The notes below the pieces were generated by a model. It ran no database searches, had not been told where the DNA came from, and saw only the letters and a list, made by a program, of their open reading frames with translations. 64,000 nt of DNA. Source: Mesorhizobium sp. WSM3860 (GTDB lineage Bacteria; Pseudomonadota; Alphaproteobacteria; Rhizobiales; Rhizobiaceae). Both the position numbers and the translations under genes were made by a program. Positions within the stretch are counted from its first letter, which is position 1. Every line of letters begins with the position of its first letter. Below are positions 1 to 64,000 of the stretch, in pieces. Where the stretch lies: assembly GCF_002294995.1 (NCBI RefSeq), contig NZ_NSGF01000016.1, positions 1-64,000 on the forward strand. Direction: 5' to 3'.

Positions 1-2
1 CA

Positions 3-59
3 AGGAAGCTCCTGGTCGTCCTCAATGCCATCATTCGCGACAAGACTGCATTTGCGTGA
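3..59 (+). mobile_element. C-terminal end of an IS110-family transposase (cut by window edge)
   Basis: Frame 3 from the window edge reads RKLLVVLNAIIRDKTAFA followed by TGA at 57-59. The pattern of basic residue, hydrophobic stretch, LNA and IRDKT is typical of the extreme C-terminus of IS110/IS116/IS902 transposases. Only 18 residues are visible, so whether the upstream gene is intact cannot be judged. IS110 elements lack long terminal inverted repeats, and no right end could be placed in the following 150 bases. Confidence 0.7.
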
Positions 60-99
60 ACACAGTTGCCATGCCGTGACTTTGAAGCTTTGCAGCGGT

Positions 100-206
100 G
101 CAGAATTCTGCTCCGTTGCGCCCTTCGTTCGAGGTAACGGAATGGATCCTCGGGTCTGCGCTCCGCTTCGCGTCGCTTCGCCCGTGGATGACGAACCGCG
201 CAGGGC
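100..206. repeat. Dispersed intergenic repeat debris
   Basis: No gene lies between the transposase end and the LysR stop codon. The stretch is rich in CGCTTCG-like motifs and ends with CGCCCGTGGATGACGAA (179-195), which recurs exactly at 43184-43200. A related text with GGTCTGC and alternating CGC/CTTCG runs is at 49676-49725. These look like pieces of a dispersed rhizobial intergenic repeat rather than coding DNA. Confidence 0.4.
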
Positions 207-1121
207 CTAAGGCACTTTCAGTAGCTCTTTCGTCTCTGCACCTTGCGGCAATGCTTCGCGCGCCGCCTGCAGCAATATCTCCGCCAGCCGCGTCGCCACC
301 GGATCGAGCTCGGCATCCTTCTGGTGCAGATGCAGCGCCATCTTCGGCAGCGCCGGCAGGCCGAGCGCTCCCGGCGGAATCGCTCTGACATTGGCGGGCA
401 GGCCGATATCGGTGCGGATCGTCAGTCCAAGTCCCGCCGCGACCGCCGCCCAGATGCCGCCGAGGCTGGGACTGGAGAACGCCATGCGCCAGGCGAGGCC
501 GGCGCGGTCGAGTGTCTCGGTCGCCACGGTGCGCAGCAGGCAGGGCGCCTCGAATGCCACCAACGGCAGCGCTTCACCATTGTGGCCGGGTTGCATTGGT
601 TTCGCCGGGCCGATCCAGCGCGCCTGCACCTCGGCGACATGCCGGCTGTAGGGCAGCGTCGTGCCGTCGTGCCAGGCCAGCGCGAGGTCGAGGCTACCTG
701 AGAGGACGCGCTCTGCGAGTTCATGGCTGCGTCCGATCCGCGCTTCGATCCGAACCTTGGGATGCGCACGGGCAAAGCGGCCGAGCACCTCCGGCAGCAC
801 GGCCTCGCCGAAGTCCTCCTGCAGGCCGAGCCGCACCCAGCCCTCCAGCTCGACGTCGCGGATAGCTGAGGCCGCCTCGTCATTGAGCTCGATGAGGCGC
901 CGCGCGTACCCGAGCATCGTCTCGCCGGCTTCGGTAAGCGCCAGGCCGCGCCCCGCCTTGCGGAAGATCGACGTCGCCGCCTGTTCTTCCAGCTTCTTCA
1001 GCTGCGCGCTGACGGCAGAGGTCGAGCGGCCGTGCCGCTCGGCCGCCTTGGCGAAACTGCCAAGCTCCATGCCGGTGACGAAGGTCCTGAGCACGTCGAG
1101 GTCGAATGTGACGCGTCGCAT
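207..1121 (-). CDS. LysR-family transcriptional regulator
   Basis: A 304-residue protein with the usual LysR layout: an N-terminal winged helix-turn-helix (about residues 5-64, with VLRTFV, GSFAKAAERHGRS and VSAQLKKLEE) and a periplasmic-binding-like effector domain from about 90 to the end. The chosen ATG has AAGGA eight bases upstream; a TTG 33 bases further upstream is possible. It is divergent from the MFS transporter at 1241, and LysR proteins commonly control such a neighbour, so it probably regulates that gene. The effector is unknown. Confidence 0.9.
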   Translation of the reverse strand: MRRVTFDLDVLRTFVTGMELGSFAKAAERHGRSTSAVSAQLKKLEEQAATSIFRKAGRGLALTEAGETMLGYARRLIELNDEAASAIRDVELEGWVRLGLQEDFGEAVLPEVLGRFARAHPKVRIEARIGRSHELAERVLSGSLDLALAWHDGTTLPYSRHVAEVQARWIGPAKPMQPGHNGEALPLVAFEAPCLLRTVATETLDRAGLAWRMAFSSPSLGGIWAAVAAGLGLTIRTDIGLPANVRAIPPGALGLPALPKMALHLHQKDAELDPVATRLAEILLQAAREALPQGAETKELLKVP

Positions 1122-1240
1122 GAGATCGTCCTTGTTTTCAGGATTATCGGTCAAAAACTTCCTGATTTTATGGATGAACCTATGGCGCTACATCCGCCCG
1201 GTCAAGACCGATCGACCGGCGCAGAGGGAATGCAAAAATC

Positions 1241-2515
1241 ATGGCCGCCATCGTCACTCGCAACGATTGCCAGCCGCTTGCGGCAGGCACCGCCGCTTCG
1301 GCTGGCCCCGCTTTCGGGCCCAACCATCGCTGGAAGGTGCTCGGCATCGGCGTCGCCGCCAATGCCGGCTTCTCCGCTACCTTCTCCGGCATCCCTGCGA
1401 CCGCGGTGGCGATGCGCCAGGGCTACCATCTCGACGATGCCGCGCTTGGACTGGCGCTCGGCCTTCTCGGCCTTGGCGTGGCGCTCAGCGAGCTGCCCTG
1501 GGGCGTGCTCACCGACCGCTGGGGCGACCGCCGGGTGCTGCTGACCGGGCTCGGCGCGACGGCCATGTGGCTTTTTGCCATGGCAATCCTCGTCGTGCCG
1601 ACGAAAACGGGTGCTCCCGGTGTCGTGCTGCTTTCGGCGAGCCTGCTCGTTGCCGGCCTGCTCGGCGGCAGCGTCAACGGCTCCAGCGGCCGCGCCATCA
1701 TGGGCTGGTTCGGCGAAGGCGAGCGCGGCTTCGCCATGAGCATCAGGCAGACGGCGGTGCCGCTTGGCGGCGGGCTCGGCGCGCTCGTCCTGCCGTCGCT
1801 AGCCTTGGGCTTCGGCTTCGCCGCTGTCTTCGTCCTGCTGGCGGCTCTGTCCGCGCTCTCGGCCGTCTTCGCCTGGCGCTGGCTGCACGAGCCGCCGACG
1901 CAAGGCGACGCGCAGGCTGCCACCGTGACGAGCGGCCCGGCGCCGCTGCGCAAGCTCGAGGTCTGGCGCATCTCGGCAGCCATCGGCCTGCTCTGCTTCC
2001 CGCAGGTGGCGGTGCTCACCTTTGCCTCCGTCTTCCTGCACGACTTTGCCGGCATGGGCATATGGGTGACCAGCGCCAGCCTTGCCGTCGTGCAGACGGG
2101 CGCCATGGTGATGCGCGTTTGGAGCGGCCGCTTCACCGACCGCCACCGCAACCGAAGGCCGTTCCTGAGGTTCTGCAGCGCGCTCAGCGCGCTGGCCTTC
2201 CTGGTGCTATGGATCCTGGCCATCACTGCGGCCAGGCAGCCATCGCTGCTGTTGCTCCTGCCCCTTTTTATGATCATAGCCGGCATCTGCGTCTCGGCCT
2301 GGCATGGCGTTGCCTATACCGAGCTTGCGACACTTGCCGGTGCCGGCCATGTCGGCACCGCGCTCAGCCTCGCCAACACTCTGGTCTTTGTCGGCTTCTG
2401 CCTGGTGCCGATCGCCATTCCCTGGCTTGTGCTTCTCTTCGCATGGACGGGCGTGTGGCTGGCGGCCGCGATCTGCGCGGCGATCGCATGGCCGATCTTT
2501 CTGCGCACGGCCTGA
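1241..2515 (+). CDS. MFS transporter
   Basis: A 424-residue inner-membrane protein of the major facilitator superfamily with about twelve hydrophobic segments. The conserved loop 2-3 signature appears as GVLTDRWGDRR, and the two halves are joined by a charged loop near residues 210-240. It lies divergently from a LysR regulator with about 120 bases between the start codons, which should hold both promoters. The substrate cannot be told from sequence; export of a small metabolite or drug is a guess. Confidence 0.88.
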   Translation: MAAIVTRNDCQPLAAGTAASAGPAFGPNHRWKVLGIGVAANAGFSATFSGIPATAVAMRQGYHLDDAALGLALGLLGLGVALSELPWGVLTDRWGDRRVLLTGLGATAMWLFAMAILVVPTKTGAPGVVLLSASLLVAGLLGGSVNGSSGRAIMGWFGEGERGFAMSIRQTAVPLGGGLGALVLPSLALGFGFAAVFVLLAALSALSAVFAWRWLHEPPTQGDAQAATVTSGPAPLRKLEVWRISAAIGLLCFPQVAVLTFASVFLHDFAGMGIWVTSASLAVVQTGAMVMRVWSGRFTDRHRNRRPFLRFCSALSALAFLVLWILAITAARQPSLLLLLPLFMIIAGICVSAWHGVAYTELATLAGAGHVGTALSLANTLVFVGFCLVPIAIPWLVLLFAWTGVWLAAAICAAIAWPIFLRTA

Positions 2516-2654
2516 CCTTTCGCCGGCTTTCCATAGCTGGCGGAGGCCGGCCTGTCTTCAACATGAAAAAAACACGATCGGTGCCGTTAACCCCCCATCA
2601 AGGTTAATGCTTCATTTTGGCTCTCCGGGGTCAGTAGCGTTTCTGGAGAGTTCC

Positions 2655-3836
2655 GTGCATCGACGCGTTCTTACGCGGCTCGTCGCCGCCGCCGTTGCGA
2701 ATAAACGTTCCTTCCTTCCTCCTTTGGTTCTGGGGCTCGGCTTCTGGGTCGGCTTTCCGTCCGTCGTCGCTTACCAGGACATGGCAAGCCTCGTGTCTGG
2801 GCTGGAGTCGCCCAGCCATCGCTGGAATGCCTATGTCGAAAAATCCGTCGCCGGCTCGGTGCACGCTGCCGAGATGCCGTTCGTCGATTCGGCCGCCACG
2901 GGCTCGATCTCCGGCTCCGGCGTGGACCTGCCTGGCGTCGGCACGGTGGCGCTGCGCGGCAAGGGCAATGTCGCCGGCGCTACGCCCGATGAGGACCGCG
3001 TCGTGCGCGCCGACAAGAAGGGCCGCCTCGTCCAGGTGTCGCCCGTTGCGCCGCCGAAGAATTTCAGTGCCGGCTCCATTTTCGAGCGCACCTCGTCGCT
3101 GCTGCGTCCGGCGATGGACAGCGGCCTGAAGTTGACTTTTGCCAAGCCCGGCATCAAGGGCAAGGAAATCCAGATCGCCCAGGCGTTCCACATCCGCGAG
3201 GACAAGAAGCCCGATCCGGATTTGCCGGCGGCTCTCGTCGCTCTCGTCAACAACGACAAGCCGGACATCCTCGCCACCGCCTATGCCCAGTCGGCGCCCG
3301 ACTATGCCAAGGCCTCGCCCTTTGAGGCTCTGCTGCAGGACGATCCGAACGACGGCCGCTTCATCCCGCCGATGGGCAAGGGCGATCACGCCTGGATGCA
3401 GAACCCGCTGCCGGCGGCCGTCTTCTCCAAGCCGGAACAGGAATGCCTCGCCAAGGGCATCTATTTCGAGGCGCGCAGCGAACCGGTGCGCGGCCAGGCC
3501 GCGGTGGCGCAGGTGATCCTCAACCGCGTCCGCAACCCTGCCTATCCGAAGACGATCTGCGGCGTCGTCTACCAGAACGACAACTGGTTCAACCGCTGCC
3601 AGTTCTCCTTCGCCTGCGACGGCAGGAAGAAGCGCATCAACGACCCGGTCGCGTATAAGACCGCCCAGGATGTCGCCATGGCAGTGACCGCCGGCAAGAT
3701 TTTTATCCCCGAGGTCGGATCCTCGACGCATTACTACGCCAACTACGTCCATCCGGGCTGGGCGCGCGCCATGCAGCGCATGACCAGGATCGGCCTGCAT
3801 ATCTTCTATCGCACCTATGGCGGCGGCTGGAGTTGA
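2655..3836 (+). CDS. SleB-type cell wall hydrolase
   Basis: A 393-residue envelope protein. Residues 1-40 contain a basic start and a hydrophobic segment (PPLVLGLGFWVGFPSVVAY), a signal anchor or signal peptide. About 215 low-complexity residues follow, then a C-terminal hydrolase_2 (SleB/CwlJ) domain from about 258 to 385, with GIYFEARSEP and HYYANYVHP as landmarks. The catalytic Glu is expected in YFEARSE. The family cleaves peptidoglycan. The GTG start has GGAG six bases upstream; an in-frame ATG at 2607 would add 16 residues. Confidence 0.88.
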   Translation: MHRRVLTRLVAAAVANKRSFLPPLVLGLGFWVGFPSVVAYQDMASLVSGLESPSHRWNAYVEKSVAGSVHAAEMPFVDSAATGSISGSGVDLPGVGTVALRGKGNVAGATPDEDRVVRADKKGRLVQVSPVAPPKNFSAGSIFERTSSLLRPAMDSGLKLTFAKPGIKGKEIQIAQAFHIREDKKPDPDLPAALVALVNNDKPDILATAYAQSAPDYAKASPFEALLQDDPNDGRFIPPMGKGDHAWMQNPLPAAVFSKPEQECLAKGIYFEARSEPVRGQAAVAQVILNRVRNPAYPKTICGVVYQNDNWFNRCQFSFACDGRKKRINDPVAYKTAQDVAMAVTAGKIFIPEVGSSTHYYANYVHPGWARAMQRMTRIGLHIFYRTYGGGWS

Positions 3837-3845
3837 GCCGTTTGG

Positions 3846-3864
3846 GCGGCTCGAACCGAGCCGC
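3846..3864 (+). terminator. Stem-loop downstream of the SleB gene
   Basis: A perfect 8-bp stem (GCGGCTCG / CGAGCCGC) with an AAC loop begins ten bases after the hydrolase stop codon and is followed by TTAAT. The T-run is short, so termination strength is uncertain. The rest of the 290-base gap before atpI shows no gene and probably holds the atp promoter. Confidence 0.45.
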
Positions 3865-4126
3865 TTAATCGGCACCCCGCGGCAACGCTCCTTGCCGCTC
3901 GCCGCGCGCACCGATCGGCGCGGCTTGCCGCTCGGATTCGCGCCGAGTCCTCGCGCAGGCGTGACGGGCACGATGTCGCACCTGGATAAGCCGTTGATTT
4001 GAAACGCGAAAATACATCGCTTTGAAGTTCGGCCCGTGGCTTGACGGGCGCGGACCCGGTAACTATGTTGCCGGCGACTTTAGAAGCGGACGGACGGTGA
4101 TCGTCTGCCCGGGCAGGGGGGTTGCG

Positions 4127-4519
4127 ATGGCCGACAAAAACAGGCCAGACGGAACCGGAGAAACCGGCCGCGGCAGGCAGCCAGAAGCCACCATCCGCGA
4201 CGACGAACTTGAGCGCCGCCGGCGCGAGCTTGAAGCATCGCTTGCATCAAGACGCACGGACCGGCTCGAGGGGAAAGACGACGCGAAAGCAGCGACCGGT
4301 TACGGTCAGGCACTGAAGCTGTCCAGCGAGTTCATCGCCGGCGTGGTGGTTGGTGTCGGTTTGGGCTGGATCATCGACCGCTTGGCGGGAACAGCGCCAT
4401 TTGGGCTGATCGTCGGTTTGCTGCTGGGCTTTGGCGCCGGCGTGCTCAATGTCCTGCGTTCGTCGGGGCAGGTGGCGCAGTTCGGGCAGGGCGGCAAGCC
4501 GCGCGATCCGAAGGAATGA
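4127..4519 (+). CDS. atpI: ATP synthase protein I (AtpI)
   Basis: A 130-residue protein with a charged, helical N-terminal half (basic and acidic residues to about 65) and two transmembrane helices (about 72-92 and 98-120, rich in Gly, with GVGLGWIIDRLAGT between). This is the form of alphaproteobacterial AtpI, which helps c-ring assembly or magnesium supply for F0. It heads the F0 operon, with atpB 66 bases downstream. The start is the first ATG that leaves the conserved charged region; an upstream in-frame extension to 4022 lacks support. Confidence 0.9.
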   Translation: MADKNRPDGTGETGRGRQPEATIRDDELERRRRELEASLASRRTDRLEGKDDAKAATGYGQALKLSSEFIAGVVVGVGLGWIIDRLAGTAPFGLIVGLLLGFGAGVLNVLRSSGQVAQFGQGGKPRDPKE

Positions 4520-4585
4520 AGTGGCGCCGTTCCGGCGCGAGACAGAGACAGTGGAGCCGCTTGCGGCTTTGACGGGGAAAACAAA

Positions 4586-5347
4586 GTGGCTGCTGCTGAC
4601 AAGGTCGATCCGATCCACCAGTTCCAGATCCATCCGATCGTCCCGATTCACATCGGCGGCTACGACCTGTCCTTCACCAATTCCGCTCTGTTCATGGTCG
4701 TGACGATCGCGGTCGCTTCCGCTTTCCTCTACATGAGCACCGCCAGCCGCTCCCTCATTCCGGGCCGCCTGCAGTCGGTCTCCGAAATGGCCTATGAGTT
4801 CGTCGGCAACATGCTGCGCGATGCAGCGGGCAAGCAGGGCATGCAGTTCTTCCCGCTGGTGTTTTCGCTGTTCATGTTCGTGCTGGTCGCGAACCTCATC
4901 GGCCTGTTCCCCTATTTCTTCACCATCACCAGCCACATCATCGTCACCTTCACGCTGGCTGCGCTGGTCATCGGCACCGTCATCGTCTACGGCTTCGCCA
5001 AGCACGGCCTCGGCTTCCTCAAGCTGTTCGTGCCGCATGGCGTGCCTGGCTATCTGATGCCGCTGGTGGTGGCGATCGAAGTCATTTCCTTCGTCTCGCG
5101 TCCCGTCAGCCTCTCGGTTCGTCTTTTCGCCAACATGCTGGCTGGCCACATCACGCTGAAAGTGTTTTCGGGCTTCGTCGTCACGCTGAGTGCATTCGGC
5201 GCCGTCGGCATCGCCGGCTCGGTCCTGCCGCTCGCCATGGCGGTTGCGCTGACGGCGCTGGAACTGCTGGTCGCCTTCCTGCAGGCCTACGTCTTCGCGG
5301 TGCTGACCTGCATGTATCTGAACGACGCTCTGCACCCGAGCCACTGA
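4586..5347 (+). CDS. atpB: ATP synthase F0 subunit a
   Basis: A 253-residue multi-span inner-membrane protein, the a subunit that forms the proton half-channels against the c ring. The essential helix contains [14 protein letters not shown] with the invariant Arg near residue 179, and the C-terminal helix is rich in Ala and Leu ([14 protein letters not shown]). Translation starts at GTG with GGGGA seven bases upstream. It is the second gene of the operon; the F1 genes are not in this window, as is usual in this order. Confidence 0.97.
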
Positions 5348-5426
5348 TCGATTTTCACCGGCGCCCCGGCGCCAGCATACCCAACGTACCAACCGCAACG
5401 ATTACGAAAACCACAGGAGTTTTGAA

Positions 5427-5651
5427 ATGGACGCAACTGCAGCAGCTGCTATCGGCGCTGGTATCGCCTGCATCGGCATGGGCGGCGCCGGCATCGGCCT
5501 CGGCAACATCTTCGGCAGCTATCTCTCGGGTGCGCTCCGCAACCCGTCGGCCGCTGACGGCCAGTTCGGCCGCCTGATCTTCGGCTTCGCCGTGACCGAA
5601 GCGCTGGGCATCTTCTCGCTCCTCATCGCGCTGCTGCTGGTCTTCAGGTAA
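5427..5651 (+). CDS. atpE: ATP synthase F0 subunit c
   Basis: A 74-residue hairpin of two transmembrane helices, the rotor ring subunit. The Gly-rich first helix ([17 protein letters not shown]) is joined by the polar RNPSA loop to a second helix carrying the proton-binding carboxylate, Glu58, in [13 protein letters not shown] lies upstream of the ATG. A strong hairpin follows the gene at 5671, consistent with the high c-subunit stoichiometry. Confidence 0.98.
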
Positions 5652-5670
5652 GAACCACGCGCTGACGAAA

Positions 5671-5691
5671 GGGGCCGCATGGTGCGGCCCC
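5671..5691 (+). promoter_or_regulatory. Perfect intercistronic hairpin between atpE and atpB'
   Basis: GGGGCCGCA (5671-5679), loop TGG, TGCGGCCCC (5683-5691): a perfect 9-bp GC-rich stem without a T-run, 19 bases after atpE. Lacking a U-tract, it is more likely an RNA-stabilising or processing element that keeps atpE mRNA abundant than a terminator. Confidence 0.6.
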
Positions 5692-5713
5692 GCCGTATGA
5701 ACAGGGGAATGAG

Positions 5714-6295
5714 ATGTTCGTGACATCTGCCTTTGCGCAAGAATCCGCGCCGGCCGCGGCCGAAGGCGATACGCATGCGGGCACCGCCGTGCCTGCCGAG
5801 GAGCATGGCACGTTCCCGCCGTTCAATGCCGAGACCTTCCCGTCGCAGATCCTGTGGCTCGTCATCACCTTCGGGCTTTTCTATCTGTTCCTGAAGCGGG
5901 TTGTGATGCCGCGCATCGGCGGTATCATCGATGTCCGCAACGATCGCATCACCCAGGATCTCGACCACGCCGCCAGGCTGAAGGGCGAGGCGGACGCTGC
6001 CGTTGCCGCTTATGAGCAGGAATTGGCGGAAGCCAAGACCAATGCCAACAAGATCGGCCAGCAGGCGAGCGACGCCGCCAAGAGCGAAGCCGAAAGCACG
6101 CGCAAGAAGCTTGAGGCGGAACTCGAGAAGAAGCTCGGCGACGCCGAGGCGAGCATCGCCTCGATCAAGGCCAAGGCGATGAAGGAAGTCGGCACGATCG
6201 CCGAAGACACCACGTCGGCCATCGTCGAGGCGCTGGTTGGCGGCAAGACCGACAAGGCCGAGATTTCGGCCGCGGTCAAATCCGCTACTCGGTGA
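5714..6295 (+). CDS. ATP synthase F0 subunit b'
   Basis: A 193-residue peripheral-stalk subunit. A polar N-terminal extension (about 40 residues) precedes one transmembrane helix (SQILWLVITFGLFYLFLKR), followed by a long Ala/Glu/Lys-rich coiled coil to the end. This is the b' form that pairs with b in alphaproteobacteria, cyanobacteria and plastids. The ATG has an AGGGGAATGAG context. Its stop codon is ten bases from atpF, and the two should be co-translated. It is called atpF2 or atpG in different genomes. Confidence 0.93.
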   Translation: MFVTSAFAQESAPAAAEGDTHAGTAVPAEEHGTFPPFNAETFPSQILWLVITFGLFYLFLKRVVMPRIGGIIDVRNDRITQDLDHAARLKGEADAAVAAYEQELAEAKTNANKIGQQASDAAKSEAESTRKKLEAELEKKLGDAEASIASIKAKAMKEVGTIAEDTTSAIVEALVGGKTDKAEISAAVKSATR

Positions 6296-6305
6296 GGAGG
6301 CCACC

Positions 6306-6797
6306 ATGGACGCCACATCACTTGCCACGCTCTGGGCCACCATTGCCCTGATCATCTTCCTCGGCGCCGTCATCTATCTGAAGGTGCCGGGCATGCTCGC
6401 CAAGTCGCTCGATTCCCGTGCGGCCAAGATCAGCAGCGAGCTCGAAGAAGCGCGCCGCCTGCGCGAAGAGGCCCAGCAGCTGCTCGGCCAATATCAGCAG
6501 AAGCGCAAGGAAGCCGAGAAGGAGGCCGCCGATATCGTCGCCGCCGCCAAGCGCGAGGCCGAGCTCCTTGCCTCCGAGGCGCATAAGAAGACCGAGGACT
6601 ATGTCGCCCGGCGCACGGCGCTTGCCGAGCAGAAGATCAGCCAGGCCGAGCGCGAAGCGATCGGCGAGGTGCGTGCCAGCGCCGTCGACATCGCCGTCGA
6701 GGCCGCCCGTGCGCTGCTGGCCGCCAAGGTCGATGCCAAGGCCGGCGCGGACTTGTTCCAGTCGGCGCTGCAGGACGTGAAAGCCAAGCTGAACTGA
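6306..6797 (+). CDS. atpF: ATP synthase F0 subunit b
   Basis: A 163-residue stalk subunit: an N-terminal membrane helix (about residues 5-25, TLWATIALIIFLGAVIYL) and a long amphipathic coiled coil (35-160). GAGGAGG at 6294-6300 lies six bases before the ATG and overlaps the b' stop codon, which fixes this start over longer in-frame alternatives. It is the last gene of the F0 operon and is followed by an intrinsic terminator. Confidence 0.95.
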   Translation: MDATSLATLWATIALIIFLGAVIYLKVPGMLAKSLDSRAAKISSELEEARRLREEAQQLLGQYQQKRKEAEKEAADIVAAAKREAELLASEAHKKTEDYVARRTALAEQKISQAEREAIGEVRASAVDIAVEAARALLAAKVDAKAGADLFQSALQDVKAKLN

Positions 6798-6822
6798 GCG
6801 GCTCTGCCGTTGCTAACATGAG

Positions 6823-6850
6823 GCCGCCCGGGCAACCCGGCGGCTTTTTT
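6823..6850 (+). terminator. Rho-independent terminator of the atp operon
   Basis: GCCGCCCGGG (6823-6832), CAA loop and CCCGGCGGC (6836-6844) form a 9-bp stem with one bulged C, followed at once by six T. It lies 25 bases after the atpF stop codon. Confidence 0.85.
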
Positions 6851-6883
6851 GTTGTTTGAAAAAGCGCGGCGCTGAAGCTGGCA

Positions 6884-6906
6884 ATCTCGCCCCTCGTGGG
6901 GGAGAT
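6884..6906. repeat. Isolated palindrome resembling the outer arm of the glyQ/glyS repeat
   Basis: A 23-bp palindrome starting ATCTCGCCCC and ending GGGGAGAT, related to the outer arms of the repeats at 21151 and 23598. No convincing second hairpin follows it, so it may be a decayed half-element. It lies just past the rnhB stop codon. Confidence 0.4.
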
Positions 6907-6929
6907 CAGCTGTCGCGAGCTTCGTCGCC

Positions 6930-7628
6930 TCACTCCAACCCGGCGAAGCTCTCGTCCTCTTCCGCCATCTCAACGCCGCCCAACCGGAACGGCGCGAACG
7001 ACGCCCGGTGCAAGCGCGCTACCGGCCCATGCGCCTCGATGGCGGTGCGATGGCGGACCGTCGCGTAGCCCATATGCATTTCGAAGCCGTAATGCTCGTG
7101 ATGGCCGCCGCAGCCGCACATCATGCGGTCGCGCATGACCTTGGCGACGATCGAGGCGGCGGCGATCGATTGCGAGCGCTGGTCGCCCTTGATCAGCGCG
7201 CGGCCTTCGCAGGTGAGCCCTGGCGGCACGTCGCGGCCGTCCGCCAGCGCCAGTTTGGGCGGCAGCGACAGGCCGGCGGCGGCGCGGCGCATCGCTTCCA
7301 GGCTGGCTTTCAGAATGTTGCTGTTGTCGATGCCTTCGGCGCTGATCGAGGCCATCGAGACGCTGAGCGCCGAGCCCAGGATTTTGAGGAACAGCGCCTC
7401 TCGCTGCAGATGGGTGAGGCGCTTGGAATCGTCGAGCCCTTCGGGAATGTTGGCGGGGTTGAGCACCACGGCCGCCGCTACGACCGGACCTGCAAGCGGG
7501 CCGCGGCCCGCCTCATCCATGCCCGCCACCGGCCAAAGCCCCTCAGCCATCGCCTTCGTTTCAATCGAGAAGTCGGGCTTCTCGACCAATTCGAAGAGAA
7601 GCGGAGAATCGGAACGCGCGCGAGCCAT
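6930..7628 (-). CDS. rnhB: Ribonuclease HII
   Basis: A 232-residue enzyme that removes RNA (including single ribonucleotides) from DNA-RNA hybrids. The family signature [15 protein letters not shown] at about 36-50 carries the first catalytic Asp-Glu pair; further acidic residues are in DDSK and in LALADG. The chosen ATG gives a normal family length; a longer in-frame start at 7706 has no conserved sequence. The next gene on the same strand starts after a 250-base gap, so it may be transcribed alone. Confidence 0.95.
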
Positions 7629-7880
7629 GGTGCGACGAGGTTCGCATCGGCTCCGATTCTCCGCAAGTCCCTCCGGGTCGGATGGGGCGTCGGACCGGGA
7701 GGGCACCGTCTCACGGCCGGGGACTGGGCCGGACGGGATTCTTGAGCAATTCTAGGAAGATTGCGTAGCGGGCCTTCCGTACGAAGTTACATCAAAAACA
7801 GATGGTTAGGGGATCGCAATCCGGGCGCAAAACTCTGCCTCCGGAGTTGCTAGCGTCGGCCTTCGCGGCCGGCATCGTCT

Positions 7881-9086
7881 TCACAGCAGCATCAGTTGCT
7901 CGCCGACGCCGGAGCCTGCGACGAATTGGTCGGTTCGAAGCTGCCGCCGTTCGGCATTGAGGCCGAGCCGCTTGGCGGCGATCTCGAAGCGCCGGCCGAT
8001 CTGCCAGGCATACGGTCCGGCGCCCTTCATGCGCTTGCCCCATTCCGAATCGTAGTCCTTGCCGTCGCGCATCGAGCGGATCAGCGACATCACATGCCGG
8101 TAGCGGTCCGGATAATGGCGCAAGAGCCAGTCCTTGAAGATCGGCGCCACCTCGAGCGGCAGACGCAGCACGACATAGCCTGCCTCCCTGGCGCCTGCTG
8201 CGCGCGCCGAATCGAGGATGCGCTCCATTTCCGGATCGGTGAGGCCAGGAATGATCGGCGCCACCATCACCGAGGCGGGGACGCCGGCATCCGAAAGCTG
8301 CCTTATCGCTTCCAGCCGCTTAGTCGGCGTCGAGGCGCGCGGCTCCATGGTTCTCGCCAGCATGCGGTCGAGCGTCGTCACCGACAGCGCCACCTTGGCG
8401 AGGCCGCGTTCGGCCATGCGCGACAGGATGTCGATATCGCGCGTCACCAGCGCCGACTTGGTGACGATGCCGACCGGATGGCCGCGCGCCTCCAGCACCT
8501 CCAGGATCTCGCGCATGATGCGGTATTGCTTTTCGATCGGCTGGTAGGGATCGGTGTTGGTGCCGATGGCGATGGTGCGCGGCTGGTAGCCGGGCTTGGA
8601 CAATTCCCTGTCCAGCATTCGCGCCGCATCCGGCTTGGCAAAGAGCTTGGATTCGAAATCGAGCCCCGGCGACAGCCCCATGAAGGCATGCGTCGGCCTG
8701 GCAAAGCAATAGACGCAGCCATGCTCGCAGCCGCGATAGGGATTGATCGAACGATCGAAGGAAATGTCCGGCGATTCGTTGCGCGTGATGATGGTGCGCG
8801 GCTTCTCGACCTGCACCTCCGTCTTGAAGGGCGGCAGTTCCTCCAGCGAGTTCCAGCCATCGTCGAACACATGCCGGCTGACCGGCTCGAAGCGGCCGGA
8901 CGGGTTGATGCCAGCGGAGCGTCCGCGATTGCGGTCCGGCCGCACGCGCATGCCGCTCTGTTCCATCATCGCATTTGCCATTTCGGCTCTGCCTGCTCCG
9001 AAAGCGGCAATGTCGGCGCGCACGATCTGTTCCATTTTCGCCCTCTCCCAGGGACTGTCGGCAGGCTGTCGAATCGCTCTGTTCAT
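7881..9086 (-). CDS. PA0069-type radical SAM protein
   Basis: A 401-residue radical SAM enzyme related to the spore photoproduct lyase / Rv2578c-PA0069 group. The iron-sulfur motif is C-EHG-C-VY-C (Cys 120, 124, 127 from this start), preceded by INPYRGC, and followed by a TIM-barrel-like region with IGTNTDPYQPIE. The reaction of this subgroup is not established. Starts at 9035 or 9122 are also possible. The neighbouring glycosyltransferase-like gene is divergent with about 100 bases between. Confidence 0.88.
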   Translation of the reverse strand: MNRAIRQPADSPWERAKMEQIVRADIAAFGAGRAEMANAMMEQSGMRVRPDRNRGRSAGINPSGRFEPVSRHVFDDGWNSLEELPPFKTEVQVEKPRTIITRNESPDISFDRSINPYRGCEHGCVYCFARPTHAFMGLSPGLDFESKLFAKPDAARMLDRELSKPGYQPRTIAIGTNTDPYQPIEKQYRIMREILEVLEARGHPVGIVTKSALVTRDIDILSRMAERGLAKVALSVTTLDRMLARTMEPRASTPTKRLEAIRQLSDAGVPASVMVAPIIPGLTDPEMERILDSARAAGAREAGYVVLRLPLEVAPIFKDWLLRHYPDRYRHVMSLIRSMRDGKDYDSEWGKRMKGAGPYAWQIGRRFEIAAKRLGLNAERRQLRTDQFVAGSGVGEQLMLL

Positions 9087-9183
9087 GAAACTATTCCTAT
9101 TTTGCCAAGGAGAACAAAGCAAGAACTTTTTCGCTCAGAACGCGCAACTGGCGCAGCGCCGCGCTTTCCGCTATTCGGCTAAA

Positions 9184-9687
9184 ATGCTCAGCGTTCTCAT
9201 CGAAACCAGGAACGACGAAGAAGGCCTTGCCCGCACGCTGGCCTCGCTGATCGGCGGCGCGGTCGAGGGCGTGGTGCGCGACGTCATCATCTGCGACACC
9301 GGCTCGACCGACCAGACGCATCGCGTCGCCGAGCATGCTGGCTGCCACTTTGTGGCTGGCGGCATCGCAACAGGCATCGGCCAGGCCAAGGGCGACTGGC
9401 TGCTGCTTTTGGAACCCGGCGCCCGGCTCGCCGAAGGCTGGATCGACGAGGTCGTCGCTCACACGGCAAGGCAGACGATGCCGGCGCGCTTTTCACGCGC
9501 CCGCGGCAATCGCACGCCGTTTCTGGTCCGGGTTTTTTCCGGCAACCGCGCTCTGGAGGAAGGGCTTGTCATCAGCAAGCGCCAGGCCACGGCGCTGGCG
9601 AAAAGCGCCCGCAGCGCCGAAGCCCTGGCGCGCGGCCTCGCTACCAGAAGGCTGAATGCCGAAATCTGGGTGGCGCCGCCGAAGTGA
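9184..9687 (+). CDS. Short glycosyltransferase family 2-like protein
   Basis: A 167-residue protein with the start of a GT-A fold: MLSVLIETRNDEEGLARTLASL, then IICDTGSTDQT resembling the nucleotide-sugar binding D-x-S-T-D segment, and LLLLEPGARL. It is about half the length of usual GT2 enzymes and lacks a clear second catalytic region, so it may not transfer sugars. No strong ribosome binding site is seen; the ATG follows AAA. It is divergent from the radical SAM gene. Confidence 0.7.
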   Translation: MLSVLIETRNDEEGLARTLASLIGGAVEGVVRDVIICDTGSTDQTHRVAEHAGCHFVAGGIATGIGQAKGDWLLLLEPGARLAEGWIDEVVAHTARQTMPARFSRARGNRTPFLVRVFSGNRALEEGLVISKRQATALAKSARSAEALARGLATRRLNAEIWVAPPK

Positions 9688-9872
9688 GCGCACGCCCTCC
9701 TTCTCTCACAAGAAGGGGAGAAAAAGCGCAAACTTTTGCCGGCCCGTTCTATTGTGCATTGCACAAAAAATTGCGATGCATTAGCATCTTCTTGAAGCGG
9801 GACAATCGGGATTGGGTGACGATGAAGCGGACGGCTGGCGCTTCGTTGGACGCCATGCATACGAGGAACCCG

Positions 9873-10847
9873 ATGACCCTTGGTACTCCAGACAATTCAG
9901 GCGCGGCCAGCCTGGAGGCGATCGCCCGTAATGGCAGCCTGTTCAGGCGCATCGCCGTACGCATCCCAACCTATCTGAAAGATCTGCGCGAAAATCCGGC
10001 CTGGCTGCCGATGTTCGTGCTGGCGCGCACCATGCCGGGGCGACGCATGCACTGGCTAGGCGCCAGACGCGTCCGCCCGCTCGACAATGCGGGAGAGACG
10101 ATGTTTGCCGGCGTCGATTGCGAGGCGGTGGTCGCCGGCCTTCGCTCCGATGGGCTGTTTTCGGGGTTCACGCTGCCGCCGGCGATCCATGAGGAGATCG
10201 CCGCTTTTGCGCAACGCACGCCCTGTTTCGGCAATTTCGACCGCCGTCTCGAATTCATGCCGGGCGACCATGCCGAGGCGGAGAAGCGTTTCGGCCGCTC
10301 GCTGCTCAGCGGGCATTATTTCGAGCGCATTCTCGATTGCCCGGCGGCGCTTGCCATCCAGCGGGATCCGCTGCTCCTCGACGTCGCGCAGAACTATCTC
10401 GGCGGCCAGGCGAAACTGATCACCACGCGCGTCTGGTGGAGCTTTCCGACCGGCAAGGCCTCGGATGCCGACAAGAATCTCGCCTCGCTCGGCAAATACC
10501 ATTTCGATCTCGACGACTGGCGGATGCTGAAATTCTTCTTCTATCTGGTGCCGGTCGACGCCGGCACCGGCCCGCATGTCTATGTCCGCGGCAGCCACAG
10601 GCGCCGCTCGCTCAAGCACCAGCTCACGCTTCTGGTCGGCCACCCCGCGGAAGAAGTGCTGGACGTCTACGGTCCGGAAAGCCCTGTGACGCTGACGGGC
10701 GAGGCCGGCCTCGGCTTCGTCGAGGATCCGTTCGGCTTCCACATGGGAACGGTGCCGGCGCATACGCCGCGACTGATGATGGAGATCGGCTTCGGCGTCT
10801 CGCGGCCGTCGCGCCGCCGCTTCCACGGCGAGCCGGTCATCCGCTGA
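9873..10847 (+). CDS. PhyH-like Fe(II)/2-oxoglutarate dioxygenase-family protein
   Basis: A 324-residue protein. The second half has the jelly-roll marks of phytanoyl-CoA dioxygenases: HFD (residues 210-212) as the first two iron ligands in KYHFDLDDW, then FFFYLVPVDAGTGPH, GSH, and a distal GFHMGTVPAHTPRL holding the third His and a 2-oxoglutarate-binding Arg. The substrate is unknown. The ATG at 9873 has GAGGA five bases upstream; an in-frame ATG at 9822 would add 17 residues. Confidence 0.72.
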   Translation: MTLGTPDNSGAASLEAIARNGSLFRRIAVRIPTYLKDLRENPAWLPMFVLARTMPGRRMHWLGARRVRPLDNAGETMFAGVDCEAVVAGLRSDGLFSGFTLPPAIHEEIAAFAQRTPCFGNFDRRLEFMPGDHAEAEKRFGRSLLSGHYFERILDCPAALAIQRDPLLLDVAQNYLGGQAKLITTRVWWSFPTGKASDADKNLASLGKYHFDLDDWRMLKFFFYLVPVDAGTGPHVYVRGSHRRRSLKHQLTLLVGHPAEEVLDVYGPESPVTLTGEAGLGFVEDPFGFHMGTVPAHTPRLMMEIGFGVSRPSRRRFHGEPVIR

Positions 10848-10862
10848 GCCGGACGGGGGCCG

Positions 10863-11411
10863 CTACTCCGGCTTGCCACCTCGCCTGAGATGCTCGTCCA
10901 GCCGCGGCATGATCTCGACGAAGTTGCAGGGCATGTGCCGGTAGTCGAGCTGCGCCTTGATGATGCCGTCCCAAGCATCCTTGCAGGCGCCGGGCGAGCC
11001 CGGCAGCACGAAGACGAAGGTGGCGTTGACGACGCCGCCGGTCGCCCGGCTCTGGATTGTCGAGGTGCCGATCTTGTCGTAGGAAATCCGGTGGAAGACT
11101 TCCGAAAAGCCGTCCATGCGCTTTTCGAAAATCGGCTCCAGCGCTTCCGGCGTTAAGTCGCGGCCGGTGAAGCCGGTGCCGCCCGTGGTGATGACGACGT
11201 CCACCGTTTCATCCTTCGACCAGGCGAGCACTTTTTCGCGGATCTTTTCGCGGTCGTCGGTGACGATGTCGCGAGCGGTCAATATATGGCCAGCCTCCGC
11301 GATGCGGTCGGCCAATATCTGCCCCGATTTGTCATCGGCCAGGCTGCGCGTGTCGGAAACCGTCAGCACTGCGATGCGCACCGGGATGAAGGGGCGGCTT
11401 TCGTTGGCCAT
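10863..11411 (-). CDS. moaB: MoaB-like molybdopterin adenylyltransferase family protein
   Basis: A 182-residue MoCF-fold protein. TTGGTGFTGRD (75-85) and the C-terminal LPGSPGAC match MoaB/MogA enzymes, which bind molybdopterin and adenylate it for molybdenum insertion. The ATG overlaps the ispE stop codon (TGATG), so it is translationally coupled to ispE although the pathways are unrelated. E. coli MoaB is of unclear need, so the exact activity is inferred from family only. Confidence 0.9.
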   Translation of the reverse strand: MANESRPFIPVRIAVLTVSDTRSLADDKSGQILADRIAEAGHILTARDIVTDDREKIREKVLAWSKDETVDVVITTGGTGFTGRDLTPEALEPIFEKRMDGFSEVFHRISYDKIGTSTIQSRATGGVVNATFVFVLPGSPGACKDAWDGIIKAQLDYRHMPCNFVEIMPRLDEHLRRGGKPE

Positions 11412-12313
11412 CACTCGGTCTCCATGCTGCGCGTCGCGGCCACGAACCAGCCGGGATGCCGGCCGCGGATCTCGATCGCCGCGCGCTTGGCGACATTGCC
11501 GGTCTCGAACAGGCCGAAGCAGGTAGCGCCGGAGCCCGACATACGGGCAAAGCCGGCTCCCGCTTTTTTTAGCGCCTTGAGCGCGTCGCCGATCGCCGGT
11601 TGGATGGCGCGAGCGGCAGGTTGGAGATCGTTCCGCGTCGTGTCCAGCCAATTGCGAATGCTGTGAAAGTCGAGGCGGCCGGGCAGCGGCGGCAATGCCT
11701 CATTGTCAGGTTTGGAAAGCCCCTTGAACACTTCGGGTGTCGAAACGGCCACGCCCGGGTTGACCAGGACCAGCGCCAGCGCCGGAAACTCCGTCAGCGG
11801 CGACAGTTCATCGCCGATGCCGCGCGCAATGAGCGGCCTTGCCTTGAGGCACATCGGCAGATCGGCGCCGAGCGTCAGCCCGATCCGCCCCAGCCCGGCC
11901 TCCTCGATGTCGAGCTCCCAGAGGCGCGAAAGGCCGCTGAGCGCCGCCGCCGCGTCGCTCGAGCCGCCGCCGACGCCGGAAGCGACCGGCAGGTTCTTCT
12001 CCAGCCGGATGGCGACTGGTGGCGTCTGTTGCGCGCCGGCTTCCCGCCGCAACGCGTCGCGAGCTTTGATTACCAGATTGTCGCCATCGATTGGCACGCC
12101 GGCGGCGAAGGGTCCAGAGACCGCGAACGCGTCGCGCTCGGCCGGCTCGATCTGCAGCCGGTCCCCGAAGCGCGTGAACACGGCGAGGCTGTCGAGCAGG
12201 TGGTAACCGTCCGCGCGCCGTCCGGTGACATGCAGCGCGAGGTTGATCTTGGCAGGCGCAAGCCATGTCCGGGACTTGGCCTCGGCCTCCAGAATGTCGG
12301 CTGTTGGCGAGAT
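11411..12313 (-). CDS. ispE: 4-diphosphocytidyl-2-C-methyl-D-erythritol kinase with non-canonical start
   Basis: A GHMP kinase of the MEP isoprenoid pathway, which phosphorylates CDP-methylerythritol. The N-terminal APAKINLALHVTGRRADGYH and the ATP loop LPVASGVGGGSSDAAA are intact, and LPGS-like C-terminal motifs follow. No in-frame ATG, GTG or TTG lies upstream of APAKINL; the first is a GTG at 12181, which would remove that motif. I place the start at an ATC (12313) because AAGGA (12327-12323) is nine bases upstream; CTG at 12322 and ATT at 12295 are alternatives. Length is then about 300 residues, normal for the family. Confidence 0.88.
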   Translation of the reverse strand: MSPTADILEAEAKSRTWLAPAKINLALHVTGRRADGYHLLDSLAVFTRFGDRLQIEPAERDAFAVSGPFAAGVPIDGDNLVIKARDALRREAGAQQTPPVAIRLEKNLPVASGVGGGSSDAAAALSGLSRLWELDIEEAGLGRIGLTLGADLPMCLKARPLIARGIGDELSPLTEFPALALVLVNPGVAVSTPEVFKGLSKPDNEALPPLPGRLDFHSIRNWLDTTRNDLQPAARAIQPAIGDALKALKKAGAGFARMSGSGATCFGLFETGNVAKRAAIEIRGRHPGWFVAATRSMETE

Positions 12314-12318
12314 GGGGT

Positions 12319-12504
12319 TCAGTCCTTGGCCAGACGGTACTCGCCGGTCTTCGGATCCTTGACCAGCGTTCCCATCGTGCCGTTGGCCGCCTGCTTCTCG
12401 GTGCGCCGGATCTTGGCCGTCACGCGCTCGGCCTCGCGTACGAAAGCGCGATAGCCGAAATAGGCGGCAGCGCCGACGACAACGAAGAAAATGATTTGCG
12501 GCAT
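12319..12504 (-). CDS. Small single-span membrane protein
   Basis: A 61-residue protein: an N-terminal membrane helix (PQIIFFVVVGAAAYFGYRAF), a basic stretch and a C-terminal LVKDPKTGEYRLAKD tail. GGAG lies before the ATG. Its stop codon overlaps the region where ispE must start, so ispE translation is probably coupled to it. The family function is unknown; the D-P-x-T-G-x-Y tail resembles short conserved alphaproteobacterial proteins. Confidence 0.75.
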   Translation of the reverse strand: MPQIIFFVVVGAAAYFGYRAFVREAERVTAKIRRTEKQAANGTMGTLVKDPKTGEYRLAKD

Positions 12505-12588
12505 CTCACAACTCCTCCCGCGCTTCTCGCGGCAAGGCCGGCCGGATGGGTCGGTCAAGCGGTCATGCTAGACGCAATCATGGCTTTT

Positions 12589-13446
12589 TCAAAGCCCGAA
12601 GCGCGCCCACAGCGCGCGCTCTTCCGCCGCATCGATAACGCCGCTGGCCGCGGCCGCGGCGATGTCGGGGACGGTAGAACGCGATCCGAACAGGCCGAAA
12701 CGGCCAAAAAGCCCGCGCGGCGCGGTGATCAGCCTGAGCTGCGTCTTTTCGCCGAAACGGGTCTTGAGCACGCTGCGCATGTCGCCCAGCGCATCGACGA
12801 GACCGAGCTCGAGGCCCTTCTTGGCGGTCCAGAACAGCCCGGTGAATAGCTCCGGGTCGTCCTTGAGCTTGGTACCGCGCCGTTCCTTGACGAGATCGAT
12901 GAAGGTCTCATGCACTTCGAGCTGCAGCGCCTTCAGCCGCTCGACGTCTTCCCTCTTCTCCGGCTTGAAGGGGTCGAGCACGGCCTTGTTCTGGCCTGCG
13001 GTGTGGACGCGCCGCTCGATGCCGATCTTCTTCATCAACTCCGGGAAGCCGAAGGAGGCGGAGACGACGCCGATCGAGCCGACGATCGAGGAAGGGTCGG
13101 CGAAGATCTCGTCGCCGGCGATTGCGATCATGTAGCCGCCCGAGGCCGCCACATCCTCGACGAAGACAAGCACTCGCCTGTCCTTCTCTGCCGCGAGGTC
13201 GCGGATGCGCTTGAAGATCAGCCGCGACTGCACCGGCGAGCCGCCAGGCGAATTGATCGAAATCGCAACCGCCGGCGCGTCGAAGCCGAACGCTTTCTCG
13301 ATAACCCCGGCCGTCGAGGCGAGCGACAGGCTTGGCCGGAACTGGCCGCCGCCGGGCATGATCGTGCCATGCAGCCGGATGACCGGAATGGTGACGACTG
13401 TCGAGCGCCAGGATTTCGGCAGCAAGCGGTTGAAGAAGCGTTTCAC
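12589..13446 (-). CDS. S49 family serine peptidase (SohB/SppA-like)
   Basis: A 285-residue ClpP-fold peptidase acting at the membrane, where the family degrades signal peptides or membrane proteins. INSPGGSPVQS (64-74) is the oxyanion region, Ser102 in VAASGGYM the nucleophile, and Lys154 in AGQNKAVLDPF the likely general base. The single-domain size fits the short SohB type. The GTG start has GGAGA about nine bases upstream; an upstream TTG at 13464 lacks a site. No strong signal peptide is present, though residues 15-25 are hydrophobic. Confidence 0.92.
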   Translation of the reverse strand: MKRFFNRLLPKSWRSTVVTIPVIRLHGTIMPGGGQFRPSLSLASTAGVIEKAFGFDAPAVAISINSPGGSPVQSRLIFKRIRDLAAEKDRRVLVFVEDVAASGGYMIAIAGDEIFADPSSIVGSIGVVSASFGFPELMKKIGIERRVHTAGQNKAVLDPFKPEKREDVERLKALQLEVHETFIDLVKERRGTKLKDDPELFTGLFWTAKKGLELGLVDALGDMRSVLKTRFGEKTQLRLITAPRGLFGRFGLFGSRSTVPDIAAAAASGVIDAAEERALWARFGL

Positions 13447-13553
13447 GAAAGCTTGTCTCCACAAGAGGTGCTAGAGCAAGGTGAAACCTCGTCCTTGCTT
13501 CCGGCATGTAGGAATTCGCCGCGCAACGGCAATGCCGCATCGCCGGCCTCTGA

Positions 13554-14348
13554 TCAATCGCCGAACAGCGACGCGAGCCCGTTGTTGATCATCTCGGTCC
13601 GCTCCGTCGGCTCGTTACCGGATGCTCCGTGCAAGGTGAGCGGCGGCCGGATCGACAGTTTTCCGCGCGCGCCGAGCACAGCCCTGACAACGATGCGGAT
13701 CGCCGCCGCGTCCGGGCGCGGGTGGACGCAGAGCATCTCGGCATCTCCGAAGCGGCCTTCCATCGCATCGAGGATGACGACAAGCTGCTCCGGCCGCGCA
13801 ATCGCCGCCAGCCCGCCGCGCGGCTTGACGACGGCGGCCGCACTCCTGATCCAGCGCTCGAACAGCCCGTCCTCCGTGACATGCGCTTCTCTGCGCAGCG
13901 CGTCCGGCGTGGCGCGGTCTTGCGCCGCGTTGAAGGGCGGGTTCATGACGACGAAGTCGAACGAATTGTCGGCAAGTCCGGCTCCGTGCCGTGCCCGTCC
14001 CGCAAGCGTGACGTCGGCCTTAAGCACCGAGGCGCGGTCGCCGAGATGCGCGTTCCCGGGGTGGGCAACCGTGGCGGCGGCAAAGGCCGCCATCTCCGCG
14101 GAACGCTCGACCAGAACCGCGTGTGCTTCAGGGCAGCGCGACAGCACGGCGAGCGCCGCCGCACCAGCGCCCGCGCCGAAATCGGCGAGCCGGCCGGAAA
14201 AGCCAGATGGGACGGCAGCAGCCAGCATCATGGCGTCCATGCCGGCACGGTGGCCTTGCCGCGGCTGCACCAGCCAGAAGCGCCCGCGATGGAAGGCGTC
14301 GACCGTGTGGGCCGGCGTGTCCTGGGCGAGGGCGGTTGATGCTGCCAT
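13554..14348 (-). CDS. tRNA1(Val) adenine-N6 methyltransferase family (TrmN6-like)
   Basis: A 264-residue SAM-dependent methyltransferase. Motif I is LADFGAGAGAAALAV (54-68) and the adenine-N6 motif IV is NPPF (136-139). This combination, with the QPRQGHRAGMDAMMLAAA start, is typical of TrmN6/YfiC proteins that modify A37 of tRNA-Val, though substrate assignment in alphaproteobacteria is by homology. It starts one base from the stop of the DUF2007 gene, so the two form an operon. Confidence 0.88.
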   Translation of the reverse strand: MAASTALAQDTPAHTVDAFHRGRFWLVQPRQGHRAGMDAMMLAAAVPSGFSGRLADFGAGAGAAALAVLSRCPEAHAVLVERSAEMAAFAAATVAHPGNAHLGDRASVLKADVTLAGRARHGAGLADNSFDFVVMNPPFNAAQDRATPDALRREAHVTEDGLFERWIRSAAAVVKPRGGLAAIARPEQLVVILDAMEGRFGDAEMLCVHPRPDAAAIRIVVRAVLGARGKLSIRPPLTLHGASGNEPTERTEMINNGLASLFGD

Positions 14349-14573
14349 TTATTTACGGCGGATCTCGTTCTCGATGCCGGCATCCTTCAGGATGCGCCGC
14401 GCGGCATCGGCTTTCTCGGCATCGACCATCACGCGCCTGGGCAGGATGCCGATCGATCCGTCGAGCACGCTCATGTTCTGGTCGGCGACGAAGCAGGCGA
14501 TGCCGGCGTCGCGCATGAGCGATTCGACGAAGGAGATGAGGACGGCGTCGTTAGTGCGGACAAGCTCGATCAT
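14349..14573 (-). CDS. DUF2007 domain protein
   Basis: A 74-residue ferredoxin-like protein beginning MIELVRTNDAVLISFVESLM, with MSVLDGSIGILPRRVMV and KADAARRILKDAG. This is the compact DUF2007 (putative signal transducing) fold that resembles a PII-like domain. Its stop codon abuts the ATG of the trmN6-like gene. An in-frame start ten residues upstream lacks conservation. Function unknown. Confidence 0.85.
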   Translation of the reverse strand: MIELVRTNDAVLISFVESLMRDAGIACFVADQNMSVLDGSIGILPRRVMVDAEKADAARRILKDAGIENEIRRK

Positions 14574-14735
14574 GGAATGAAAATCGCAGGTTGCGGTGCT
14601 CATGTAAACGCCGAGGCAGCCCAGCGCCAGCCAAACCGCGCCAATTCGCCTCTTGCCGTGCGCGGTTGTGCCGACCTAGAGTCCCACCGGGACCAGGGTG
14701 TTGTCGGGCGCGTCAATGAGACGGGAGTGATCGTG

Positions 14736-15749
14736 GTGGGTGTCGTTCTGAATATAGAAGGCAAGCGGGAACCTGCTTCCATCCAGGATCTCATCGACCT
14801 GACGGCAGCCGACATGGGACGCGTCAACGAGCTGATCCTGTCGAAGGCCGGGTCCGACGTCGAGATGATCCCGGAGGTCGCCAACCACCTGATCTCGTCC
14901 GGCGGCAAGCGGCTGCGGCCGATGCTGACGCTCGCTGCCGCCCAGATGTTCGGCTATGCGGGCGAGGGGCACGTCAAGCTCGCCACCGCAGTCGAATTCA
15001 TGCACACCGCGACGCTGCTCCATGACGACGTCGTCGACGAGAGCGCGCTTCGCCGCGGCAAGAAGACGGCGCGCATGATCTGGGGCAACCAGGCGAGCGT
15101 GCTGGTCGGCGATTTCCTGCTCGGCCAGGCTTTTCGCATGATGGTCGAGGTCGGCTCGCTGGAGGCTCTCGACATCCTGTCGAGCGCCGCCTCCATCATT
15201 GCCGAGGGCGAGGTGATGCAGCTTGCCGCCGCCAAGAATCTGGAGACCACCGAGGACGAGCATTTCGCTGTCATCAAGGCCAAGACCGCCGCCCTGTTCT
15301 CGGCCGCCGCCGAGGTCGGTCCGGTGATCGCGCTCGCTTCCCGCACCGACCGGGCGGCGCTGCGCTCCTATGGCATGAATCTCGGCCTTGCCTTCCAGCT
15401 CATAGACGACGCGCTGGACTATGGCGGCTCCAGCAAGGATCTCGGCAAGAATGTCGGCGACGATTTCCGCGAGGGCAAGGTGACGCTGCCGGTGATCCTC
15501 GCTTATCGGCGGGGCACCAAGGCCGAGCGCACCTTCTGGAAGCGCGCCATCGAGGAAAATGTCGCCGACGATGCCGGGCTCGAAAAGGCGATCGGCTTGA
15601 TGACCCGCCATGGCGCCATCGCCGACACGATCGGCCGCGCCCGTCACTTCGGCGAGATCGCCCGTGACGCGCTCGCGCCGCTGGAGGCGACGCCGCAGAA
15701 ATCGGCGCTGATCGACGTCATCGATTTCTGCATCAGCCGCGTCAACTGA
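14736..15749 (+). CDS. ispB: Long-chain polyprenyl diphosphate synthase
   Basis: A 337-residue trans-prenyltransferase that extends farnesyl diphosphate with isopentenyl units, giving the ubiquinone side chain. The first Asp-rich motif is DDVVD (97-101) and the second DDALD (224-228); GGKRLRP binds the allylic substrate. Chain length (octa- or decaprenyl) cannot be read directly, but decaprenyl is usual in this group. The third of several GTG codons (14736) is chosen, with GGGAG eight bases upstream. It is divergent from the DUF2007-trmN6 operon. Confidence 0.93.
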   Translation: MGVVLNIEGKREPASIQDLIDLTAADMGRVNELILSKAGSDVEMIPEVANHLISSGGKRLRPMLTLAAAQMFGYAGEGHVKLATAVEFMHTATLLHDDVVDESALRRGKKTARMIWGNQASVLVGDFLLGQAFRMMVEVGSLEALDILSSAASIIAEGEVMQLAAAKNLETTEDEHFAVIKAKTAALFSAAAEVGPVIALASRTDRAALRSYGMNLGLAFQLIDDALDYGGSSKDLGKNVGDDFREGKVTLPVILAYRRGTKAERTFWKRAIEENVADDAGLEKAIGLMTRHGAIADTIGRARHFGEIARDALAPLEATPQKSALIDVIDFCISRVN

Positions 15750-15846
15750 GCGCCTGTCGGCCTTTCTTGGCATCGCCTGGCGTCCGCCGGGCAGGAGCAC
15801 CTGCGAATCCCGCTGTGGCCATCTCGACAAACGGCCACAGCACAAA

Positions 15847-15856
15847 TTATCTATAA
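15847..15856. promoter_or_regulatory. BioR box upstream of bioR
   Basis: The palindrome TTATCTATAA matches the known BioR consensus TTATMKATAA exactly. It ends three bases before the bioR ATG, so bound repressor would block both transcription and ribosome access. It implies autoregulation. Confidence 0.85.
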
Positions 15857-15859
15857 AAT

Positions 15860-16525
15860 ATGGCCAACACAGAGGACACGATCGCCGTCCGCATCAGCAA
15901 GGAACTGGCGGACCGCATCATTTCGGGTGCGATCGAGCCCGGATCGCGGCTGCGCCAGGATTATGTCGCGGCGGAATTCGGCACCAGCCACGTGCCGGTG
16001 CGCGAGGCCTTCCGCCGCCTCGAGGCGCAGGGTCTGGCCATCAGCGAGCCGCGCCGCGGCGTGCGCGTTGCCGCTTTCGACCTCGGCGAGGTCAGGGAAG
16101 TGGCCGAGATGCGCGCGGCGCTCGAAGTGCTGGCGCTGCGCCACGCCGCGCCGCATCTGACGCCGGCGATCCTCGACCGGGCGGAGGAGGCGACCAAGGC
16201 GGGCGACAAATCCCGCGATGTCCGCTCCTGGGAAGAGGCCAATCGCACCTTCCACCGCTTGATCCTGACGCCCTGCAACATGCCGCGCCTGCTTTCCACC
16301 ATCGACGACCTGCATGCCGCAAGCGCGCGTTTCCTGTTCGCCGCCTGGCGCTCCGAATGGGAGACCCGCACCGATCAGGATCACCGCGCGATCCTGAGCG
16401 CGCTCAGGCAAGGCAACACGGAATCGGCCGCCGCCACGCTCGGCCGGCATGTGCAATGGATCGGCCAGAAACCGGTCAAGACCGCCTCCGGCAGGACGCG
16501 CGACGCCTTCGCCATCGTCGGCTAG
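15860..16525 (+). CDS. bioR: BioR, GntR-family biotin regulator
   Basis: A 221-residue GntR/FCD-type repressor: an N-terminal winged helix (about 8-75, with GAIEPGSRLRQDYVAAEFGTS and VPVREAFRRLEAQG) and an all-helical C-terminal effector domain. The call as BioR rests on context: exact BioR boxes in front of itself and of bioY, which follows on the same strand. BioR replaces BirA-type regulation in many alphaproteobacteria. There is no Shine-Dalgarno sequence before the ATG; the operator occupies that place. Confidence 0.9.
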   Translation: MANTEDTIAVRISKELADRIISGAIEPGSRLRQDYVAAEFGTSHVPVREAFRRLEAQGLAISEPRRGVRVAAFDLGEVREVAEMRAALEVLALRHAAPHLTPAILDRAEEATKAGDKSRDVRSWEEANRTFHRLILTPCNMPRLLSTIDDLHAASARFLFAAWRSEWETRTDQDHRAILSALRQGNTESAAATLGRHVQWIGQKPVKTASGRTRDAFAIVG

Positions 16526-16699
16526 CGGGAGCGCAGACACAGCTGCCTTTCGGCGCTCCATCGCAGTCAAATGTCGGTTTTGGGCGCCCCGATAACCGGT
16601 GAATGGCTCAGCCTCATCGCTCCTGTGACCTGCCTCGCGCGATGGAGCGCTTGCCATCTCCGCAAAAATGTGGATTCGATAATAGATCGATTGCAGGAA

Positions 16700-16709
16700 T
16701 TATCTATAA
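16700..16709. promoter_or_regulatory. BioR box upstream of bioY
   Basis: A second exact TTATCTATAA palindrome, 20 bases before the bioY GTG and just upstream of its ribosome binding site. It is flanked by GAA and GTTC, slightly extending the symmetry. Confidence 0.88.
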
Positions 16710-16728
16710 GTTCAACCAGGACATCACC

Positions 16729-17337
16729 GTGACAAACATCGCCGTTTCCACCCGCAAGCCTTCCTTCAGCCCGCTCCAACTTCACAGCCGCTCCATTGTC
16801 TGGCAGTTCGGCGCCGTCGTCCTCGGCTCGCTCTTCCTGGCGCTGTCGTCCTACATCGAGGTGCCGATGGTGCCGGTTCCGGTGACCATGCAGACCTTCG
16901 CGGTGACGCTGGTCGGCGCGCTCTATGGCTGGCGCTTCGGCGCGCTCACCATCGCGGCCTGGCTTGTCGAGGGTGCTGCCGGCTTCCCGGTTCTGGCCGG
17001 CGGCGCGGCCGGCGTGCAGCACTTTGTGGGCCCGACCGGCGGCTATCTCTTCTCCTTCCCGATCGTCGGTGCGATCGTCGGCTGGCTGGCCGAGCGCGGC
17101 TGGAACGGCAATCGGGTGGTGCTTGCCTTCGCCGCCATGCTGATCGGCAATCTTCTGTGCCTGGTTCTCGGCACGGCCTGGCTTGCCGCCATGATCGGCG
17201 CCGAGAAGGCCATCACCTTCGGCTTCCTGCCCTTCATCGTCGGCGGACTGCTGAAGTCGGCGCTGGCCGCCGCGACGCTGAAGCTCTTCTCCACCTATCG
17301 GGCCGAACCGCGCGACCGCTCGTCCGAGACGCAATGA
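16729..17337 (+). CDS. bioY: Biotin transporter BioY
   Basis: A 202-residue S-component of an ECF-type biotin transporter with six predicted helices. VPVPVTMQTFAVTLVGALYG and the Gly-rich FVGPTGGYLFSFP segment are BioY signatures for biotin binding. No bioMN genes are adjacent, and solitary BioY can take up biotin or use a shared ECF module. GTG start with AGGA seven bases upstream. Regulated by BioR through the box at 16700. It overlaps the next gene by four bases. Confidence 0.95.
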   Translation: MTNIAVSTRKPSFSPLQLHSRSIVWQFGAVVLGSLFLALSSYIEVPMVPVPVTMQTFAVTLVGALYGWRFGALTIAAWLVEGAAGFPVLAGGAAGVQHFVGPTGGYLFSFPIVGAIVGWLAERGWNGNRVVLAFAAMLIGNLLCLVLGTAWLAAMIGAEKAITFGFLPFIVGGLLKSALAAATLKLFSTYRAEPRDRSSETQ

Positions 17338-17750
17338 CCGTCAGGCTGCGTGCCCACCATCTGCTCTGCCTGCTGACCTATGTCGGCAAAGGCTACTCGG
17401 CCGCCTTCACCGCCAACTACGACAAGGTGGTGAAGCGGCTGGGCGAGGGCGAGGCGATCCTGATCGTGTCCGGGCCTGACGACATCTGCGCCCCGATGCT
17501 GGACGAGCCCGAGCCGCACTGCCTGCGCGAAGGCGCCGCCGAGCGCGACGGGCTCGCGGCGCGCGATGTCGGTGCGCTCCTCGGCCGGCCCCTCCGGGCC
17601 GGCGACCGGCTCGTGTTGGATGCCTCCAGTCTGACGCGGATGCGGAAGGCGTTTTCCTCCGGCCTGACGCGTCAGGCGTGCTCGGGCTGCGAGTGGTCCG
17701 ACCTGTGCGGCGCGGTTGCCCGCAGCGGATTCCAAGATACGCGTCTCTAG
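17334..17750 (+). CDS. DUF1284 domain protein
   Basis: A 138-residue protein starting MTVRLRAHHLLCLLTYVGKGYS, the hallmark of DUF1284. Cysteines are spread through it (Cys14, then DDIC, HCLREG, and a C-terminal C-SG-C-EWSDL-C cluster), which suggests metal or iron-sulfur binding; this is inference. The ATGA overlap with bioY makes it part of the BioR-controlled transcript, linking it to biotin physiology by context only. Confidence 0.85.
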   Translation: MTVRLRAHHLLCLLTYVGKGYSAAFTANYDKVVKRLGEGEAILIVSGPDDICAPMLDEPEPHCLREGAAERDGLAARDVGALLGRPLRAGDRLVLDASSLTRMRKAFSSGLTRQACSGCEWSDLCGAVARSGFQDTRL

Positions 17751-17780
17751 CCGGAGCTATCTTCAGCCGGAGCTATCTTC
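17749..17780. repeat. 16-bp tandem duplication after the DUF1284 gene
   Basis: AGCCGGAGCTATCTTC occurs twice in direct tandem (17749-17764 and 17765-17780), beginning at the stop codon of the DUF1284 gene. It looks like a recent slippage duplication and has no evident function. Confidence 0.7.
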
Positions 17781-17953
17781 GGCTTCCCACGCCGGACTTC
17801 TTGGTCGCACGCGGTGTTTTTTAAGCCCGATGATTGCATTGTGATTCGCTGCGGATTGAAGCCTGACCCCAAAAAGGCCATGCTTTGTCAGGAAAACATC
17901 GACTCTGTGGGCGGTCCGCCAAGGGGGGATCGCGTCTGGCTGAAAGGGATACA

Positions 17954-19729
17954 ATGCGGCAAGGACGTGCGCGCTGGCTGACGAGGCTGGCATTTTTAGC
18001 GGGTGTGGCGCTGTCGGTGCTGCCTGCCCATGCGAAGGAAAACCCCCAACCGGTCCAGATCACGTCCTTTTCGGGCGCCTATCTTGCCGCTCATATTGCC
18101 GAAAGCGACAACGATCTCGACAATGCCATCGCCTATTACAAGCAGGCGCTGGCCTTTGCCCCCAATGACACCGAGTTGCAGCAGAGCCTGATGCTGGCGC
18201 TGGTCGCGCAGGGCCGCTTCGAGGAATCGCTGGTCTATGCCGACAAGCTCAAGGAAGTTCCCGATGTTGAGCGCTTCTCGCGTCTGGCGCTTGCCGTCGA
18301 TTCCTTCCACAAGAAGGACTACACCAAGGCCCAGTACTGGCTGAAGCTGTCGCTCGAATCCGATCTCGACCGGCTGCTCTCCGGCGTCATGGACGGTTGG
18401 GCCAAGCAAGGCGCGGGCGATGCCTCCGAGGCGATGGCTGCGGTAGACAAACTCAAGGGGCCGGACTGGTTCGGCCTGTTCAAGTCTTTCCACCGCGCGC
18501 TCATCGCAGACGCCGCCGGCCTTTCGGACAAGGCCGACGAGATTTACGCGGCCACCCTGGCCGACACCGCCGCCGGCGGCTCCGCGCCCGAGACCTGGAT
18601 GCGCAATGCCCAGGCCTATGCCTCGTTCCTCGCTCGCAAGGGCGACAAGACAAAGGCGATGGCGGTGCTGAACCAGGCCGAAGCCTTCGCGCCTGGCAAG
18701 CTCGAGATCACCACGCTGCGCGACAGGATCAGCAAGGGCGATAAGATCGAGCCCTTGGTCGCTACCCCCGCCGACGGCGCCTCGGAAATCCTGCTCGACC
18801 TCGCCACAGCGCTCAACCGTGGCGGCGGCGAGCCTTTCGTGAGGCTTTATCTGCAATATGCGCTGGCGCTTAAGCCGGACAGCGACGCCGCCCTCGTGCA
18901 ACTCGCCGCCGTGGCCGAGCAGCTGAAGGACGGCGAAGGCGCAATCGCGCTCTATCGGCGCATTCCGGCCTCCTCTCCATTGAAGGAGCTTTCTGAGCTG
19001 CAGCTTGGCCTGAACCTTGCGGACATCGACCATCACGACGAAGCCATCGCGCACCTCAAGGGTTATGTCGACGCGCATCCGACCGACATGCGCGGCTACC
19101 TGGCGCTTGGCGGCGTCTACTCCTCCAAGGAGGACTACCGTTCTGCCGCCAATCTCTACGACAAGGCGGTCGAACAGCTGAAGACGCCGACCGCCGCCAA
19201 CTGGAACATCTTCTACCAGCGCGGTATCGCCTATGAGCGGCTGAAGGAATGGCCGAAGGCCGAGCCCAATTTCCGCAGAGCGCTGGAGCTGCAGCCCGAC
19301 CAGCCGCAGGTTCTCAACTATCTCGGCTATTCCTGGGTCGACATGAACATGAACCTCAAGGAAGGCCTGGCGATGATCCAGAAGGCCGTGGATCTCAGGC
19401 CAAGCGACGGTTACATCGTCGACTCGCTTGGCTGGGCCTATTACCGCCTCGGCCGCTTCGACGACGCCGTCCGCGAAATGGAGCGTGCCGTGTCGCTGAA
19501 GCCCGAGGATCCGGTCCTCAACGACCATCTGGGCGACGCCTATTGGCGCGTCGGCCGCAAGCTCGAAGCAACCTTCCAGTGGACCCAGGCACGCGACCTG
19601 AAGCCGGACCCGGACGTGCTCGCCACCTTGCAGCAGAAGCTGCTCAAGGGCCTGCCGCCGATCGAGTCCAACACGGCGCAGGAAACGCCGAAAGTGAAAC
19701 CGGTCCCGCCGGCACCGCCGAAGGGCTGA
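17954..19729 (+). CDS. Secreted TPR-repeat protein
   Basis: A 591-residue protein with a clear signal peptide (MRQGRARWLTRLAFLAGVALSVLPAHA cut after residue 27). The rest is a superhelix of tetratricopeptide repeats: one set at about 33-130 and a regular set at about 360-560 (for example AYYRLGRFDDAVREMERAVSLKPEDP). The C-terminus is Pro/Lys-rich. It probably sits in the periplasm or on the outer membrane as a protein-binding scaffold. The start is the first Met giving a signal peptide. Confidence 0.88.
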   Translation: MRQGRARWLTRLAFLAGVALSVLPAHAKENPQPVQITSFSGAYLAAHIAESDNDLDNAIAYYKQALAFAPNDTELQQSLMLALVAQGRFEESLVYADKLKEVPDVERFSRLALAVDSFHKKDYTKAQYWLKLSLESDLDRLLSGVMDGWAKQGAGDASEAMAAVDKLKGPDWFGLFKSFHRALIADAAGLSDKADEIYAATLADTAAGGSAPETWMRNAQAYASFLARKGDKTKAMAVLNQAEAFAPGKLEITTLRDRISKGDKIEPLVATPADGASEILLDLATALNRGGGEPFVRLYLQYALALKPDSDAALVQLAAVAEQLKDGEGAIALYRRIPASSPLKELSELQLGLNLADIDHHDEAIAHLKGYVDAHPTDMRGYLALGGVYSSKEDYRSAANLYDKAVEQLKTPTAANWNIFYQRGIAYERLKEWPKAEPNFRRALELQPDQPQVLNYLGYSWVDMNMNLKEGLAMIQKAVDLRPSDGYIVDSLGWAYYRLGRFDDAVREMERAVSLKPEDPVLNDHLGDAYWRVGRKLEATFQWTQARDLKPDPDVLATLQQKLLKGLPPIESNTAQETPKVKPVPPAPPKG

Positions 19730-19749
19730 GGCGCACAAGCCTGTAGTCA

Positions 19750-19772
19750 GGCGGGGCCCTTTGGGCCCCGCC
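19750..19772. terminator. Perfect hairpin between convergent genes
   Basis: GGCGGGGCCC (19750-19759), TTT loop, GGGCCCCGCC (19763-19772): a perfect 10-bp stem between the TPR gene and the convergent GNAT gene, each ending within 25 bases. It has no strong T-run on either strand; a bidirectional terminator or transcript-end protector is likely. Confidence 0.65.
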
Positions 19773-19778
19773 ACGTTC

Positions 19779-20240
19779 TCAAAACATTTTGCGGTAGACG
19801 ACGAACCCCGAGCGTTCGCCGATCCTGTCATAGAGCTGCATGGCGGTGTGGTTGGTCTCGTGCGTCAGCCAGTAGACGCGACCCGAGCCAGCGGCTTTGG
19901 CGCGCTCGTAAACGGCTTCGATCAGCGACCGGCCGACGCCTTGGCCGCGTGCGGCTTGCGAGGTGAAAAGATCCTGCAGGTAGCAGTTCGGCGCGATCGC
20001 CGTGGTCGAGCGGTGGTAGAGATAGTGGACGAGGCCGATAAGCCTGCCGTCGCGCTCGGCCACCAGCGCATGCACCGGCTCGTAGGCGTCGAAGAAGCGC
20101 GACCAGGTCATCTGGGTGATCTCGCCGGCAAGCGCGGTCTCGCCCGAGCGGCCGTAGAATGCGTTGTAGCCATCCCAGAGCGGCAGCCACTGCTCGTAGT
20201 CCTGCCGGGTGACGGGACGGACGATGAGTTGACCGGGCAT
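19779..20240 (-). CDS. GNAT-family N-acetyltransferase
   Basis: A 153-residue acetyl-CoA-dependent transferase. The acetyl-CoA loop is QAARGQGVGRSLIEAVY (about 94-110), preceded by the beta strand LQDLFTS and followed by VYWLTHETNHTAMQLYDRIG, the usual motif B. The substrate is unknown. The start at MPGQLIVRPV gives a normal GNAT length; longer in-frame extension runs into the glyQ leader on the other strand. Confidence 0.9.
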   Translation of the reverse strand: MPGQLIVRPVTRQDYEQWLPLWDGYNAFYGRSGETALAGEITQMTWSRFFDAYEPVHALVAERDGRLIGLVHYLYHRSTTAIAPNCYLQDLFTSQAARGQGVGRSLIEAVYERAKAAGSGRVYWLTHETNHTAMQLYDRIGERSGFVVYRKMF

Positions 20241-20412
20241 GGCGGGCACCTTTGTCGTTGCGGCTTGCCAAAGCAAACGGCCCGCGTGAGCGGCCGGCAA
20301 TGGGCCAGCCGCCGGCAAAGCGTTCAACCTCTCCTCGATGTGGCGCCCTGCCTTGACGCTTGCCGGCCCGGCAACTAGGGAAGGCCCACTCCCAGCGCTT
20401 TCCGAGGCCGCC

Positions 20413-21480
20413 GTGACCGTCGAGATCCCTGCCCACATGCATCCCAGCCGCTCCTTCCAGGGGCTGATTCTGACCTTGCACAACTACTGGGCAGCTTACG
20501 GCTGCGTCATCCTGCAGCCTTACGACATGGAAGTCGGCGCCGGCACCTTCCACCCGGCGACCACCTTGCGCGCGCTCGGTCCGCTGCGCTGGAACGCGGC
20601 TTACGTGCAGCCGTCGCGCCGGCCGAAGGACGGCCGCTACGGCGAGAATCCGAACCGGCTGCAGCACTACTATCAATATCAGGTGATCCTGAAGCCGAAC
20701 CCGCCGAACCTGCAGGAGCTCTATCTCGGTTCGCTGGAAGCCATCGGCATCGATTCGCTGCTGCATGATATCCGCTTTGTCGAGGACGACTGGGAAAGCC
20801 CGACGCTGGGCGCCTGGGGCCTCGGATGGGAGTGCTGGTGCGACGGCATGGAAGTGTCCCAGTTCACCTATTTCCAGCAGGTTTGCGGCATCGAATGCGC
20901 GCCGGTGGCCGGCGAGCTCACCTATGGGCTCGAGCGGCTCGCCATGTATGTGCAGGGCGTCGACAATATCTACGACTTGAACTTCAACGGCCGCGAAGGG
21001 CCTGAGAAGGTCACCTATGGCGACGTCTTCCGGCAGGCCGAGCAGGAATATTCGCGCCACAATTTCGAATTCGCCAACACGGCGATGCTGCTTCGGCATT
21101 TCGAGGACGCCGAAGCCGAGTGCAAGGCGCTGCTGGCCGCCGGCGCGCCAATCTCCCCCCTTGAGGGGGAGATGTCGGCGAAGCCAACAGAGGGGGTCCT
21201 CGCACAAGGCACCGCCAGAAATGCGTCGAGCGCGTCGCGGGCGACCCCTCCCGACCAGACTTCGTCTGGCCACCCTCCGCTCAAGGGGGAGGGGTATCAT
21301 CGCATGGTCTTCCCGGCCTACGACCAGTGCATCAAGGCAAGCCACGTCTTCAACCTGCTTGACGCCCGCGGCGTGATTTCCGTGACCGAGCGCCAGAGTT
21401 ACATTCTGCGCGTGCGCAACTTGGCCAAGGCTTGCGGGGAGGCGTTCCTGCAGACGCGGGCGGGCGGTCTGGCGGCTTAG
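20413..21480 (+). CDS. glyQ: Glycine-tRNA ligase alpha subunit with embedded repeat
   Basis: The alpha subunit of the alpha2-beta2 glycyl-tRNA synthetase, holding the class II active site that activates glycine. [34 protein letters not shown], in two overlapping conserved parts, and [23 protein letters not shown] are intact. The protein is 355 residues, about 50 above the family norm: residues 247-296 ([15 protein letters not shown] onwards) are encoded by a palindromic repeat inserted in frame just before [17 protein letters not shown]. The catalytic region lies before the insert. The GTG start follows GAGG; ATG at 20437 is an alternative. Confidence 0.95.
21151..21297 (+). repeat. Palindromic element inserted in frame in glyQ
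   Basis: Two inverted half-elements around a variable middle. Left half: outer palindrome 21151-21173 (core CCCCCCTTGAGGGGG), then hairpin GGC-GAA-GCC (21177-21185) and AGAGGGGGTC. Right half in mirror order: GACCCCTC, hairpin CCAGAC-TTC-GTCTGG (21255-21269), outer arm 21271-21294. The reading frame stays open and is the same as in the glyS copy. Confidence 0.85.
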
Positions 21481-21647
21481 CTGGCGATCTCGGCGGCGGC
21501 TGCAATCGGCAACGTGATCTGAACTGTCGCGGCATCGATCGTGCGCAGTGCCTGTCGCACGCCCGGCATCGAGAATGTGCCATGCATCTGGGCGGCGAAG
21601 CAGGCGCTCAGTGCCAGGATCTGCAGGATTCTCGATGCCGTCTTCAT
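21477..21647 (-). CDS. Possible small secreted protein
   Basis: A 56-codon frame on the minus strand: [20 protein letters not shown] has a basic start, a hydrophobic core and an Ala-rich cleavage region like a signal peptide, followed by about 36 residues ending [10 protein letters not shown]. Its TAA overlaps the glyQ stop codon, with the two genes convergent. No good ribosome binding site is seen at the usual spacing. No family is recognised, so this is only a candidate. Confidence 0.45.
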
Positions 21648-21840
21648 GGTCGTTCAGCCAATAGTTCTCCGCCTGAGCGTTGGTCGCTTCAGCACCGCGT
21701 TTGGTTCATGGGATGTCTGTTCTTAAGACGGGTGGGCTCGCGTCGTCCCGACAAAGAACTGAAAATTTCCTGAAATAGCTCGAACTGGCGATCGGCAGGC
21801 AGGGTGACAGGCGCGAGCCGAGTTGCTATGCGCCCTCTAT

Positions 21841-21892
21841 CTCCCCCTTGATGGGGGAGGTCGCCGCAAAGCGGCGGGTGGGGGTGACGGGC
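21841..21892. repeat. Left half-element flanking the DUF559 gene
   Basis: Outer palindrome CTCCCCCTTGATGGGGGAG (21841-21859), inner hairpin CGCCGC-AAA-GCGGCG (21862-21876), then GGTGGGGGTGACGGGC. It has the same order as the left halves in glyQ and glyS, and its mirror copy lies after the gene at 22309. The DUF559 ATG follows nine bases later. Confidence 0.8.
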
Positions 21893-21900
21893 GCTTCCCT

Positions 21901-22302
21901 ATGCCAAAACTTGATCGGTTCAAGCTGCAGTCCGCACGAAGGCTGCGCGCGGCAATGACCGAGGAGGAACGCAGGCTGTGGCGGCACCTCTGGCGCATTC
22001 CGGTCGAAGGAACGCACTTTCGTCGACAAGCGTCGGTTGGCGGTTACTATCCTGACTTTATCTCACATCGGCTGAAGCTGATCATCGAGGTGGATGGCTT
22101 CCAACATGGTTTTGATGGCCAGCAGCGCCATGATGAAGTCCGAACCAGATGGTTTGAGAGCCAAGGCTATCGCGTCGTCCGCTTCTGGAACCACGAGATA
22201 AAAAACGAACTGGATTCCGTACTCGATACAATCTATGCGGCGGTGGAAGAACGAAAATCACACCTTGGTCTGCGCGATGGTGCCGAAGGTGCTGGCGGCT
22301 GA
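21901..22302 (+). CDS. DUF559 domain protein, VSR-like endonuclease fold
   Basis: A 133-residue member of DUF559, related to very-short-patch-repair nucleases and the PD-(D/E)XK fold. ARRLRAAMTEEERRLWRHLW leads into FRRQASVGGYYPDFISHRLKLIIEVDG, with Asp52, Glu63 and Asp65 as likely metal ligands, and FESQGYRVVRFWNHEI closes the core. It lacks a visible ribosome binding site. It lies between glyQ and glyS, which are adjacent in most relatives, and is bracketed by inverted half-elements. A role in moving the repeats is inferred from position only. Confidence 0.88.
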   Translation: MPKLDRFKLQSARRLRAAMTEEERRLWRHLWRIPVEGTHFRRQASVGGYYPDFISHRLKLIIEVDGFQHGFDGQQRHDEVRTRWFESQGYRVVRFWNHEIKNELDSVLDTIYAAVEERKSHLGLRDGAEGAGG

Positions 22303-22305
22303 AAC

Positions 22306-22357
22306 GCGCCACCCCACCCCGGCGCTACGCGCCGACCCTCCCCATCAAGGGGAGGGT
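22306..22357. repeat. Right half-element flanking the DUF559 gene
   Basis: In mirror order to 21841: GCGCCACCCCACCCC, inner hairpin CGGCGC-TAC-GCGCCG (22320-22334), then outer palindrome 22335-22357 (ACCCTCCCC-ATCAA-GGGGAGGGT without the shared centre). The glyS ribosome binding site AAGGAG starts at the next base. Confidence 0.8.
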
Positions 22358-22370
22358 AAGGAGCTAACTA

Positions 22371-24680
22371 ATGCCTGACCTACTCCTAGAACTCCGCTCG
22401 GAAGAGATCCCCGCGCGCATGCAGCGCAAGGCGGCTGGCGATCTGCGCAAGACGCTGACCGACGGCTTGGTCGAGGCGGGCCTCACCTATGAGGCGGGGC
22501 GCGAATACTGGACGCCGCGCCGGCTGGCGCTGGACATCCGCGGGCTGACGGCGCGCTCGAAGGACATTCGCGAGGAAATAAAGGGTCCCTCGACCACGGC
22601 GCCCGAGCAGGCGGTGCAGGGTTTCCTGCGCAAGGCCGGCCTTTCATCGATCGCCGAGGCGCATGTCCATTCCGATCCCAAGAAGGGCGACTTCTACGTT
22701 GCTCACATCTCGAAGCCGGGCAGGGCGGCCGAAGAGATCATCGCCGAACTGGTGCCGGGCATCATCAAGAACTTTCCCTGGCCGAAATCGATGCGCTGGG
22801 GGCCGGCCTCGGCCAAACCCGGCTCGCTGCGCTGGGTGCGGCCACTGCAGTCGATCGTCTGCACCTTCGGCCCCGAGACTGAGGAGCCGGTGGTGGTCGA
22901 TTTCGAGGTCGACGGTATCCGCTCCGGCAACGTCACCTACGGCCACCGCTTCCACGCACCGGGCCCGATCACCGTGCGCCGCTTCGACGACTATGTGAGC
23001 AAGCTCGAAGCGGCCAAGGTCGTGCTTGATGCCGATCGGCGCAAGGAGATCATCCTGGCCGATGCCCGCAACGTCGCCTTCGCCAACGGCCTCGATCTCG
23101 TCGAGGACGAGGGCCTGCTGGAAGAGGTCGCCGGCCTGGTCGAATGGCCGGTCGTCCTGATGGGCGAGTTCGAGCAAGATTTTCTCACCATCCCGGCCGA
23201 GGTCATTCGCCTGACCATTCGCGCCAACCAGAAGTGTTTCGTCACCCGGCCGCAAGGTGCGGCTGAGGACCTTTCCGACCGCTTCATCCTGATTGCCAAT
23301 ATCGAGGCGAAGGACGGAGGCAAGGAGATCGCATACGGCAACGGCAAGGTGGTCAGGGCGCGCCTCTCCGATGCGCTCTATTTCTGGAAGACCGACCAGG
23401 GCGACCTGCCCGACCTCGGCACTCTGCAGGAGTCGGCGGCGAAATTCGACCTCGACCTGAAGAAGCCGCTCGACCAGCGCATGGCCCGCCTCGACCATCT
23501 CAACGTGACTTTCCATGCCAAGCTTGGCACGCAAGGCGCCCGGGTCGAGCGGATCGAGCGGCTGGCGGAAGAACTGGCGCCGACGGTGGCGAAGTCGATC
23601 TCCCCCCTTGAGGGGGAGATGGCCGGCAGGCCAGAGGGGGTCGCCGCGCGTGAAGCGCCGACATCTTCCGCGCTGAGAGGAAGCGTCGGCGCTCCAGGCG
23701 AGACGCCCCCCTCTGTCGCCTTCGGCGACATCTTCCCCTCAAGGGGAGAGATCACCGCGCTCGTCGCCCGCGCCGCGGTGCTGGCCAAGGCAGATCTGCA
23801 GACCGAGGTCGTAGGCGAGTTCCCGGAATTGCAGGGCGCCATGGGCCGCAAATATGCTTTGCTGCAGGGCGAGCATCCGTCGGTGGCTGCGGCCGCCGAG
23901 GAGCACTACAAGCCGCAAGGCCCGTCCGACCGGGTGCCGACCGATCCGGTGTCGGTTGCTGTCGCGCTTGCCGACAAGCTCGACACGCTGACCGGCTTCT
24001 GGGCGATTGATGAAAAGCCGACAGGCAGCAAGGATCCGTTCGCACTCAGAAGAGCTGCACTCGGCGTGGTCAGAATCCTGATCGAGAACCGCATTCGCCT
24101 CGGACTGACATCGGTCTTCGCCAAGGCCTTTGCGAGCTTCGCCGGCGGTGCCGCACAAATTTCGGATCTCCTCGGCTTCTTCCATGATCGCCTCAAGGTC
24201 TATCTCCGCGACCAGGGCGCACGGTACGATCTGATCGACGCCGTCATCACGCCGCAGTCCGACGACCTTCTGCAGATCGTCCGCCGCGTCGAGGCGCTGG
24301 GCTCGTTCCTCGACACCGAGGACGGCAAGAACCTGCTCGCCGGTACCAAGCGCGCCGCCAACATCCTGGCCGCCGAGGAGAAGAAGAAAACGCTGGTCGC
24401 CGAAACTGTTGAGCCGGCGCTGTTCCGCGAAGACGCGGAAAAGAGCCTGTTTGTTGCGGTGAATCAGGCCGAGAAGGAAGCCGGCCAAGCGATTCAAAAC
24501 GAAGATTTTTCCGCCGCCATGCTGTCGCTTAGCGTTTTGCGTGAACCGGTTGATTCATTCTTTGAAGGGGTTCTCGTGAATGATGAGGACCAGGCCGTGC
24601 GAGCCAACCGGCTGGCTCTGCTTGCCCGCATCCGCGCCGCCACCGACCAGGTCGCCGACTTTTCAAAAATCGTCGGCTGA
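22371..24680 (+). CDS. glyS: Glycine-tRNA ligase beta subunit with embedded repeat
   Basis: The beta subunit, which binds tRNA-Gly and carries an anticodon-binding-like C-terminal domain. [32 protein letters not shown] and NPLVNDE-like C-terminal [16 protein letters not shown] mark the family. At 769 residues it is longer than usual; residues 410-461 ([14 protein letters not shown] to FPSRGEI) come from a repeat inserted in frame between ELAPTVAKS and the conserved [26 protein letters not shown] lies eight bases before the ATG. Confidence 0.96.
23598..23753 (+). repeat. Palindromic element inserted in frame in glyS
   Basis: The left outer palindrome (23598-23620) is identical over 23 bases to the glyQ copy. 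Inner hairpins are TGGCC-GGCA-GGCCA (23620-23633) and TGTCGCC-TTC-GGCGACA (23714-23730). The right outer palindrome is at 23730-23752. The element spans about 52 codons without a stop. Confidence 0.88.
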
Positions 24681-24739
24681 CAGCCCAAGATGCCGGTTCC
24701 GAAGCCGCATGCTCCGTCAGGCACGGGAGGCCGTCGCGC

Positions 24740-25330
24740 CTACATTGCCTTGCTGAAGCGCGGCGGCGTCGGGGCAGCTTCCGGTTGGGCTTCCGGTTGC
24801 GTCTCGCCGTCGGACGCAGTTGCCGTCGTGGCGGGGTTGTTCTCGGACGCGTTGGTATCGCCGTTGGGGGCAGCCTGAGCCGTGCCGTTGGGGGGCGTAG
24901 CCGCAGCCGTACCGTTAGGAGGCGTGCCGGCGGGCGCGGTGCCGTTTGCCGGTGTCGCGGCCTCCTGATCCGTGGCAGTCACCGCGGGCGTCGCCGAAGC
25001 GCCGCCGACGATGCCGCCGCGAATGATTGTCGGCGCCTGCGCGTGCCTCTGTCCGGATTTCTCCGGGATCGCGGCCACTTTCTCATCGGTGACGGCTGGC
25101 ACCGGCTCGCCGAGCGCCACAACTGACGGTGTAGCCTTGCCGGGCTCGATCGCGGCCAGCCTGACAACGGATGGCGTCGAGGTCGCAGCGCCGAGCACGA
25201 CGATGGACGAAGCCTGTGCCAAGCCGCCAGTCGCCAAGAGGCCGACACAGACCGCTCCTAGAGCAATTCCAGGAAAGGGACGTAACAGCTTTCCGTCCGG
25301 AATTGCATAAACGCAAGGCATACGCAACAC
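24740..25330 (-). CDS. Secreted low-complexity protein, signal region formed by a dispersed repeat
   Basis: A 196-residue protein with a signal-like start (LLRPFPGIALGAVCVGLLATGGLAQA) and an Ala/Thr/Pro-rich body with PPNGTA repeats near 130-160 and an acidic, Gln/Pro-rich end. No domain is recognised. The bases encoding residues 4-23 (AIPDGKLLRPFPGIAL) are a copy of the dispersed palindrome also found at 26464 and 31535. It is convergent with glyS. It may be a periplasmic or surface protein; real expression is not certain. Confidence 0.6.
   Translation of the reverse strand: MLRMPCVYAIPDGKLLRPFPGIALGAVCVGLLATGGLAQASSIVVLGAATSTPSVVRLAAIEPGKATPSVVALGEPVPAVTDEKVAAIPEKSGQRHAQAPTIIRGGIVGGASATPAVTATDQEAATPANGTAPAGTPPNGTAAATPPNGTAQAAPNGDTNASENNPATTATASDGETQPEAQPEAAPTPPRFSKAM
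25259..25312 (-). repeat. Dispersed palindrome, family B copy 1
   Basis: Reads GCAATTCCGGACGGAAA ... CCTGGAATTGCTCTA on the minus strand, an imperfect inverted repeat of about 50 bases. It forms the start of the coding sequence of the secreted protein at 24740-25330. Copies 2 and 3 are better conserved with each other than with this one. Confidence 0.8.
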
Positions 25331-25493
25331 GAGAACTCCCGAGCCCAGCTACTGGAAATCCGCACCCTAGTGCCGGCGAATTGATGCCGGCTTGCGCGGA
25401 AACTTAGCATTTTAGGGATTGATAAATCGCCAATGCCCGCCCTTGCCCCTGCTTCCATGTCGTATTACGGGACCGGCATGTTCAGGATCGGTG

Positions 25494-26462
25494 GTGAATT
25501 TGGCTGAGATACTTGCCGTCGGCGAGGCGATGGAACGCGCGCTGTCGCTGCTCGAAGGCGGTGATGTCATCGCCATCCCGACCGAGACCGTTTACGGGCT
25601 GGCCGGTGACGCCACGAATGGGGCTGCCGTGGCGCGTATCTTCGAGGCCAAGGGTCGCCCGCGCTTCAACCCGCTGATCGCCCACGTCGCCGATCTCGCC
25701 ATGGCAAACCGCATGGCTGCGTTCGATCCGTTGTCAACAAAGCTGGCGGAAGCTTTCTGGCCCGGTCCGCTGACCTTGGTGCTGCCGCAGCGCACGGAAA
25801 ACGGCATCCATCCGCTCGTCACCGCCGGGCTGGACACGATCGCGCTGCGCATGCCGAGAGGCTTCGGTGGCGAGCTGATCGCGAGACTAGGCCGGCCGCT
25901 CGCCGCGCCCAGCGCCAATTCTTCCGGCAGGATCAGCGCCACGACGGCCGAGGCCGTGGCGGCCGATCTCGGCGAGAAGATCAAGCTGGTGGTCGATGGC
26001 GGCGCGACGCCCGTCGGCCTGGAATCGACCATCGTCAAGATCGCAGACGGCAAGCTGCGTCTGCTACGACCCGGCGGCATCGCTGCCCGGGACATTGAAG
26101 CGGTCGCCGGCGCAAAGCTGATGCGTGGCGCTGCCGGAATCCAGGCGCCGGGCATGCTCGCCTCGCATTATGCGCCGGACGCTTCGATGCGCCTCAACGC
26201 CGGCAAGATCGCGAGCGGCGAGGCGCTGCTCGCCTTCGGCCGCAAGCGTGCCGAAGGCTGGCAGGATGCGGTGGCGCTGCGCAATCTTTCCGAGGCGGGG
26301 GATCTGCGGGAGGCCGCCACCAATCTGTTCGCCTATATGCAGGCGCTCGACCGTAGCGGCGCGGCCACTATCGCCGTCGAGCCGATCCCGGCCGACGGCT
26401 TGGGCGAGGCGATCAACGACCGGCTCGCGCGCGCCGCCGCCCCGCGTGACCAGATCGACTGA
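25494..26462 (+). CDS. L-threonylcarbamoyladenylate synthase (Sua5/TsaC type)
   Basis: A 322-residue enzyme making threonylcarbamoyl-AMP for t6A37 of tRNAs. The N-terminal YrdC fold has IPTETVYGLAGDATN (about 27-41), KGRPRFNPLIAHV and PSANSSGRISATTA. A C-terminal Sua5 domain follows from about 210 (GMLASHYAPDASMRL links them). GTG 25494 has AGGA six bases upstream; TTG 25500 is also possible. Confidence 0.93.
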   Translation: MNLAEILAVGEAMERALSLLEGGDVIAIPTETVYGLAGDATNGAAVARIFEAKGRPRFNPLIAHVADLAMANRMAAFDPLSTKLAEAFWPGPLTLVLPQRTENGIHPLVTAGLDTIALRMPRGFGGELIARLGRPLAAPSANSSGRISATTAEAVAADLGEKIKLVVDGGATPVGLESTIVKIADGKLRLLRPGGIAARDIEAVAGAKLMRGAAGIQAPGMLASHYAPDASMRLNAGKIASGEALLAFGRKRAEGWQDAVALRNLSEAGDLREAATNLFAYMQALDRSGAATIAVEPIPADGLGEAINDRLARAAAPRDQID

Positions 26463-26463
26463 G

Positions 26464-26530
26464 CCTATCTCTTTGTTTTGACGCAATTCCGGACGGAAAA
26501 CCGCTTCACACTTTTCCTGGAATTGCTCTA
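26464..26530 (+). repeat. Dispersed palindrome, family B copy 2
   Basis: Begins CCTATCTCTTTGTTTTGACG and contains GCAATTCCGGACGGAAAACC, then TTTTCCTGGAATTGCTCTA. It fills the gap between the Sua5 gene and the FAD oxidoreductase, ending nine bases before the latter's ATG. The inverted arms GCAATTCC/GGAATTGC and GGAAAA/TTTTCC can pair. Confidence 0.8.
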
Positions 26531-26539
26531 GGTTTGGGC

Positions 26540-27970
26540 ATGAACGACCAGCCCTTCGACCTCGATCCCGCCCTCATCGACCGCTTCGCTGCCATCGTCG
26601 GCGACAAATACGCGCTGCGCGATCAGGCTGACATCGTGCCCTACATCACCGAGCGGCGCGGCCTCTGGCATGGCCGGACATCGCTGGTGCTGAGGCCGGG
26701 CAGCGTCGAGGAAGTGAGCCGCATCATGCGGCTCGCGACCGAGACCGGAACGCCGGTCGTGCCGCAGAGCGGCAACACCGGGCTGGTCGGCGCCCAGGTG
26801 CCGGACAAGTCCGGCCGCGACATCGTGCTCTCGCTGTCGCGCCTGAACCGCATCCGAGAGATCGATGTCCTGTCGAACACGATCACCGCCGAGGCCGGCG
26901 TTGTCCTGCAGACGCTGCAGGAAGTGGCCGACGCCGCCGACCGGCTGTTCCCGCTGTCGCTTGCAGCCCAAGGCTCCTGCCAGATCGGCGGCAATCTCTC
27001 TTCCAATGCCGGGGGCACCGGCGTGCTTGCCTATGGCAATGCGCGCGAGCTTTGCCTCGGCGTCGAAGTGGTGCTGCCGACCGGCGAAGTGTTCGACGAT
27101 CTGCGCAAGCTGAAGAAGGACAACACCGGCTACGATCTAAAAAACCTCTTCGTCGGCGCCGAGGGCACACTCGGCGTCATCACCGCCGCGGTGCTGAAGC
27201 TCTTTCCCAAGCCGAAGGGCAGGGAGGTTGCCTTCGCCGGCCTGTCGTCGCCCAAGGCAGCGCTGTCGCTGTTCACTTTGGCGATGGACCGCGCCGGCGC
27301 TTCGCTCACGGCTTTCGAGTTGATCGCCAGAAGGCCTTACGACTTCACGCTAAAGCACGGCCAAGGCATCACCCGGCCGCTGGCGGATGACTGGCCGTGG
27401 TATTCCCTGATGCAGGTCTCCTCAGGTCGCTCGGAAGAAGATGGCAAGGCGCTGATCGAGGAGATTCTTTCCGCCGGCCTCGCGCAGGGCATCGTCGGCG
27501 ATGCGGTGGTGTCGGCAAGCCTTGCCCAGGGCGACGCCTTCTGGAATTTCCGCGAGACGCTGCCCGAATGCCAGAAGCCGGAGGGCGCCTCGATCAAGCA
27601 CGACATCTCGGTGCCGATCGCCTCGATTCCAGAGTTCATCGAAAAGGCTGCCGGCGTGGTCCAGACTGTCTGTCCCGGCGCCCGCGTCGTCTGCTTCGGC
27701 CACATGGGCGACGGCAATCTTCACTACAACATCTCTCGCCCGGTGGATTGGCAGGACGAGCCGTTCCTTGAACTCTACCACCCGATGAACAAGGCCGTGC
27801 ACGATGTCGTGCGTTCCTTCCACGGCTCGATCTCGGCCGAGCACGGCATCGGCCAGTTGAAGCGCGATGAACTGATCGCCACGGCGCCGCCAATGGCGAT
27901 CGATCTGATGCGCCGGGTGAAGGCGGCCTTCGACCCGGCCGGCATCATGAATCCCGGTAAGGTTATCTAA
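26540..27970 (+). CDS. FAD-binding oxidoreductase of the D-lactate/D-2-hydroxyacid dehydrogenase type
   Basis: A 476-residue flavoenzyme with a PCMH-type FAD domain (about 40-225; VPQSGNTGLVGAQVP and QIGGNLSSNAGGTGVLAYGNARELCLGVEVVLP, in parts) and a glycolate oxidase-type C-terminal domain (GHMGDGNLHYNI, SAEHGIGQLKR, MNPGKVI at the end). The family oxidises D-2-hydroxyacids and passes electrons to a membrane carrier or cytochrome; the substrate is not determined. A palindromic repeat lies immediately upstream. Confidence 0.9.
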   Translation: MNDQPFDLDPALIDRFAAIVGDKYALRDQADIVPYITERRGLWHGRTSLVLRPGSVEEVSRIMRLATETGTPVVPQSGNTGLVGAQVPDKSGRDIVLSLSRLNRIREIDVLSNTITAEAGVVLQTLQEVADAADRLFPLSLAAQGSCQIGGNLSSNAGGTGVLAYGNARELCLGVEVVLPTGEVFDDLRKLKKDNTGYDLKNLFVGAEGTLGVITAAVLKLFPKPKGREVAFAGLSSPKAALSLFTLAMDRAGASLTAFELIARRPYDFTLKHGQGITRPLADDWPWYSLMQVSSGRSEEDGKALIEEILSAGLAQGIVGDAVVSASLAQGDAFWNFRETLPECQKPEGASIKHDISVPIASIPEFIEKAAGVVQTVCPGARVVCFGHMGDGNLHYNISRPVDWQDEPFLELYHPMNKAVHDVVRSFHGSISAEHGIGQLKRDELIATAPPMAIDLMRRVKAAFDPAGIMNPGKVI

Positions 27971-28155
27971 TTCTTCCAACACTCTTGCGGCTGGTCGCAA
28001 TCCGATAACCATCGGCTCCGATCAGCAAAATTTAACTGACTTTCTTAAGCGCGGCGGTAAGAAGCGAGCGCTAATGTTTCTCCCATAACGAGGCCGGAAA
28101 AACCGGCCCGGAGAGAACCGGAAAACGGCCCTCAGGAGAAACAGGAAGGCATTCG

Positions 28156-28722
28156 ATGAACACTGGACTGAAGCCAGTCTGGGCGGGGCGCAACATGCGT
28201 CTCGACCCGTTTCGCCTGCCGCAGATGGTAAGCTATGCCACGCGCGACGACTATGGCGATGTAACCTTCACCATCGACCAGCGCGGCGCCGTCATCCGCC
28301 GCACGCTGGAGATGAGCGGCGTGCCGGCGATCATCGCGCTGCCCGCCAATGCCTTCCGCGGTGTCGCCGCCCGCGCCATGGAGGATCCGGACGGCAATGT
28401 CACCGTGACGCTGGAACTTCTGCACAATGATCCGATGCTGTCGGTGCCGCTTTTGGTCGCCGACGATCTCGACGACGTCGCCGCCGACTGGCGCGCCTGG
28501 GCCGACGCCTATCGCCTGCCGATGCTTCTGATCGAGGCCGACGGCATTGCCCGCACGCTGGAGGAATCGCTCGGCGCCGCCATCAAGGCGCTGCCGCCGC
28601 AGGAACGCCGCAAGGGCCGTGTCTCCAACATGCGCCGCCCGCGCTTCCTCGCCCGCCGCAGGACCGGCAATCTCGGCCTGCGTCTCGTCATCGGCGGTCA
28701 GGAGATTATCGCGCGCGAGTAG
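28156..28722 (+). CDS. DUF6101-like conserved protein
   Basis: A 188-residue soluble protein opening MNTGLKPVWAGRNMRLDPFRLPQ and ending with a basic tail (RRKGRVSNMRRPRFLARRRTGN) and a short beta end. The body has regular beta/alpha pattern with SVPLLVADDLDDVAADWRAWA. I recognise the DUF6101 type found in Hyphomicrobiales; no function is known. AGGAAGG lies before the ATG. The 185-base leader contains several short GGCC/CCGG inverted repeats. Confidence 0.7.
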   Translation: MNTGLKPVWAGRNMRLDPFRLPQMVSYATRDDYGDVTFTIDQRGAVIRRTLEMSGVPAIIALPANAFRGVAARAMEDPDGNVTVTLELLHNDPMLSVPLLVADDLDDVAADWRAWADAYRLPMLLIEADGIARTLEESLGAAIKALPPQERRKGRVSNMRRPRFLARRRTGNLGLRLVIGGQEIIARE

Positions 28723-28735
28723 GCATGGCGCCTCT

Positions 28736-28765
28736 CCTTCTCCCACAAGGGAGAAGGGGGAGTCC
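28736..28765. repeat. Short intergenic palindrome between convergent genes
   Basis: CTCCTTCTCCC-ACA-AGGGAGAAGGGGGAG is a short palindrome between the DUF6101 gene and ubiA. A related text is at 9697-9722 after the glycosyltransferase-like gene. It could act as a bidirectional transcript end. Confidence 0.5.
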
Positions 28766-28767
28766 CG

Positions 28768-29751
28768 CTACAACAGCGGCTTCAGCACCACCCAAAACGC
28801 CCCGCCGATCAGCCCCAGAAAGATCAGCCAGCCGACCTGGTTGTTCGACTTGAACAGCTTCAGGCACTGATCGGGATCGTTGATGTCGAGCCGGATGATC
28901 TGGCGCGCCATATGCGCGCCGGCGGCGATCAGCCCGGCCAGCGCCGGCATCGGCACTTGAGCCGAGGCAAAGGCGATGGCGAAGCAGACGAGCGTGCCGC
29001 CATAGAGCCCGGTGAGCCAGGTCTTGGTGTTGTCACCGAACAGCCGCGCCGTCGAGCGCACGCCGACGATGGCGTCGTCTTCCTTGTCCTGATGCGCGTA
29101 GATCGTGTCGTAGCCGATCACCCACAGGATCGAGCCGATATAGAGCATGATGGGGGGGCCATCGAGATCGCCGAACTCGACCGCCCAGCCCATCAGCGCG
29201 CCCCAGGAGAAGGCGAGCCCGAGCACGAATTGCGGCCAGTTGGTGATGCGCTTCATGAACGGGTAGATCGCGACAATCGCCAGCGAGGCGATGCCGAGCG
29301 GAATGGCGAAGCTGTTGAACTGCAAAAGCACGGCGAGCCCGACCAGCGCCTGGATGATCAGAAACGCCCAGGCTTGGCGGCGGGTCACCTTGCCGGCCGG
29401 CAGCGGCCGCGAGCGGGTGCGCTCGACCTGGTTGTCGATGTCTTCGTCGACGATGTCGTTGTACGTGCAGCCGGCGCCGCGCATGGCGACGGCGCCGACG
29501 AAAAACAGGAACAGGTACCAGGGCGCCGGCAGCAGCGTCAAAAGCGGATCCGTCGGGCGCGGATAGGCGCTCGCCGCAAGAGCCGCCGACCACCAGCAGG
29601 GCCACAAAAGCAATTGCCAGCCGATCGGCCTATCCCAGCGCGCAAGCTGCGCATAAGGCCACAGCCAGCGCGGCAGCACTCGGTAAACCCAATGGCCGCT
29701 CGGCGCGTCAGCGACGCGGCCCTGGGCTGCTTTCGACTGGATGGTTTCCAT
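28768..29751 (-). CDS. ubiA: 4-hydroxybenzoate polyprenyltransferase
   Basis: A 327-residue inner-membrane prenyltransferase with about eight helices, which attaches the polyprenyl tail to 4-hydroxybenzoate in ubiquinone synthesis. The first Asp motif is NDIVDEDID (98-106), the second YDTIYAHQDKEDD (about 214-226), both binding magnesium-diphosphate. WPYAQLARWDRPIGW is the usual N-terminal mark. Its donor would come from the polyprenyl synthase at 14736. Confidence 0.95.
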   Translation of the reverse strand: METIQSKAAQGRVADAPSGHWVYRVLPRWLWPYAQLARWDRPIGWQLLLWPCWWSAALAASAYPRPTDPLLTLLPAPWYLFLFFVGAVAMRGAGCTYNDIVDEDIDNQVERTRSRPLPAGKVTRRQAWAFLIIQALVGLAVLLQFNSFAIPLGIASLAIVAIYPFMKRITNWPQFVLGLAFSWGALMGWAVEFGDLDGPPIMLYIGSILWVIGYDTIYAHQDKEDDAIVGVRSTARLFGDNTKTWLTGLYGGTLVCFAIAFASAQVPMPALAGLIAAGAHMARQIIRLDINDPDQCLKLFKSNNQVGWLIFLGLIGGAFWVVLKPLL

Positions 29752-29802
29752 CGTGCTGGAGTGGCAGCAGCGATGGGCGCCGTCAAGCGGCCGCGTTGTC
29801 GC

Positions 29803-30057
29803 TCAGCCAGTGAAAACATCGTGACTGGCGAACCCTGCTTTCGCTGTCTCGATGAAGGCGAGCGCCGTCTTCGATAGGCGCAGGCCGGCGTCGTGGGCGA
29901 GAATAATGCGCTGCATGGGAAGCGGATCGGAAGTTGGCTTGCAGACCAGCGGCAGGCCGTCATAGCTCCCGTCGCCATGCGGCCTGGTGTAACTCACCGC
30001 AACGCTGAAGCCGTTCGCCACCATGCTGCGCTGCAGCTCTGAGCTCAGTGGACTTCG
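29803..30057 (-). pseudogene. Remnant of a LysR regulator C-terminus
   Basis: About 84 codons read like the last third of a LysR effector domain: SSELQRSMVANGFSVAVSYT, then DGLPLVCKP, LPMQRIILAHDAGLRLS and AFIETAKAGF. No helix-turn-helix or first effector lobe is found upstream, where the frame runs into the purD leader. It is best read as a 5'-truncated gene between ubiA and purD. Confidence 0.6.
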
Positions 30058-30218
30058 GATTCGGCCGGCGAGATCGTTCCCCTCACTGGCAATCGCCTGA
30101 TTGCGTCTTGATGTGGGCAATGTTCCCGTGTGCAATCGCCGCCAAAACGCCAAGACGCCTTGACCCGTCGCCCTTGGACCAATAGCGGGTTCGGGGAGAC
30201 GATCAGCAAGAGGTGGCC

Positions 30219-31499
30219 ATGAACGTTCTTCTTCTCGGCTCGGGCGGCCGCGAACACGCGCTCGCCTGGAAGATCGCCGCCTCGCCGCTGCTGACGAAGC
30301 TCTATGCTTCGCCCGGCAATCCCGGCATCGGCCGTTTCGCCGAGCTGGTCAAGCTGGACGTCGCCGACCATTCCGCGGTCGCCGCCTTCTGCCAGGAGAA
30401 GAAGATCGACCTCGTCGTGGTCGGTCCGGAAGGGCCGCTGGTGGCCGGCATTGCCGATGATTTGCGCGCCTGGGGCATCCGCGTCTTCGGCCCCTCCAAG
30501 GCGGCGGCGCGGCTCGAAGGCTCGAAGGGCTTCACCAAGGATCTTTGCGCCAAGTTCAACATCCCGACCGCAGCCTATGGCCGCTTCGGCGATCTCGCCG
30601 CGGCCAAGGCCTATGTCGAAAAGACGGGCGCGCCGATCGTCATCAAGGCTGACGGGCTTGCCGCCGGCAAGGGCGTCACCATCGCCATGACACAGCATGA
30701 GGCGCTTGCCGCGCTCGACGCCTGTTTCGACGGCGCGTTTGGCCCCGCCGGCGCGGAGGTCGTCGTCGAGGAATATCTGACCGGCGAGGAGGCGAGTTTC
30801 TTCTGCCTCTGCGACGGCGCCACCGCGCTGCCCTTCGGCACCGCGCAGGACCATAAGCGCGTCGGCGACGGCGACACCGGCCCGAACACCGGCGGCATGG
30901 GCGCCTATTCCCCGGCGCCGGTGATGACGCCCGAGATGAGCGAGCGCACCATGCGCGAGATCATCGAGCCGACCATGCGCGGCATGGCCAATCTCGGCGC
31001 GCCTTTCGCCGGCATTCTCTTCGCCGGTTTGATGATCACCGACCAGGGCCCCAAGCTGATCGAGTACAACACCCGCTTCGGCGATCCCGAGTGCCAGGTG
31101 CTGATGATGCGGCTGAAGGACGACCTGCTGGTCCTGCTCAACGCCGCCGTCGACGGCCAGCTCGCGCACATGTCGGCCCGCTGGAGCGACGAGGCGGCGC
31201 TGACCGTGGTGATGGCGGCAAGGGGCTATCCCGGCACGCCGGAAAAGGGCTCGGTGATCCGCGGCCTCGACGAGGCGGCGAGCGACGGCACCGAAATCTT
31301 CCACGCGGGCACCGCCATCAACGGCGGCGCGCTGGTCGCCAATGGCGGCCGCGTGCTCAACGTCACGGCAACCGGCGCCACGGTCGGGGAGGCGCAGAAA
31401 AACGCCTACGCGGCGATCGATCGTATCGACTGGCCGCAGGGTTTCTTCCGCCGCGACATCGGCTGGCGCGCCGTCGAGCGCGAGCAGACCGGCAGATAG
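30219..31499 (+). CDS. purD: Phosphoribosylamine-glycine ligase
   Basis: A 426-residue ATP-grasp enzyme, step two of purine synthesis, forming [21 protein letters not shown] starts the N-domain; [16 protein letters not shown] (about 144-159) binds [31 protein letters not shown] is the substrate loop, in parts; [12 protein letters not shown] carries metal ligands. AGAGG is five bases before the ATG; an in-frame GTG two codons earlier is less likely. Confidence 0.97.
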
Positions 31500-31534
31500 G
31501 ACATGTTGACCGTTTCACCGACACGGCGAAATGT

Positions 31535-31600
31535 CCTATCTCTTTGTTTGACGCAATCTCGGACGGAAAACCGCTTCACACTTTTCCTGAAATTGCTCTA
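31535..31600 (+). repeat. Dispersed palindrome, family B copy 3
   Basis: Starts CCTATCTCTTTGTTTGACGC and includes GGACGGAAAACCGCTTCACA, TTTTCCTG and TTGCTCTA, nearly identical to copy 2 at 26464. It fills the space between the ends of the convergent purD and agaL1 genes and stops one base before the agaL1 stop codon. Confidence 0.85.
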
Positions 31601-31601
31601 A

Positions 31602-32969
31602 TCAGGCAGCCTTGCTTTTGCCTGTCCGCGCCCAGGCCGGCAACCAGTCGCCATGCGCTGCAAGCAGGTCGTCGACCAGCGACCAGATCTGGTCGAGATC
31701 GAGCTCGGCCGCGGTATGCGGGTCCATCATCGCCGCATGGTAGATGTGCTCGCGGCTTTCGTTCATCAGCGCCCGCACGGTCAGTTCCTGAACGTTGATG
31801 TTGGTGCGGATCAGCGCCGTCAGCTGCGGCGGCAGCTCGCCGATATGGGTCGGCTGGATGCCGGAAGCATCGACCAGGCACGGCACTTCCGCCGCGCAAT
31901 CGAAAGGCAGAGAGGTGATGCAGCCGTTGTTGCGGACGTTGCCGTAGATCACCGACGGCTCGCCGGTCCAAACCGAGCTCATGATCGAGGAGGCATATTC
32001 CTTGGATTGCTCGACCTCGATCCGGTCGGCCGAGCGGTAGGCCTCCGCCTGGCCCTTCCAGCGCTCGATCTGCTCGATGCAACGCTTCGGATATTCGTCA
32101 AGCGGGATGCCATATTTCTCGATCAGGTCGGGGCGACCGTCCTTGATGAAATAGGGCGTGTATTCGGCGAAATGCTCCGAGCTTTCGGTGACGAAATAGC
32201 CGAGCCGGGTCAGCATCTCGTAGCGCACCTTGTTCGGGCAGCGCGGGCTCCAGCCGGGCTTCGGGGCGCGGCCCTCGCGATAGGCGCGGACAAGGTCGGG
32301 ATAGAGGTCGCGAAAGGAGCCGTCCGCCTGGCGATGCTCGAACTTGAGATAAAAGGCCATGTGGTTGATGCCGGCCGCGCGGTAGCGGATCTCCTCGTAG
32401 GGAAGGTCGAGATCGTGCGCCAGCTCCATCGCCGTGCCCTGCACCGAATGGCAGAGCCCAACCTGCTTGATTTGGGGGAATTTCGCGGCGATCGCCCAGG
32501 TGTTGATCGCCATTGGGTTGACGTATTGCAGCATGATCGCGTCGGGGCAGACGGCGAGCATGTCTTCGCAGATCCTCCACAGATGCGGCACGGTCCTCAG
32601 GCCGCGCATGATGCCGCCGACGCCGAGCGTGTCGGCGATTGTCTGACGCAGGCCATATTTCTTCGGCACCTCGAAGTCGGTGACGGTGCAGGGCTCGTAG
32701 CCGCCGATCTGGAAGGCGACGACGACAAAGTCGGCGCCGGAGAGCGCCTTGCGTTGGTCGGAATAGGTCTCGGCCTTTGCCTTCACGCCGAGGGTCGCGA
32801 TCAGCTTGTTGACGACGACGGCGCTCTCTTCCAGCCGCTGCGGGTTGATGTCCATCAGCGCGATCGTCGCCCCTGAAAGCGCCGGGCGCTGCAGCACGTC
32901 GCCGACGATGTTCTTCATGAAAACCGTCGAGCCGGCGCCGATGAAGGTGATCCTGGGATTTCTAGCCAC
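31602..32969 (-). CDS. agaL1: GH4 alpha-galactosidase, operon-distal copy
   Basis: A 455-residue NAD- and Mn-dependent glycosidase of family GH4. The Rossmann loop is FIGAGSTVF (9-17); NPM (151-153), GLCH (171-174, metal-binding Cys173) and GINH (200-203) form the active site. GH4 enzymes cleave by transient oxidation at C3. Last gene of the alpha-galactoside operon, 20 bases after agpD. GTG start with GGAGG seven bases upstream. The number in the name follows the Sinorhizobium agp locus by position and could be exchanged with the other copy. Confidence 0.9.
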   Translation of the reverse strand: MARNPRITFIGAGSTVFMKNIVGDVLQRPALSGATIALMDINPQRLEESAVVVNKLIATLGVKAKAETYSDQRKALSGADFVVVAFQIGGYEPCTVTDFEVPKKYGLRQTIADTLGVGGIMRGLRTVPHLWRICEDMLAVCPDAIMLQYVNPMAINTWAIAAKFPQIKQVGLCHSVQGTAMELAHDLDLPYEEIRYRAAGINHMAFYLKFEHRQADGSFRDLYPDLVRAYREGRAPKPGWSPRCPNKVRYEMLTRLGYFVTESSEHFAEYTPYFIKDGRPDLIEKYGIPLDEYPKRCIEQIERWKGQAEAYRSADRIEVEQSKEYASSIMSSVWTGEPSVIYGNVRNNGCITSLPFDCAAEVPCLVDASGIQPTHIGELPPQLTALIRTNINVQELTVRALMNESREHIYHAAMMDPHTAAELDLDQIWSLVDDLLAAHGDWLPAWARTGKSKAA

Positions 32970-32989
32970 TATGAACCTCCGGAATATGG

Positions 32990-34660
<1,671 letters not shown>

Positions 34661-34670
34661 CCCGGCCACC

Positions 34671-35804
34671 TCAATAGGGATCGACGGCATCGCGCAGGCC
34701 GTCGCCCAGCGCGTTGAAGGCAAAGACCGTGACCAGCACGAAGCCGACCGGCGACAGGATCCACGGATAGGTGCCGATGACTGAATAGGTTGCGGTGTCC
34801 TGCAGCATCAGGCCCCACGAGATCAGCGGCGGCTTCACCGCGAAGCCGAGAAAGCCGAGGAAGGATTCCAGAAGCACCACCGTCGGGATCGCCAGCGTCA
34901 CGGCGACGATCACATGGCTCATCACATTGGGAAAGATGTGCTGGATGATGATGCGCCGGTCGGTGGCGCCAACCGCCATGGCGGCGCGCACATAGTCGAT
35001 GCGCGCCAGCGCCAGCGTCTTGCCGCGCACCTCGCGCGACATCTGCGCCCAACCCAGCGCCGACATGACAATGATGACGAAGGCAAGAAAGACATTGGTC
35101 GGCGCGGTGACCGGGATCAGCGTCGTGAGCGCCAGATAAAGCGGCAGTTGCGGGAAGGCGAGCACCAGTTCGACGAAGCGCTGCATCCAGACATCGAACC
35201 GGCCGCCGAAATAGCCCGACACCATGCCGACGCTGGTGCCGATAACGGTGATGATGAAGACGACCGTCAGCGCGATCATCAGCGAGACGCGCGAGCCGTA
35301 CATGGCGCGCGACAGCACATCGCGGCCGAATTTGTCGGTGCCGAGGAAATGCACCGGCTGGCCGTCCATCGAGCCGAAGAAATGCCGATCCGCCGGGATG
35401 ACGCCGAAAAGCCTGTAAGGCGCGCCTTGAACGAAGAAGCCGAGCAGTCGTGGATGGTCGTAATCGGGGCCGACGATCGGCTGGAAGGTCACGGGATCGA
35501 GGTCGGTCGATTCGGCCAGCGCATAGATTCTCGGCCGCGCGACGAAATTGCCGTCCTTGTCGTGGAAGCTGGGTACCTGCGGCGGTGCGAAGGCGATATC
35601 GGTCGCTTTCGGGTCGAGAGGCGCCAGGAATTCCGCGAACAGGGTCATGAGAAGCAGCAGCACGACCAGGCATAACCCGGCCATGCCGGTCCAGGAGCGC
35701 TTCAGCCGGCGCCAGACGAGCGCGATGTAGCTCTCATTGCCATGCGGGGCCGAAAGCGCGGTTCCTTCGGCGGGTGGCGGGGGTGAGGGATCGCGGGCCA
35801 GCAT
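34671..35804 (-). CDS. agpC: ABC transporter permease, DppC type
   Basis: A 377-residue inner-membrane permease. One helix (about 38-58) precedes a long periplasmic loop of some 110 residues, then FLGTDKFGRDVLSRAMYGSR leads into five helices with the EAA loop near VRAAMAVGATDRRIIIQHIFPN, in parts. The DPP/OPP family normally has a shorter first loop; the extension fits the larger rhizobial members. Its ATG directly follows the agpB stop codon. Confidence 0.92.
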   Translation of the reverse strand: MLARDPSPPPPAEGTALSAPHGNESYIALVWRRLKRSWTGMAGLCLVVLLLLMTLFAEFLAPLDPKATDIAFAPPQVPSFHDKDGNFVARPRIYALAESTDLDPVTFQPIVGPDYDHPRLLGFFVQGAPYRLFGVIPADRHFFGSMDGQPVHFLGTDKFGRDVLSRAMYGSRVSLMIALTVVFIITVIGTSVGMVSGYFGGRFDVWMQRFVELVLAFPQLPLYLALTTLIPVTAPTNVFLAFVIIVMSALGWAQMSREVRGKTLALARIDYVRAAMAVGATDRRIIIQHIFPNVMSHVIVAVTLAIPTVVLLESFLGFLGFAVKPPLISWGLMLQDTATYSVIGTYPWILSPVGFVLVTVFAFNALGDGLRDAVDPY

Positions 35805-36812
35805 CTAGCGCTCCCCGAACTGGCGCACGCGGGGGTCGAGCAGGACCAGCAGCATGTCGGCGATGATGTTGCCGACGATCAGCGTCGCCGACAGAACCAT
35901 CATGAAGGTTGCGGTCACATAGACGTCGCCCACCGCCATCGAGCCCACGATCGCCGGCCCGACGGTCGGCAGCGCGAAGATGATCGCCGTCTCGATCTCG
36001 CCGGTCAGCATATAGGGCAGCACCACGCCTTGATACATGACCAAAGGATGCAGCGCATTGGGCACGGCATGGCGCATCACGACGGCGCCGCCGGTCAGGC
36101 CCTTTGCCTTCGCCGTCTCGACATATTGGGCGTTGAGCGTATCGAGCAGGTTGCCGCGCATGACGCGCATATTGTAGGCGAGGCCGCCGAAGGTCGCGAT
36201 CGCCACCACCGGCCAGACATGCTTGACGAGGTCGAGGAATTTCGCCCACGACCATGGCGCACCGCCATATTGCGGCGAGAAGAACGAGCCGATCTCCGAC
36301 ACGTTGAACTGGAAGACCAGCAGGTAGACGATGATCAGCGCCATCAGGAAGCGCGGCACCGTCATGCCGAGGAAAGAGATGGCTGAGAGCGTCGAATCGA
36401 TCCAGGAATACTGCCGGGTCGCCGCCCAAATGCCGAAGCTTATGCCCAGCACCGAGGCGAGCAGGTGGCAGACCAGCGCCAAGAGCAGCGTGCGCGGCAG
36501 GCGCTCGCCCACCACATCGGCCACCGGCCTGTTGTAATAGAGGCTGTAGCCGAAATCACCGCGAGTGACGATGCCGCCGATCCAGTTGAGATATTGAACG
36601 GGCAGCGGCTTATCGAGACCGTGTTCTTTCCGGTAGGCCTGGGCCTGCGCATCCGCCTCGGCATAGGAGGCGCCGCCCTGGTTGATGAGCTGCGATTTGA
36701 TGTAGTCGGCATAGTCGCCAGGCGGGGCCTGGATGATGGCGAAGGTGACGAGGCTCAAGATGGCGAGCACGGGAAGCGCCGAGGCGATGCGCATGAGCAG
36801 AAATCGCAACAT
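35805..36812 (-). CDS. agpB: ABC transporter permease, DppB type
   Basis: A 335-residue permease with an N-terminal helix (LLMRIASALPVLAILSLVTF) and five C-terminal helices. RGDFGYSLYYNRPVADVV and the EAA-type loop YVETAKAKGLTGGAVVMRHA, in parts, are typical of DppB/OppB. It pairs with AgpC to form the membrane channel. A strong hairpin lies in the 112-base gap after agpA. Confidence 0.93.
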   Translation of the reverse strand: MLRFLLMRIASALPVLAILSLVTFAIIQAPPGDYADYIKSQLINQGGASYAEADAQAQAYRKEHGLDKPLPVQYLNWIGGIVTRGDFGYSLYYNRPVADVVGERLPRTLLLALVCHLLASVLGISFGIWAATRQYSWIDSTLSAISFLGMTVPRFLMALIIVYLLVFQFNVSEIGSFFSPQYGGAPWSWAKFLDLVKHVWPVVAIATFGGLAYNMRVMRGNLLDTLNAQYVETAKAKGLTGGAVVMRHAVPNALHPLVMYQGVVLPYMLTGEIETAIIFALPTVGPAIVGSMAVGDVYVTATFMMVLSATLIVGNIIADMLLVLLDPRVRQFGER

Positions 36813-36874
36813 GGATGGTCAGCTTCCTTTGCTGGCCGGTCGCTCCTTGGGCGCCACCGGAGATTTGGTTCTGT

Positions 36875-36900
36875 CCGGCCGCGCCAGCTGGCGCGACCGG
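36875..36900 (-). promoter_or_regulatory. Intercistronic hairpin between agpA and agpB
   Basis: CCGGCCGCGCC (36875-36885), AGCT, GGCGCGACCGG (36890-36900): an 11-bp stem with one G-U type mismatch and no T-run, located after the binding-protein gene. Such hairpins commonly protect the upstream mRNA so that more binding protein than permease is made. Confidence 0.6.
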
Positions 36901-36924
36901 AGCTCTCTTCGTCAGGGAGGTTAA

Positions 36925-39009
36925 CTAGTTCATCGGCCCCTTGTCTCCGGGCTTGCCGGGAAGCTCGTCGGGGAAGAGCTCGTATTTCGCCTGTTTGTCG
37001 GCTGCGACGAAGACGCGTTCGCGGATGATCGAATCTTCGGCCCAGTTGAACATGAAGATCGGCGTTCCCTGCGGGATGTTGGAGAAGCGCTTGTTGACGA
37101 TCAGCGCGCCGGGGTATTCCGTCAGCCCGACATTGTAGACGTTTTCCGTCGAGATCTTCTGGAACTTCTTCATCAGGTCGGTGCGCTGCTCGTTGTCCTG
37201 CGTCGTGACGAACTTGTTCACGATGTCGACGAGGTCCTTCTCGAACGGCATCAGATCGACTTCGCCGCTTTCAGGCGCGCGATGGTTCCAGCTGGTCTTC
37301 GGACCGACCGGAGCGAGTTGCTCCGTGTTCTGCACAACGGAGGTGAGCTCCTGGTCGTTGCGCCGGATCAGCCAGTCGAAGCGGCCGGAGTATTGGATCG
37401 CGTCGCGCTGCGTGCCGTTGACCCCGTTGAGCACGACCCTCAGCCCAAGCTTCTCCATCTGAGCCACAACGCCTTCGGCAAGGCTCTTGTCGGTGGTATA
37501 GTCATTGTTGACCAGCATCACGATCTCGACATTCTTGCCGCCGGCGGTGCCGGCCGGGAAGTTCACGAAGCCGTCGCCGTCAGTATCCTTGAGCCCGGCC
37601 TTGGCGAGCTCGGCCTTGGCGCCTTGAAGATCGAACGGGTAGTAAACCGTCGACTTGCGGTCATAGAAGCTGGTGCCGGAGGAGAAGCCGCCGGGATAGA
37701 TGGCGGTGAACGGACCCTTGACCAGCGAGTCGCCGAGCGCCTTGCGGTCGATCGCCATGGTCACGGCCTTGCGGAAATCCTCGTTGCGGTTCAATTCGCG
37801 GATCGCTTGGCCGCGCTCGTCCGGGTTGCCCCAGCCATTGGCGGAAAAATTCATACGCAGATTGTAGCCGATGAGCCGCGGGCCGAAGGCAAGCCGTGCC
37901 GGCGCGTTCTTGTCAGCCGCACGCTTCAGCGAGGCGACGAAGTTCTCGGGTTGCTCGAGATTGGAGAAGTCGCCCGAGCCTGCGACGGCCTGGACGTCGC
38001 GATCTGCCCAGGTCGAGAGCTTGTATTGCAGCTCGTTGAGATAAGGCAGTTGGTTGCCCTTCTCGTCCACCTTCCAGTAGTACGGGTTGCGCCGCATGAC
38101 GACGATGTCGTCCGGGCGGTATTCGACCGGCACCCAGGCGCCCATCACCGGCATGTTCATGTATTCCGGCGGGAACGCGTTCTTGAACTGGTCGTAGGTG
38201 TTCTTCGAATATTTCGGATGCTGCGGCTTCAAAATGTGCGCCGGGCCGGGGCAGAAGGTGCCGTAGGCCATCGCATAGAGATATTGCCTCGGAAACGCTT
38301 CCTTGAACGTCCATTCGACGGTGTAGTCGTCGATCTTCTTGAGCGTCGTGCCGACGCCGAAGGTTTCCGGCGTCGCGCCGTTGAGCGGCGAGACGTTAGG
38401 GTCGACGACCTCGTCGTCCCAGTAGAACATGACGTCGTCGGCGTTGAAGGGCACACCGTCCGACCATTTGGCGCCTTCGACGAGATGCATGGTGAGCTTG
38501 TGGCCGTCCTTCGACCATTCCCAGCTCTTTGCAAGGTTCGGCAGCGGCTCGGTGTCCTTGGCATCGACCTGGAACAGCGGCGCGGTGCGTGTCAGACACT
38601 CGGAAAGCGCGATGTCGATGCCGCCCCACCCTTGCGTCTGGCCGGCGCCGTAGTTCCAGCCTTCCGGCCTGCCGCCGATGACATGGCGCATCGTGTCACC
38701 ATAGACGCCGATGCCGTCCGGCATGTTGGCGGTCTTGAAGACCAGCGGCTCCTTCGGCAGCCTGTCCTTGAGCGGCGGCAGCTTGCCGGTCTTGACGTAT
38801 TTCTCGGTCACCCAATCCGGCTCGTGATATTCGGACAGCGCCTTGAACTCCAGGATAGAGTCGCGCGCCACATAGTGGATCTTGCCCTCGGCCGGGAATG
38901 TCGCCGGCTCGGGCGGGATCGTCGGTTCGGAAGCGAAAGCGGTGAGCGCCGGAATAGAAACGCCGAGCGCCAGTCCGGCGGCAATGCCAATTCTATGTAA
39001 GTTCCTCAT
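36925..39009 (-). CDS. agpA: Periplasmic alpha-galactoside binding protein (SBP family 5)
   Basis: A 694-residue extracellular solute-binding protein. Signal peptide MRNLHRIGIAAGLALGVSIP to about residue 26; family 5 motifs include LTMHLVEGAKWSDGVPFNADDV and AIDRKALGDSL, in parts, with a long N-terminal section before the first. Family 5 usually binds peptides, but members of about 680-700 residues beside GH4 enzymes are the AgpA type for melibiose and raffinose. GGAGGAG lies five bases before the ATG. A longer apparent frame upstream is antisense shadow of agaL2. Confidence 0.93.
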   Translation of the reverse strand: MRNLHRIGIAAGLALGVSIPALTAFASEPTIPPEPATFPAEGKIHYVARDSILEFKALSEYHEPDWVTEKYVKTGKLPPLKDRLPKEPLVFKTANMPDGIGVYGDTMRHVIGGRPEGWNYGAGQTQGWGGIDIALSECLTRTAPLFQVDAKDTEPLPNLAKSWEWSKDGHKLTMHLVEGAKWSDGVPFNADDVMFYWDDEVVDPNVSPLNGATPETFGVGTTLKKIDDYTVEWTFKEAFPRQYLYAMAYGTFCPGPAHILKPQHPKYSKNTYDQFKNAFPPEYMNMPVMGAWVPVEYRPDDIVVMRRNPYYWKVDEKGNQLPYLNELQYKLSTWADRDVQAVAGSGDFSNLEQPENFVASLKRAADKNAPARLAFGPRLIGYNLRMNFSANGWGNPDERGQAIRELNRNEDFRKAVTMAIDRKALGDSLVKGPFTAIYPGGFSSGTSFYDRKSTVYYPFDLQGAKAELAKAGLKDTDGDGFVNFPAGTAGGKNVEIVMLVNNDYTTDKSLAEGVVAQMEKLGLRVVLNGVNGTQRDAIQYSGRFDWLIRRNDQELTSVVQNTEQLAPVGPKTSWNHRAPESGEVDLMPFEKDLVDIVNKFVTTQDNEQRTDLMKKFQKISTENVYNVGLTEYPGALIVNKRFSNIPQGTPIFMFNWAEDSIIRERVFVAADKQAKYELFPDELPGKPGDKGPMN

Positions 39010-39119
39010 TGTCTCCTCCCAGTTGTTTTGGACGTCTGCTGCTGCCCGCCGCTTGATCTTGATTCTGGGCGGCCGATTTTCGGCAGGCCTGCCTCCTGCG
39101 GGTCCGCCTGCCCGAAATC

Positions 39120-40586
39120 TCAGCCGGCCTGTTTCAGTGCCGCCTTTTCGGCGCGCAATTCCTCGATCGAGCGCACGTTGCGCCGCGCCGCGCCCGCCCA
39201 TTCGCGGGTCTTGACCTTTGACTTCGCCAGCCGGTCCTTTGCCGCCGGCACGGCATCGGCATATTGCGGCAGCCAAGCGGCCTGGGCGACGACCATCTCG
39301 TCCACCATCTGCCAGACTTCCTCCGGCGTCGACACCGCGCCGACCAGCGGGTCGTGCAGCACCGCAAGCTTCAAAAGATCGATGTCGCCGGCGATCGCGG
39401 CATGCACGGACATGCGCTGGACGTTGATCGAGGACATGCAGGTGGCCGCGCACGCCTCCGGCAGCGTGATGCCGGCGGCCATGTTGATGCCGAGGCGATC
39501 GACGAAGCCCGGCGACTCGATGATGGCGTCGTGCGGCAGGTTGGTGATAACGCCGTTGTTCTTGACGTTGAAATGGCCACGGTAGACGCGGTTGGTTTCC
39601 AGCGCCTCGAGAATGTGGCTGGCATGCTCGTTGGAGCGTTTGGCCGGGTCGATCGGCTTCGACGCCGCTTCGAGGAACTGCGGATACTCGGTTTCGAACC
39701 AATTGCGGGTCTCGGTCGAGTAGCGCAGATAGCCGCCGGTCTCGCCGTGAATCCAGTCCGACATGTCGATCCAGCGTGTGATCTCGTCGGGGCGCTTGCG
39801 GTACCAGGGCAGGTATTCGGACAAATGCCCATTGCTCTCGGTCGAATAGACGCCGAAGCGCTTCAGCACGTCGATGCGGAGTTTCTCCTGCTTCGAATAG
39901 ACCGGATGCGCCTCGAAGGCGGCGACCAACTCGTCCTTGCCGATCGGCCGGCCGTTCAGCCGCAGCTCGATGAACCAGGTCTGGTGGTTGATGCCGGAGC
40001 AGACATAGTCGAGCTCCCTGGGGGACTTCGTGCCGAGCACCTCGGCGATCTGTTCGGCGCCGTGCTGCACGCCGTGGCAGAGCCCGACCGTGTCGACCTC
40101 GCCGTATTCGATCGCGGCCCAGGTGTTCATCGCCATCGGGTTGGCGTAGTTGAGGAACTTGGCGTCGGTCTCGGCGACCTCGCGGATGTCCTTGCAGAAG
40201 TCGAGGATCACCGGGATGTTGCGCTGGCCGTAAAGGATGCCGCCCGCGCAGATCGTATCGCCGACGCACTGGTCGATGCCGTATTTCAGCGGGATGCGGA
40301 TGTCGTCGGCATAGGCTTCGAGGCCGCCGACGCGCACGCAGCTGATGATGTAGCGCGCGCCTTCCAGCGCCTTGCGGCGGTCGGTCGTCGCCGTCACTTT
40401 GGTCGGCAGCCCGTTTGCTTCCACGATCCTGTCGAGGATCGCCTTGATCATTCCGAGATTGTGCTCGCTGATGTCGGTCAGCGCGAACTCGATGTCCTTG
40501 AATTCGGGCACGCAGAGAATATCGGTGAACAGCTTCTTGGTGAATCCGACACTGCCGGCGCCGATAATAGCGATTTTGAAGCTCAT
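39120..40586 (-). CDS. agaL2: GH4 alpha-galactosidase, operon-proximal copy
   Basis: A 488-residue GH4 enzyme, distinct from the distal copy. IAIIGAGSVGF (5-15) binds NAD; NPM (149-151), GLCH (168-171, Cys170) and GINH (198-201, His201) complete the site. It has an extra basic C-terminal tail (about 455-488). The ATG has GAGG eight bases upstream. First gene of the operon, facing the AraC-type activator across 217 bases. Having two GH4 genes suggests different substrate preference or linkage. Confidence 0.92.
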   Translation of the reverse strand: MSFKIAIIGAGSVGFTKKLFTDILCVPEFKDIEFALTDISEHNLGMIKAILDRIVEANGLPTKVTATTDRRKALEGARYIISCVRVGGLEAYADDIRIPLKYGIDQCVGDTICAGGILYGQRNIPVILDFCKDIREVAETDAKFLNYANPMAMNTWAAIEYGEVDTVGLCHGVQHGAEQIAEVLGTKSPRELDYVCSGINHQTWFIELRLNGRPIGKDELVAAFEAHPVYSKQEKLRIDVLKRFGVYSTESNGHLSEYLPWYRKRPDEITRWIDMSDWIHGETGGYLRYSTETRNWFETEYPQFLEAASKPIDPAKRSNEHASHILEALETNRVYRGHFNVKNNGVITNLPHDAIIESPGFVDRLGINMAAGITLPEACAATCMSSINVQRMSVHAAIAGDIDLLKLAVLHDPLVGAVSTPEEVWQMVDEMVVAQAAWLPQYADAVPAAKDRLAKSKVKTREWAGAARRNVRSIEELRAEKAALKQAG

Positions 40587-40672
40587 CACCTTCACCTCGA
40601 TCCGATCGAATGTTAGGCAAGGAGCAGCAAGGGAGGATATGGCCGTGCGCCGGCTGGCGCGCTCGCCATTTG

Positions 40673-40690
40673 GAGCCGGAAATCCGGCTC
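40673..40690. promoter_or_regulatory. Palindrome in the agaL2-agpT divergent promoter region
   Basis: GAGCCGGA-AA-TCCGGCTC is a perfect 8-2-8 palindrome, 87 bases before the agaL2 start and 113 bases before agpT. It could be an operator. AraC-type proteins more often bind direct repeats, so it may serve another regulator. Confidence 0.4.
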
Positions 40691-40803
40691 TTTCTCCTCC
40701 CGTCCGCTCCTCGACCGCGGGTCTTCCCGTTCTTGAGTGAGCCGGATTATGCGCTTATTCGCCGGCGCGGCCAGAGAAGGATTATGCTTTCGAGGGTAAT
40801 TTT

Positions 40804-41679
40804 GTGCTGCACGACCTGATCGCCAATGGAAAGCTGATGCGCACGATCTCGCTCCCGCGCGGGCGCCAGCGCCTGCATGCCATGCCGACCAGCACCGGCT
40901 ACGAGGTGCGCGAGGATGAGACTTACGACTGGGACGGGCGCAAGCGCGGCCAGACCCCGTTCACGGTGCTCCAGCATACGATCAGCGGCACCGGGCAATT
41001 GCGCTATGAAAGCCGCAATTACCGCCTGCAGGCGAACGATACGCTGCTGGTGCTGGTGCCGCACAACCATCGCTACTGGCTGGCCAAGGGCGACCGCTGG
41101 GAATATTTCTGGATCTCGATGAACGGCGAGGAGGCGCTGCGCGTCCACAAGTCGATCCTCAGCGTCTCAGGCCCCGTGCTCCGGCTGCAGCCGGCGACCA
41201 TCGATCACCTTGCCGATTGCAGCCTGCGCCTCATCAAGGGCGCCGCCTCGCCGGGCGCGGCGTCGGCGATCGCCTATGAGGCGGCGATGGCGCTTTACGA
41301 CGATGTCTTCGGCTCGCACGCCTTCGCCGAAAAGCAGAGCGCCATGCAGCCGGTCATCGATCACATAAACGTCAATCTCGACAAGCCGCTGCCGGTGGCG
41401 GAACTGGTCGAAATCAGCGGCCTCAGCCGCGCCCATTTCTCGCGCTGCTTCGCCGAGAGCGAAGGATTGCCGCCGGCCGAATTCGTCCTGCAGCAGCGGC
41501 TGCAGCGCGCCGCCAAGTTGCTGACCAAGGCCGATTTCCTGCCGGTCAAGGAAGTCGCTGTTCTGTGCGGTTTCGACGACCCGAACTACTTTTCAAAGGT
41601 GTTTCGCCGCTGCTACGGCATCACGCCTACACAGTTTCGCACCACTGGCATGTATGCCAGCTTGGGTAATCATCGTTGA
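40804..41679 (+). CDS. agpT: AraC-family activator of the alpha-galactoside operon
   Basis: A 291-residue regulator: an N-terminal cupin-like sensor domain (about 20-160, with ISGTGQLRYESRNYRL and LVPHNHRYW) and a C-terminal double helix-turn-helix (about 190-280; GLSRAHFSRCFAESEGLPP and CGFDDPNYFSKVFRRCYGITP, in parts). Divergent from agaL2, as AgpT is in Sinorhizobium, so it probably activates the operon in response to alpha-galactosides. GTG start with GAGGG seven bases upstream. Confidence 0.88.
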   Translation: MLHDLIANGKLMRTISLPRGRQRLHAMPTSTGYEVREDETYDWDGRKRGQTPFTVLQHTISGTGQLRYESRNYRLQANDTLLVLVPHNHRYWLAKGDRWEYFWISMNGEEALRVHKSILSVSGPVLRLQPATIDHLADCSLRLIKGAASPGAASAIAYEAAMALYDDVFGSHAFAEKQSAMQPVIDHINVNLDKPLPVAELVEISGLSRAHFSRCFAESEGLPPAEFVLQQRLQRAAKLLTKADFLPVKEVAVLCGFDDPNYFSKVFRRCYGITPTQFRTTGMYASLGNHR

Positions 41680-41691
41680 CGCTGCCGTCGA

Positions 41692-42852
41692 CTACTGCCT
41701 GCGGTGGTCGAGCGTCGTCGATGCGGTGCTGACCGGATCGGCGGCCGCGAAGGCGGCGTCGAGCTGTTCGGGCGTGCGCTGTCCGGCCCGTTTCCAGGCG
41801 ACATATTGCACGATGCCGAAGCTCGGCCGCTGCGGCACGGTCTTGACCACCGGCATGCGGAATCCATCGCGGAATTTCACCCAGCGCGCGCCGAGCACCG
41901 CGACAATTTCCTCGATGGTCGGCGGTGTCGCCACATCGGCATAGGTGATGGTGACCTTGCCGGCGAGGCCCGCTTCGCGCGGGATCGGCACCGGGATCGA
42001 GGCGAGGTAATCCGCCGGCACGTCGACCAGCCCGCCGAACGCCCATTGCTGGCGCAACTCATCGGCTTTCAACGGCGCGACGCTGACGTCGATGTCGTTG
42101 GGCGTGCCCGGCACGCGATAGGGGCAGCTGAAGCGTCCGCAGTTCGCCTTTGCCGAGAACTGCCAAAGCGCGTAACCCTGCCAGTTGCCCATCGGGAAAT
42201 GCACGTCGATGTCGGGCTTGTAGCGCGCATACCAGAGCGGCAGCCGCGACAGCAGCCGGTAGGTGTAGCGGTTGTCGGCGATGTACTGGGCGGTCTTGCC
42301 GTTCGAATAGAGCACTGGGAAGCGGCCGAGGCGGCGGTGAACCTGGCGGACGAATTCTTCCGCGTCCTCGAGCGACATCCATTGCGTGGGATCGATGCCC
42401 TCGATGTCGAGAGCAATGAGATCGTCCGGCGCCGGCTCGGCGAAATCGACGAAATTGTTGGCCTGCTCGACCGGATTGCCGGGGCGGGCGAGGTGATAGG
42501 CGCCCCATTTCAGGCCGAGCGTTTTGGCCACCACCTTGCGCGTCTGGAAAAGCTCGCGCGTCACCGCATGGCGCTTCCACAGCGCCTTGCAGAGCTTCAC
42601 CTCGGTCTCGTCGCCGAAGCAGAAATAGGGCGGCGGCAGCCCGTCGGACGCCTTGTTGATGAAGCCGACGATGCGTTTGTCGGTGGCAAGCTCAGCCCAG
42701 TCGATGGAATTATATTCGTAGGCGTCGATCACCAGCGCGCGGTCGGCATTCTTCCACGGCTCGGAGAAATCCGAGGCCTTTGCCGCCGTGCCCAGCACCA
42801 TCGCAGCCGCGAGAAGCGCCAGGCGGCGAAGAGGGCGCGCCGGCTTTTTCAA
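41692..42852 (-). CDS. Secreted GH25 lysozyme-like protein
   Basis: A 386-residue protein with a signal peptide (KKPARPLRRLALLAAAMVLGTAAKA). Residues 40-250 follow the GH25 muramidase barrel: VIDAYEYNSIDW, GFINKASDG, WGAYHLARPGNPVEQANNF and LDIEG with the catalytic Asp149 and Glu151. The last 130 residues are unassigned. It should cut peptidoglycan in the periplasm or outside. TTG start with GGGGA eight bases upstream. Convergent with agpT, the two stops 12 bases apart. Confidence 0.82.
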   Translation of the reverse strand: MKKPARPLRRLALLAAAMVLGTAAKASDFSEPWKNADRALVIDAYEYNSIDWAELATDKRIVGFINKASDGLPPPYFCFGDETEVKLCKALWKRHAVTRELFQTRKVVAKTLGLKWGAYHLARPGNPVEQANNFVDFAEPAPDDLIALDIEGIDPTQWMSLEDAEEFVRQVHRRLGRFPVLYSNGKTAQYIADNRYTYRLLSRLPLWYARYKPDIDVHFPMGNWQGYALWQFSAKANCGRFSCPYRVPGTPNDIDVSVAPLKADELRQQWAFGGLVDVPADYLASIPVPIPREAGLAGKVTITYADVATPPTIEEIVAVLGARWVKFRDGFRMPVVKTVPQRPSFGIVQYVAWKRAGQRTPEQLDAAFAAADPVSTASTTLDHRRQ

Positions 42853-42927
42853 TCAGGGTGTCCCCACTGACCAGAGGACCATCCTGGACCGCTATGGTTA
42901 AGGAAGTGCTTTCAAACCGCGAGGTGT

Positions 42928-43116
42928 TCAGCGCCGGAACAGCGACTGAACCTTGAACGGATCGGGCGCCGACTCCTGCGGCAGCGAGCCTTCGGCGGCG
43001 CGCTTCTCGTGATGCGCCAGCGAGCATTGCGGCGAGCACAATATGCCGCGGTTCGTCCAGTAGGCCGGCCCATGGGAGACCGCGTTCGATGCAGCGATAG
43101 GCGTCAGGTCTGGCAA
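42928..43116 (-). CDS. Small hypothetical protein with a Cys/His cluster
   Basis: A 62-residue frame with WTNRGILCSPQCSLAHHEKR in the middle; the C-x3-C-x3-HH spacing could bind a metal. The ending is polar. TTG start with GGGAA about eight bases upstream. No family is recognised. The reading frame lies alone between the GH25 gene and the acyl-CoA dehydrogenase, and alternative frames are also open, so reality is uncertain. Confidence 0.45.
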   Translation of the reverse strand: MPDLTPIAASNAVSHGPAYWTNRGILCSPQCSLAHHEKRAAEGSLPQESAPDPFKVQSLFRR

Positions 43117-43183
43117 GCATGGTTTCCCGGTGCACGATATCTCTCTGGTCTGCCAACGGCAGATAATACGCTACGCGTCTTTC

Positions 43184-43200
43184 CGCCCGTGGATGACGAA
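43184..43200. repeat. Dispersed repeat fragment
   Basis: CGCCCGTGGATGACGAA is an exact 17-base copy of 179-195. It lies in the gap before the acyl-CoA dehydrogenase gene (43117-43334), in which no gene is seen; the gap should hold that gene's promoter. Confidence 0.5.
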
Positions 43201-43334
43201 GTTCTACGCTTGCAAAATCCGCGTGACAAAGTTTGACGTTTACGTAAAAAGAAGGGACAGGCCAACCCAAGAATGGATGGCCTTGCTTCGGCCACGCGAC
43301 TACGGTTGGCCGCACTGGAGGAGAAGCAGCAAAC

Positions 43335-45101
43335 ATGTATCGCGCACCGGTCGAGGACATCGCCTTCACGCTGAAGCATGTGGCCGGCCTGAAGCCCGCG
43401 CTGGATGCCGGCACCTTCGGCGATCTCGGCGAGGACCTGGTCGACGCGATCCTGGCCGAGGCCGGCCGTTTCGCCAGCGAGGAGGTGGCGCCGCTCCACA
43501 AGATCGGCGACGAGCGTGGCGCGGTGTTGAAGGGAGCTTCTGTCACCACGCCGCCCGGCTGGAAGGAGCTGTACCAGCGCTGGATCGAAGGCGGCTGGAA
43601 CGCGCTGTCCGGGCCGGCCGAATATGGCGGCCAGGGCCTGCCGACGATGCTGGCCGTCGCCGCGCTCGAAATGTGGAACTCCGCCGCCATGGCCTTCGGC
43701 ATCGGTCCGACGCTGACCATGGGCGCGGTGGAAGCCCTCGACAAGCATGCGTCGGAGGAGCTCAAGGCGAAGTATCTCGCCAAGCTCGTCTCCGGCGAGT
43801 GGATGGGCACGATGAACCTGACCGAGCCGCAGGCCGGCTCGGATCTTGCGGCGCTGCGCACGCGCGCCGAGCCCGCCGGCGACGGCACCTACCGCATCTT
43901 CGGCCAGAAGATTTTCATCACCTATGGCGAGCACGATTTCACCGACAACATCGTCCATCTGGTGCTGGCGCGGCTGCCCGATGCGCCGGCCGGCACGCGC
44001 GGCATCTCGCTCTTCCTGGTGCCGAAATTTCTGGTCAATGACGACGGCTCGCTCGGCGCCCGCAACGATGTCTTCTGTTCCGGCCTCGAGCACAAGCTCG
44101 GCATCCATGCCTCGCCGACCTGCACCATGATCTATGGCGACGGGTTTGAGGGCATTACGCCCGGCGCCATCGGTTGGCTGGTCGGCGAGGAAAACAAAGG
44201 GCTGGCCTGCATGTTCACGATGATGAACAACGCTCGCCTCGCCGTCGGCATGCAGGGCGTTGCGGTGGCCGAGACGGCAACGCAGAAGGCGATCGCCTAT
44301 GCCAATGAGCGCAGGCAGGGGAAGGCCTCGGACTATGCCGGGTCCGGCATGGCGCCGATCGTCCATCACCCGGACGTGCAGCGCAATCTCTTGACCATGC
44401 GGGCGCTGACCCAGATCGCGCGGGCTATCGCCTATTCCTGTGCGCACGCCATCGACCGTGCACGTGTCGCCGAGGGCGAGGCCGGCGCGAACTGGCGCGA
44501 CCGCGCCAATCTTTTGACGCCGCTGGCGAAAGCCTTTTCGACCGATGTCGGCGTCGAGGTCGCTTCGCTGGGTGTCCAGGTGCATGGCGGCATGGGCTTC
44601 ATCGAAGAGACAGGCGCGGCGGCGCTCTATCGCGACGCCCGCATCGCGCCGATCTATGAAGGCACCAACGGCATCCAGGCGATCGACCTCGTCTCGCGAA
44701 AACTGCCGCTCGGCGGCGGCGAGCATATGCATCGCTACATCGGCGAATTGAAAGCGATGGCCGATGCGGTGCGCACCTCCAACATCGAGGGTTTTGGCCG
44801 CACCGCCGACAATCTCGACCGCGCGCTTGCCGATCTCGACGAGGCGACGCGCTTCTTGCAAAGGCTGATGGCCGACGGCAAGGCCGATGCCGCGATGGCC
44901 GGCGCCACGCCCTATCTGCGCCTGATCTCGCTCGCCGCCGGCGGCGCCTATCTGGCGCAAGGGGGCCTCGTCGACCGCCGCCGCGTCCCGCTTTGCCGCT
45001 TCTTTGCCGAAAACCTCCTCGGCGAGACACGCGCGCTCAAGGAGCGCGTCATCGACGGCGCCGAAAGTCTCGCCGCCGCCGGCAAGGCGCTGATCGCCTG
45101 A
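43335..45101 (+). CDS. Large acyl-CoA dehydrogenase
   Basis: A 588-residue FAD enzyme of the long ACAD subgroup with a C-terminal extension beyond the usual 380-400 residues. EWMGTMNLTEPQAGSDLAALRTRA binds FAD, in parts; GEENKGLACMFTMMNNARLAVG lines the pocket; the catalytic Glu is expected in APIYEGTNGIQAIDLV. It oxidises acyl-CoA at C2-C3; the acyl group is unknown. The downstream crotonase starts after 27 bases, giving consecutive beta-oxidation steps. Confidence 0.92.
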   Translation: MYRAPVEDIAFTLKHVAGLKPALDAGTFGDLGEDLVDAILAEAGRFASEEVAPLHKIGDERGAVLKGASVTTPPGWKELYQRWIEGGWNALSGPAEYGGQGLPTMLAVAALEMWNSAAMAFGIGPTLTMGAVEALDKHASEELKAKYLAKLVSGEWMGTMNLTEPQAGSDLAALRTRAEPAGDGTYRIFGQKIFITYGEHDFTDNIVHLVLARLPDAPAGTRGISLFLVPKFLVNDDGSLGARNDVFCSGLEHKLGIHASPTCTMIYGDGFEGITPGAIGWLVGEENKGLACMFTMMNNARLAVGMQGVAVAETATQKAIAYANERRQGKASDYAGSGMAPIVHHPDVQRNLLTMRALTQIARAIAYSCAHAIDRARVAEGEAGANWRDRANLLTPLAKAFSTDVGVEVASLGVQVHGGMGFIEETGAAALYRDARIAPIYEGTNGIQAIDLVSRKLPLGGGEHMHRYIGELKAMADAVRTSNIEGFGRTADNLDRALADLDEATRFLQRLMADGKADAAMAGATPYLRLISLAAGGAYLAQGGLVDRRRVPLCRFFAENLLGETRALKERVIDGAESLAAAGKALIA

Positions 45102-45128
45102 AGAGCCAGTCAGCCGAAGGAACCCATC

Positions 45129-45881
45129 GTGACCGACCATATCCTCATCGAGCGCCGCGGTGCCGTGCAGATCATCCGCATGAATCGGCCGGACAAGAAG
45201 AACGCGCTGACACGTGCCATGTACGCGAAAATGTCGGCCGCCCTTTCTGAAGGCGACGCCGACCCGGCGGTTCGCGCCCATGTCTTCCTTGGCGTGCCCG
45301 GCGCCTTTTCTTCCGGCAACGACCTTGCGGATTTCCTGGTGATCGCCACCGGCGGCGAGGGCGGCAACGAGGTGTGGGATTTCCTGATGGCGCTGGCCAA
45401 GGCGGAGAAGCCGATGGTATCGGGTGTCGACGGCATCGCGGTTGGCATCGGCACCACGCTCAATTTGCATTGCGACCTGACCTTCGCCACGCCGCGCACG
45501 CTCTTTCGCACCCCCTTCGTCGACCTCGGCCTCGTGCCGGAAGCCGGCTCCAGCCTGCTGGCACAACAGATCCTCGGCCGCCAGGGCGCCTTCGCGCTGC
45601 TCGGTCTCGGCGAAGGTTTTTCGGCTGAGCGCGCCAAGGCCGCCGGCCTGATCTACGATGTGGTCGCGGAAGACGCGCTGGAGGGTGCGGTGCTGGCTGC
45701 GGCCGCCGAGATCGCCGCCAAGCCGCCGCAGGCGCTCAAAATTGCCCGCGACCTGATGCGTGAGCCGCGCGAGGAACTCGTCGCCCGCATCAAGGTCGAA
45801 AGTGAGTATTTTGGCGAGCGACTGAAGTCCGACGAGGCGCGCGCAGCGTTGACCGCCTTCATGGCCCGCAAGAAAGGCTGA
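45129..45881 (+). CDS. Enoyl-CoA hydratase/isomerase family protein
   Basis: A 250-residue crotonase-fold enzyme. Oxyanion-hole motifs are FSSGNDLADF (about 58-67) and GIAVGIGTTLNLHCDLTFA (about 101-119); the following PFVDLGLVPEAGSSLLA contains the likely catalytic Glu. It lies directly after the acyl-CoA dehydrogenase and would hydrate the enoyl product. A short basic C-terminus is normal for the family. Confidence 0.92.
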   Translation: MTDHILIERRGAVQIIRMNRPDKKNALTRAMYAKMSAALSEGDADPAVRAHVFLGVPGAFSSGNDLADFLVIATGGEGGNEVWDFLMALAKAEKPMVSGVDGIAVGIGTTLNLHCDLTFATPRTLFRTPFVDLGLVPEAGSSLLAQQILGRQGAFALLGLGEGFSAERAKAAGLIYDVVAEDALEGAVLAAAAEIAAKPPQALKIARDLMREPREELVARIKVESEYFGERLKSDEARAALTAFMARKKG

Positions 45882-45902
45882 AAATCTCCACTCTCGGCGA
45901 TC

Positions 45903-46520
45903 TCAGGGGTAGAGCCGCGCCTTGTCCCAGCCGCCGGCGTCGTTTCTCGAGAACACGATGCGGTCATGCAGCCGGAACGGACGGTCGTGCCAGAACTCGA
46001 TCGTCTGCGGCAGGATGCGGAAGCCCGACCAGTGTTTCGGCCGCGGGATTTCGCCGATCGCATAGCGCGCCGTGTACTCGGCCACCGCCTTCTCCAGCGC
46101 AAAGCGGCCTTCCAGCGGCCGCGACTGTTTCGAGGCCCAGGCGCCGATGCGGCTGCCGCGCGGCCGCGTCGCATAATAGGCGTCGGCCTCGGCGTCGCTG
46201 ACGATCTCCACCGGCCCGCGCACGCGCACCTGGCGGCGCAGCGATTTCCAGTGGAAGCACATCGCCGCCTTCATGCTGCCAAGAATCTCGCGGCCCTTGG
46301 CGCTCTCGAAATTCGTGTAGAAGACAAACCCCCTTTCGTCGAACCCCTTGAGCAGCACCATCCGCACATCCGGCATGCCATCGGCATCGACGGTTGCCAA
46401 CGCAACGCCGTTGGGATCGTTGATCTCGCTCTTGACAGCGTCGTCCAGCCACTCGGCAAACAGCCGGAACGGCTCCAAAGCCCCGGCGAAGTCACCGCTT
46501 GTTAACTCGCTTTCGTTCAT
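45903..46520 (-). CDS. pdxH: Pyridoxamine 5'-phosphate oxidase
   Basis: A 205-residue FMN enzyme of the vitamin B6 pathway. [19 protein letters not shown] and the C-terminal signature ([18 protein letters not shown], then KARLYP at the end) fit PdxH closely, and [14 protein letters not shown] contacts the phosphate. The start MNESELTSG gives a normal length; a longer frame upstream has no conserved sequence. Divergent from the lipoprotein gene with 40 bases between start codons. Confidence 0.95.
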
Positions 46521-46560
46521 AGTTTTCCAAATTTTTAACGTTGCGGGAGGAGTTCGCCGA

Positions 46561-47025
46561 TTGTCGCGTATCGCGCAAGCTTTTGACAGCGGGCAATGGA
46601 GCGTTATTGCTTCGGCCAGCGCCAAGGCTGCGTTGCTGACATTGGCGCTTCCGCTCGCGGCCTGTGGCGCCGGCGGCTTCAGCCTCGAGAAGGCGGAGGT
46701 TGACCGCTCGATCATCACCTCCAGCGCGCCGTCCTCGCCCGCCATGCCGGCAACCAGCGACAACGACTCGGACCAGACCACGATCGGCAATGCGGTGTCT
46801 TCCGCCGACGTCCAGGAGCTCGGCGGCCAGGCAGTGCCATGGGCCAATGCCGGCACCGGCTCGCGCGGCTCGATCACCGAGCTGGTGGAACTCAAGGATG
46901 GCGACTTGACCTGCCGCCGCTTCAACGCGACGCGGGAAAGTTTCGACGGCGTCGCCATGTACCAGGGCGAACTCTGCATGGCCAGCGCCGGAGGCTGGCG
47001 CATGCAGGAGTTCAAGGCGCTCTAA
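46561..47025 (+). CDS. Putative surface lipoprotein, RT0821/Lpp0805-like
   Basis: A 154-residue envelope protein. [15 protein letters not shown] resembles a lipobox, with Cys about residue 38 from this start. The C-terminal [31 protein letters not shown] has the two-Cys pattern of rickettsial-type surface antigens. TTG start with GGAGGAG eight bases upstream decides against longer frames. It lies head to head with pdxH. Confidence 0.72.
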
Positions 47026-47122
47026 TTTCACTCTCCAGGCAACTTGCGCCACTGGAATTTCTTCCTATGCGAGCGCATATAGAGGGCGACTGTGGACCCA
47101 ATCTCTTTTTCAGGCAGGAAGC

Positions 47123-48049
47123 ATGCGCGACCCCTATGAGGTGCTGGGCGTTGCCAAGAACGCCTCGGCCAAGGAAATAAAATCGGCGTACCGCAAGCTC
47201 GCCAAGCAGCATCATCCGGACCAGAATCCGAATGATCCGAAGGCGAAAGAGCGTTTTGCCGCCGCCAATCAGGCCTATGAGATCGTCGGCGACGAGAAGC
47301 GCCGCGCAGCTTACGATCGCGGCGAGATCGACGCCGACGGAAAGCCGAGATTCCAGGGCTTCGAGGGCGCGGCCGGCGGCGATCCGTTTGCCGGGTTCCG
47401 CCGTCAGCAGGGCCCTGGCGGGGCGCATTTCGAATTCCGCAGCGGTCGTCCGGGCGGCGATCCTTTCGACGGCAACAGCGATATCTTCAGCCAGATCTTC
47501 GGCGAGGCCTTTTCGGGTGCGCGCGGTCCAGGCCGTGGCGACCGTCGCCAGCCGGTCCAGGCGCCTGACCTCAATGTCACGCTGGACATCACCGTCGAAG
47601 AGGCCGCCACCGCGGAGAAGGTGACGGCGATGTTCCCTGACGGTCGCAAGATGGCGGTCAAGCTTCCCGCCTATGTCGAGGAGGGCCAGACCATCCGCCT
47701 GAAGGGTCAGGGCGAGCAGGGGCCCGGCGAGCCGGGCGACGCACTGGTCAAGATCCACATTCGCCGCCATCCGCGCTATCGCATCGAGGGCCGCGACCTG
47801 CATGTCGACCTGCCTGTGGAACTCGCCGACGCGGTGCTCGGCGCCAAGGTGGCCGTCGAGACGCCGACCGGCAGGCTCGCGGTCAACGTTCCTGCATGGT
47901 CGAGCTCGGACAAGGTGTTGCGCCTGAAGGGCAGGGGTCTGCCGGAAAAAGTAGGCGGCCACGGCGACCTCTACGCCCATGTGCGGCTGATGCTGCCGGA
48001 GGGTGGAGACGCCGATCTCGAAGCCCTGATGCGCCGGCGGAAAGGCTGA
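47123..48049 (+). CDS. DnaJ/CbpA-type co-chaperone
   Basis: A 308-residue Hsp40 protein. The J domain (1-68) has DPYEVLGV and the HPD motif (31-33) that stimulates DnaK. A Gly/Phe-rich linker (about 75-145) follows, then two beta-sandwich substrate domains ([15 protein letters not shown] to the end). There is no zinc-finger region, so it is the CbpA class rather than DnaJ itself. Confidence 0.92.
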
Positions 48050-48156
48050 TCGAAGCGGTTTTCTCCTCAAGCCAGTCTGTTTTCGACGCTTGAAGGGGCC
48101 CTGTGCCTGTGCGATAGGGCTCCACAAAGCAGACATTCTTGCGGAGAATTGCGCAC

Positions 48157-48975
48157 ATGGCGGGTGGACAGGGCCTGATGGCCGGTAAGCGGGGCCTCAT
48201 CCTTGGCGTCGCGAACAATCGGTCGATCGCTTTCGGCATCGCCAAGGCTTGCGTCGATCACGGCGCCGAAATCGCGCTGACCTATCAGGGCGAGGCGTTC
48301 AAAAAGCGCGTCGAGCCGCTGGCGGCGGAACTCAACGCGCATGTCGCTGGCCATTGCGACGTGACCGATCCGGAAAGCCTGGACGCGGTCTTTGCCGACA
48401 TCGCCAAGCATTGGGGCAAGCTCGACTTCCTCGTCCATGCCATCGCCTTCTCCGACAAGGACGAGCTCACCGGCCGCTATGTCGAGACGACGCGCGACAA
48501 TTTCCTGCGCACCATGGATATTTCGGTGTTTTCCTTCACCACCATCGCCAAGCGCGCCGAGCCGCTGATGAGCGAAGGTGGCTCGCTGCTGACGCTGACC
48601 TATTACGGCGCCGAGAAGGTTATGCCGCACTATAACGTCATGGGCGTCGCCAAGGCGGCGCTCGAGGCCAGCGTTCGCTATCTCGCCGTCGACCTCGGCG
48701 CCAAGAAGATCCGCGTCAACGCCATCTCGGCCGGCCCGATCAAGACCCTTGCCGCCTCCGGCATTGGCGACTTCCGCTATATCCTCAAATGGAACGAGTA
48801 CAACGCGCCGCTCAAGCAGACGGTGACGCAGGAAGAGGTCGGCGATTCCGGCGTCTATTTCCTGTCGGACCTGTCGCGCGGCGTGACCGGCGAGGTCCAT
48901 CACGTCGATTCCGGCTACCATGTCGTCGGCATGAAGGCAGTCGACGCGCCCGACATCTCGACCGTCAAGGACTAG
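48157..48975 (+). CDS. fabI: Enoyl-[acyl-carrier-protein] reductase (NADH)
   Basis: A 272-residue SDR enzyme for the last step of fatty acid elongation. NAD binding is GVANNRSIAFGIAK (17-30); the catalytic pair is Tyr159 and Lys166 (Y-x6-K, spacing typical of FabI), with TYYGAEKVMPHYN. HVDSGYHVVGM closes the fold. It is the target class of triclosan. ATG 48157 has GGAG about eleven bases upstream; an in-frame start at 48139 is less likely. Confidence 0.95.
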   Translation: MAGGQGLMAGKRGLILGVANNRSIAFGIAKACVDHGAEIALTYQGEAFKKRVEPLAAELNAHVAGHCDVTDPESLDAVFADIAKHWGKLDFLVHAIAFSDKDELTGRYVETTRDNFLRTMDISVFSFTTIAKRAEPLMSEGGSLLTLTYYGAEKVMPHYNVMGVAKAALEASVRYLAVDLGAKKIRVNAISAGPIKTLAASGIGDFRYILKWNEYNAPLKQTVTQEEVGDSGVYFLSDLSRGVTGEVHHVDSGYHVVGMKAVDAPDISTVKD

Positions 48976-49027
48976 TTCTCTCCGCCTATCTATCCGTCCA
49001 GGCCCTGGCCCGACCTCCGGAGACCTG

Positions 49028-49615
49028 ATGTATCCGCTCGTCTACATCGCCCGCCACGGCCAGACGCAGTGGAACGCCGAGCGTCGGCTGCAGGGGCAGG
49101 CAGACACCGACATCAACGCGCTCGGCCGCGCGCAGGCGACCCGGAACGGTCGCCGGCTGGCTGAGTTCGTCAGAGATCCTGCGGATTTCGACTTTGTCGC
49201 CAGCCCGATGCGGCGCACGCGCGAGACGATGGAGCTGATGCGCGCCGCGATGGGGCTCGATCCGTTCGCCTACCGCACCGATCCTCGGCTTGTCGAAATG
49301 AGCTTCGGTGACTGGCAGGGTTTCACCTTTGCCGAGCTCGAGTCCAGGCTTCCGGGTTCGACCGACGGGCGCCGGCACGCCAAATGGGATTTCCAGCCGC
49401 CCGGCGAGGGTGCGGAAAGCTACGAGACGCTGCTCGAACGGATCAGGCCGTGGGTCGACGCGCTTCAACGGCAGACGGTCTGCGTCACCCATGGCGGCGT
49501 CATGCGTTGCCTGTTTCGCATCGTCGAAGGCATGTCCAAGAAGGAAGCGGCCAGTCTCGAGATGCCGCAGGACCGCCTGCTCCGGCTCGAGGGCCGCAGC
49601 CTGGAGTGGCTGTAG
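49028..49615 (+). CDS. Histidine phosphatase superfamily protein
   Basis: A 195-residue phosphoglycerate mutase-like phosphatase. The RHG motif is ARHGQTQWN (8-16, His10 the phospho-acceptor), ASPMRRTRETMELM the second Arg region, and VCVTHGGVMRCLF holds the second catalytic His. DPRLVEMSFGDWQG is the conserved Glu/Trp segment. Cofactor-dependent mutase activity cannot be told from phosphatase activity. GGAGACC precedes the ATG. Confidence 0.9.
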   Translation: MYPLVYIARHGQTQWNAERRLQGQADTDINALGRAQATRNGRRLAEFVRDPADFDFVASPMRRTRETMELMRAAMGLDPFAYRTDPRLVEMSFGDWQGFTFAELESRLPGSTDGRRHAKWDFQPPGEGAESYETLLERIRPWVDALQRQTVCVTHGGVMRCLFRIVEGMSKKEAASLEMPQDRLLRLEGRSLEWL

Positions 49616-49675
49616 GGCCTGCGTTTTAGGTCGTGTGTTGGGGTCGGCCAAAGGCCTCGAACGTCGTCATCCTGG

Positions 49676-49725
49676 GGTCTGCACTGCGTCGCTGCGCTCC
49701 TGGCTTCGCTCCAGAATGACCAAGC
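49676..49725. repeat. Dispersed intergenic repeat
   Basis: Text rich in CTGCGTCGCTGCGCTC and GGCTTCGCTCCAGAATGAC, an imperfect inverted repeat with GTCATCCTGG at 49665-49674. It resembles 120-195. The 189-base gap between the phosphatase and DUF1344 genes contains nothing else recognised. Confidence 0.45.
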
Positions 49726-49804
49726 GTTTGGGGCTCGGGCCAATGCCAAGGCGTCCTCGGCCCTCGCACTGCGTCCTCGGCTAGACCTCGCGGCGTAGAT
49801 GATT

Positions 49805-50062
49805 CTAGTCGCTGTCCGGCAGCTGCATATCGGTCACGACATTCTCGCCATTGGTCACGTCGTAGGCGATGACGATATCCATGCCGGGCTTTAGCGCGTC
49901 GAGATCGGTTTCGGCGTTGAGCTTATAGGACTTTCCGTCATCCAGCGTCAGCGTCAGCGTGTCCTTGTCGACCTTCTTGATCAGGCCTTCGGTCTGGCCG
50001 GCGAACGCGGCGGCGGTGGAAATGAGCAACATGGCGCAGGCGGCGCCAATCAGGGTACGCAT
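49805..50062 (-). CDS. DUF1344 periplasmic protein
   Basis: An 85-residue secreted protein: signal peptide MRTLIGAACAMLLISTAAAFA, then a small beta barrel with GLIKKVDKDTLTLTLDDGKSYKL, in parts, and LKPGMDIVIAYDV. This matches DUF1344, common in rhizobia and of unknown function. It is divergent from aroC, with 212 bases between in which no gene is seen. Confidence 0.85.
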   Translation of the reverse strand: MRTLIGAACAMLLISTAAAFAGQTEGLIKKVDKDTLTLTLDDGKSYKLNAETDLDALKPGMDIVIAYDVTNGENVVTDMQLPDSD

Positions 50063-50274
50063 CGTCGTCCTCTTTGGTCATTGCGCCGGCATGAGCAACG
50101 GCGGATCCTCAACGGCGGATGGAAGAGAGCAGAAACCAACCGAATGTGTCAAAACTAAATCCTCCGGATCACAGATTGATGCATCCGATCATCGTTTGAC
50201 CGCTGTGGAAAACGCCAATAGAAGGCACGCTTGAACCGGCGAACCGGCTCCGCCGCCGGGCAGGGCGTTTTTCC

Positions 50275-51393
50275 ATGTCTCACAACACCTTCGGCCATCT
50301 TTTCCGCGTCACCACCTGGGGTGAAAGCCATGGCGCCGCGCTTGGCTGCGTTGTCGACGGCTGCCCGCCCGGCATCCGCTTCAAGCGCGAGGACATCCAG
50401 GCCGAGCTCGACCGGCGCCGCCCGGGCCAGTCGCGCTTCGTCACCCAGCGCCGCGAGCCGGACGAGGTCAAGATCCTCTCCGGCTTCGTCCTCGACGAGG
50501 ACGGCGAGACGATGATCTCCACCGGCACGCCTATCTCGATGCTGATCGAGAATGTCGATCAGCGCTCCAAAGATTACGGCGAGATCGCCCGCCAGTACCG
50601 GCCGGGACATGCCGATTACACCTATCAGGTCAAATACGGGTTGCGCGACCATCGCGGCGGCGGCCGCTCCTCGGCGCGCGAGACCGCAGCGCGGGTGGCG
50701 GCGGGCGCGCTGGCACGCAAGGTGGTTCCGGGCATGGTGGTGCGCGGCGCGCTGGTCTCGATGGGCGAAAAGTCAATCGATCGCGCCAATTGGAACTGGA
50801 ATTTCATCGGCGATGCGGAAAACCCGTTTTTCACCCCCGACCCGGCCTCGGTTCCGGTCTTTGCCGCCTATCTCGACGGCATCCGCAAGGCCGGCTCCTC
50901 GGTCGGCGCGGTGATCGAGATCGTCGCCGAAGGTGTTCCGGCGGGCCTCGGCGCGCCGATCTATGCCAAGCTCGACCAGGACATCGCCTCCGGTCTGATG
51001 TCTATCAACGCCGTCAAGGGCGTCGAGATCGGCAACGGCTTCGAAGCCGCCCGCATCACCGGCGAAGAGAATGCCGACGAGATGCGGATCGGCAATGACG
51101 GCAAGCCGGTGTTTTTGTCCAACAATGCCGGCGGCATCCTCGGCGGCATCTCGACCGGCCAGGCGATCGTCGCCCGCTTCGCCGTCAAGCCGACCTCCTC
51201 GATCCTGACGCCGCGGAAATCGATCGACAAGGACGGCAAGGATGTCGAGGTCATGACCAAGGGCCGCCACGATCCCTGCGTCGGCATCCGCGCCGTGCCG
51301 ATCGGCGAGGCCATGGTTGCCTGCGCGATTGCGGATCATTATCTGCGGCATAGAGGACAGACGGGGAAGGGAGTGGTGAATAGTGAATGGTGA
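50275..51393 (+). CDS. aroC: Chorismate synthase
   Basis: A 372-residue FMN-dependent enzyme, the last shikimate step. [18 protein letters not shown] (about 13-30), the [30 protein letters not shown] region, in parts, and [14 protein letters not shown] are all conserved. The last six codons (VVNSEW) lie in a heptameric GTGAATR repeat, so the C-terminus is set by the repeat. Confidence 0.97.
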
Positions 51394-51500
51394 ATAGTGA
51401 ATGGTCGGGAAGGCACAATGTGTGCGTTACGCCCAACCAGTGATTTCCCGCTACCGACTACTCACTACTGACCATTCACCATTCACTATTCACCATTCAC
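51376..51500. repeat. 31-bp inverted repeats made of GTGAATR heptads
   Basis: Left arm 51376-51406 is a run of GTGAATA/GTGAATG heptads; right arm 51470-51500 is its inverted counterpart with three differences. The 63-base loop has no gene. The arms could form a long hairpin in the aroC-ribB transcript or in single-stranded DNA. The left arm overlaps the aroC stop codon (51391-51393). Confidence 0.85.
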
Positions 51501-51520
51501 TGCGAGCGAAGCGAGCGTCC

Positions 51521-52621
51521 ATGCCATACGACCAGAAGAAGATCGTCGAAGCGATCCGTGCTTTCGAGCGCGGCGAGATCGTCGTCGTCATGGACGATGA
51601 CGGGCGCGAGAACGAGGGCGACCTGATCGTTGCCGCCGTCCACTGCACGCCGGAAAAGATGGCCTTCATCGTCCGCAACACCTCCGGCATCGTCTGCACG
51701 CCGATGCTGCGCGAGGACGCAAGGCGGCTGAACCTTGCGCCCATGGTGGCGGACAATGATTCCGCCCACACCACGGCTTTCACCGTCAGCGTCGACTTCA
51801 AGCACGGCACCACGACGGGTATTTCGGCCGACGACCGCACGCTCACCGTGCGTAACCTCGCCAACGGCAATGTTGGTGCCTCCGACTTCGTGCGGCCCGG
51901 CCACATCTTCCCGCTGATCGCGCGCGAGGGCGGTGTCTTGATGCGCTCGGGCCATACGGAAGCCGCGGTCGACCTCTGCAAGCTCGCCGGGCTACCGCCG
52001 ATCGGCGTCATCTCCGAACTGGTCAACGACGACGGCACCGTCAAGCGCGGGCCGGAGGTGCAGGCTTTCGCCGAGCAGCACGGGCTGAAGCAGGTCTCGG
52101 TCGCCGATCTCATCGCCTATCGCCAGCGCAAGGAAACGCTGGTCGAGCGTGTCGCCTGCTCCGACATCGAGACGCCCGGCGGCAAGGCGCAGGTCTTCAC
52201 CTACACGCTGCCCTGGGATTCCATGCACCATCTCGCGGTCGTGTTCGGCGATATCCGCGACGGCGAGGAGGTGCCGGTGCGGCTGCATTCGGAAGACGTC
52301 GTGAGCGACGTCTTCGGCACCACCCACCGCTTGGACCACATCATGAAGGCGATGGGCGAGCGCAAGCGTGGCGTCATCGTCTACCTGCGCGAAGGCTCGG
52401 TCGGCGTCGCCCATCAGGAGCGCAAGCGGCCACAGAGCGGCGACCGCGAGGATCACGAAGAGGCGCGCCGTCGCGAGAACGAGTGGCGCGAGATCGGCCT
52501 TGGCGCCCAGATCCTCAAGGATCTCGGGATTTCCTCGATCAACCTGATCGCCTCGCGCGAGCGCCACTATGTCGGCCTCGAAGGATTCGGCATCCACATC
52601 GCCAAGACGGAAATTCTCTGA
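51521..52621 (+). CDS. ribB: 3,4-dihydroxy-2-butanone 4-phosphate synthase with degenerate RibA-like domain
   Basis: A 366-residue riboflavin enzyme. The N-terminal DHBP synthase domain (1-205) is intact: DDDGRENEGD (25-34), DNDSAHTTAFTVS and HTEAAVDL (145-152). The C-terminal part (about 207-366) has the GTP cyclohydrolase II fold, but where that family has HSECLTGDVFGS-R-CDCG the sequence is HSEDVVSDVFGTTHRLDHI: the zinc cysteines are absent. It should make the butanone phosphate only. No clear ribosome binding site lies before the ATG. Confidence 0.93.
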   Translation: MPYDQKKIVEAIRAFERGEIVVVMDDDGRENEGDLIVAAVHCTPEKMAFIVRNTSGIVCTPMLREDARRLNLAPMVADNDSAHTTAFTVSVDFKHGTTTGISADDRTLTVRNLANGNVGASDFVRPGHIFPLIAREGGVLMRSGHTEAAVDLCKLAGLPPIGVISELVNDDGTVKRGPEVQAFAEQHGLKQVSVADLIAYRQRKETLVERVACSDIETPGGKAQVFTYTLPWDSMHHLAVVFGDIRDGEEVPVRLHSEDVVSDVFGTTHRLDHIMKAMGERKRGVIVYLREGSVGVAHQERKRPQSGDREDHEEARRRENEWREIGLGAQILKDLGISSINLIASRERHYVGLEGFGIHIAKTEIL

Positions 52622-52653
52622 CATTTCGGCCGACAGGGGGCGGAGAACAAACG

Positions 52654-53190
52654 ATGGCCGCGCCATTGCCTGTCAGCCAGCGGACCGAACGACTGCTGCT
52701 GCGCCGACCCACACCGGCGGATCTGGAGTTTTTGGCCGATCTTTTCTCGCGCCCCGAACTGGTTGCGCATCGCCCCGACCCGACGCCGGACACGCCGCAA
52801 CAGAGTGCCGCAAGGCTCGCTCGCGACATCGATCATTGGGACAGGCACGGATTTGGTCGCTGGGCGGTCGAAGTCAACGAGAAGCTGATTGGCTTCGGCG
52901 GCGTCACCTCATCGAGCGATTTCGATGGGCTGAACTTGTCCTATCATCTTCATCCCGAGACCTGGGGACATGGCTACGCGACGGAACTCGTCCGGGGGAC
53001 CCTGCGCGCGGCTTTTGGCCGCTTGCGCGCCGATCGGGTGATCGCACTGGCGCGTCCCGCCAATCCGGCATCGCGGCGCGTGCTGGAGAAATGCGGCTTC
53101 GTTTTCGAGCGGGAGGTCATGCTCCATGGTGCGCCGACGGGGCTTTACGCATTCCCGGCGGCGAAGTTCGTTCGACAGCAGGACATATAG
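52654..53190 (+). CDS. GNAT-family N-acetyltransferase, RimJ/RimL type
   Basis: A 178-residue acetyltransferase. QRTERLLLRRPTPADLEFLADLF, in parts, is the RimJ/RimL-like start, and the acetyl-CoA site is at WGHGYATELVRGTLRAAF (about 109-126), followed by NPASRRVLEKCGFVFERE. The substrate is unknown. GGGGGCGGAG precedes the ATG. It is convergent with the MFS gene. Confidence 0.9.
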   Translation: MAAPLPVSQRTERLLLRRPTPADLEFLADLFSRPELVAHRPDPTPDTPQQSAARLARDIDHWDRHGFGRWAVEVNEKLIGFGGVTSSSDFDGLNLSYHLHPETWGHGYATELVRGTLRAAFGRLRADRVIALARPANPASRRVLEKCGFVFEREVMLHGAPTGLYAFPAAKFVRQQDI

Positions 53191-53214
53191 CCAGCCAGAG
53201 TCGGATGCATCGGT

Positions 53215-54435
53215 TCATTCGGCCGGGACAGCCGCTTCGTCTCCGTCCAAGTCGCAGTCCGGCGTCGCCAGCCGACACTGGCCGGCGAGGACGGTGACCA
53301 AAGCGACTGCGCCTGCCGCCACCGACACCCAGAACCCGTTCTGCGCTCCAAAAGTGTCGACCATCCAGCCGGCGGCGAAGGAGCCCAGCGCCATGCCGAT
53401 GCCGATCCCGGTGGTCACCCATGTCACGCCTTCCGTGAGCATTGCCGGCGGCACGTGGCGTTCGATCAGGCCGAAGGCGGTGATGAAGGTCGGCGAGATC
53501 GCAACGCCGCTGACGAAGACGGCAAGCGCCAGCGTCGGCACCGTGTCGGCAAAAAGCAGCGGCAGCGTGGTGAGCGCGATGACGGCGACCGCTATCGCAA
53601 GTTGGCGCTGCAGCGGCGTGCGCAGACTGAGCGCGCCGACGACGATGCCGAGCACGAAGGATCCCAGTGCATAGACGCCGATGACGAGGCTGGCTGCTTC
53701 GGGCTGGCCGAGCTCTTCGGTAATGGCAACGGTGGCGACTTCCGTGGTCGCGAAGGTCGCGCCGACGAAGATCAGCGCGAAGGTGATGATCTGCACCGGC
53801 CGCAGGCGGATCGCCGAACCGGCCGCGCCATCCTCGGCCGGCCGAATGGGCGGCTCCGTCGAACGCTGCAGCAGGAATGCCGCCGAGCCGAAGGCGAGCA
53901 GCAAGGTGCTCACCGCCATCCCGGCTTCCGGGAACAGCGCGGCACTCAAGCCCACCGACAGCGAGGCCCCGGCGACATAGACCAGCTCGTCCGCGGCCGA
54001 TTCGAAGGCGAAGGCGGTGTTGAGCTCGGGGCGGTCGCGAAAAATCTCGGTCCAGCGCGCCCTGACCAGCGCCGGGATGCTGGGCATTAAGGCGGCAAGC
54101 AGCGCGGATAGGAACAAGGTCCATACCGGCCAGTGCTGGTTGGCCGCGACGATCAAGGTCGCGAAAGCAAGCACCGAGACAAGCGTCGTCGGCACGGCAA
54201 CGCGGCTCTGGCCGAGGCGGTCGACCATCCGCGAGACCTGCGGCGACAGGAAGGCGTTGACCAGGGCGTATGTGGCCGAGACCGCGCCGGCCAGCCAGTA
54301 CTCGCCATGCGTTTGCGACAGCATCGCCACAATGCCGATCGGCGCCATGGCGATCGGCAGCCGGGCGATAAAGGCTGCCGCGGCGAAGCCCTTCGTGCCG
54401 GGAGCCCGAAAGATTTCCGAATAGGGGTTTCGCAT
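53215..54435 (-). CDS. MFS efflux transporter under TetR control
   Basis: A 406-residue inner-membrane protein with twelve predicted helices. SPQVSRMVDRLGQSRVAVP is the loop 2-3 motif, and a short charged loop near 190-205 divides the halves. The divergent TetR gene and three palindromes in the promoter gap suggest an inducible exporter for a toxic compound, which is inferred. The ATG at 54435 starts MRNPYSEIFRAPG; a start 33 bases upstream is less likely. Confidence 0.88.
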   Translation of the reverse strand: MRNPYSEIFRAPGTKGFAAAAFIARLPIAMAPIGIVAMLSQTHGEYWLAGAVSATYALVNAFLSPQVSRMVDRLGQSRVAVPTTLVSVLAFATLIVAANQHWPVWTLFLSALLAALMPSIPALVRARWTEIFRDRPELNTAFAFESAADELVYVAGASLSVGLSAALFPEAGMAVSTLLLAFGSAAFLLQRSTEPPIRPAEDGAAGSAIRLRPVQIITFALIFVGATFATTEVATVAITEELGQPEAASLVIGVYALGSFVLGIVVGALSLRTPLQRQLAIAVAVIALTTLPLLFADTVPTLALAVFVSGVAISPTFITAFGLIERHVPPAMLTEGVTWVTTGIGIGMALGSFAAGWMVDTFGAQNGFWVSVAAGAVALVTVLAGQCRLATPDCDLDGDEAAVPAE

Positions 54436-54471
54436 GGTGCTTTTCCTCGACAAGGGAAGGCGCCGCAATTA

Positions 54472-54538
54472 CATACGCAGCGTATGAGTGTCATATAGTT
54501 CATACGTGGCGTATGTCAATTGGCATACGCGACGTATG
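54472..54538. promoter_or_regulatory. Three TetR-type operators between the MFS and TetR genes
   Basis: CATACG-N3-CGTATG occurs three times: 54472-54486 (CAG centre), 54501-54515 (TGG) and 54524-54538 (CGA). The 6-bp half-sites are identical in all; starts are 29 and 23 bases apart. They fill the divergent promoter region and should be bound by the TetR protein at 54557. Confidence 0.9.
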
Positions 54539-54556
54539 TGAACAGGGCCAGAAGGC

Positions 54557-55147
54557 ATGCACAAACCCCGCAAGGAGATGATCGCCGAGACGCGCGCCAA
54601 GCTGATCGCGGCCGCGCGCCAAGCCTTCGGCGCCATTGGCTATGCCGAGGCCTCGATGGATGATTTCACCGCTTCGGCGGGTCTGACGCGCGGCGCGCTC
54701 TATCACCATTTCGGCGACAAGAAGGGGCTGCTGCAGGCGGTGATCGCCGAGATCGACGCCGAGATGGCGGCGCGGGTAAATGAGGTGGCCTCGCGGGCGC
54801 CTACTCGCTGGCAGCATTTCGTCGACGAATGCACCACCTATATCGAGATGGCGCTTGAGCCGGAAATCCAGCGCATCATGTTCCGGGACGGCCCGGCCGT
54901 GCTCGGCGATCCGGCTCAGTGGCCCAACGCCAGCGCCTGCACGGCTTCAATGACCGATCACCTGTCAAAGCTGCAGGAGGAGGGCATCGTCGTTCCCGAT
55001 CTCGATCCCGAGACCGCGGCGCGGCTCATCAACGGCGCCAGCAGCCAAGCCTCGCAGCGCATCGCCAATTCCAAGGATCCGGAAGCGACATCGAAGAAGG
55101 TTGTGGCGGCGTTCAAGCAGCTGTTGGAAGGCCTGAAAAGCAAATAG
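54557..55147 (+). CDS. TetR-family repressor
   Basis: A 196-residue regulator. The N-terminal helix-turn-helix (about 8-55) has ARQAFGAIGYAEASMDDFTASAGLTRGALYHHFGDKKGL, in parts, a textbook TetR head; the rest is a helical ligand and dimer domain. Divergent from the MFS transporter with three matching palindromes between, so it very likely represses both genes. The ATG lies 18 bases after the last operator. Confidence 0.93.
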   Translation: MHKPRKEMIAETRAKLIAAARQAFGAIGYAEASMDDFTASAGLTRGALYHHFGDKKGLLQAVIAEIDAEMAARVNEVASRAPTRWQHFVDECTTYIEMALEPEIQRIMFRDGPAVLGDPAQWPNASACTASMTDHLSKLQEEGIVVPDLDPETAARLINGASSQASQRIANSKDPEATSKKVVAAFKQLLEGLKSK

Positions 55148-55291
55148 CATGCGGCCGCGGCGTTCCGGGCGATCACCCGGGTCCGCGCTGCCCCCAACAA
55201 TTGTCCCCCGCTCAAAATCCCTGCGACATTGACTTTGGCAGGAGCGAGCGCATCCTCTCCCGCCAATTCTCTGAGGCGGAGGGTCGGGGCC

Positions 55292-56272
55292 ATGTGGGAC
55301 TTCAGCATCGGCCGGTCGGTGTCCATCATGATGCGGACGTGGCCGTTCATCGTCTTTCGAATCATCGTCTACTTCGGCATCACGGTGGCCTACATCATGG
55401 CGACCGGCACCGGCGCCAGCGTCGGTTACGGCGTCGGCCACATCTCGACCGATCCGGACGGGCCGATGTCCTTTGCCTTGTGGGGTGGGGTCGTCGGCTT
55501 CGGCGTGGTCTCGATTGCCGTTTACTGGATCCGCGAATACATCCTCTATGTGCTCAAGGCCGGCCATATCGCCGTCATGGTCCATCTGCTCGACGGGCAC
55601 GACGTTCCCGACGGCCAGGGCCAGATCGCCTATGCGCGCGAAGTGGTGACGAAGCGCTTCGCCGAGGCCAACATCCTTTTCGTCGTCGACCAGCTCGTCA
55701 AAGGCGCCATCCGCGCCATCACCGGGCTGATCGGCGGCATTGCTGCGTTCCTGCCCATCCCAGGCTTGAGCGGTCTGGTGAGCTTCATCAACACCGTTAT
55801 CCGCCTGTCGCTGACCTATGTCGACGAGATCATCCTCGGCTACAACATCCGCATCAATTCCAACTCACCTTTCGAGACCGCCAGGCAAGGCGTCGTGCTC
55901 TACGCGCAGAACGGCAAGTTGATGGTCAAGAACGCCGTGTGGCTGGCGGTGATCATGTGGGGTGTGTCCTTCGTCATCTTCCTTTTGATGCTGGCGCCCG
56001 CCGCCGCCATCCTCTGGGTCATGCCGGGCCAGCTTGCCGGCTGGGCCTTCGTGCTGGCCATGGTCTTCGCCTGGGCCTTCAAAGCGGCTTTCATCGAGCC
56101 CTTCGCCATCGCTTCGCTGATGCAGGTCTACTTCGCCACCATCGAGGGCCAGGTCCCCAATGCGGAATGGGACCGGCGCCTGGCCGAAACCTCGTCCAAG
56201 TTCAGGGAACTGCGCGACAAGGCGCTCAGCCCCTTCGGCGGCTCGCGCTGGGACGCACCAAGGACTGCTTGA
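55292..56272 (+). CDS. Conserved multi-span membrane protein
   Basis: A 326-residue protein with about six hydrophobic segments (for example WPFIVFRIIVYFGITVAYIM, GGVVGFGVVSIAVYWI, AITGLIGGIAAFLPI, VIMWGVSFVIFLLMLA). A conserved-looking cytoplasmic part has LSLTYVDEIILGYNIRIN. No family with known function is recognised. GGAGGG precedes the ATG at a somewhat long distance (about ten bases). The C-terminus is polar and basic. Confidence 0.78.
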   Translation: MWDFSIGRSVSIMMRTWPFIVFRIIVYFGITVAYIMATGTGASVGYGVGHISTDPDGPMSFALWGGVVGFGVVSIAVYWIREYILYVLKAGHIAVMVHLLDGHDVPDGQGQIAYAREVVTKRFAEANILFVVDQLVKGAIRAITGLIGGIAAFLPIPGLSGLVSFINTVIRLSLTYVDEIILGYNIRINSNSPFETARQGVVLYAQNGKLMVKNAVWLAVIMWGVSFVIFLLMLAPAAAILWVMPGQLAGWAFVLAMVFAWAFKAAFIEPFAIASLMQVYFATIEGQVPNAEWDRRLAETSSKFRELRDKALSPFGGSRWDAPRTA

Positions 56273-56304
56273 GCACAGCACCTCGATTCACGAAGGCCGC
56301 CTGA

Positions 56305-57042
56305 TCACGGCTTCGCCCCTTCACTGGAACCAAGAAGGGCGATCGCCGATTTGAGCGGCGCCTCCCCCGCGCCGCAAAAGGTCTCGCTCATCACCAATTC
56401 GGGCAGCGGCAGGCGCTTGCCCCAGCCATGCGCTTCGAGATCCGGTCGCGGCGCGAATTCCGAGACGCGGCCGACGCAGAGATAGGCGATCGGCGTGACG
56501 TGCTCGGGGATCGACAGCAGTCGCTTCAGCGCTTCGGTCTCGATGATGCTCACCCAGCCGACCCCGACGCCTTCCGCCCGCGCCGCGAGCCAGAAATTCT
56601 GCACCGCGCAGACGGTGCTGTAGAGATCCATCTCCGGGTTGTGCCAGCGCCCGAGCGGCGAGTTCTTCGAGCGCTGCCGATCGCAGGTGATGCAGAGGTT
56701 GAGCGCGCTTTCGCAGATGCCTTCGAGCTTCAGCTTGCAGTAGAGCGCCTGCCGATCCGCCTCGATCGCGGGCATTTCCTGTTCGCGGGCGGCGAGGAAA
56801 AGGTCGCGCACCTGCCGCCGCCTTGTGGCGTCGCGGATGACGATGAAGTTCCAGGGCTGCATGTAGCCGACCGACGGCGCGTGGTGTGCCGCGGTGAGCA
56901 GCCGCGCCAAAACGCTGTCGTCGAGATCGTCGGCAAGGAAATGGCTGCGCACGTCGCGCCGGGTGAACATGGCCCGGTAGACGGCATCGCGCGCCAATTG
57001 GTCAAAGTCATCGCCGCCGGCGGCGGCTATTCGTGCCTGCAT
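56305..57042 (-). CDS. bluB: 5,6-dimethylbenzimidazole synthase
   Basis: A 245-residue nitroreductase-fold enzyme that splits FMN to make the lower ligand of vitamin B12. The BluB marks are RRDVRSHFLADDL, HHAPSVGYMQPWNFIV, the WHNPEMDLYSTVCAVQNFWLAARAEGVGVGWVSI segment, in parts, and YLCVGRV. AAGGGAC precedes the ATG. The upstream cobalamin riboswitch gives independent support. Confidence 0.95.
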   Translation of the reverse strand: MQARIAAAGGDDFDQLARDAVYRAMFTRRDVRSHFLADDLDDSVLARLLTAAHHAPSVGYMQPWNFIVIRDATRRRQVRDLFLAAREQEMPAIEADRQALYCKLKLEGICESALNLCITCDRQRSKNSPLGRWHNPEMDLYSTVCAVQNFWLAARAEGVGVGWVSIIETEALKRLLSIPEHVTPIAYLCVGRVSEFAPRPDLEAHGWGKRLPLPELVMSETFCGAGEAPLKSAIALLGSSEGAKP

Positions 57043-57086
57043 CGCGTGTCCCTTTGCGATAAGCAGTCCTCCGCCTGACCATGCGG

Positions 57087-57257
57087 ATGACCATGTCTGC
57101 CGGGCCGGTCTTCTGGCTCGGGATCGACCCGCATCCGGCGCCTTCCCGTCTAGGACAGTGGCTTTTGCCGGCGCGGTACCCCTCACAGCGTTGGGCACGC
57201 CACGGATTTCAACCGTGTTCCCGATTCTCCCGCCTTGCGGGCACCAGGCAGCGGCGC
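57087..57257 (-). ncRNA. Cobalamin riboswitch upstream of bluB
   Basis: On the minus strand, in order: GGTGCC near the start, GGGAA and the AATCCGTGGC helix, GCCACTG, GGAAGGCGCCGGA, and the B12 box GAGCCAGAAGACCGGCC (about 57120-57104). These are the conserved blocks of the AdoCbl-binding RNA. It ends about 45 bases before the bluB ATG, so it probably controls translation or early termination. It explains the 335-base gap to the divergent histone-deacetylase-like gene; the remainder holds both promoters. Confidence 0.93.
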
Positions 57258-57377
57258 GACCTTATCGCGATGCGGAAGCCGAGCCAATGCCGCCAGCGAC
57301 ACGATCGGGCGCGATTTCCCCAACCATTCGGCACTGAAACATGGCTATCCGCGCGACAGGTGCCTAGATTAGGCGCC

Positions 57378-58304
57378 ATGACCACTCGTCTTTACACCCA
57401 CCCGGTATTCCTGGAACACCTCACGCCGCCCGGCCATCCCGAGCGGCCCGACCGTTTGCGCGCCATCGAGCGCGTGCTCGACGACGAGGCTTTTTCGGCT
57501 CTCGACCGCGTCAAGGCGCCGGAAGGCGACGAGGCGACGATCCTCTATGCGCATCCGGAGGATTTCGTCGACCGTGTCCGCGCTGCGATTCCCGAGACGG
57601 GGATCGTCTCGATCGATGCCGACACCAGCGCCAGTCCGAAGAGCTGGCAGGCCGCGGTGACGGCGATCGGCGCGGCGAACGCCGCCGTTGACGATGTTTT
57701 CGAACGCCGCGCCGCCAATGTCTTCGTTGCCGCGCGTCCGCCCGGCCATCACGCTGAAAAGAAGACCGCGATGGGCTTTTGCCTGTTCAACACCGCGGCG
57801 ATCGCCGCCCGCCATGCGCAGGAGAAGCATCAGGCCGAGCGCGTCGCCATCGTCGATTGGGACGTTCATCACGGCAACGGCACGCAAGACATTTTCTGGG
57901 ACGATCCGTCGGTGCTCTATTGCTCGACCCACCAGATGCCGCTCTATCCGGGCACCGGTGCCAAGAGCGAGACCGGCGCCGGCAACATCGTCAACGCGCC
58001 GCTTGCGCCGAGCACCGGCAGCGACACGTTCCGCGACGCCTTCCTGTCGCGCGTGCTGCCGTCGATCGACGCCTTCAGGCCGGATCTGATCATCATTTCC
58101 GCCGGTTTCGATGCGCACCATCGCGACCCGCTGGCCGAGATCAACCTGACCGAGGATGATTTCGACTGGGCGACCGGCCAGCTGATGGAGCGCGCCGGGC
58201 GCCACAGCGGCAACCGGCTCGTCAGCCTGCTGGAGGGCGGCTACGATCTGCAAGGACTGGCATTTTCGGTCGCCGCCCATGTCGGGCGGCTGATGAAGGG
58301 ATGA
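57378..58304 (+). CDS. Histone deacetylase superfamily protein
   Basis: A 308-residue Zn-dependent amidohydrolase of the class II HDAC / acetylpolyamine amidohydrolase group. HPVFLEHLTPPGHPERPDR, RPPGHHAEK with the catalytic His pair, DWDVHHGNGTQDIFW (about 159-173) with metal ligands, and SAGFDAHHRDPLA are intact. Bacterial members deacetylate small molecules or polyamines; the substrate is unknown. Its stop codon directly precedes xseB. Confidence 0.93.
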   Translation: MTTRLYTHPVFLEHLTPPGHPERPDRLRAIERVLDDEAFSALDRVKAPEGDEATILYAHPEDFVDRVRAAIPETGIVSIDADTSASPKSWQAAVTAIGAANAAVDDVFERRAANVFVAARPPGHHAEKKTAMGFCLFNTAAIAARHAQEKHQAERVAIVDWDVHHGNGTQDIFWDDPSVLYCSTHQMPLYPGTGAKSETGAGNIVNAPLAPSTGSDTFRDAFLSRVLPSIDAFRPDLIIISAGFDAHHRDPLAEINLTEDDFDWATGQLMERAGRHSGNRLVSLLEGGYDLQGLAFSVAAHVGRLMKG

Positions 58305-58559
58305 ATGATGGCTGATGAAGCTAACCAAGACGTCAAGGCGATGAGCTTCGAACAGGCGCTGGACGCGCTGGAGAAGATCGTCGATGATCTGGAGCGCGGC
58401 GACGTTCCGCTCGACCAGTCGATCAAGATCTACGAGCGCGGCGAGGCGCTGAAGGCCCATTGCGACCGCTTGCTCAAGGCGGCCGAGGACAAGGTCGAGA
58501 AGATCAGGCTTTCGCGCGACGGCAAGCCGGTGGGAACGGAGCCGCTCGACGCCGAATGA
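58305..58559 (+). CDS. xseB: Exodeoxyribonuclease VII small subunit
   Basis: An 84-residue helical protein, partner of XseA in single-strand DNA degradation. [33 protein letters not shown], in parts, is the family core; [12 protein letters not shown] follows in similar form ([15 protein letters not shown]). Two consecutive ATG codons are usable (58305 and 58308), the first directly after the previous stop codon. Confidence 0.95.
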
Positions 58560-58568
58560 AGGATATCC

Positions 58569-58679
58569 AGGTGAGGCCGGCCTGCAAAAGGCGGCTTCCT
58601 GCGCTTCCGGTGCTCACGTACTTCAAATACGCTCCGCTCCGGTTCTCGGAACCCGCCATTTTCGGCTCGGCCTGACCTG
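58569..58679. repeat. Long imperfect palindrome of about 110 bases
   Basis: The arms run CAGGTGAGGCCG ... and ... CGGCCTGACCTG, meeting near CACGTACTTCAAATACGC. The halves match at the ends, around AAA-CGG-TTCC and at TCCGG. It fills most of the 187-base gap between xseB and the DUF2277 gene, where no gene is seen. It resembles large dispersed intergenic repeats of rhizobia. Confidence 0.7.
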
Positions 58680-58746
58680 AATCTCAACACAACTCGGTGC
58701 ACAATTTCAGACCGGTTCGGGCAGAAAGCAGGTAAGGAGTTAAAGC

Positions 58747-59013
58747 ATGTGCCGAAACATCAAGACGCTGTTCAACTTCGATCCGCCGGCGACCGACGAC
58801 GAGGTCCATGACGCGGCGCTGCAGTTCGTGCGCAAGCTGAGCGGCGCGACCAAGCCGGCCAAGCGGAACGAGCATGCCTTCAATCACGCCGTCGAGGCGA
58901 TAGCCGCCGCCGCGCGCGAGCTGCTCGACAGCCTCGAAACCACCCAGCATCCGCGCAACCGCGAGGAAGAGGCCGCCAAGGCGAAGGCCCGATCCGCGCT
59001 CCGCTTCGCCTGA
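58747..59013 (+). CDS. DUF2277 family protein
   Basis: An 88-residue helical protein beginning MCRNIKTLFNFDPPATDDEV, the constant opening of DUF2277, with FVRKLSGATKPAKRNEHAF and an Ala/Glu-rich C-terminal helix. Function unknown. AAGGAG lies before the ATG. It ends eight bases before the pirin gene and is probably co-transcribed with it. Confidence 0.9.
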   Translation: MCRNIKTLFNFDPPATDDEVHDAALQFVRKLSGATKPAKRNEHAFNHAVEAIAAAARELLDSLETTQHPRNREEEAAKAKARSALRFA

Positions 59014-59021
59014 CGCCGGTC

Positions 59022-59942
59022 ATGAGCTTTTTTCCGGGCAACGATCCCGAGGCCGGCGACGCCTTCGCCTGCGACCAGATCGAGTTGATGGTCATTCCCA
59101 ACGCCAAGGACATCGGCGGCTTCGAGGTTCGCCGCGCCTTGCCGACGGCAAAGCGCAGGCTGGTAGGTCCGTTCATCTTCTTCGACCGCATGGGTCCGGC
59201 CATTCTGCGCGCCGGCCATGCGATCGACGTGCGCCCGCATCCACATATCGGGCTTTCCACCGTCACCTATCTGTTCGACGGCAAGATCAGGCATCGCGAC
59301 TCGCTCGGCACCGAAATGGTGATCGCGCCGGGCGACGTGAATTTGATGACCGCCGGCCGCGGCATCGTTCATTCCGAGCGCACACCCGAGGAATTGCGCG
59401 GTGCGCCGATGTCGATTTCCGGCCTGCAGACCTGGCTGGCGCTGCCGGACAGCAAGGAAGAAATCGCCCCGGTGTTCGCGAACACGTCGGTGATCCAACT
59501 GCCCGAAATCGACGCCGAAGGCGTCAGTGGCCGCGTCGTCATCGGCGAATTTTCCGGGCTGCGCTCGCCGGTAGCGACCGCCTCGGAGACGCTCTATGCC
59601 GATCTGCGGCTGGCGGCGGGCGCCAGCGTCAAAATCCCCGCCGATGCCGAGGAACGCGCCATCTACACGCTGGAGGGCGAGGTTTCGATTGCCGGCGACC
59701 GCTTCCCGGCCGAGCGGCTTTTGGTGTTCAAACCGGGCGAGGAGATCGTCGTGTCGTCCGAGCGCGGCGCGCATTTCATGCTATTCGGCGGAGCCTCGCT
59801 GGGCTCCAAACGTTATATCTGGTGGAATTTCGTTTCGTCCTCGAAAGAACGCATCGAGCAGGCCAAGGAAGAATGGAAGACGCGCCGCTTCGATATCGTT
59901 CCTGGCGATGAGGAAGAATTCATTCCGCTGCCGGAAGGTTAG
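59022..59942 (+). CDS. Pirin family protein
   Basis: A 306-residue bicupin. The N-terminal cupin has the pirin metal site: RPHPHIGLSTVTYLFDG (His ligands) and IRHRDSLG, with the next ligand in IVHSERTPEE. The C-terminal cupin starts near 180. Bacterial pirins can act as quercetinases or as regulators of enzymes; which applies is not clear. The ATG has no strong ribosome binding site and may be coupled to the DUF2277 gene. Confidence 0.92.
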   Translation: MSFFPGNDPEAGDAFACDQIELMVIPNAKDIGGFEVRRALPTAKRRLVGPFIFFDRMGPAILRAGHAIDVRPHPHIGLSTVTYLFDGKIRHRDSLGTEMVIAPGDVNLMTAGRGIVHSERTPEELRGAPMSISGLQTWLALPDSKEEIAPVFANTSVIQLPEIDAEGVSGRVVIGEFSGLRSPVATASETLYADLRLAAGASVKIPADAEERAIYTLEGEVSIAGDRFPAERLLVFKPGEEIVVSSERGAHFMLFGGASLGSKRYIWWNFVSSSKERIEQAKEEWKTRRFDIVPGDEEEFIPLPEG

Positions 59943-59963
59943 CGCAGGATGGACATCCTGCGC
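59942..59963 (+). terminator. Stem-loop at the end of the pirin gene
   Basis: GCGCAGGAT (59942-59950), GGAC loop, ATCCTGCGC (59955-59963): a perfect 9-bp stem starting at the last base of the stop codon. It has no T-run, so it may protect the 3' end rather than terminate. The rest of the 132-base gap before dxs is AT-richer and probably carries the dxs promoter. Confidence 0.5.
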
Positions 59964-60074
59964 CAGGCGCGTCACTGACACGCATTTACATTGGCGCGCC
60001 GTCAGCCTATCTCGCGCATAGCAAAGCGCATATTTGAAGGTTAACCCAAGGTTAAGTTAACAGGCCGTCCCAGA

Positions 60075-61988
60075 GTGAACCCGAAGCCTGACACGCCGCT
60101 CCTCGACAAAGTCCGCATCCCGGCGGATTTGCGGGCGCTTGATGAAAGCGAGCTGCCGCAGCTGGCGACCGAACTGCGCGCCGAGCTGATCGATGCGGTG
60201 TCGCACACCGGCGGCCATCTTGGTGCCGGCCTCGGCGTCGTCGAGCTTACGGTCGCGCTGCACTATGTCTTCAACACGCCGGAAGACCGGCTGATCTGGG
60301 ACGTTGGCCACCAGGCCTATCCGCACAAGATCCTGACCGGCCGCCGCGACCGCATCCGCACGCTTCGCCAGGAAGGCGGTCTCTCCGGCTTCACCCGGCG
60401 CGCAGAGAGCGAATACGACCCCTTCGGCGCCGCGCATTCCTCGACCTCGATTTCGGCTGGCCTGGGCATGGCGATGGGCCGCGACCTTTCGGGCGGCCGC
60501 AACAATGTCATCGCCGTCATCGGCGACGGCGCCATGTCCGCCGGGATGGCCTATGAGGCGATGAACAATGCCGGCGCGCTCAATGCCCGCCTGATCGTCA
60601 TCCTCAACGACAACGACATGTCGATCGCCCCGCCGACCGGCGCGATGAGCGCTTATCTGGCGAGGCTTGCCTCCGGCAAGACCTATCTCGGCCTGCGCGA
60701 TTTCGGCAAGAAGCTGACCTCCTACCTCGGCAAGCGCGCCGACAACGCCATCACCCGCGCCGTCGAGCACGCGCGCGGTTACGTCACCGGCGGCACGCTG
60801 TTCGAGGAGATGGGATTCTTCCACATCGGCCCGATCGATGGACACAATCTCGAGCACCTGATCCCGGTGCTGAAGAACGTCCGCGATAATGGCGACGGTC
60901 CCATTCTGATCCATGTCGTTACCCAGAAGGGCAAGGGCTACGCGCCGGCGGAGGCCGCCGCTGACAAGTATCACGGCGTCAACAAGTTCGACGTCATCAC
61001 CGGCGCGCAGGCGAAAGCGCCGGCCAACGCGCCGAGCTACACCAAGGTCTTCGCCGAGAGCCTGATCCAGGAGGCGCGCGAGGACGAACGAATCGTCGCG
61101 ATCACCGCCGCCATGCCGAGCGGCACCGGCCTCGACCTCTTCGGCGAGGTTTTTCCGGCCCGAACCTTCGATGTCGGCATTGCCGAGCAGCACGCGGTGA
61201 CCTTCGCCGCCGGCCTCGCCACCGAAGGCTACAAGCCCTTCGCCGCCATCTATTCGACTTTCCTGCAGCGCGCCTATGACCAGGTGGTGCACGACGTGGC
61301 GATCCAGAAACTGCCGGTGCGCTTCCCGATCGACCGCGCCGGCTTCGTCGGCGCCGACGGCGCCACGCACTGCGGCGCCTTCGACACGACCTTCCTCGCC
61401 TCGCTGCCTGGCTTCGTCGTCATGGCCGCCGCCGATGAGGCGGAGCTTCGCCACATGGTGCGCACGGCAGCCGACTACGACGGCGGCCCGATCGCCTTCC
61501 GCTATCCGCGCGGCAACGGTGTCGGCGTCGACATGCCGGAGCGCGGCTCTGTGCTCGAGATCGGCAAGGGCCGCATTCTCAAGGAAGGCACCAAGGTGGC
61601 GCTTCTGTCCTTCGGCACGCGGCTGCAGGATTGCCTGCTGGCCGCCGAGGAGCTCGGCGCCGCAGGCCTTTCGACCACCGTTGCCGACGCCCGCTTCGCC
61701 AAGCCGCTGGACGAGGATCTCATCCGCCGCCTCGCGCGCTCGCATGAGGTTCTCGTGACGGTCGAGGAGGGCGCGGTCGGCGGCTTTGCCAGCCAGGTGC
61801 TGCATTTGCTTGCCCATGAAGGCCTGTTGGAAAGCGGCCTCAAGGTGCGCCCGCTGGTCTTGCCGGACGAGTTCACCGATCACGCCAAGCCGGAGAAGAT
61901 GTATGCCGACGCAGGCCTCGACACGGCCGGCATCGTGCGCACGGTCTTCGCCGCGCTCGGCCATGGCATGCAGGCGCAGCGCGCCTGA
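60075..61988 (+). CDS. dxs: 1-deoxy-D-xylulose-5-phosphate synthase
   Basis: A 637-residue thiamine diphosphate enzyme, first step of the MEP pathway in which ispE acts later. [18 protein letters not shown] (about 153-170) binds the cofactor and magnesium; [14 protein letters not shown] carries the catalytic Glu near 371; YPRGNGVG and the C-terminal transketolase-like domain complete it. The start is GTG without a clear ribosome binding site. Confidence 0.97.
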
Positions 61989-62138
61989 ATCGAAATCTCA
62001 GCTCTCCGAAGCAGTTTGCCGGCTTCCTGCTGCAACTGTTTGTTAACGTTTTCATTTGGCGGTTCGCTTACCTTGTCTTTTGGCCGATTTTCAATGGCGC
62101 CCTGCTAAGACCTTGGTCCTAGGCAGGGGATAATAACG

Positions 62139-62423
62139 ATGAAGTCGTTCCTTTGCGGCATGGCCTTGCTGAGTGCCATGGCCGCGCCGGTGGCAGCCGG
62201 AACGCGTTACGACCGCAACCTCGAAAAGGCGGTGATGGACATCGTCGCCAGCAAGATGGGCAACATCCGCGGCGGCTTCTCCTACAAGCAGGCTCCCCAG
62301 CTGGTGGTGCTGCCGGAAGCCGCGCCAACCGCGCCAACTCCGGCTGAGCCGCGCGAGCAGGCCTCGAACAATGACGGACTGATGCCGGCGGTCGAGCGCC
62401 CGGTCTCACGCACTATTTTCTAA
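62139..62423 (+). CDS. Small secreted protein of unknown function
   Basis: A 94-residue protein with a signal peptide (MKSFLCGMALLSAMAAPVAAG). The mature part has YDRNLEKAVMDIVASKMGNIRGGFSY and a Pro/Ala/Thr-rich tail (APTAPTPAEP). No family is recognised. AGGGGATAATAACG precedes the ATG. Its end overlaps the end of the convergent GFA gene by four bases. Confidence 0.75.
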   Translation: MKSFLCGMALLSAMAAPVAAGTRYDRNLEKAVMDIVASKMGNIRGGFSYKQAPQLVVLPEAAPTAPTPAEPREQASNNDGLMPAVERPVSRTIF

Positions 62424-62821
62424 AACCACATATCGCGCACGCAGCGGCCATCGCGCGGCAGGTCGTCGAACGTTTCGAGGCCGTCGAAATGATCGATCGG
62501 CAGGTCGGCGACCGCCTCCGGCGCGGCCAGCCTGACATTGACGGCGATGCGAGTGCGGCCGCCGGAGCCGGAGCGCAAGCCGCGCCAGGCGAGCACGCAG
62601 GCGCATTTCGGACAGAACAGGATTTCCAGCGCGGGCTCGGCCACCTCGACGCGCGTGTAGGAACTCATCGGACCTGCGATGCGGATACGCTCGTCGACAT
62701 AGTCATAGGCCCAGAGCGTGCCGTAGCGGCGGCAAAGCGTGCAGTTGCAGGCGGTAATCGATCCCGGATCGCCTTCCAGCGTCCAGTGCGCGGCACCGCA
62801 ATGGCAGGTTCCCTTCAGCAT
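62420..62821 (-). CDS. GFA/CENP-V family zinc protein
   Basis: A 133-residue Zn-binding protein of the glutathione-dependent formaldehyde-activating fold. Metal motifs: CHCGAAHW (6-13), CNCTLCRR (about 25-32) and CPKCACVL (about 69-76). The founding enzyme's formaldehyde role is disputed, so no reaction is assigned. AAGG precedes the ATG (MLKGTCHCG). A much longer upstream frame is shadow of tlyA. Confidence 0.9.
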   Translation of the reverse strand: MLKGTCHCGAAHWTLEGDPGSITACNCTLCRRYGTLWAYDYVDERIRIAGPMSSYTRVEVAEPALEILFCPKCACVLAWRGLRSGSGGRTRIAVNVRLAAPEAVADLPIDHFDGLETFDDLPRDGRCVRDMWF

Positions 62822-62935
62822 GGCTTCTCCTCGGCCGGGTGAGCGGACGTTCGGCATCGGCATTCTGCCGTGCCCCGCGCCATATTCAACGGGGCTGCCA
62901 TTGCCTTCGCCGCCGGCTTTCGCCAATGAAGGCCG

Positions 62936-63709
62936 ATGAGTTCCTCTTTGCCCGCCAGCGCGCGCCCACGTCTTGACGAACTGCTCGTCGCACGTGGCCT
63001 GTTCGCCAGCCGTTCTCGCGCCCGTGACGCGATCGAGCGCGGCACCGTCACTGTCGACGGCGCCGTCGTCCGCAAGCCGGGCCAGCCCGTCGCGCCGCAC
63101 TGCGTCCTTGCCGTCGACGATCCGGCGCAGGCCTATGTGTCGCGCGCGGCGCTGAAGCTGATTGCCGGCCTCGACCATTTCGGCCTCGACCCCGCGTGTG
63201 GCGAGGCGCTCGATATCGGCGCCTCGACCGGCGGCTTCACCCAGGTGCTGCTCGAGCGTGGCGCTGCCCATGTCACGGCGATCGATGTCGGCCACGGCCA
63301 GATGCACCTGGACATTGCCACCGATCGGCGGGTCACGGTCATTGAAGGGCTGAATGCGCGGGACCTGACCGCCGCAGATCTTGGCGGCCGCGTTCCGGAT
63401 TTCCTGGTCTGCGATGTCAGCTTCATCTCGCTGAAGCTGGCGCTGCCGCCGGCGCTTACGCTGGCTGGCGAGGGCGCCAGGGCGCTTCTTCTGGTCAAGC
63501 CGCAATTCGAGGCCGGACGCGAGGCGATCGGCAAGGGCGGACTGCTCAAGGACCCGAGCGATGCCGAGCGCATCGCCGCCGGATTGCGCGACTGGCTTGC
63601 CGGCATGCCGGGGTGGCGCGTGCTCGGGCTGCATCCATCGCCGATCGAGGGCGGCGACGGCAACCGCGAGTTCCTGCTCGCCGCGATCAAGGACGCGGCA
63701 TCGCAATGA
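62936..63709 (+). CDS. tlyA: TlyA-family rRNA methyltransferase
   Basis: A 257-residue protein with an N-terminal S4 RNA-binding domain (about 9-70; RLDELLVARGLFASRSRARDAIERG, in parts) and an FtsJ-like SAM domain (LDIGASTGGFTQVLLERG near 93-110, CDVSFISLKLALP near 156). TlyA proteins methylate rRNA 2'-O positions; the older hemolysin name is misleading. The TGA overlaps the ATG of the next gene by the ATGA arrangement. Confidence 0.93.
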   Translation: MSSSLPASARPRLDELLVARGLFASRSRARDAIERGTVTVDGAVVRKPGQPVAPHCVLAVDDPAQAYVSRAALKLIAGLDHFGLDPACGEALDIGASTGGFTQVLLERGAAHVTAIDVGHGQMHLDIATDRRVTVIEGLNARDLTAADLGGRVPDFLVCDVSFISLKLALPPALTLAGEGARALLLVKPQFEAGREAIGKGGLLKDPSDAERIAAGLRDWLAGMPGWRVLGLHPSPIEGGDGNREFLLAAIKDAASQ

Positions 63710-64000
63710 GCGCGCGCTTCACCATCGCAAGGCTCGGTTCGCAGGGCGACGGCATCGCCGGTGCCGATGGCGGTGAAGTCTTCATCCCGTTCACGCTGCC
63801 TGGCGAGACGGTCACCGCCGCGCGCCAGAAGGACCGCGCGACGCTGATGTCGGTGGTTGACGCTTCACCGCTCCGGGTTGATCCGCCCTGCCGACATTTC
63901 ACCGAATGCGGCGGCTGCGCGTTGCAGCATTTCGAGGCCGACGGCTACCGGCGGTGGAAGCGCGAACGGGTGGTGCAGGCGCTGAAGGCCAAGGCCATTG
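63706..64000 (+). CDS. RlmD/TrmA-type RNA uracil-5 methyltransferase (cut by window edge)
   Basis: The frame is open to the window end (98 codons). MSARFTIARLGSQGDGIA and FIPFTLPGETV form the TRAM-like beta barrel, and CRHFTECGGCALQH carries three cysteines of the [4Fe-4S] cluster found in RlmD-type enzymes that make 5-methyluridine in 23S rRNA. The catalytic domain lies beyond the window. It is coupled to tlyA by a four-base overlap. Confidence 0.88.
   Translation, partial: MSARFTIARLGSQGDGIAGADGGEVFIPFTLPGETVTAARQKDRATLMSVVDASPLRVDPPCRHFTECGGCALQHFEADGYRRWKRERVVQALKAKAI

Follow-up and report, generated by a model that had tools for sequence, protein, structure and literature searches.

Short palindromic half-elements lie in and around the genes of the glyQ-DUF559-glyS locus of Mesorhizobium sp. 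WSM3860 (contig NZ_NSGF01000016.1), raising the question of what kind of element they belong to and which gene, if any, moves them. In the 64-kb stretch of DNA that was analysed (the window), six halves form three inverted, inward-facing pairs, of which the first and the last lie in frame in glyQ and glyS, respectively, and the middle one flanks the DUF559 gene (Table 1). An initial annotation, made from the letters alone, had placed all six here, and all are present, as are the six inner hairpins that it named, the left one in glyQ with a broken pair. The strict detector used on the 64 kb, which demands a pyrimidine/purine stem of at least 7 without mismatch and a mirror tail, returned four halves, all belonging to this set; it missed halves 2 (21245-21294) and 6 (~23708-23749), both on the minus strand, which have one outer-stem mismatch each. 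The inner pair broken in half 1 (GTCGGC-GAA-GCCAAC) is intact in orthologues, and the outer stem of half 2 is unbroken in most of the glyQ-insert orthologues displayed. The genome has 30 occurrences of CCCCTTGAGGGG, versus 0 of the reversed pattern. Single halves are just moderately unusual relative to chance, since their folding z-scores as single-stranded DNA, from half 1 to half 6, are -2.2, -1.5, -3.7, -3.4, -2.5 and -2.0.

Table 1. Features of the glyQ-DUF559-glyS region, in window positions.
Feature	Position	Strand	Outer stem	Inner hairpin	Third strand or tail	Remarks
In-frame insert in glyQ	21150..21300	+				~150 bp; limits approximate
Half 1, left end of glyQ insert	21152..21196	+	TCTCCCCC-CTTGA-GGGGGAGA	TGTCGGC-GAA-GCCAAC(A)	AGAGGGGG	mirror rule with 0 mismatches
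Half 2, right end of glyQ insert	21245..21294	-	CCCTCCCC-type, one substitution	GGCCAGAC-GAA-GTCTGGTC	GGGAGGGG	
Half 3, left end of DUF559 element	21841..21884	+	CTCCCCC-TTGAT-GGGGGAG	CGCCGC-AAA-GCGGCG	GTGGGGG	strict detector
DUF559 gene (PF04480)	21901..22302	+				E 2.4e-34; predicted Vsr-like PD-(D/E)XK nuclease, proposed mobility gene
Half 4, right end of DUF559 element	22312..22356	-	CCCTCCCC-TTGAT-GGGGAGGG	CGGCGC-GTA-GCGCCG	GGGTGGGG	strict detector
In-frame insert in glyS	23598..23752	+				limits approximate
Half 5, left end of glyS insert	23599..23640	+	TCTCCCCC-CTTGA-GGGGGAGA	TGGCC-GGCA-GGCC(A)	AGAGGGGG	strict detector
Half 6, right end of glyS insert	23708..23749	-	TCTCTCCCC-TTGA-GGGGAAGA, one mismatch	TGTCGCC-GAA-GGCGAC(A)	AGAGGGG	stem degenerate

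The G-rich tail mirrors the outer purine arm

The G-rich segment recorded earlier in each half is present; what had been overlooked is that it would fit as third strand in a putative triplex. The tail repeats the outer palindrome's purine arm in mirrored order, either A or T standing for each A of the arm, and four of the six window halves follow this rule with 0 mismatches. Judged by sequence, such an arrangement encodes an intrastrand purine-motif DNA triplex and corresponds to the published BoxC/PIT/TM motif, the inner hairpin here bridging strands two and three. Among 176 non-symmetric inward arms, 89 are matched perfectly by their own tail in mirrored order (50.6%, a count that includes L068, an N-run artefact, and three loci with wrong gene coordinates, L093, L118 and L120), as opposed to 31/176 in direct orientation, 4.1% of 1184 with arms swapped between families and 0.9% after shuffling. 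When the tail was placed by G positions only, the letters at arm-A positions were A 272, T 85, C 6 and G 4 (A or T in 357/367). Outward-facing hairpins also fit the code often (74/238 perfect; 99/276 versus 172/276 for inward ones when placed by G positions only), partly because elements cluster.

Inner hairpins vary in sequence and mostly pair

The variation with retained pairing that had been noticed in the inner hairpins recurs in paralogous and orthologous copies, the window stems being mostly paired. Inner arms are perfectly paired in 144/160 type-A copies; counted over distinct inner sequences, 23/39 (59%) are perfect versus 37% with arms swapped, and of the 107 distinct linkers measuring 10-70 nt in all arm families, 70 form a stem of at least 4, versus 12% after shuffling and 23% after swapping. 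The initial annotation had concluded that the folded form is under selection: the excess of pairing over swapped arms is real, but on distinct sequences it is moderate, and pairing alone is no proof, because copied stem types or arms copied from one another also look paired. Maintenance of the folded form by selection is therefore plausible rather than proven.

Copies are widespread and vary in presence at orthologous sites

The covariance-model check that had been suggested for the halves bore out their spread: model R1, based on 16 halves picked by hand, found matches in all 13 genus genomes searched, from 9 to at least 150 in each and at least 150 in 5/13. A 400-kb sample picked for matches held 163 halves and 47 inward pairs, 34 of which span 140-160 bp, whereas 200 kb of shuffled sequence contained no half. 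The glyQ insert occupies the identical codon in 9 of 40 parsed genus genomes and is absent from the remainder. Across these 40 genomes and our own, 31 presence/absence events were collected, some of them unrelated repeats or hypothetical genes; where junctions were compared, 16-28 bp of target appear to have been replaced, between diverged flanks, and a target site duplication, sought at the 31 events and at two E. coli sites with likewise diverged flanks, was nowhere clear. Some 'empty' relatives retain one half, so that presence/absence at a site fits gain or loss alike.

In a family sample of 60 genomes, DUF559 is present in 38, and TCTCCC-GGGAGA palindromes have a median of 5.5 with DUF559 versus 1 without (p 3.6e-4); at least 10 palindromes nevertheless occur in 4/22 genomes without it. 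Across the 13 genus genomes, DUF559 and half numbers do not track each other simply (G068 has 2 DUF559 matches and at least 150 halves).

In E. coli, copy 9 of Holder et al. 2015 and the DUF559 gene ycjD are 167 bp apart, and the hrpB-mrcB pair is present in K-12 and absent in MEI003 and HB42; the tusA-zntA copy is nearly universal, and no empty site was obtained for it. The non-match on the fabI side was rejected as a simple lack of insertion, an efflux operon lying there in O157:H7 and ST131; in phylogroups A, B1 and C, ycjD is described as occupying the place of that operon (PMC12817139). Among the E. coli records listed (40/5393), the median number of motif places is 18 in the 25 with a full ycjD-side copy and 3 in the 15 without, a link that is confounded by ancestry since ycjD occupies the efflux-operon place by phylogroup.

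Triplex-coding halves bracket DUF559 genes across bacteria

The DUF559 gene lies between the middle halves; that such halves bracket it in many bacteria had escaped notice. Bracketing was assessed at 145 non-duplicate DUF559 loci, leaving aside L009/L010, the broken gene of our own genome, and L011, a large protein. The gene is spanned by an inverted repeat at 82/142 loci versus 0/450 shifted positions. Inward triplex halves are found on both sides at 61/139 loci and on one side at 59/139 (shifted controls 1/216 and 21/216), with neither side having a half at 19/139 and outward-facing pairs around the gene at 15/139. A second set of 29 class-level loci, one per genome, gave an inverted repeat in 19/29, halves on both sides in 15/29 and on one side in 11/29, the reversed-sequence control being 0/29 throughout. 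Because families have ends in common, an upstream flank set against the downstream flank of another locus passes the repeat threshold in 11% of 340 such pairs. Arm type is co-inherited with the DUF559 lineage, requiring 15 changes on the DUF559 tree versus a shuffled mean of 51.7 (as low in 0/200); this tree leaves out L042, L079, L213 and all loci whose sides disagree in arm type.

The encoded protein is predicted to be a Vsr-like PD-(D/E)XK nuclease, and its relatives in fold and sequence are 3hrl, the homing endonuclease I-Bth0305I (3r3p) and Vsr. Acidic and His residues invariant in 49 sequences are E23, D52, E63, D65, H69 and D78, and a structure predicted from the alignment of these 49 loci has a pLDDT of 81, replacing a useless single-sequence prediction (pLDDT 43).

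A putative one-gene mobile element and its alternatives

These observations suggest that the halves are probably the ends of a small mobile element, with a full form half-DUF559-half, short non-autonomous forms, and a DUF559 nuclease that acts on the folded ends. The complete element would measure ~500 bp, and its derivatives, two halves of ~140-160 bp in all and no gene, would make up the many short copies, two of which sit in frame in glyQ and glyS. In the cell, each single-stranded end would fold so that pyrimidine arm, loop and purine arm form a hairpin, whose purine arm the G-rich tail would bind as an antiparallel third strand (G.GC, A.AT, T.AT), strands two and three being joined by the inner hairpin or by a linker of 2-6 nt. 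The DUF559 protein (Vsr/I-Bth0305I-like) would most likely recognise this folded end in single-stranded DNA, such as arises on the lagging strand or in repair, and then nick or cut there; transposition would be completed by repair that leaves a copy of the element at a new site.

Alternatively, DUF559 could be a passenger, a Vsr-type repair gene caught between unstable triplex-prone repeats or kept for repairing damage there, as might be expected from the Vsr-like repair role proposed for the Caulobacter DUF559 protein VsrA (PMC12907096), from the reported instability of triplex motifs (PMC4666352) and from the great excess of short copies over DUF559 copies. However, the preference for inward over outward halves, the similarity of the two sides, the replication of bracketing in the second set and the agreement of arm type with the DUF559 tree fit one unit better than repeated capture, and we consider a passenger unlikely. 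It is also rather improbable that the ends are G-quadruplexes or plain hairpins whose mirror relation arises from their G-rich composition. There are four G runs in GGGAGAGGGTTAGGGTGAGGGG-type ends, and the E. coli motif, a triplex in vitro by CD and NMR, was not shown as a stable triplex by in vivo footprinting (PMC4666352); yet the A positions of the tail mirror the arm family by family, tails fit swapped arms far less often than their own, and type-A ends have just two long G runs.

Elements acting at the RNA level, as terminators or mRNA stabilisers without mobility, would agree with the stability of the hairpins, but copies lie in frame inside glyQ and glyS, presence varies at orthologous sites and no Rfam family matched in the region (the sole match being a cobalamin riboswitch elsewhere), all of which makes this reading very doubtful. 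Least credible is that a RAYT (Y1) transposase moves the halves as a REP/REPIN family: the likeness to REP that the initial annotation drew holds for the small palindromes, the inverted pairs, the many copies and the single associated nuclease gene, but that gene is DUF559, and a RAYT system was rejected for this genome, where PF01797 (Y1 transposase) has 0 matches. The one-gene mobile element, by comparison, also accounts for the in-frame insertions in mesorhizobial glyQ and glyS.

Comparison with known systems

Miniature inverted palindrome pairs with one nuclease gene recall REPIN/RAYT (REPtron) systems, whose enzyme is a Y1 HUH nuclease, whereas the one here is predicted to be PD-(D/E)XK and Vsr-like and the ends carry a third strand; a GTAG (or CGTC) tag beside the hairpin was not apparent by eye in the six halves. 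Vsr and the EDxHD homing endonucleases are related to the encoded protein, but homing endonucleases sit in introns or inteins, while DUF559 here lies between inverted triplex-coding repeats. The RIME of Sinorhizobium are palindromic repeats of Rhizobiales of roughly 100 bp. Together with the Bru-RS repeats of Brucella they presumably resemble our halves in general description. Bru-RS are likewise described as roughly 100-bp palindromic repeats of Rhizobiales (PMC10800456).

Repeats that code for a triplex were recognised in E. coli decades ago. With this BoxC/PIT/TM motif the present halves share the pyrimidine arm, loop, purine arm, linker and G-rich third strand, the purine motif with A or T over A, the inverted pairs and a wide bacterial spread. 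It is covered by the PIT motif papers of Hoyne and Maher (as cited in PMC4666352) and was found in more than 260 genomes by Holder et al. 2015 (PMC4666352). All five close E. coli pairs join two linker types (PMC4666352), and 42 of 43 short pairs here join two different hairpin types. The published ITxF search used loops of 1-6 nt, whereas here the linker is usually a hairpin: linkers measure 13-18 nt in the window, 10-70 nt in 174/207 halves and at most 6 nt in just 30/207, so that the halves are a variant of the TM/BoxC/PIT motif. They differ also in lying inside genes, and above all in bracketing DUF559, whereas mobility genes were never found near the motif in the earlier survey (PMC4666352). 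DUF559 is a candidate mobility gene for this repeat family, previously described without one, and our best reading is that triplex half-DUF559-triplex half constitutes an undescribed element class. The broader proposal, that a Vsr-like DUF559 nuclease reads three-stranded ends in a new class of mobile element, the first known with a triplex end signal and the source of BoxC/PIT/TM repeats across a range that includes Rhizobiales, E. coli and cyanobacteria, we regard as evenly balanced. If true, a one-gene element would explain the spread of triplex-coding repeats, would give a role to DUF559, which Pfam still labels 'unknown function', and would allow a direct test, using a 120-residue protein and short oligonucleotides, of whether cells make use of DNA triplexes.

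Half-elements in the glyQ-glyS region

Each half-element (half) comprises an outer pyrimidine/purine hairpin, an inner hairpin or short linker, and a G-rich tail, the proposed third strand. The six halves reported in the initial annotation around glyQ-DUF559-glyS are present at 21151-23753, where they form three inward-facing pairs. A strict detector (perfect pyrimidine/purine stem of at least 7 plus mirror tail) found only four halves in the whole window, every one within this interval, and misses the remaining two of the six, each of which has one outer-stem mismatch. The solitary palindromes elsewhere in the window are perhaps remnants. The second palindromic family also occurs downstream of glyQ at two other loci (L158, L162).

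Positions of half-element pairs and other features in the window
Feature	Position	Remark
Inward pair in glyQ	21152-21294	in frame
Inward pair around DUF559 gene	21841-22356	
Inward pair in glyS	23599-23749	in frame
Solitary palindrome of similar look	6888-6906	no third strand
Solitary palindrome of similar look	28730-28757	no third strand
Second palindromic repeat family	25260-25320	AATTCC...GGAATT ends
Second palindromic repeat family	26480-26530	AATTCC...GGAATT ends
Cobalamin riboswitch	57086-57263	minus strand

For the comparison of the glyQ-glyS region, 40 genomes were drawn from 78 others that match glyQ, a choice that took in those with long frames. Of 40 parsed sequences (own genome included; one further sequence unparsed), 9 carry the glyQ insert, all at the identical codon, and at least one strict half is found inside glyS, at several positions, in 18 of 36 scored sequences, five with a duplicated glyS start being left out. 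In five genomes (L161, L163, L166, L171, L189) the glyS start is partly duplicated directly upstream of glyS. Some species have the full element (half, DUF559 gene, half) between glyQ and glyS and others lack it; as some of the latter retain one half, the pattern may reflect gain or loss. Variation is also found in E. coli: MEI003 and HB42 lack the hrpB-mrcB pair of K-12, 2010C_5028 has a single palindrome left of it, and the alx-sstT pair is likewise down to a single palindrome in both MINF_9A and Esc22.

Tail and linker

The G-rich tail is, in each arm family, the outer hairpin's purine arm reversed but not complemented, with A or T opposite A (arm/tail: GGGGGAGA / AGAGGGGG; GGGAGAAGG / GGATGAGGG; GGGGAGAGGG / GGGTGAGGGG; GGGGAGGG / GGGAGGGG or GGGTGGGG; AGGGGAAGG / GGATGGGGA). 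This pattern is the antiparallel purine-motif triplex code, and from its sequence the tail fits the third strand of a potential triplex. Holder et al. (PMC4666352) apply the same rule to the BoxC/PIT/TM motif. Among 176 inward hairpins with non-symmetric arms, 89 tails fit their own mirror perfectly and 31 the unmirrored arm, compared with 4.1% of 1184 for other families' arms and 0.9% for shuffled sequence. With tails placed by G positions alone, the mirror orientation was found for 172/276 inward arms (tail letters at arm-A positions: A 272, T 85, C 6, G 4) and the direct orientation for 107/276 (T 65, C 106, A 50, G 10). Mirror tails also lie beside outward-facing hairpins (74/238 perfect; 99/276 by G-only placement), in part because neighbouring halves are close together, and less often than beside inward ones.

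Judged by sequence, the inner hairpin is a linker between outer hairpin and tail: the linker measures at most 6 nt in 30 of 207 inward halves, often TAAG or TTA, and 10-70 nt in 174. The earlier claim that inner hairpins differ yet keep pairing is borne out, since 70 of 107 distinct long linkers have a stem of at least 4 near both ends, against 12% of shuffled linkers, the control then proposed, and 23% with swapped halves of equal length. Within type A, one arm/hairpin family, inner pairing is perfect in 144/160 copies and averages 0.85 over 39 distinct inner sequences, versus 0.72 for swapped arms. For 16 sequences under the named structure, 98.3% of cells are paired and the covariation score is 0.213 (shuffles 0.046, 0/500 as high; slid partners at most 0.050), which illustrates the pattern and is no measure of it, as these sequences were hand-picked for different stems. 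Both stems vary among orthologous glyQ inserts: depending on the genome, the left one reads TGTCGGC-GAA-GCCGACA or TGCCCGC-GAA-GCGGGCA, the right one GGCCAGAC..GTCTGGCC or GGCCCTTCGGGCC.

DUF559 genes are bracketed by halves

Of the 11 PF04480 (DUF559) matches in the own genome, two are pieces of a single broken gene and one is a large protein; inverted halves flank several of the 11. A first set of 145 non-duplicate loci, mostly from Alphaproteobacteria and many from Mesorhizobium, combined the own genome, the best 80 of 546 named matches and matches from further searches. A gene-spanning inverted repeat was present at 82/142 testable loci versus 0/450 shifted positions; inward triplex halves occurred on both sides at 61/139 loci (1/216 shifted positions), on one side at 59/139 (21/216) and on neither at 19/139, with outward-facing pairs at 15/139. 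In a second set, drawn later at class level (PF04480 match in 43/115 genomes; 29 new loci, one per genome), inverted repeats were found at 19/29, halves on both sides at 15/29 and on one side at 11/29, against 0/29 reversed sequences. Among the named loci, those spanned by a repeat come from Rhodocyclales, Burkholderiales, Legionellales and SAR202 bacteria as well. In a cyanobacterium, a plasmid-borne DUF559 gene sits among CCCCC-GGGGG palindromes with G runs after them, a locus left unscored by the detector, which is informative only for arms containing an A. Contigs end near a DUF559 element in many cases (L004, L013, L014, L019, L027, L029, L031, L200, L204, L267), and L004 starts with a long C run; such elements seem to break assemblies.

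Halves and gene fit a single unit. Arm type tracks the DUF559 tree (six types, 109 proteins, 15 changes versus a shuffled mean of 51.7, 0/200 as low), a tree that is poorly resolved and in which near-copies also cluster.

The window protein matches the Pfam DUF559 profile, as well as 3hrl (E 2.2e-37) and the homing endonuclease I-Bth0305I (3r3p, E 3.1e-4), and its predicted fold (pLDDT 80.7) is nearest 3hrl, 3r3p and Vsr (1vsr). Across 49 sequences, 18 positions are invariant, including E23, D52, E63, D65, H69 and D78. PMC1189080 already grouped YcjD near Vsr, and PMC12907096 proposed that a DUF559 protein of Caulobacter acts in Vsr-type repair. No paper joining DUF559 with triplex repeats was found in searches of one open-licence library, which takes in neither subscription journals nor preprints.

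Proposed mechanism and known systems

The element ends probably fold while single stranded, as suggested by their sequence code and by in vitro studies published for the E. coli motif. The folded end would then probably be recognised and nicked by the DUF559 protein, and repair would probably put a copy at another site, with no visible duplication. Holder et al. (PMC4666352) did not observe a stable triplex in cells.

E. coli itself has a DUF559 gene, ycjD (1,351,407-1,351,760), present in 3365/5426 genomes and lying 167 bp from the end of motif number 9 in the table of PMC4666352 (1,351,204-1,351,239). In a family-level sample (Rhizobiaceae-like, the family name being a guess), the median number of TCTCCC-GGGAGA-kind palindromes was 5.5 in 38 genomes with DUF559 and 1 in 22 without (p 3.6e-4, statistics that ignore ancestry), with exceptions in 4 of these 22. 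Genomes G011, G023, G037 and G047 have at least 17 such palindromes and no DUF559 match.

Short elements, two halves without the gene, are uniform: 400 kb of genome G071, chosen for model matches (L235-L254), hold 163 halves, and of the 47 inward pairs found there, 34 span 140-160 bp. The ends of short pairs carry two different inner-hairpin types in 42/43 cases, homotypic pairs numbering 1/43 versus 16.7 expected with ends re-dealt (minimum 8 in 2000). These unlike ends could also have arisen by bursts of copying from a single master. In joining two unlike types, the short pairs resemble the E. coli pairs of Holder et al. (PMC4666352), which are reported to combine type A with type B in 5/5.
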